Positions 1 through 9,252 are shown, numbered from the stretch's first letter. The stretch: 9,252 nucleotides of DNA from a bacterium (GCA_014384545.1 JACNFQ010000062.1:1-9252), one strand, 5' to 3'. Notes: a model not told the origin generated them from the sequence alone. A program made the numbers and translations.

Positions 1-81
1 AGGGCGACCACCACTTTAGGCCAAAGCTTCCACGCCTTGCCACATACGGGGGCGTAGACATGAGGGACAGAGACCAGAGAA

Positions 82-109
82 GGACGCTTGCGTCCGGCTC
101 TGTGCCGGA
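82..109. repeat. Two adjacent GC-rich inverted repeats
   Basis: GGACGC (82-87) pairs with GCGTCC (90-95) across a 2-nt centre. TCCGGC (93-98) pairs with GCCGGA (104-109) across 5 nt. The two stems share bases 93-95, so as RNA only one can form fully at a time. Function unknown. Confidence 0.6.
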
Positions 110-121
110 GCACCCGACATG

Positions 122-138
122 GTGGCTCGGAGAGCCAC
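122..138. repeat. Perfect 7-bp inverted repeat
   Basis: GTGGCTC (122-128), loop GGA, GAGCCAC (132-138). Its right arm lies inside the first copy of the 25-bp tandem repeat. On the minus strand it sits about 40 nt past the stop of the small membrane-protein gene, but no T-tract follows, so it is at best a poor terminator. Confidence 0.6.
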
Positions 139-178
139 AACCCCCGACCTAACGGAGAGCCACAACCCCCCGCCTAAC
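129..178. repeat. 25-bp tandem direct repeat, two copies
   Basis: Copy one is 129-153 and copy two is 154-178. Both begin GGAGAGCCACAACCCCC and end CCTAAC, and they differ at two adjacent bases near the 3' end. The second copy touches the stop codon (180-178) of the minus-strand membrane-protein gene. It could be a local slippage duplication or part of a dispersed intergenic repeat family. Confidence 0.7.
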
Positions 179-531
179 TACGAAACTAAGAGGGGGCGAA
201 AGGGTATGATCAGAATGCTAAGCAGAATCGCAGATGCAACGACCCACATCGCCAAGAACGCAACAGTATCCATAAAGTCCCGTTTTAAGAGGTAGCAACA
301 GAATGGAATATGTATCGCAGCCAAAACGACCATGGGTATTGCTCCACCTGTTGTGGCTCTGGAGATAACACCTGTATACAAGAAAAGCCCCGCACCTGCA
401 GCGAGGAGGAACGAAGGCCCCACCCAGAACACCCGCCCCGGACCCACCTGCACACTTGAAGTTAAGGTGTCTATTCCGATGGCGACACCACCTAAGACAA
501 CCGCAGCAAGGATGGTGAGAACGAAAACCAC
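178..531 (-). CDS. Small four-helix membrane protein, unknown function
   Basis: A 117-residue protein I do not recognise. It is mostly hydrophobic, with four likely membrane segments at about residues 1-20, 34-54, 64-83 and 88-110. A short polar stretch (about 21-33) follows the first helix, and a cytoplasmic-looking KRD sits near residue 83 with a Cys-Cys pair just before it. There is no signal-peptidase site or catalytic motif. The start is GTG at 531. No good Shine-Dalgarno is present, but TAGACT at 543-538 lies exactly 6 nt upstream, the arrangement seen at the other leading genes here and consistent with a leaderless mRNA. Two hairpins just upstream separate it from the RRM gene, so it is probably its own transcription unit. 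The four regularly spaced helices argue for a real gene. Confidence 0.6.
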   Translation of the reverse strand: MVFVLTILAAVVLGGVAIGIDTLTSSVQVGPGRVFWVGPSFLLAAGAGLFLYTGVISRATTGGAIPMVVLAAIHIPFCCYLLKRDFMDTVAFLAMWVVASAILLSILIIPFRPLLVS

Positions 532-537
532 GCCTCT

Positions 538-543
538 AGTCTA
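538..543 (-). promoter_or_regulatory. Leaderless -10 box of membrane-protein gene
   Basis: TAGACT on the minus strand, followed by exactly 6 nt and the GTG start. With standard -10 geometry, transcription would begin at or next to the start codon. No TTGACA-like -35 is visible at 16-19 bp. Confidence 0.5.
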
Positions 544-566
544 ATGGAAGTAGAAAACGACCTCCA

Positions 567-597
567 GAAATAAAGAAGGAGCACGGAAAAACGCTCC
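567..597 (-). terminator. Distal terminator-like hairpin after RRM gene
   Basis: On the minus strand GGAGC (597-593) pairs with GCTCC (582-578) across a 10-nt loop and is followed at once by TTCTTTATTTC. The stem is short, but the T-rich tail and the position between two genes fit an intrinsic terminator. Confidence 0.5.
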
Positions 598-605
598 AGC
601 AAGAA

Positions 606-626
606 ACTTAGAGAAAGACTCTAAGT
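606..626 (-). terminator. Proximal hairpin just after RRM stop codon
   Basis: ACTTAGAG (minus strand, 626-619), loop TCTTT, CTCTAAGT (613-606): a perfect 8-bp stem beginning one base past the RRM stop codon and followed by TTCTT. It is A+T-rich, so weak alone. With the next hairpin it makes a plausible tandem terminator, or it protects the 3' end of the RRM mRNA. Confidence 0.5.
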
Positions 627-627
627 A

Positions 628-879
628 CTATCTGCTTTCGCGGGGACGGGCTTCATTAACACGCATGTCGCGCCCATTAACCTGGGTGCCTTCAAGCTGT
701 TCAATAGCCCTAAGACCAGAAGCCCTGTCCACGAATTCAACGAAACCAAATCCCTTGGATCGGCCCGTGTCTCTCTCGGTGATTACCACCGCGTCTTTTA
801 CTTCGCCATGAGCAGAGAAAACCTCTCTCAATCCGTCGGAGTCGATGCTCCAAGCCAAATTTCCTACAAACAATCGCAT
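628..879 (-). CDS. Single-domain RRM RNA-binding protein
   Basis: An 83-residue protein that is essentially one RNA recognition motif, resembling the small glycine-rich or Rbp-type RRM proteins of cyanobacteria and other bacteria. RNP2 is LFVGNL (residues 3-8) and RNP1 is KGFGFVEF (42-49), carrying the aromatic residues that stack on RNA bases. The β-α-β-β-α-β order is intact. The C-terminus stops after a short Arg-rich tail (ARPRESR) with no glycine-rich extension. It should bind single-stranded RNA in the cytoplasm. In cyanobacteria such proteins are often cold-induced, but that role here is inference. The ATG at 879 has GATAGT 6 nt upstream (a leaderless -10 candidate) and also AGGAG 11 nt upstream, so either mode of initiation is possible. 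Its leader from arginase can fold. Two hairpins end the unit. Confidence 0.93.
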   Translation of the reverse strand: MRLFVGNLAWSIDSDGLREVFSAHGEVKDAVVITERDTGRSKGFGFVEFVDRASGLRAIEQLEGTQVNGRDMRVNEARPRESR

Positions 880-885
880 AACCTA

Positions 886-891
886 ACTATC
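886..891 (-). promoter_or_regulatory. Candidate leaderless -10 box of RRM gene
   Basis: GATAGT on the minus strand, 6 nt before ATG. It has the same spacing as the other leading genes, but it matches TATAAT at only 4 of 6 positions and overlaps a possible Shine-Dalgarno (AGGAG, 895-891). It is the weakest of the five. Confidence 0.35.
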
Positions 892-899
892 TCCTATCT

Positions 900-946
900 G
901 GGGCTTATGAGTTGGACAGATTGTCCAGCCCCAAGGGGACATTCTA
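900..946 (-). promoter_or_regulatory. Foldable leader upstream of RRM gene
   Basis: On the minus strand a TAGAAT hexamer (946-941) could serve as a second -10 box, giving a leader of about 55 nt. Downstream, GGGGC (932-928) pairs with GCCCC (904-900) around an inner stem TGGACA/TGTCCA (927-922 with 918-913, loop ATC), leaving an 8-nt one-sided bulge. The same GGGG can pair instead with CCCC at 938-935. The closed form ends about 4 nt before the AGGAG. The palindrome could equally be a protein-binding operator. Confidence 0.4.
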
Positions 947-954
947 CCTTACAT

Positions 955-1863
955 CTAGAGAATACGCTTTCCCATCGCGCTAGCAGCCAGTCCAACAGCT
1001 AATCTAGCCGTGCGGTTGCGGTCGTCTAAAACGGGATTCACTTCCACAATATCAAGCGCCCTTAGTGCCTTGCTATCGGCAATCCATTCCATCGCAAGGT
1101 GTGCCTCTCTATAGGTCATACCTCCGGGAACGGGTGTGCCCACTCCAGGTGCCTCTTTGGGGTCAACCGCATCTAAGTCTAAGCTTAGCCCGAATGCCTT
1201 GCCTTCTGGTCCCGCAATCCCAATCGCCTCTTTGATTACCGAAGCCATCCCCCGTTCATCGATTTCTCGCATGGTTAGCGAAGCAACACCCAGTTTGGTC
1301 AGAAGTTCCTTCTCTCCACCATCCACATCTCTCACCCCAACCAAAACGACTCTGTCAGGAGAAAACAGACCCAAACCTACCCCTTCTGAAAGCCCAGGTA
1401 TCTCTATTCCCAACAGTGCTGCCAAAGTCATCCCATGTAGATTTCCCGAGGGGCTGGTCTTGGGCGTATTCATATCGGCATGAGCATCAAACCAAATCAA
1501 ACCCATCGGCTCCTTCCCCGTAGTTGCACGCCCTTCTTGCACGCCCGCCATCGAACCCGCAGACAACGAATGGTCTCCACCTAACACAACGGGTATCCCA
1601 TCAGCTTTAACCACGGCAGCTGTGGCTAGTGCAACTTGGCGACAGACGGCTCCAATCTCTTGGCTATGGCGCGCATCAGAATCAACCACACGCTGCTCCT
1701 CTATCTGAGGAACCCCGATATTCCCCCCATCCATCACTTGGTGGTCTAACCGCCGAAATGCCGTATGGATCCTCGCCATGCGAATCGCACTGGGCCCCAT
1801 ATCCACCCCCCGCCTGCCAGCCCCCAAATCCATGGGAACCCCAAGAACACTTATTCTCGCCAT
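955..1863 (-). CDS. rocF: Arginase
   Basis: A 302-residue cytoplasmic member of the ureohydrolase family that hydrolyses L-arginine to L-ornithine and urea at a two-manganese centre. All metal ligands are present: GGDHS with His98, DAHAD with Asp126, His128 and Asp130, and the SLDLDAVDP block with Asp229 and Asp231. SGNLHGM near 139-145 matches the substrate loop, and APGVGTPVPGG (238-248) and EVNPVLD (274-280) are typical of arginase rather than agmatinase. Length matches the family (about 300). The ATG at 1863 has no close Shine-Dalgarno, but GATAAT lies 6 nt upstream, suggesting a leaderless mRNA. It diverges from the ABC exporter across 40 bp. The RRM gene follows after 75 bp. No urease or other arginine catabolic gene lies in the window, so its nitrogen role cannot be placed. 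Confidence 0.95.
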   Translation of the reverse strand: MARISVLGVPMDLGAGRRGVDMGPSAIRMARIHTAFRRLDHQVMDGGNIGVPQIEEQRVVDSDARHSQEIGAVCRQVALATAAVVKADGIPVVLGGDHSLSAGSMAGVQEGRATTGKEPMGLIWFDAHADMNTPKTSPSGNLHGMTLAALLGIEIPGLSEGVGLGLFSPDRVVLVGVRDVDGGEKELLTKLGVASLTMREIDERGMASVIKEAIGIAGPEGKAFGLSLDLDAVDPKEAPGVGTPVPGGMTYREAHLAMEWIADSKALRALDIVEVNPVLDDRNRTARLAVGLAASAMGKRIL

Positions 1864-1869
1864 GGGGGT

Positions 1870-1875
1870 ATTATC
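1870..1875 (-). promoter_or_regulatory. Leaderless -10 box of arginase
   Basis: GATAAT on the minus strand, followed by ACCCCC and the ATG. Standard geometry puts the transcript start on the A of ATG. The preceding TG gives TGATAAT, loosely extended -10-like. No convincing -35 is seen. Confidence 0.55.
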
Positions 1876-1890
1876 ACCTACCCTCCAATT

Positions 1891-1896
1891 TAGAAT
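1891..1896 (+). promoter_or_regulatory. Leaderless -10 box of ABC exporter operon
   Basis: TAGAAT on the plus strand, 7 nt before the GTG at 1904. The arginase -10 lies where this promoter's -35 contacts would fall, so the two divergent promoters overlap. If correct, this box also argues against the ATG at 1895, which lies inside it. Confidence 0.5.
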
Positions 1897-1903
1897 GCAA
1901 ACT

Positions 1904-2809
1904 GTGCTACAGGTTGTTTCTCTCTCGCACCGTTATGGCGACACCCTTGCTCTATCCCGAATCTCTCTTCAGTTAGGTAGGGGTGAAGGTGTCGCATTGC
2001 TGGGCCCTAATGGCGCAGGAAAATCCACCCTAATGAAGGCAATCATGGGTGCAATTCGTCCCCAAGAAGGAGAGATTCGGCTGTTCAACAAACCTCTCAA
2101 TAAACAGAGAGGTGTCTTGGGGTATGTTCCCCAAGAAATCGCTCTCCAAGAGGACCTATCAGTCAAAGAAAACCTTGAGATTCTTGGTGCGTGTGCTGGG
2201 CTAAGAGGAGATCGGTTTCGACGGGGAGTTTCGGAAGGGATCGCTTTGGCAGGGCTGGAACAGCGTGCTCACGAGAGAGTAGACCGCTTGTCGGGGGGGA
2301 TGAAGAGGCGGTTGAATCTAGCGGCAGGTCTGATTCATAACCCCCCCCTCCTTTTGCTTGACGAACCCACAGCAGGGATTGACCCACTTGAAACATCACG
2401 GATTCTTCGCGCTCTTAAGGCTTGGAAAGCTAAGGGAGGCTCTTTCTTGTTATCCACCCACAGAATGGAAGAAGTTGAGGGGTTATGTGATCGGGTTATC
2501 TTTCTCCATGAAGGCGTTCTCTTGGAAGAAGGAACCGTTAGCGAAGTCCTATCTCGGTGCCAGACGAAAGCGGCGATCCACGTCCTCTTTTCATCAACTC
2601 CTCCTCCTATCCCCTCTGGATGGCCAAGAGACCTGTCCGTAGAAGTTCGCAAGGATAGATGGGTCGTTTCAACTTCGGGCTCTGAGGGATTAGCGACAGT
2701 TGCCTCGTTGGTGGGGGGGGTTCAAGACTTGACGGGATTGGAGCCCCATCGCCCCGACTTGGGCGTTCGGTTTAGGGAACTTGCGGGGACGGGGTTGGTG
2801 CCCTCATGA
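1904..2809 (+). CDS. ABC transporter ATP-binding protein (ABC-2 exporter)
   Basis: A 301-residue nucleotide-binding subunit that should drive export with the permease encoded next. Visible motifs: Walker A GPNGAGKST (34-42), Q-loop YVPQ (Gln77), signature LSGGMKRR (129-136), Walker B LLLLDEP (149-155), D-loop AGID and switch His186 in LLSTHR. About 90 C-terminal residues (220-301) form the extra domain common in ABC-2 family ATPases. I chose GTG 1904 because it gives the classic opening MLQVVSLSHRYG and has TAGAAT 7 nt upstream. ATG 1895 (MQTVLQ...) is the alternative, and starts at 1862 or earlier would run to or into arginase. The stop overlaps the permease start as ATGA. The substrate cannot be told from sequence; drugs, lipids or ions are all possible for this family. 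Runs of C8 (2341-2348) and G8 (2713-2720) lie in frame. Confidence 0.93.
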   Translation: MLQVVSLSHRYGDTLALSRISLQLGRGEGVALLGPNGAGKSTLMKAIMGAIRPQEGEIRLFNKPLNKQRGVLGYVPQEIALQEDLSVKENLEILGACAGLRGDRFRRGVSEGIALAGLEQRAHERVDRLSGGMKRRLNLAAGLIHNPPLLLLDEPTAGIDPLETSRILRALKAWKAKGGSFLLSTHRMEEVEGLCDRVIFLHEGVLLEEGTVSEVLSRCQTKAAIHVLFSSTPPPIPSGWPRDLSVEVRKDRWVVSTSGSEGLATVASLVGGVQDLTGLEPHRPDLGVRFRELAGTGLVPS

Positions 2810-4107
2810 TTCCGTTCCTTGCTCTTTGGAAACGACTTGCCCTTTCGATGTCCCGCAACCCCCTTGCCCTCCTCATGACCTTCTTAGTTCCCCTTATCCT
2901 ATTCCTCTTTTTCTCGTTGGTTTTGGGTGGATCTGGTGGTGGAGGAAGCGGGGGGGGAATCACCCTCCTTCTTGTCGGAGAAGAGAGGGACACCCTGCCC
3001 CTTTCCCGTGCATTTGAGGATTTGGGAGGGGTTAACCCCTCTCTCAATTTCAAGGGTAAAGAGACGGAAGTGGCATGGACCGAAGAACGTGCGCGGGCGG
3101 CCGTTGCCGAGGGGGACGCCTCACTCGCTCTTCTATTGCCACCTGGTTGGCTTAGGGGCATTCTCTCCTTTGATGAACCCCGCCCAGAAGCAACCCTCTT
3201 GGTTTCTAGGCCCGACTCCCCAGCGTCCCGCATTGCCCAAGGTCTCTTGATACCTGCAGTAGCCTCGGCTTTAGGAGAGGGGGGTTTCTCTATTGTGGGG
3301 GATGCATTGCTTGCTAACCTAGACAGAGCTGTCAGCTTAGGCGAGATTTCTGTGGAACAACATAAGGTGTGGTCATCAGCCTGGATGACGGGAGAAGCAG
3401 CATGGGAATCTCAAGGGGGAGAGGGGAAGGGAACACTTGGGCTAGAAATGGACGCTTTGATTCCCCTACATGCCGAGGTTGCCGAAGTGGAAGAGGGCAT
3501 TCCCTTTTCGGTATCTGCCTATTATGCGGGTGCTACAGCCGTGCTCTTCTTGCTGTTTACAGTCGTCCATTTGGGGGGGCGTCTCCTTAAGGAAGAGAAG
3601 AATGGATATATCCGGCGTATCTTGCTGGGTGGCACACCCGTCTCTTCCGTTCTTGCAGCCCACATCGTCCATGGCACAGGGCTTTCATTGAGTGCATTGG
3701 CTTTGATGTTTTGGGTGGCGCACCAGTTTTTAGGGGCGGGTTTGGCGGGGCAAACTCTCCCTCTCCTCGTCGTGGGCATCTTGACAGGATTTGCCTTTGG
3801 AGCATTCGGGATCCTCTTCGCTTTCTTTATGCCCGACAGAGAGACTTTAGAACGCTCCTCTTCGATTGTGATTCTCCCCATGTCGGCATTAGGGGGTAGC
3901 ATGATTCCCCTCTTCATGCTTCCTGTATGGGTTCAGAACATCGGCAAGCTACTCCCCAACGGACAAGCTGTAGTCGCCTTTGAAAAAGTGGGGGCTAGAC
4001 ATATGTATTTATCAGAGATAACACCCCAACTTCTCTACCTTGTTGTCTTTACTGTCGTTGCCTTTGGATGTGCTACTACCCTTTGGAAACGGCGCTGGGT
4101 CGCCTAG
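2806..4107 (+). CDS. ABC-2 type exporter permease
   Basis: A 433-residue membrane subunit, partner of the upstream ATPase. One helix (about 20-41) is followed by a roughly 195-residue extracytoplasmic region (42-236). Five more helices lie at about 237-257, 281-305, 318-341, 351-374 and 408-426, with the layout of the ABC2_membrane_3 group. The LLKEEKNGYIRRILLGGTP stretch after helix 2 is the usual coupling region, and PMSALGGSMIPLFMLP matches the conserved helix 5 block. A flexible linker, GGSGGGGSGGG (41-51), directly follows helix 1. The ATG at 2806 overlaps the ATPase stop by 4 bp, implying coupled translation. The stop lies 9 bp from the convergent peptidase stop with no terminator between. 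The substrate is unknown. With one permease gene, the transporter is probably a homodimeric permease with two ATPases. Confidence 0.9.
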   Translation: MIPFLALWKRLALSMSRNPLALLMTFLVPLILFLFFSLVLGGSGGGGSGGGITLLLVGEERDTLPLSRAFEDLGGVNPSLNFKGKETEVAWTEERARAAVAEGDASLALLLPPGWLRGILSFDEPRPEATLLVSRPDSPASRIAQGLLIPAVASALGEGGFSIVGDALLANLDRAVSLGEISVEQHKVWSSAWMTGEAAWESQGGEGKGTLGLEMDALIPLHAEVAEVEEGIPFSVSAYYAGATAVLFLLFTVVHLGGRLLKEEKNGYIRRILLGGTPVSSVLAAHIVHGTGLSLSALALMFWVAHQFLGAGLAGQTLPLLVVGILTGFAFGAFGILFAFFMPDRETLERSSSIVILPMSALGGSMIPLFMLPVWVQNIGKLLPNGQAVVAFEKVGARHMYLSEITPQLLYLVVFTVVAFGCATTLWKRRWVA

Positions 4108-4116
4108 GACTTGGGG

Positions 4117-4776
4117 TTAGCGCCGTCGAGCAATACCGATGTAATGGAGGAGCTGGATCAAAGCAATAAGAGCAGCCACGACATAGGTTAGGGCTGCTGC
4201 ACGCAAGACGCCCCGAGCCAATACGCCTTCTTTTCTCCCCTCTAACACCCCCACTTCGTCTGCCATCCTCATCGCTCTGGCACTGGCATCAAACTCCACA
4301 GGTAGGGTCACAATATGGAACAAGACTGCACCTCCAAACGCAATGATCCCCAACCACAACAAGTTTGTATACCCTGTGAACATCCCAATCAGGATGAGAG
4401 GAAACGCCATGTTGCTCCCTATGTTCGCTACAGGAAAGATGGCTGACCGCACACCAAAGAATGCATCCGCCTTGGCATGTTGTACCGCATGCCCCGTTTC
4501 GTGGAGAGCGATCGCAATCGCTGTCACCGAACGCCCTTTGCCGTTCTCTGGGGTTAGGTTGATCGTTCGGGTTCTTGGATCGTAGTGATCCGCTGGTGCA
4601 ACGCCAAATCGAATGCCGGAGACTCCCGCCATTATTAACGCCCGCTCCGCAGCCTGAATCCCCGTCATACCAGACTGGTCTCGCACCTTGTGCCCCTTAG
4701 CGATAGCTACCCCAACCATCCGCCTTACTGCCGAAGAGACGACAATAAAGAGAATAATCATGACCCAATAACTCAT
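4117..4776 (-). CDS. YugP-type membrane zinc metallopeptidase
   Basis: A 219-residue protein of the Zn_peptidase_2 family (Bacillus subtilis YugP is the named relative; its natural substrate is not known to me). An N-terminal anchor (about 3-16) is followed by a soluble part. HETGHAVQ (92-99) supplies the two histidines and the glutamate of an HExxH zincin site. Further membrane segments lie at about 120-156 and 193-214. LPVEFDASARA (158-168) is a family hallmark whose Glu161 probably acts as the third zinc ligand. Length is typical. It is the last gene of the five-gene operon. Its ATG overlaps the preceding stop as ATGA, and GGAGG sits 7 nt upstream, so translation is coupled and Shine-Dalgarno driven. 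It may act in membrane-protein quality control, which is inference. Confidence 0.9.
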   Translation of the reverse strand: MSYWVMIILFIVVSSAVRRMVGVAIAKGHKVRDQSGMTGIQAAERALIMAGVSGIRFGVAPADHYDPRTRTINLTPENGKGRSVTAIAIALHETGHAVQHAKADAFFGVRSAIFPVANIGSNMAFPLILIGMFTGYTNLLWLGIIAFGGAVLFHIVTLPVEFDASARAMRMADEVGVLEGRKEGVLARGVLRAAALTYVVAALIALIQLLHYIGIARRR

Positions 4777-5582
4777 TCCTGTTCCTCCCGATCCCGCAAG
4801 ATCTTAATCGCTTCCCTATGTAGTTTACCATTCGTTGCTAAGACATCCCCCGTCTCCAAATGGGTATCTCCACCCCTAAGGTCAGAGACTTTTCCTCCTG
4901 CCTCTTCAACCAAAAGCGCCCCCGCCGCGATATCCCAGATGTTGAGCCCTGCCTCCCAGAACATATCAAACCGACCGGCAGCCGTATAGGCTAGGTCTAG
5001 AGCAGCGGCGCCCATCCTTCGAATCCCCCCAGCTACCTCAAAAAGACGATGGAACTGAGCCAAGAACTCAGAGATGCGGTGGCGCGTGGTGTGCGGGAAC
5101 CCTGTCGCAACGAAAGCCCCTTGGAGCGTGTTCTTGCCCCTCACACAAAGTGCTTCTTTTTCGCCTTTTCCCTTCACCCATGCCCCCTGCCCCTTCACCG
5201 CACAATAGACCTCTCTTGCCATCACGTCCACCACCACCCCAAGAACACTCTCTTTTCCTTTCATTAGTGCAACCGAAACGGCAAAGAACGGAATCCCATT
5301 GACAAAGTTGCGGGTTCCGTCCAGGGGGTCCACCACCCAAGAATACCCATCACCTAGGGTTCCTCCCGTCTCTTCGCCCACGAACCCTGCAGTAGGGAGA
5401 ATATCCCCCAATGCCTCCTTCAGCAATGCCTCTGATTCGTGGTCGATGCGTGTAACGACATCGTCTCCAACACCCTTTTTTGAAACATCACCAGCACTTA
5501 GAGCACGAAAAGCCCCTCTGGAGAGCTTTGCAGCACGATTCGCAGCGGCTACGACTTGGGGGGTGAGATCGGCTAAGTCCAC
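4773..5582 (-). CDS. Inositol monophosphatase family phosphatase
   Basis: About 269 residues of the Mg2+-dependent, lithium-sensitive phosphatase family (SuhB/IMPase; some members hydrolyse fructose-1,6-bisphosphate or histidinol phosphate). Metal and catalytic motifs are intact: GEETGG (69-74, Glu70 and Glu71), VDPLDGTRNF (84-93, Asp85 and Asp88) and WDIAAG (216-221, Asp217), followed by EEAGGKVSDLRGG. The exact substrate cannot be set from sequence. Two in-frame GTG codons lie 6 nt apart. I prefer the second (5582) because GGAGG at 5594-5590 is 7 nt from it but only 1 nt from the first (5588). It overlaps the end of moeA by 10 bp and the start of the peptidase gene by 4 bp, so it is an internal gene of the operon. 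Confidence 0.92.
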   Translation of the reverse strand: MDLADLTPQVVAAANRAAKLSRGAFRALSAGDVSKKGVGDDVVTRIDHESEALLKEALGDILPTAGFVGEETGGTLGDGYSWVVDPLDGTRNFVNGIPFFAVSVALMKGKESVLGVVVDVMAREVYCAVKGQGAWVKGKGEKEALCVRGKNTLQGAFVATGFPHTTRHRISEFLAQFHRLFEVAGGIRRMGAAALDLAYTAAGRFDMFWEAGLNIWDIAAGALLVEEAGGKVSDLRGGDTHLETGDVLATNGKLHREAIKILRDREEQE

Positions 5583-6787
5583 TTCCACCCCTCCACGACC
5601 GTTTCAGAAACAACCTCCCCTTCATCTCCAGAAAATCGCAACAACATCTCTGTTCTTGCTAAGCCCTCCACACGGTGGCTGCCCTCCGGTTGTACAGGAG
5701 CAACCGTTAGGGGAGAATGCCGAACAATCTCCGCGGGGACAAATCCCGGCTTTGAACTCTTCCAGATGATAGGGGCATCCAAGAGAGTCTCTAGAGGTGT
5801 CATTCGGGTTCTTCTAGCACCCACCAGATGGCGGAGAATCTGCAAGCCCAGAATCTCAAACACGATAAGTGCACTCAACGGGTTTCCGGCTAATCCCAAA
5901 CCGATCGTTCCCGAATCCCACCTCGTAATAAAAGAGGGACCCCCCGGTTTGAGGATAAGACCAGGCACCAACATCTCTGCCCCTGCCTTTTCAAATGCGA
6001 GACGGGCAAAGTCCTTCTTGCCCCCAGCCGCCCCTCCTATAGTAATGACAAGGTCTGCCTTCTTTTCTCCATCACTAACAGCTTGAATCAATGCGTCCTT
6101 ATTGTCGGGAATAAGTTCCATCGCCACCACTTTGCACCCTTCCTTCTTTGCACGATTGGCAATCGCAATGAGATTGCCGCAAGGGATAGCATCCTGAAAC
6201 GGAGGCTTCGTTCCGGGCATATAGAGTTCGTCCCCAGAAGCGATGATCGCCACTTTGGGAATAGGAGCAACCGTTACTGATTCCACACCTCCAGAGAAGA
6301 GTGATTGGAGGGACCAAGGTGTCAAACGCACGCCTTTTGTGGCTAATAGGTCACCCTTATGAATATCTTCGGCTTGCCGACGAACCGACCGTCCACTTGT
6401 CACTCCCTTATCGAACGAAACAACACCCTCAGTTTCAGCACTTGCTTCTTCCCACGGCACCACCGCTGTCGCCCCCTTAGGGATAGGCGCACCTGTGCCA
6501 ACCCAAGCACAACATCCCTCGGGTAGTTCTTGAGCCTTGTCTCCAGCATGAGTGGGCGAAGCGAGTGACAAGGTAACGGGTTCACTGGGCGTCGCATTGA
6601 CCAAAGCAAGATGGTCAACGCCCCACCCATCCATAGCACTTTCGTTCTTCTTGGGCAAATCCCAACCCGCTTCGGCATCCTCCAACAACCACCGACCTCC
6701 CGCAACTTCCACGGACAGACTTTCTGAGGGCAAGAGAGCAACCTCTCTCTCCAAAACCTCTTGGGCTTCAGTCAGTGGTATCCGCAT
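5573..6787 (-). CDS. moeA: Molybdopterin molybdenumtransferase MoeA (divergent)
   Basis: A 404-residue enzyme that inserts molybdate into adenylylated molybdopterin, a late step of molybdenum cofactor synthesis. Family landmarks in order: NESAMDGWGV (48-57), GTGAPIPKGATAVV (97-110, with Glu113 following), SGDELYMPG (184-192), GGAAGGKKDF (251-260), KPGGP (280-284) and GLAGNPLSA (298-306), then the C-terminal beta-barrel domain. Length fits (E. coli about 410). Three conserved loops differ from the common forms GGVSVGxxD, KPGKP and GLPGNP. The frame is open further upstream to 6889, but ATG 6787 gives the normal opening and has GAGG just before it. It overlaps mobA by 20 bp, so two consecutive pathway steps are translated together. 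It could be a paralogue of altered function, but the mobA neighbour supports a real MoeA. Confidence 0.9.
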   Translation of the reverse strand: MRIPLTEAQEVLEREVALLPSESLSVEVAGGRWLLEDAEAGWDLPKKNESAMDGWGVDHLALVNATPSEPVTLSLASPTHAGDKAQELPEGCCAWVGTGAPIPKGATAVVPWEEASAETEGVVSFDKGVTSGRSVRRQAEDIHKGDLLATKGVRLTPWSLQSLFSGGVESVTVAPIPKVAIIASGDELYMPGTKPPFQDAIPCGNLIAIANRAKKEGCKVVAMELIPDNKDALIQAVSDGEKKADLVITIGGAAGGKKDFARLAFEKAGAEMLVPGLILKPGGPSFITRWDSGTIGLGLAGNPLSALIVFEILGLQILRHLVGARRTRMTPLETLLDAPIIWKSSKPGFVPAEIVRHSPLTVAPVQPEGSHRVEGLARTEMLLRFSGDEGEVVSETVVEGWKWT

Positions 6788-7394
6788 GAGCCTCTTTCCA
6801 TTCCTTACATAACTGTTCATAATCTCGGAGATCGTTGCAATTAGAGAACGACCAACGGGGAATCCCCCGATTGACAAAGAACTTCTCATCTACCATTTGG
6901 ATACCTACCCTATCTAAGAAACCATGGAGTTTACGACCTAGATTGGTCTCGGCTGTTCTCTCTAAGTAGGTGGGGATACGCACTCCCTCTTTCGCTCGGT
7001 AGAGTGCCATCGTGGGCTGCGGAAACCCCTGGGCATAGGGCATGACGCACCCCTCTCTACCCGTAGCTTCGTCCCAGAGCAATTTGGGAAGTCGTTTGTC
7101 TATTGCGGGCACATCACACGCTGCCACGAAAGCCCAATGTGTTTTACACGCTGATAATCCAGCATGAATGCCTGCCAAGACGCCTTCCCCTTCCAAAATA
7201 TCCGGGACGATCTCCCACTTTTTCCATCGCTGGGGATCGGGGGGACTACCCACAATGAAGACACGCGGAATCGTCTCGCCCAGACTCTCCAGTATCCGCT
7301 CTAAGAAAGTCTTTCCACCCAAAGTCATTAACGCTTTGGGTTGCCCCATCCTTCGACTGGCACCCCCTGCCAATACAAACGCCTCTTGTATCAC
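6768..7394 (-). CDS. mobA: Molybdenum cofactor guanylyltransferase MobA
   Basis: A 208-residue nucleotidyltransferase that joins GMP to molybdenum cofactor to make the guanine dinucleotide form. The N-terminal nucleotide loop is LAGGASRRMGQPK (8-20). GVLAGIHAGL (71-80) and the metal-binding CDVP (93-96, Asp94) follow, and NCNDLRDYE (185-193) near the C-terminus corresponds to the family's N-x-N-x-x-x-D-x block. Size fits MobA. The closely related MocA (cytidylyltransferase) cannot be wholly excluded, because QPKALMTLGGKTFLERIL resembles both, but the CDVP and NCND blocks favour MobA. The start is GTG 7394, overlapping the thioesterase stop as GTGA; its Shine-Dalgarno is weak, so translation probably depends on coupling. 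moeA overlaps its 3' end. A guanylated cofactor would serve DMSO-reductase-family enzymes encoded elsewhere. Confidence 0.88.
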   Translation of the reverse strand: MIQEAFVLAGGASRRMGQPKALMTLGGKTFLERILESLGETIPRVFIVGSPPDPQRWKKWEIVPDILEGEGVLAGIHAGLSACKTHWAFVAACDVPAIDKRLPKLLWDEATGREGCVMPYAQGFPQPTMALYRAKEGVRIPTYLERTAETNLGRKLHGFLDRVGIQMVDEKFFVNRGIPRWSFSNCNDLRDYEQLCKEWKEAHADTTD

Positions 7395-8335
7395 CTACCT
7401 ATGCGCTCCATCCGTGCCGACCGCCTCTTTTCCCCCGCCTCAAAACGACTCTTCTCCCCTCCTGTAACGGGATGAAACAACTTGACGGGTTCGGGTCGTC
7501 CATTTTCGCCTAGTGCTACAAAAGTAGCGTAGGCGGTGCAGACACGCCTCCTTGTCCCTTTGAAGGGATCCTCGGCAAAGACCCTAACGCCCACCTCCAT
7601 CGAACTCTTGTGGATGTAGTTCAATGCGGCACGAAATCCCATCAACTCATGCCCCCGAATCGGCGTATGGAAATCGACAGCGTCTACACTGGCGGTCACA
7701 GCGGGTCGTTTGCAGTAGCGGTGGCACGCAATGGCGGCAATCTCATCCAGCGCCAACATCACTTCTCCGGCAAAGACTTTGTCCCCCACCATCATCTCGG
7801 GCGTTACCATCCGCAAACCTGTCGCAACAGCGGGTGCGGAAAAACCTGCCTCAGTGACAGGCAGACTTGCATCAAAATCCGCCAAACGACAGGTGCGAAT
7901 CTCACGTCTGGCTAGGGCGCGCCGCTGAGCCTCATTCTCCGCTTCGGTATGGGGCGAGACAGGGAGTGCTGGAATGGGTGTACCCTTGTCGTCCAATGCG
8001 ATAAATGTCAAGTGTGCTCGACAGGTATGTACCGCGTTCTCTCCCCCTCTATCCGTCCGCATCACATCGATACGGACTTCCATAGACGCCCCAAAGGTCG
8101 CTTGAACAGTCGCCGTAAACCCCACCCTGTCCCCCAGTCTCACACCCTTCAAAATATCGATATCTTCCATCGCCCCTAAAATCACCCTCCCCTTCTGGTG
8201 ACGGTTGGCGCACATCGTCCCTGCCTCACAAATCCAGTGCATCAAACGCCCGCCATATAGGCGCATCGCAGGATTTACATGTTGGGGGAAGACGATTCGG
8301 AGAATCTCTAGAGTTGTTGAAGCAGGTGTTGCCAT
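7391..8335 (-). CDS. Double-hotdog acyl-CoA thioesterase (ACOT7/BACH-like)
   Basis: A 314-residue protein with two hotdog domains, about 8-125 and 170-288, that should hydrolyse acyl-CoA to free acid and CoA. Domain one has HVNPAMRLYGGRLMHWICEAG with the family Asn at residue 21 but Glu37 where an Asp is usual. Domain two has VGDKVFAGEVMLALDEIA with Asp197 but no matching Asn. This complementary pattern is that of ACOT7, where Asn from one half and Asp from the other form one working site. The VDFHTPIRGHEL and HKSSMEVGVRV blocks are typical. The last 25 residues are Arg/Lys-rich. It heads the five-gene operon. The ATG at 8335 has TAGAAT exactly 6 nt upstream and no Shine-Dalgarno, suggesting a leaderless transcript. 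Confidence 0.9.
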   Translation of the reverse strand: MATPASTTLEILRIVFPQHVNPAMRLYGGRLMHWICEAGTMCANRHQKGRVILGAMEDIDILKGVRLGDRVGFTATVQATFGASMEVRIDVMRTDRGGENAVHTCRAHLTFIALDDKGTPIPALPVSPHTEAENEAQRRALARREIRTCRLADFDASLPVTEAGFSAPAVATGLRMVTPEMMVGDKVFAGEVMLALDEIAAIACHRYCKRPAVTASVDAVDFHTPIRGHELMGFRAALNYIHKSSMEVGVRVFAEDPFKGTRRRVCTAYATFVALGENGRPEPVKLFHPVTGGEKSRFEAGEKRRSARMERIGR

Positions 8336-8341
8336 CCCAGT

Positions 8342-8347
8342 ATTCTA
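8342..8347 (-). promoter_or_regulatory. Leaderless -10 box of thioesterase-mobA-moeA operon
   Basis: TAGAAT on the minus strand, then ACTGGG, then ATG. It is the same hexamer as at the ABC operon and has the 6-nt spacing of arginase. No TTGACA-like -35 at the usual distance. It would drive all five downstream genes. Confidence 0.55.
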
Positions 8348-8673
8348 GGCTTGTGGCGTTTCATAAGTTCTTCCAATACCCACTAGGGATGATTCAAGTC
8401 CCATTAGCGCTTTTCATTACTTCGTTCCTCTTGCCGAAGAAGTACCGCAAAGAATGAAACTGGTGACGGGAACAAAAGGGTGAACGGATGGCTCTTGCGA
8501 CGATTTCTTTTGGTTTCTTTGCCCCATAGACCCAATGACAGATGAAGACTATTGGGCGTGATTTGTGAGGGCGGTCTATATAGGGTGGGATAAGGAATTG
8601 ATAACTTCTTTTGGTAGCCACCATTCTTGTCTACCTACGTTTAGTGGCACGTGTCTTGCGATTAGGTCAAACT

Positions 8674-8703
8674 GGAAAAACAGGTGTGGAGAAAAGCGCC
8701 ACA
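8674..8703 (-). terminator. Possible weak terminator after ALDH gene
   Basis: On the minus strand TGTGG (8703-8699), a 9-nt loop, CCACA (8689-8685), then CCTGTTTTTCC. The stem is only 5 bp, but the T5 run and its position about 15 nt past the ALDH stop fit an intrinsic terminator. Confidence 0.35.
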
Positions 8704-8711
8704 AACGGGCA

Positions 8712-8723
8712 TCTAGCGCTAGA
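8712..8723. repeat. Perfect 12-bp palindrome over ALDH stop codon
   Basis: TCTAGCGCTAGA reads the same on both strands and contains the ALDH stop codon (8721-8719). With no loop it is more likely a DNA-level palindrome than an RNA hairpin. It may be chance. Confidence 0.45.
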
Positions 8724-9252
8724 GAGCACGGGGGTGCCAGATGGTCTTCATCTCCACGAAGGGCTCTATCCATAGGGGAGACTCGCAGCCGTTGCAAAAC
8801 CAGCCCTCCCCCTCCACATCCCGCACCCTGACCCGCTTCAGGTTCTCCGCCACTCCTTCCTCCAGAATCTTCTTGAGAGGAGGGGCGCATCCCGCGGCGT
8901 GGATACCGTCCACGCCGCGGTGCGTGGCAACGACATCCGCCAACTCTTCAGCGTATCCAGTTAGGAGGTTGAGGACCCCCGCCGGGACATCACTGGTCGC
9001 AGCGACTTCTCCGAGGAGCGCTGTCGCCAAGGGATAGGCACCGGAGCCCAACGCGATGACTGTGTTCCCCGCGGCAAGGGGGGGGGCCAACAGTGAAACG
9101 AGGGCAAGGAGGGGAGCTTCGTCAGGGGCGATAACAGCGACCACCCCAGTGGGCTCGGCGGTGGTGAAGTTGTAAAAGGGAGCCGCCACAGGGTTTTGAT
9201 TGCCTAGGAGAGCAGCATACTTATCGGTCCACCCGGCGTAGCAAACCAAGCG
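8719..9252 (-). CDS. ALDH16-like non-catalytic aldehyde dehydrogenase domain, 5'-truncated by window
   Basis: The C-terminal 177 residues of a larger protein; the frame is open at the right edge and the first methionine-like codon (TTG 9249) is not a start. YAGWTDKY, EPTGVVAVIAPDEAPLLALVSLLAPPLAAGNTV, TSDVPAGVLNLLTG and the VDGI block follow the aldehyde dehydrogenase fold. After ENLKR, where ordinary enzymes have ELGGK and then the catalytic Cys region, this protein passes within about 35 residues to its end, EPFVEMKTIWHPRAL. That short ending, with a K-x-I-W-x-P motif, is what I recall from the second, pseudo-enzyme domain of bacterial ALDH16. The lack of Glu and Cys is then normal rather than damage. 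Such domains have structural or dimerisation roles. Whether a catalytic domain is fused upstream or encoded separately lies outside the window. A 9-G run (9078-9086) is in frame. Confidence 0.8.
   Translation of the reverse strand, partial: RLVCYAGWTDKYAALLGNQNPVAAPFYNFTTAEPTGVVAVIAPDEAPLLALVSLLAPPLAAGNTVIALGSGAYPLATALLGEVAATSDVPAGVLNLLTGYAEELADVVATHRGVDGIHAAGCAPPLKKILEEGVAENLKRVRVRDVEGEGWFCNGCESPLWIEPFVEMKTIWHPRAL

Follow-up and report, generated by a model that had tools for sequence, protein, structure and literature searches.

Start-adjacent -10 hexamers and predicted leaderless leading genes in a draft genome from a little-sampled bacterial lineage

How is a gene read when a -10-like hexamer lies only 6 or 7 nt before its start codon? 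The question is raised by the window, the whole 9,252-nt stretch analysed here, which is contig C107 of the draft genome G000 (1.39 Mb, 79% complete, 107 contigs; GC content 52% in the sampled part). A preliminary description had proposed that all five leading genes of the window share a uniform leaderless start and that internal genes use Shine-Dalgarno (SD) sites or coupling. Judged from the sequence, it is highly probable that a -10 element without a -35 yields leaderless leading genes, alongside SD-led or coupled internal genes; the transcript starts and the translation route are those that we infer from this arrangement. G000, G001 and G002 were the only members of the phylum reached by a phylum-wide search of the genome collection, and they belong to a single family, while the remaining sampled genomes have only the domain in common with G000. 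By these relations, G000 belongs neither to the Deinococcota nor to the Actinomycetota.

Gene starts in the window

The features of the window on which the analysis draws are as follows.

178..531, minus strand: small membrane-protein ORF, 117 aa, start GTG at 529-531; predicted leaderless
538..543, minus strand: -10 hexamer TAGACT, 6 nt before the membrane-protein GTG; 7.2 bits, p=0.005
628..879, minus strand: RRM-domain RNA-binding protein, 83 aa (PF00076)
886..891, minus strand: GATAGT, claimed -10 of the RRM gene; weak, -0.7 bits, p=0.087 against control positions
891..895, minus strand: AGGAG, likely SD of the RRM gene, 11 nt from its ATG
898..934, minus strand: predicted hairpin in the putative RRM leader, inner part GGACAATCTGTCC
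941..946, minus strand: consensus -10 TAGAAT, 61 nt upstream of the RRM gene and directly past the arginase stop; likely the true RRM promoter
955..1863, minus strand: arginase-family gene (PF00491), N-terminus fitting the family; predicted leaderless
1864..1903, no strand: arginase/ABC divergent spacer, 40 bp, with two back-to-back -10 boxes
1870..1875, minus strand: -10 hexamer GATAAT, 6 nt before the arginase ATG; 4.8 bits, p=0.012
1891..1896, plus strand: -10 hexamer TAGAAT, 7 nt before the ABC ATPase GTG at 1904; 9.7 bits
1904..2809, plus strand: ABC transporter ATPase (PF00005); predicted leaderless
2806..4107, plus strand: ABC-2 permease (PF12698), overlapping the ATPase gene by 4 nt
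4784..4788, minus strand: SD GGAGG, 7 nt before the zinc peptidase ATG at 4776
5590..5594, minus strand: SD GGAGG, 7 nt before the inositol-phosphatase GTG at 5580-5582
6791..6794, minus strand: GAGG, just 3 nt before the moeA ATG at 6787
7391..8335, minus strand: acyl-CoA thioesterase-like gene (4HBT, PF03061), heading an operon; predicted leaderless
8342..8347, minus strand: -10 hexamer TAGAAT, 6 nt before the thioesterase ATG; 9.7 bits

The minus-strand operon has the order thioesterase-mobA-moeA-inositol phosphatase-zinc peptidase, and its first four genes keep this order in G001, where the operon ends with an arginase homolog. The best matches of the window's arginase, at about 53%, were spread among Acidobacteriota and Planctomycetota in a contig scan of genomes. 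No Pfam family was matched by the small membrane-protein ORF, whose start codon is a predicted one, and an Rfam search of the window returned zero matches. Near one contig end (128-178), a 25-bp unit, CGGAGAGCCACAACCCCCCACCTAA, is present in two tandem copies. At the other end, the C-terminal part of what appears to be an aldehyde dehydrogenase gene (8719-9252, minus strand) is cut by the contig end and separated from the thioesterase gene by 383 bp without a called gene.

Re-reading of the sequence returned the five hexamers and spacings exactly as first described (TAGACT-6-GTG, GATAGT-6-ATG, GATAAT-6-ATG, TAGAAT-7-GTG and TAGAAT-6-ATG), as well as the SD sites inside the operon (GGAGG-7-ATG for the peptidase, GGAGG-7-GTG for the phosphatase and GAGG for moeA). 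A hexamer that agrees with TATAAT in at least four of six letters, with a spacer of 6 or 7, was present at 6.4% of control positions. Provided that the choice of the five starts is accepted, five of five would thus arise by chance with a probability of about 1e-6. We also scored the hexamers with a matrix learned from G000 sequence outside the window, with p values set against control positions. Four of the five scored significantly (p 0.000-0.012), and TAGAAT is the highest-scoring hexamer genome-wide. The exception was the GATAGT of the RRM gene; the terms "uniform" and "all five" hold for the thioesterase, ABC ATPase, membrane-protein and arginase genes and are slightly too strong for the window as a whole. 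The label "leading" also needs narrowing, since the RRM and membrane-protein genes lie 75 and 96 nt, respectively, downstream of a same-strand gene and are not strictly leading. For the ABC ATPase, an alternative start is ATG at 1895, and GTG at 1904 agrees with the motif as well as with the N-terminus typical of these proteins. Neither a -10 nor an SD was found upstream of the ABC-2 permease start; given its 4-nt overlap with the ATPase gene, the permease is predicted to be reached by translational coupling.

The RRM gene is probably the window's leadered gene and not a leaderless one, because GATAGT scores poorly, AGGAG stands at spacer 11 and a perfect TAGAAT lies at 941-946. Its transcript likely starts near 934, which would give a leader of about 55 nt. 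A leaderless RRM gene read from GATAGT, as first proposed, would draw on the correct spacing of that hexamer and its four of six matches to TATAAT, and we consider it unlikely in view of the negative matrix score, the SD-like site and the consensus box just beyond the arginase stop. A hexamer of the TAGAAT type also faces other leadered genes. The region 880-940 (minus strand), 3' of the consensus TAGAAT, might form a structured leader; the minimum free energy of 868-935 is -19.4 kcal/mol, with a modest z score of -1.42. No homolog of the RRM gene was found in G001 or G002.

Spacing of the hexamer across the genome

A sample of 702 kb of G000, about half of the genome, was used for the genome-wide analysis, and its proportions are thus estimates. 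In this sample, 682 genes were called by a home-made codon-based caller that is blind to upstream signals and computes the starts; a gene was counted as leading when it was divergent or at least 80 nt behind a same-strand gene. Of the 200 leading genes, 55 had a TANNNT separated from the start codon by a spacer of 6 or 7 nt, as did 25 of the 379 internal genes (Fisher 1.9e-11); other spacer pairs in leading genes gave a mean of 5.8 and a maximum of 12 per 200. The peak that the preliminary description had named as its own genome-wide check was thus present. Among starts with a single candidate, an adjacent box was found in 12 of 26 divergent genes, and among starts that agree with the G001 ortholog in an alignment of the N-termini, in 14 of 32 leading against 8 of 105 internal genes.

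A two-motif EM analysis recovered T.90 A.96 G.59 A/G A.83 T.93 in 39% of leading genes, with a spacer of 6 (55%) or 7 (25%), and an SD motif, AGGAG, in 48% of internal and 20% of leading genes; about 40% of leading genes had neither. The division into leaderless leading genes and SD-led or coupled internal genes therefore stands as a strong tendency, and not as a rule, in view of the 39% of leading genes with an adjacent -10 and the roughly 20% with an SD. The commonest start-adjacent hexamers were TAGAAT (20) and TAGGAT (15), with TATAAT just once; distal positions in leading genes held TATAAT seven times, and TAGAAT and TAGGAT are concentrated beside starts. TTG start codons were found in 1 of 55 adjacent-box genes as against 62 of 524 others (p=0.02), as expected if the +1 nucleotide must be a purine. 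Searches of the three phylum assemblies for a 16S rRNA, and with it the anti-SD, found none.

Controls behaved as expected. With annotated starts, Escherichia coli, the negative control, had the motif at spacer 6 or 7 in 1 of 65 leading genes, and plasmid 3 of Deinococcus deserti, the positive control, had 8 of 79 with a peak at 5-7; annotated starts were used for the latter, as the home-made caller placed starts poorly on 150 kb of the plasmid. A 6-nt spacer puts TAG in frame as a stop codon at -12, which could favour such start calls. This artefact was ruled out: in-frame stops at -12 in the 200 leading genes were TAG 29 times, TAA 7 times and TGA twice, with no TAG-like enrichment of TAA or TGA, and TA[CT]NNT at 6 or 7 was likewise enriched (15 vs 1.6 per position). 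The TAG four codons before the start in these 29 genes may also block N-terminal extension.

The box is shared with G001 (35% GC), in which the spacer peak is broader (6-10). Among 20 ortholog pairs leading in both genomes, the box was present in both members of 10 pairs, in G000 only in 2, in G001 only in 2 and in neither in 6 (p=0.02). The thioesterase ortholog of G001 has TAAAAT-8-GTG.

Promoter identity, divergent spacers and the primary sigma factor

The hexamer is most likely a -10 promoter element, and not a translation signal, since it is oriented toward distant genes and precedes untranslated tRNA genes. Leading genes without an adjacent box, together with mid-distance genes, had the same hexamers further upstream, with 53 forward and 10 reverse. 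Before tRNA genes of both genomes, the hexamer lies mostly 7-15 nt upstream (19 of 31 forward hits, p=2e-8). At the 16-18 bp distance of a -35, 3 of 73 boxes in G000 had a TTGACA-like site, compared with about 7 of 73 at other distances. When E. coli was examined in this way, the count was 17 of 63 compared with about 8. The earlier observation of no recognisable -35 thus extends from the window to the sampled genes.

That the hexamer serves translation, for example as a degenerate SD, is suggested by TAGGAT, the second commonest form, whose AGGA sits at SD distance. This reading is extremely improbable: the commonest form, TAGAAT, has no GG, the first and last T are each about 90% conserved, the element stands in one orientation before tRNA and distant genes, and it is underrepresented in internal genes, the class in which the SD is enriched. 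Ordinary leaders from distal promoters, with the adjacent hexamers as an AT-rich coincidence or a start-calling artefact, might also be considered, because the starts are computational and -10-like hexamers are short. The peak is nevertheless missing at control spacings, in internal genes and in E. coli under the same pipeline, and extra upstream forward -10 boxes occur at 0.66/kb in genes with an adjacent -10 and at 3.25/kb in those without. In addition, divergent spacers of 18-50 bp are too short for leaders, and we regard this explanation as very improbable.

The median divergent spacer was 65 bp in G000 and 57 bp in G001, compared with 212 bp in E. coli and 360 bp in the D. deserti plasmid. 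Leaders, SDs or a -35 would not fit outside coding DNA in the arginase/ABC spacer of the window. Other short spacers of G000, and the gene of its primary sigma factor, are as follows.

L126, 5509-5538: 30-bp spacer with TAGGAT-6 and TAGAAT-6, facing outward
L118, 7137-7165: 29-bp spacer with two outward -10 boxes
C16: 50-bp spacer with two outward -10 boxes
L147, 10910-10927: 18-bp spacer with overlapping TATCAT/TATGAT
L143, 3330-4715, minus strand: RpoD, primary sigma factor (orthologs L200 in G001 and L201 in G002)

The L126 and L118 arrangements are kept in G001, and that of C16 approximately. Between rpoD and its divergent neighbour (L143:4773-4810), we found a palindrome, GAGTATACTC, that reads as TATACT on either strand and is kept in the ortholog spacer of G001 (two genera). 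Back-to-back boxes would be expected to fire in a mutually exclusive manner, because two polymerases cannot fit such a spacer simultaneously.

RpoD carries an insertion of about 90 aa in region 3 in all three phylum genomes and in 0 of 27 other aligned genomes. A second insertion, of 6 aa (EADGKP), occurs only in G000 and falls within the helix-turn-helix of region 4.2, in its turn. As a cause of the missing -35, the latter is weakened by G001 and G002, which lack it, and by the promoter pattern that G001 shares with G000.

In the mechanism that we propose, the primary sigma factor would read adjacent -10 boxes without a -35, and RNA polymerase would start 6-7 nt past the box, at the start codon itself or no more than 1-2 nt away from it. 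Leading genes would yield leaderless mRNAs that are translated from a 5'-terminal AUG or GUG, presumably by direct 70S binding, and operon-internal genes would be reached via an SD or a stop-start overlap. A -10 placed further upstream would drive leadered genes, such as the RRM gene, and tRNA genes. More tentatively, these elements may belong together: the phylum's housekeeping promoters might be roughly a lone TAG(A/G)AT without a -35, read by an insertion-bearing sigma factor and allowing divergent leaderless pairs from one 18-50 bp bidirectional promoter. The sigma factor of this doubtful joint reading is the one with the phylum-specific insertion of about 90 aa in region 3 and, in G000, also the 6 aa in the -35-reading helix-turn-helix.

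Comparison with known systems

The leaderless mode with a -10 next to the ORF is already known in bacteria and is found here in an additional phylum. General literature searches returned no report of leaderless genes in such a lineage. With the present case, the bacteria that use leaderless expression as a main mode would gain a deep lineage of which few members have been sampled, which has a bearing on the question of leaderless initiation as the ancestral state. The spacing also provides a practical rule by which gene starts can be corrected in metagenome-assembled genomes of this kind, and the very small natural bidirectional promoters and the odd primary sigma factor are testable partners.

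Streptomyces HrdB-type promoters have TAGRRT, and actinobacterial HrdB promoters often carry a -35. G000 resembles Actinobacteria in its TAG-type -10 and many predicted leaderless genes, and differs from the actinobacterial HrdB promoters in its phylum and in that no -35 was seen. A leaderless transcriptome has been described in Mycobacterium tuberculosis (PMC3898074), and a review covers how 70S ribosomes translate leaderless mRNAs (PMC9031893).

A survey of the 953 bacterial genomes of 2010 found that leaderless genes across bacteria are marked by a TANNNT some 12 bp ahead of their start, with first genes leaderless and operon-distal genes SD-led (Zheng et al. 2011, PMC3160421). The medium-GC genomes of that survey have TAtaaT, whereas the 52%-GC G000 has TAG(A/G)AT. 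In Deinococcota, the "-10 region adjacent to ORF" is an experimentally proven promoter of leaderless genes (PMC12340547). G000 is like these bacteria in having TANNNT a few nucleotides before leading ORFs, a missing classical -35 and a coexisting GGAG motif, and unlike them in its TAG(A/G)AT box, its phylum and its far shorter divergent spacers (65 vs 360 bp on the D. deserti plasmid).

In E. coli, bidirectional promoters drive divergent transcription from pseudo-symmetrical sequences (PMC12825309). Those of G000 share the pseudo-symmetrical sequence and the divergent transcription predicted from it, but here a single spacer of 18-50 bp is predicted to give rise to two coding mRNAs, both leaderless. 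Taken together, the less usual traits of this system are the TAG(A/G)AT consensus, the missing -35, the very small size of the divergent promoters and the insertion in the sigma factor.
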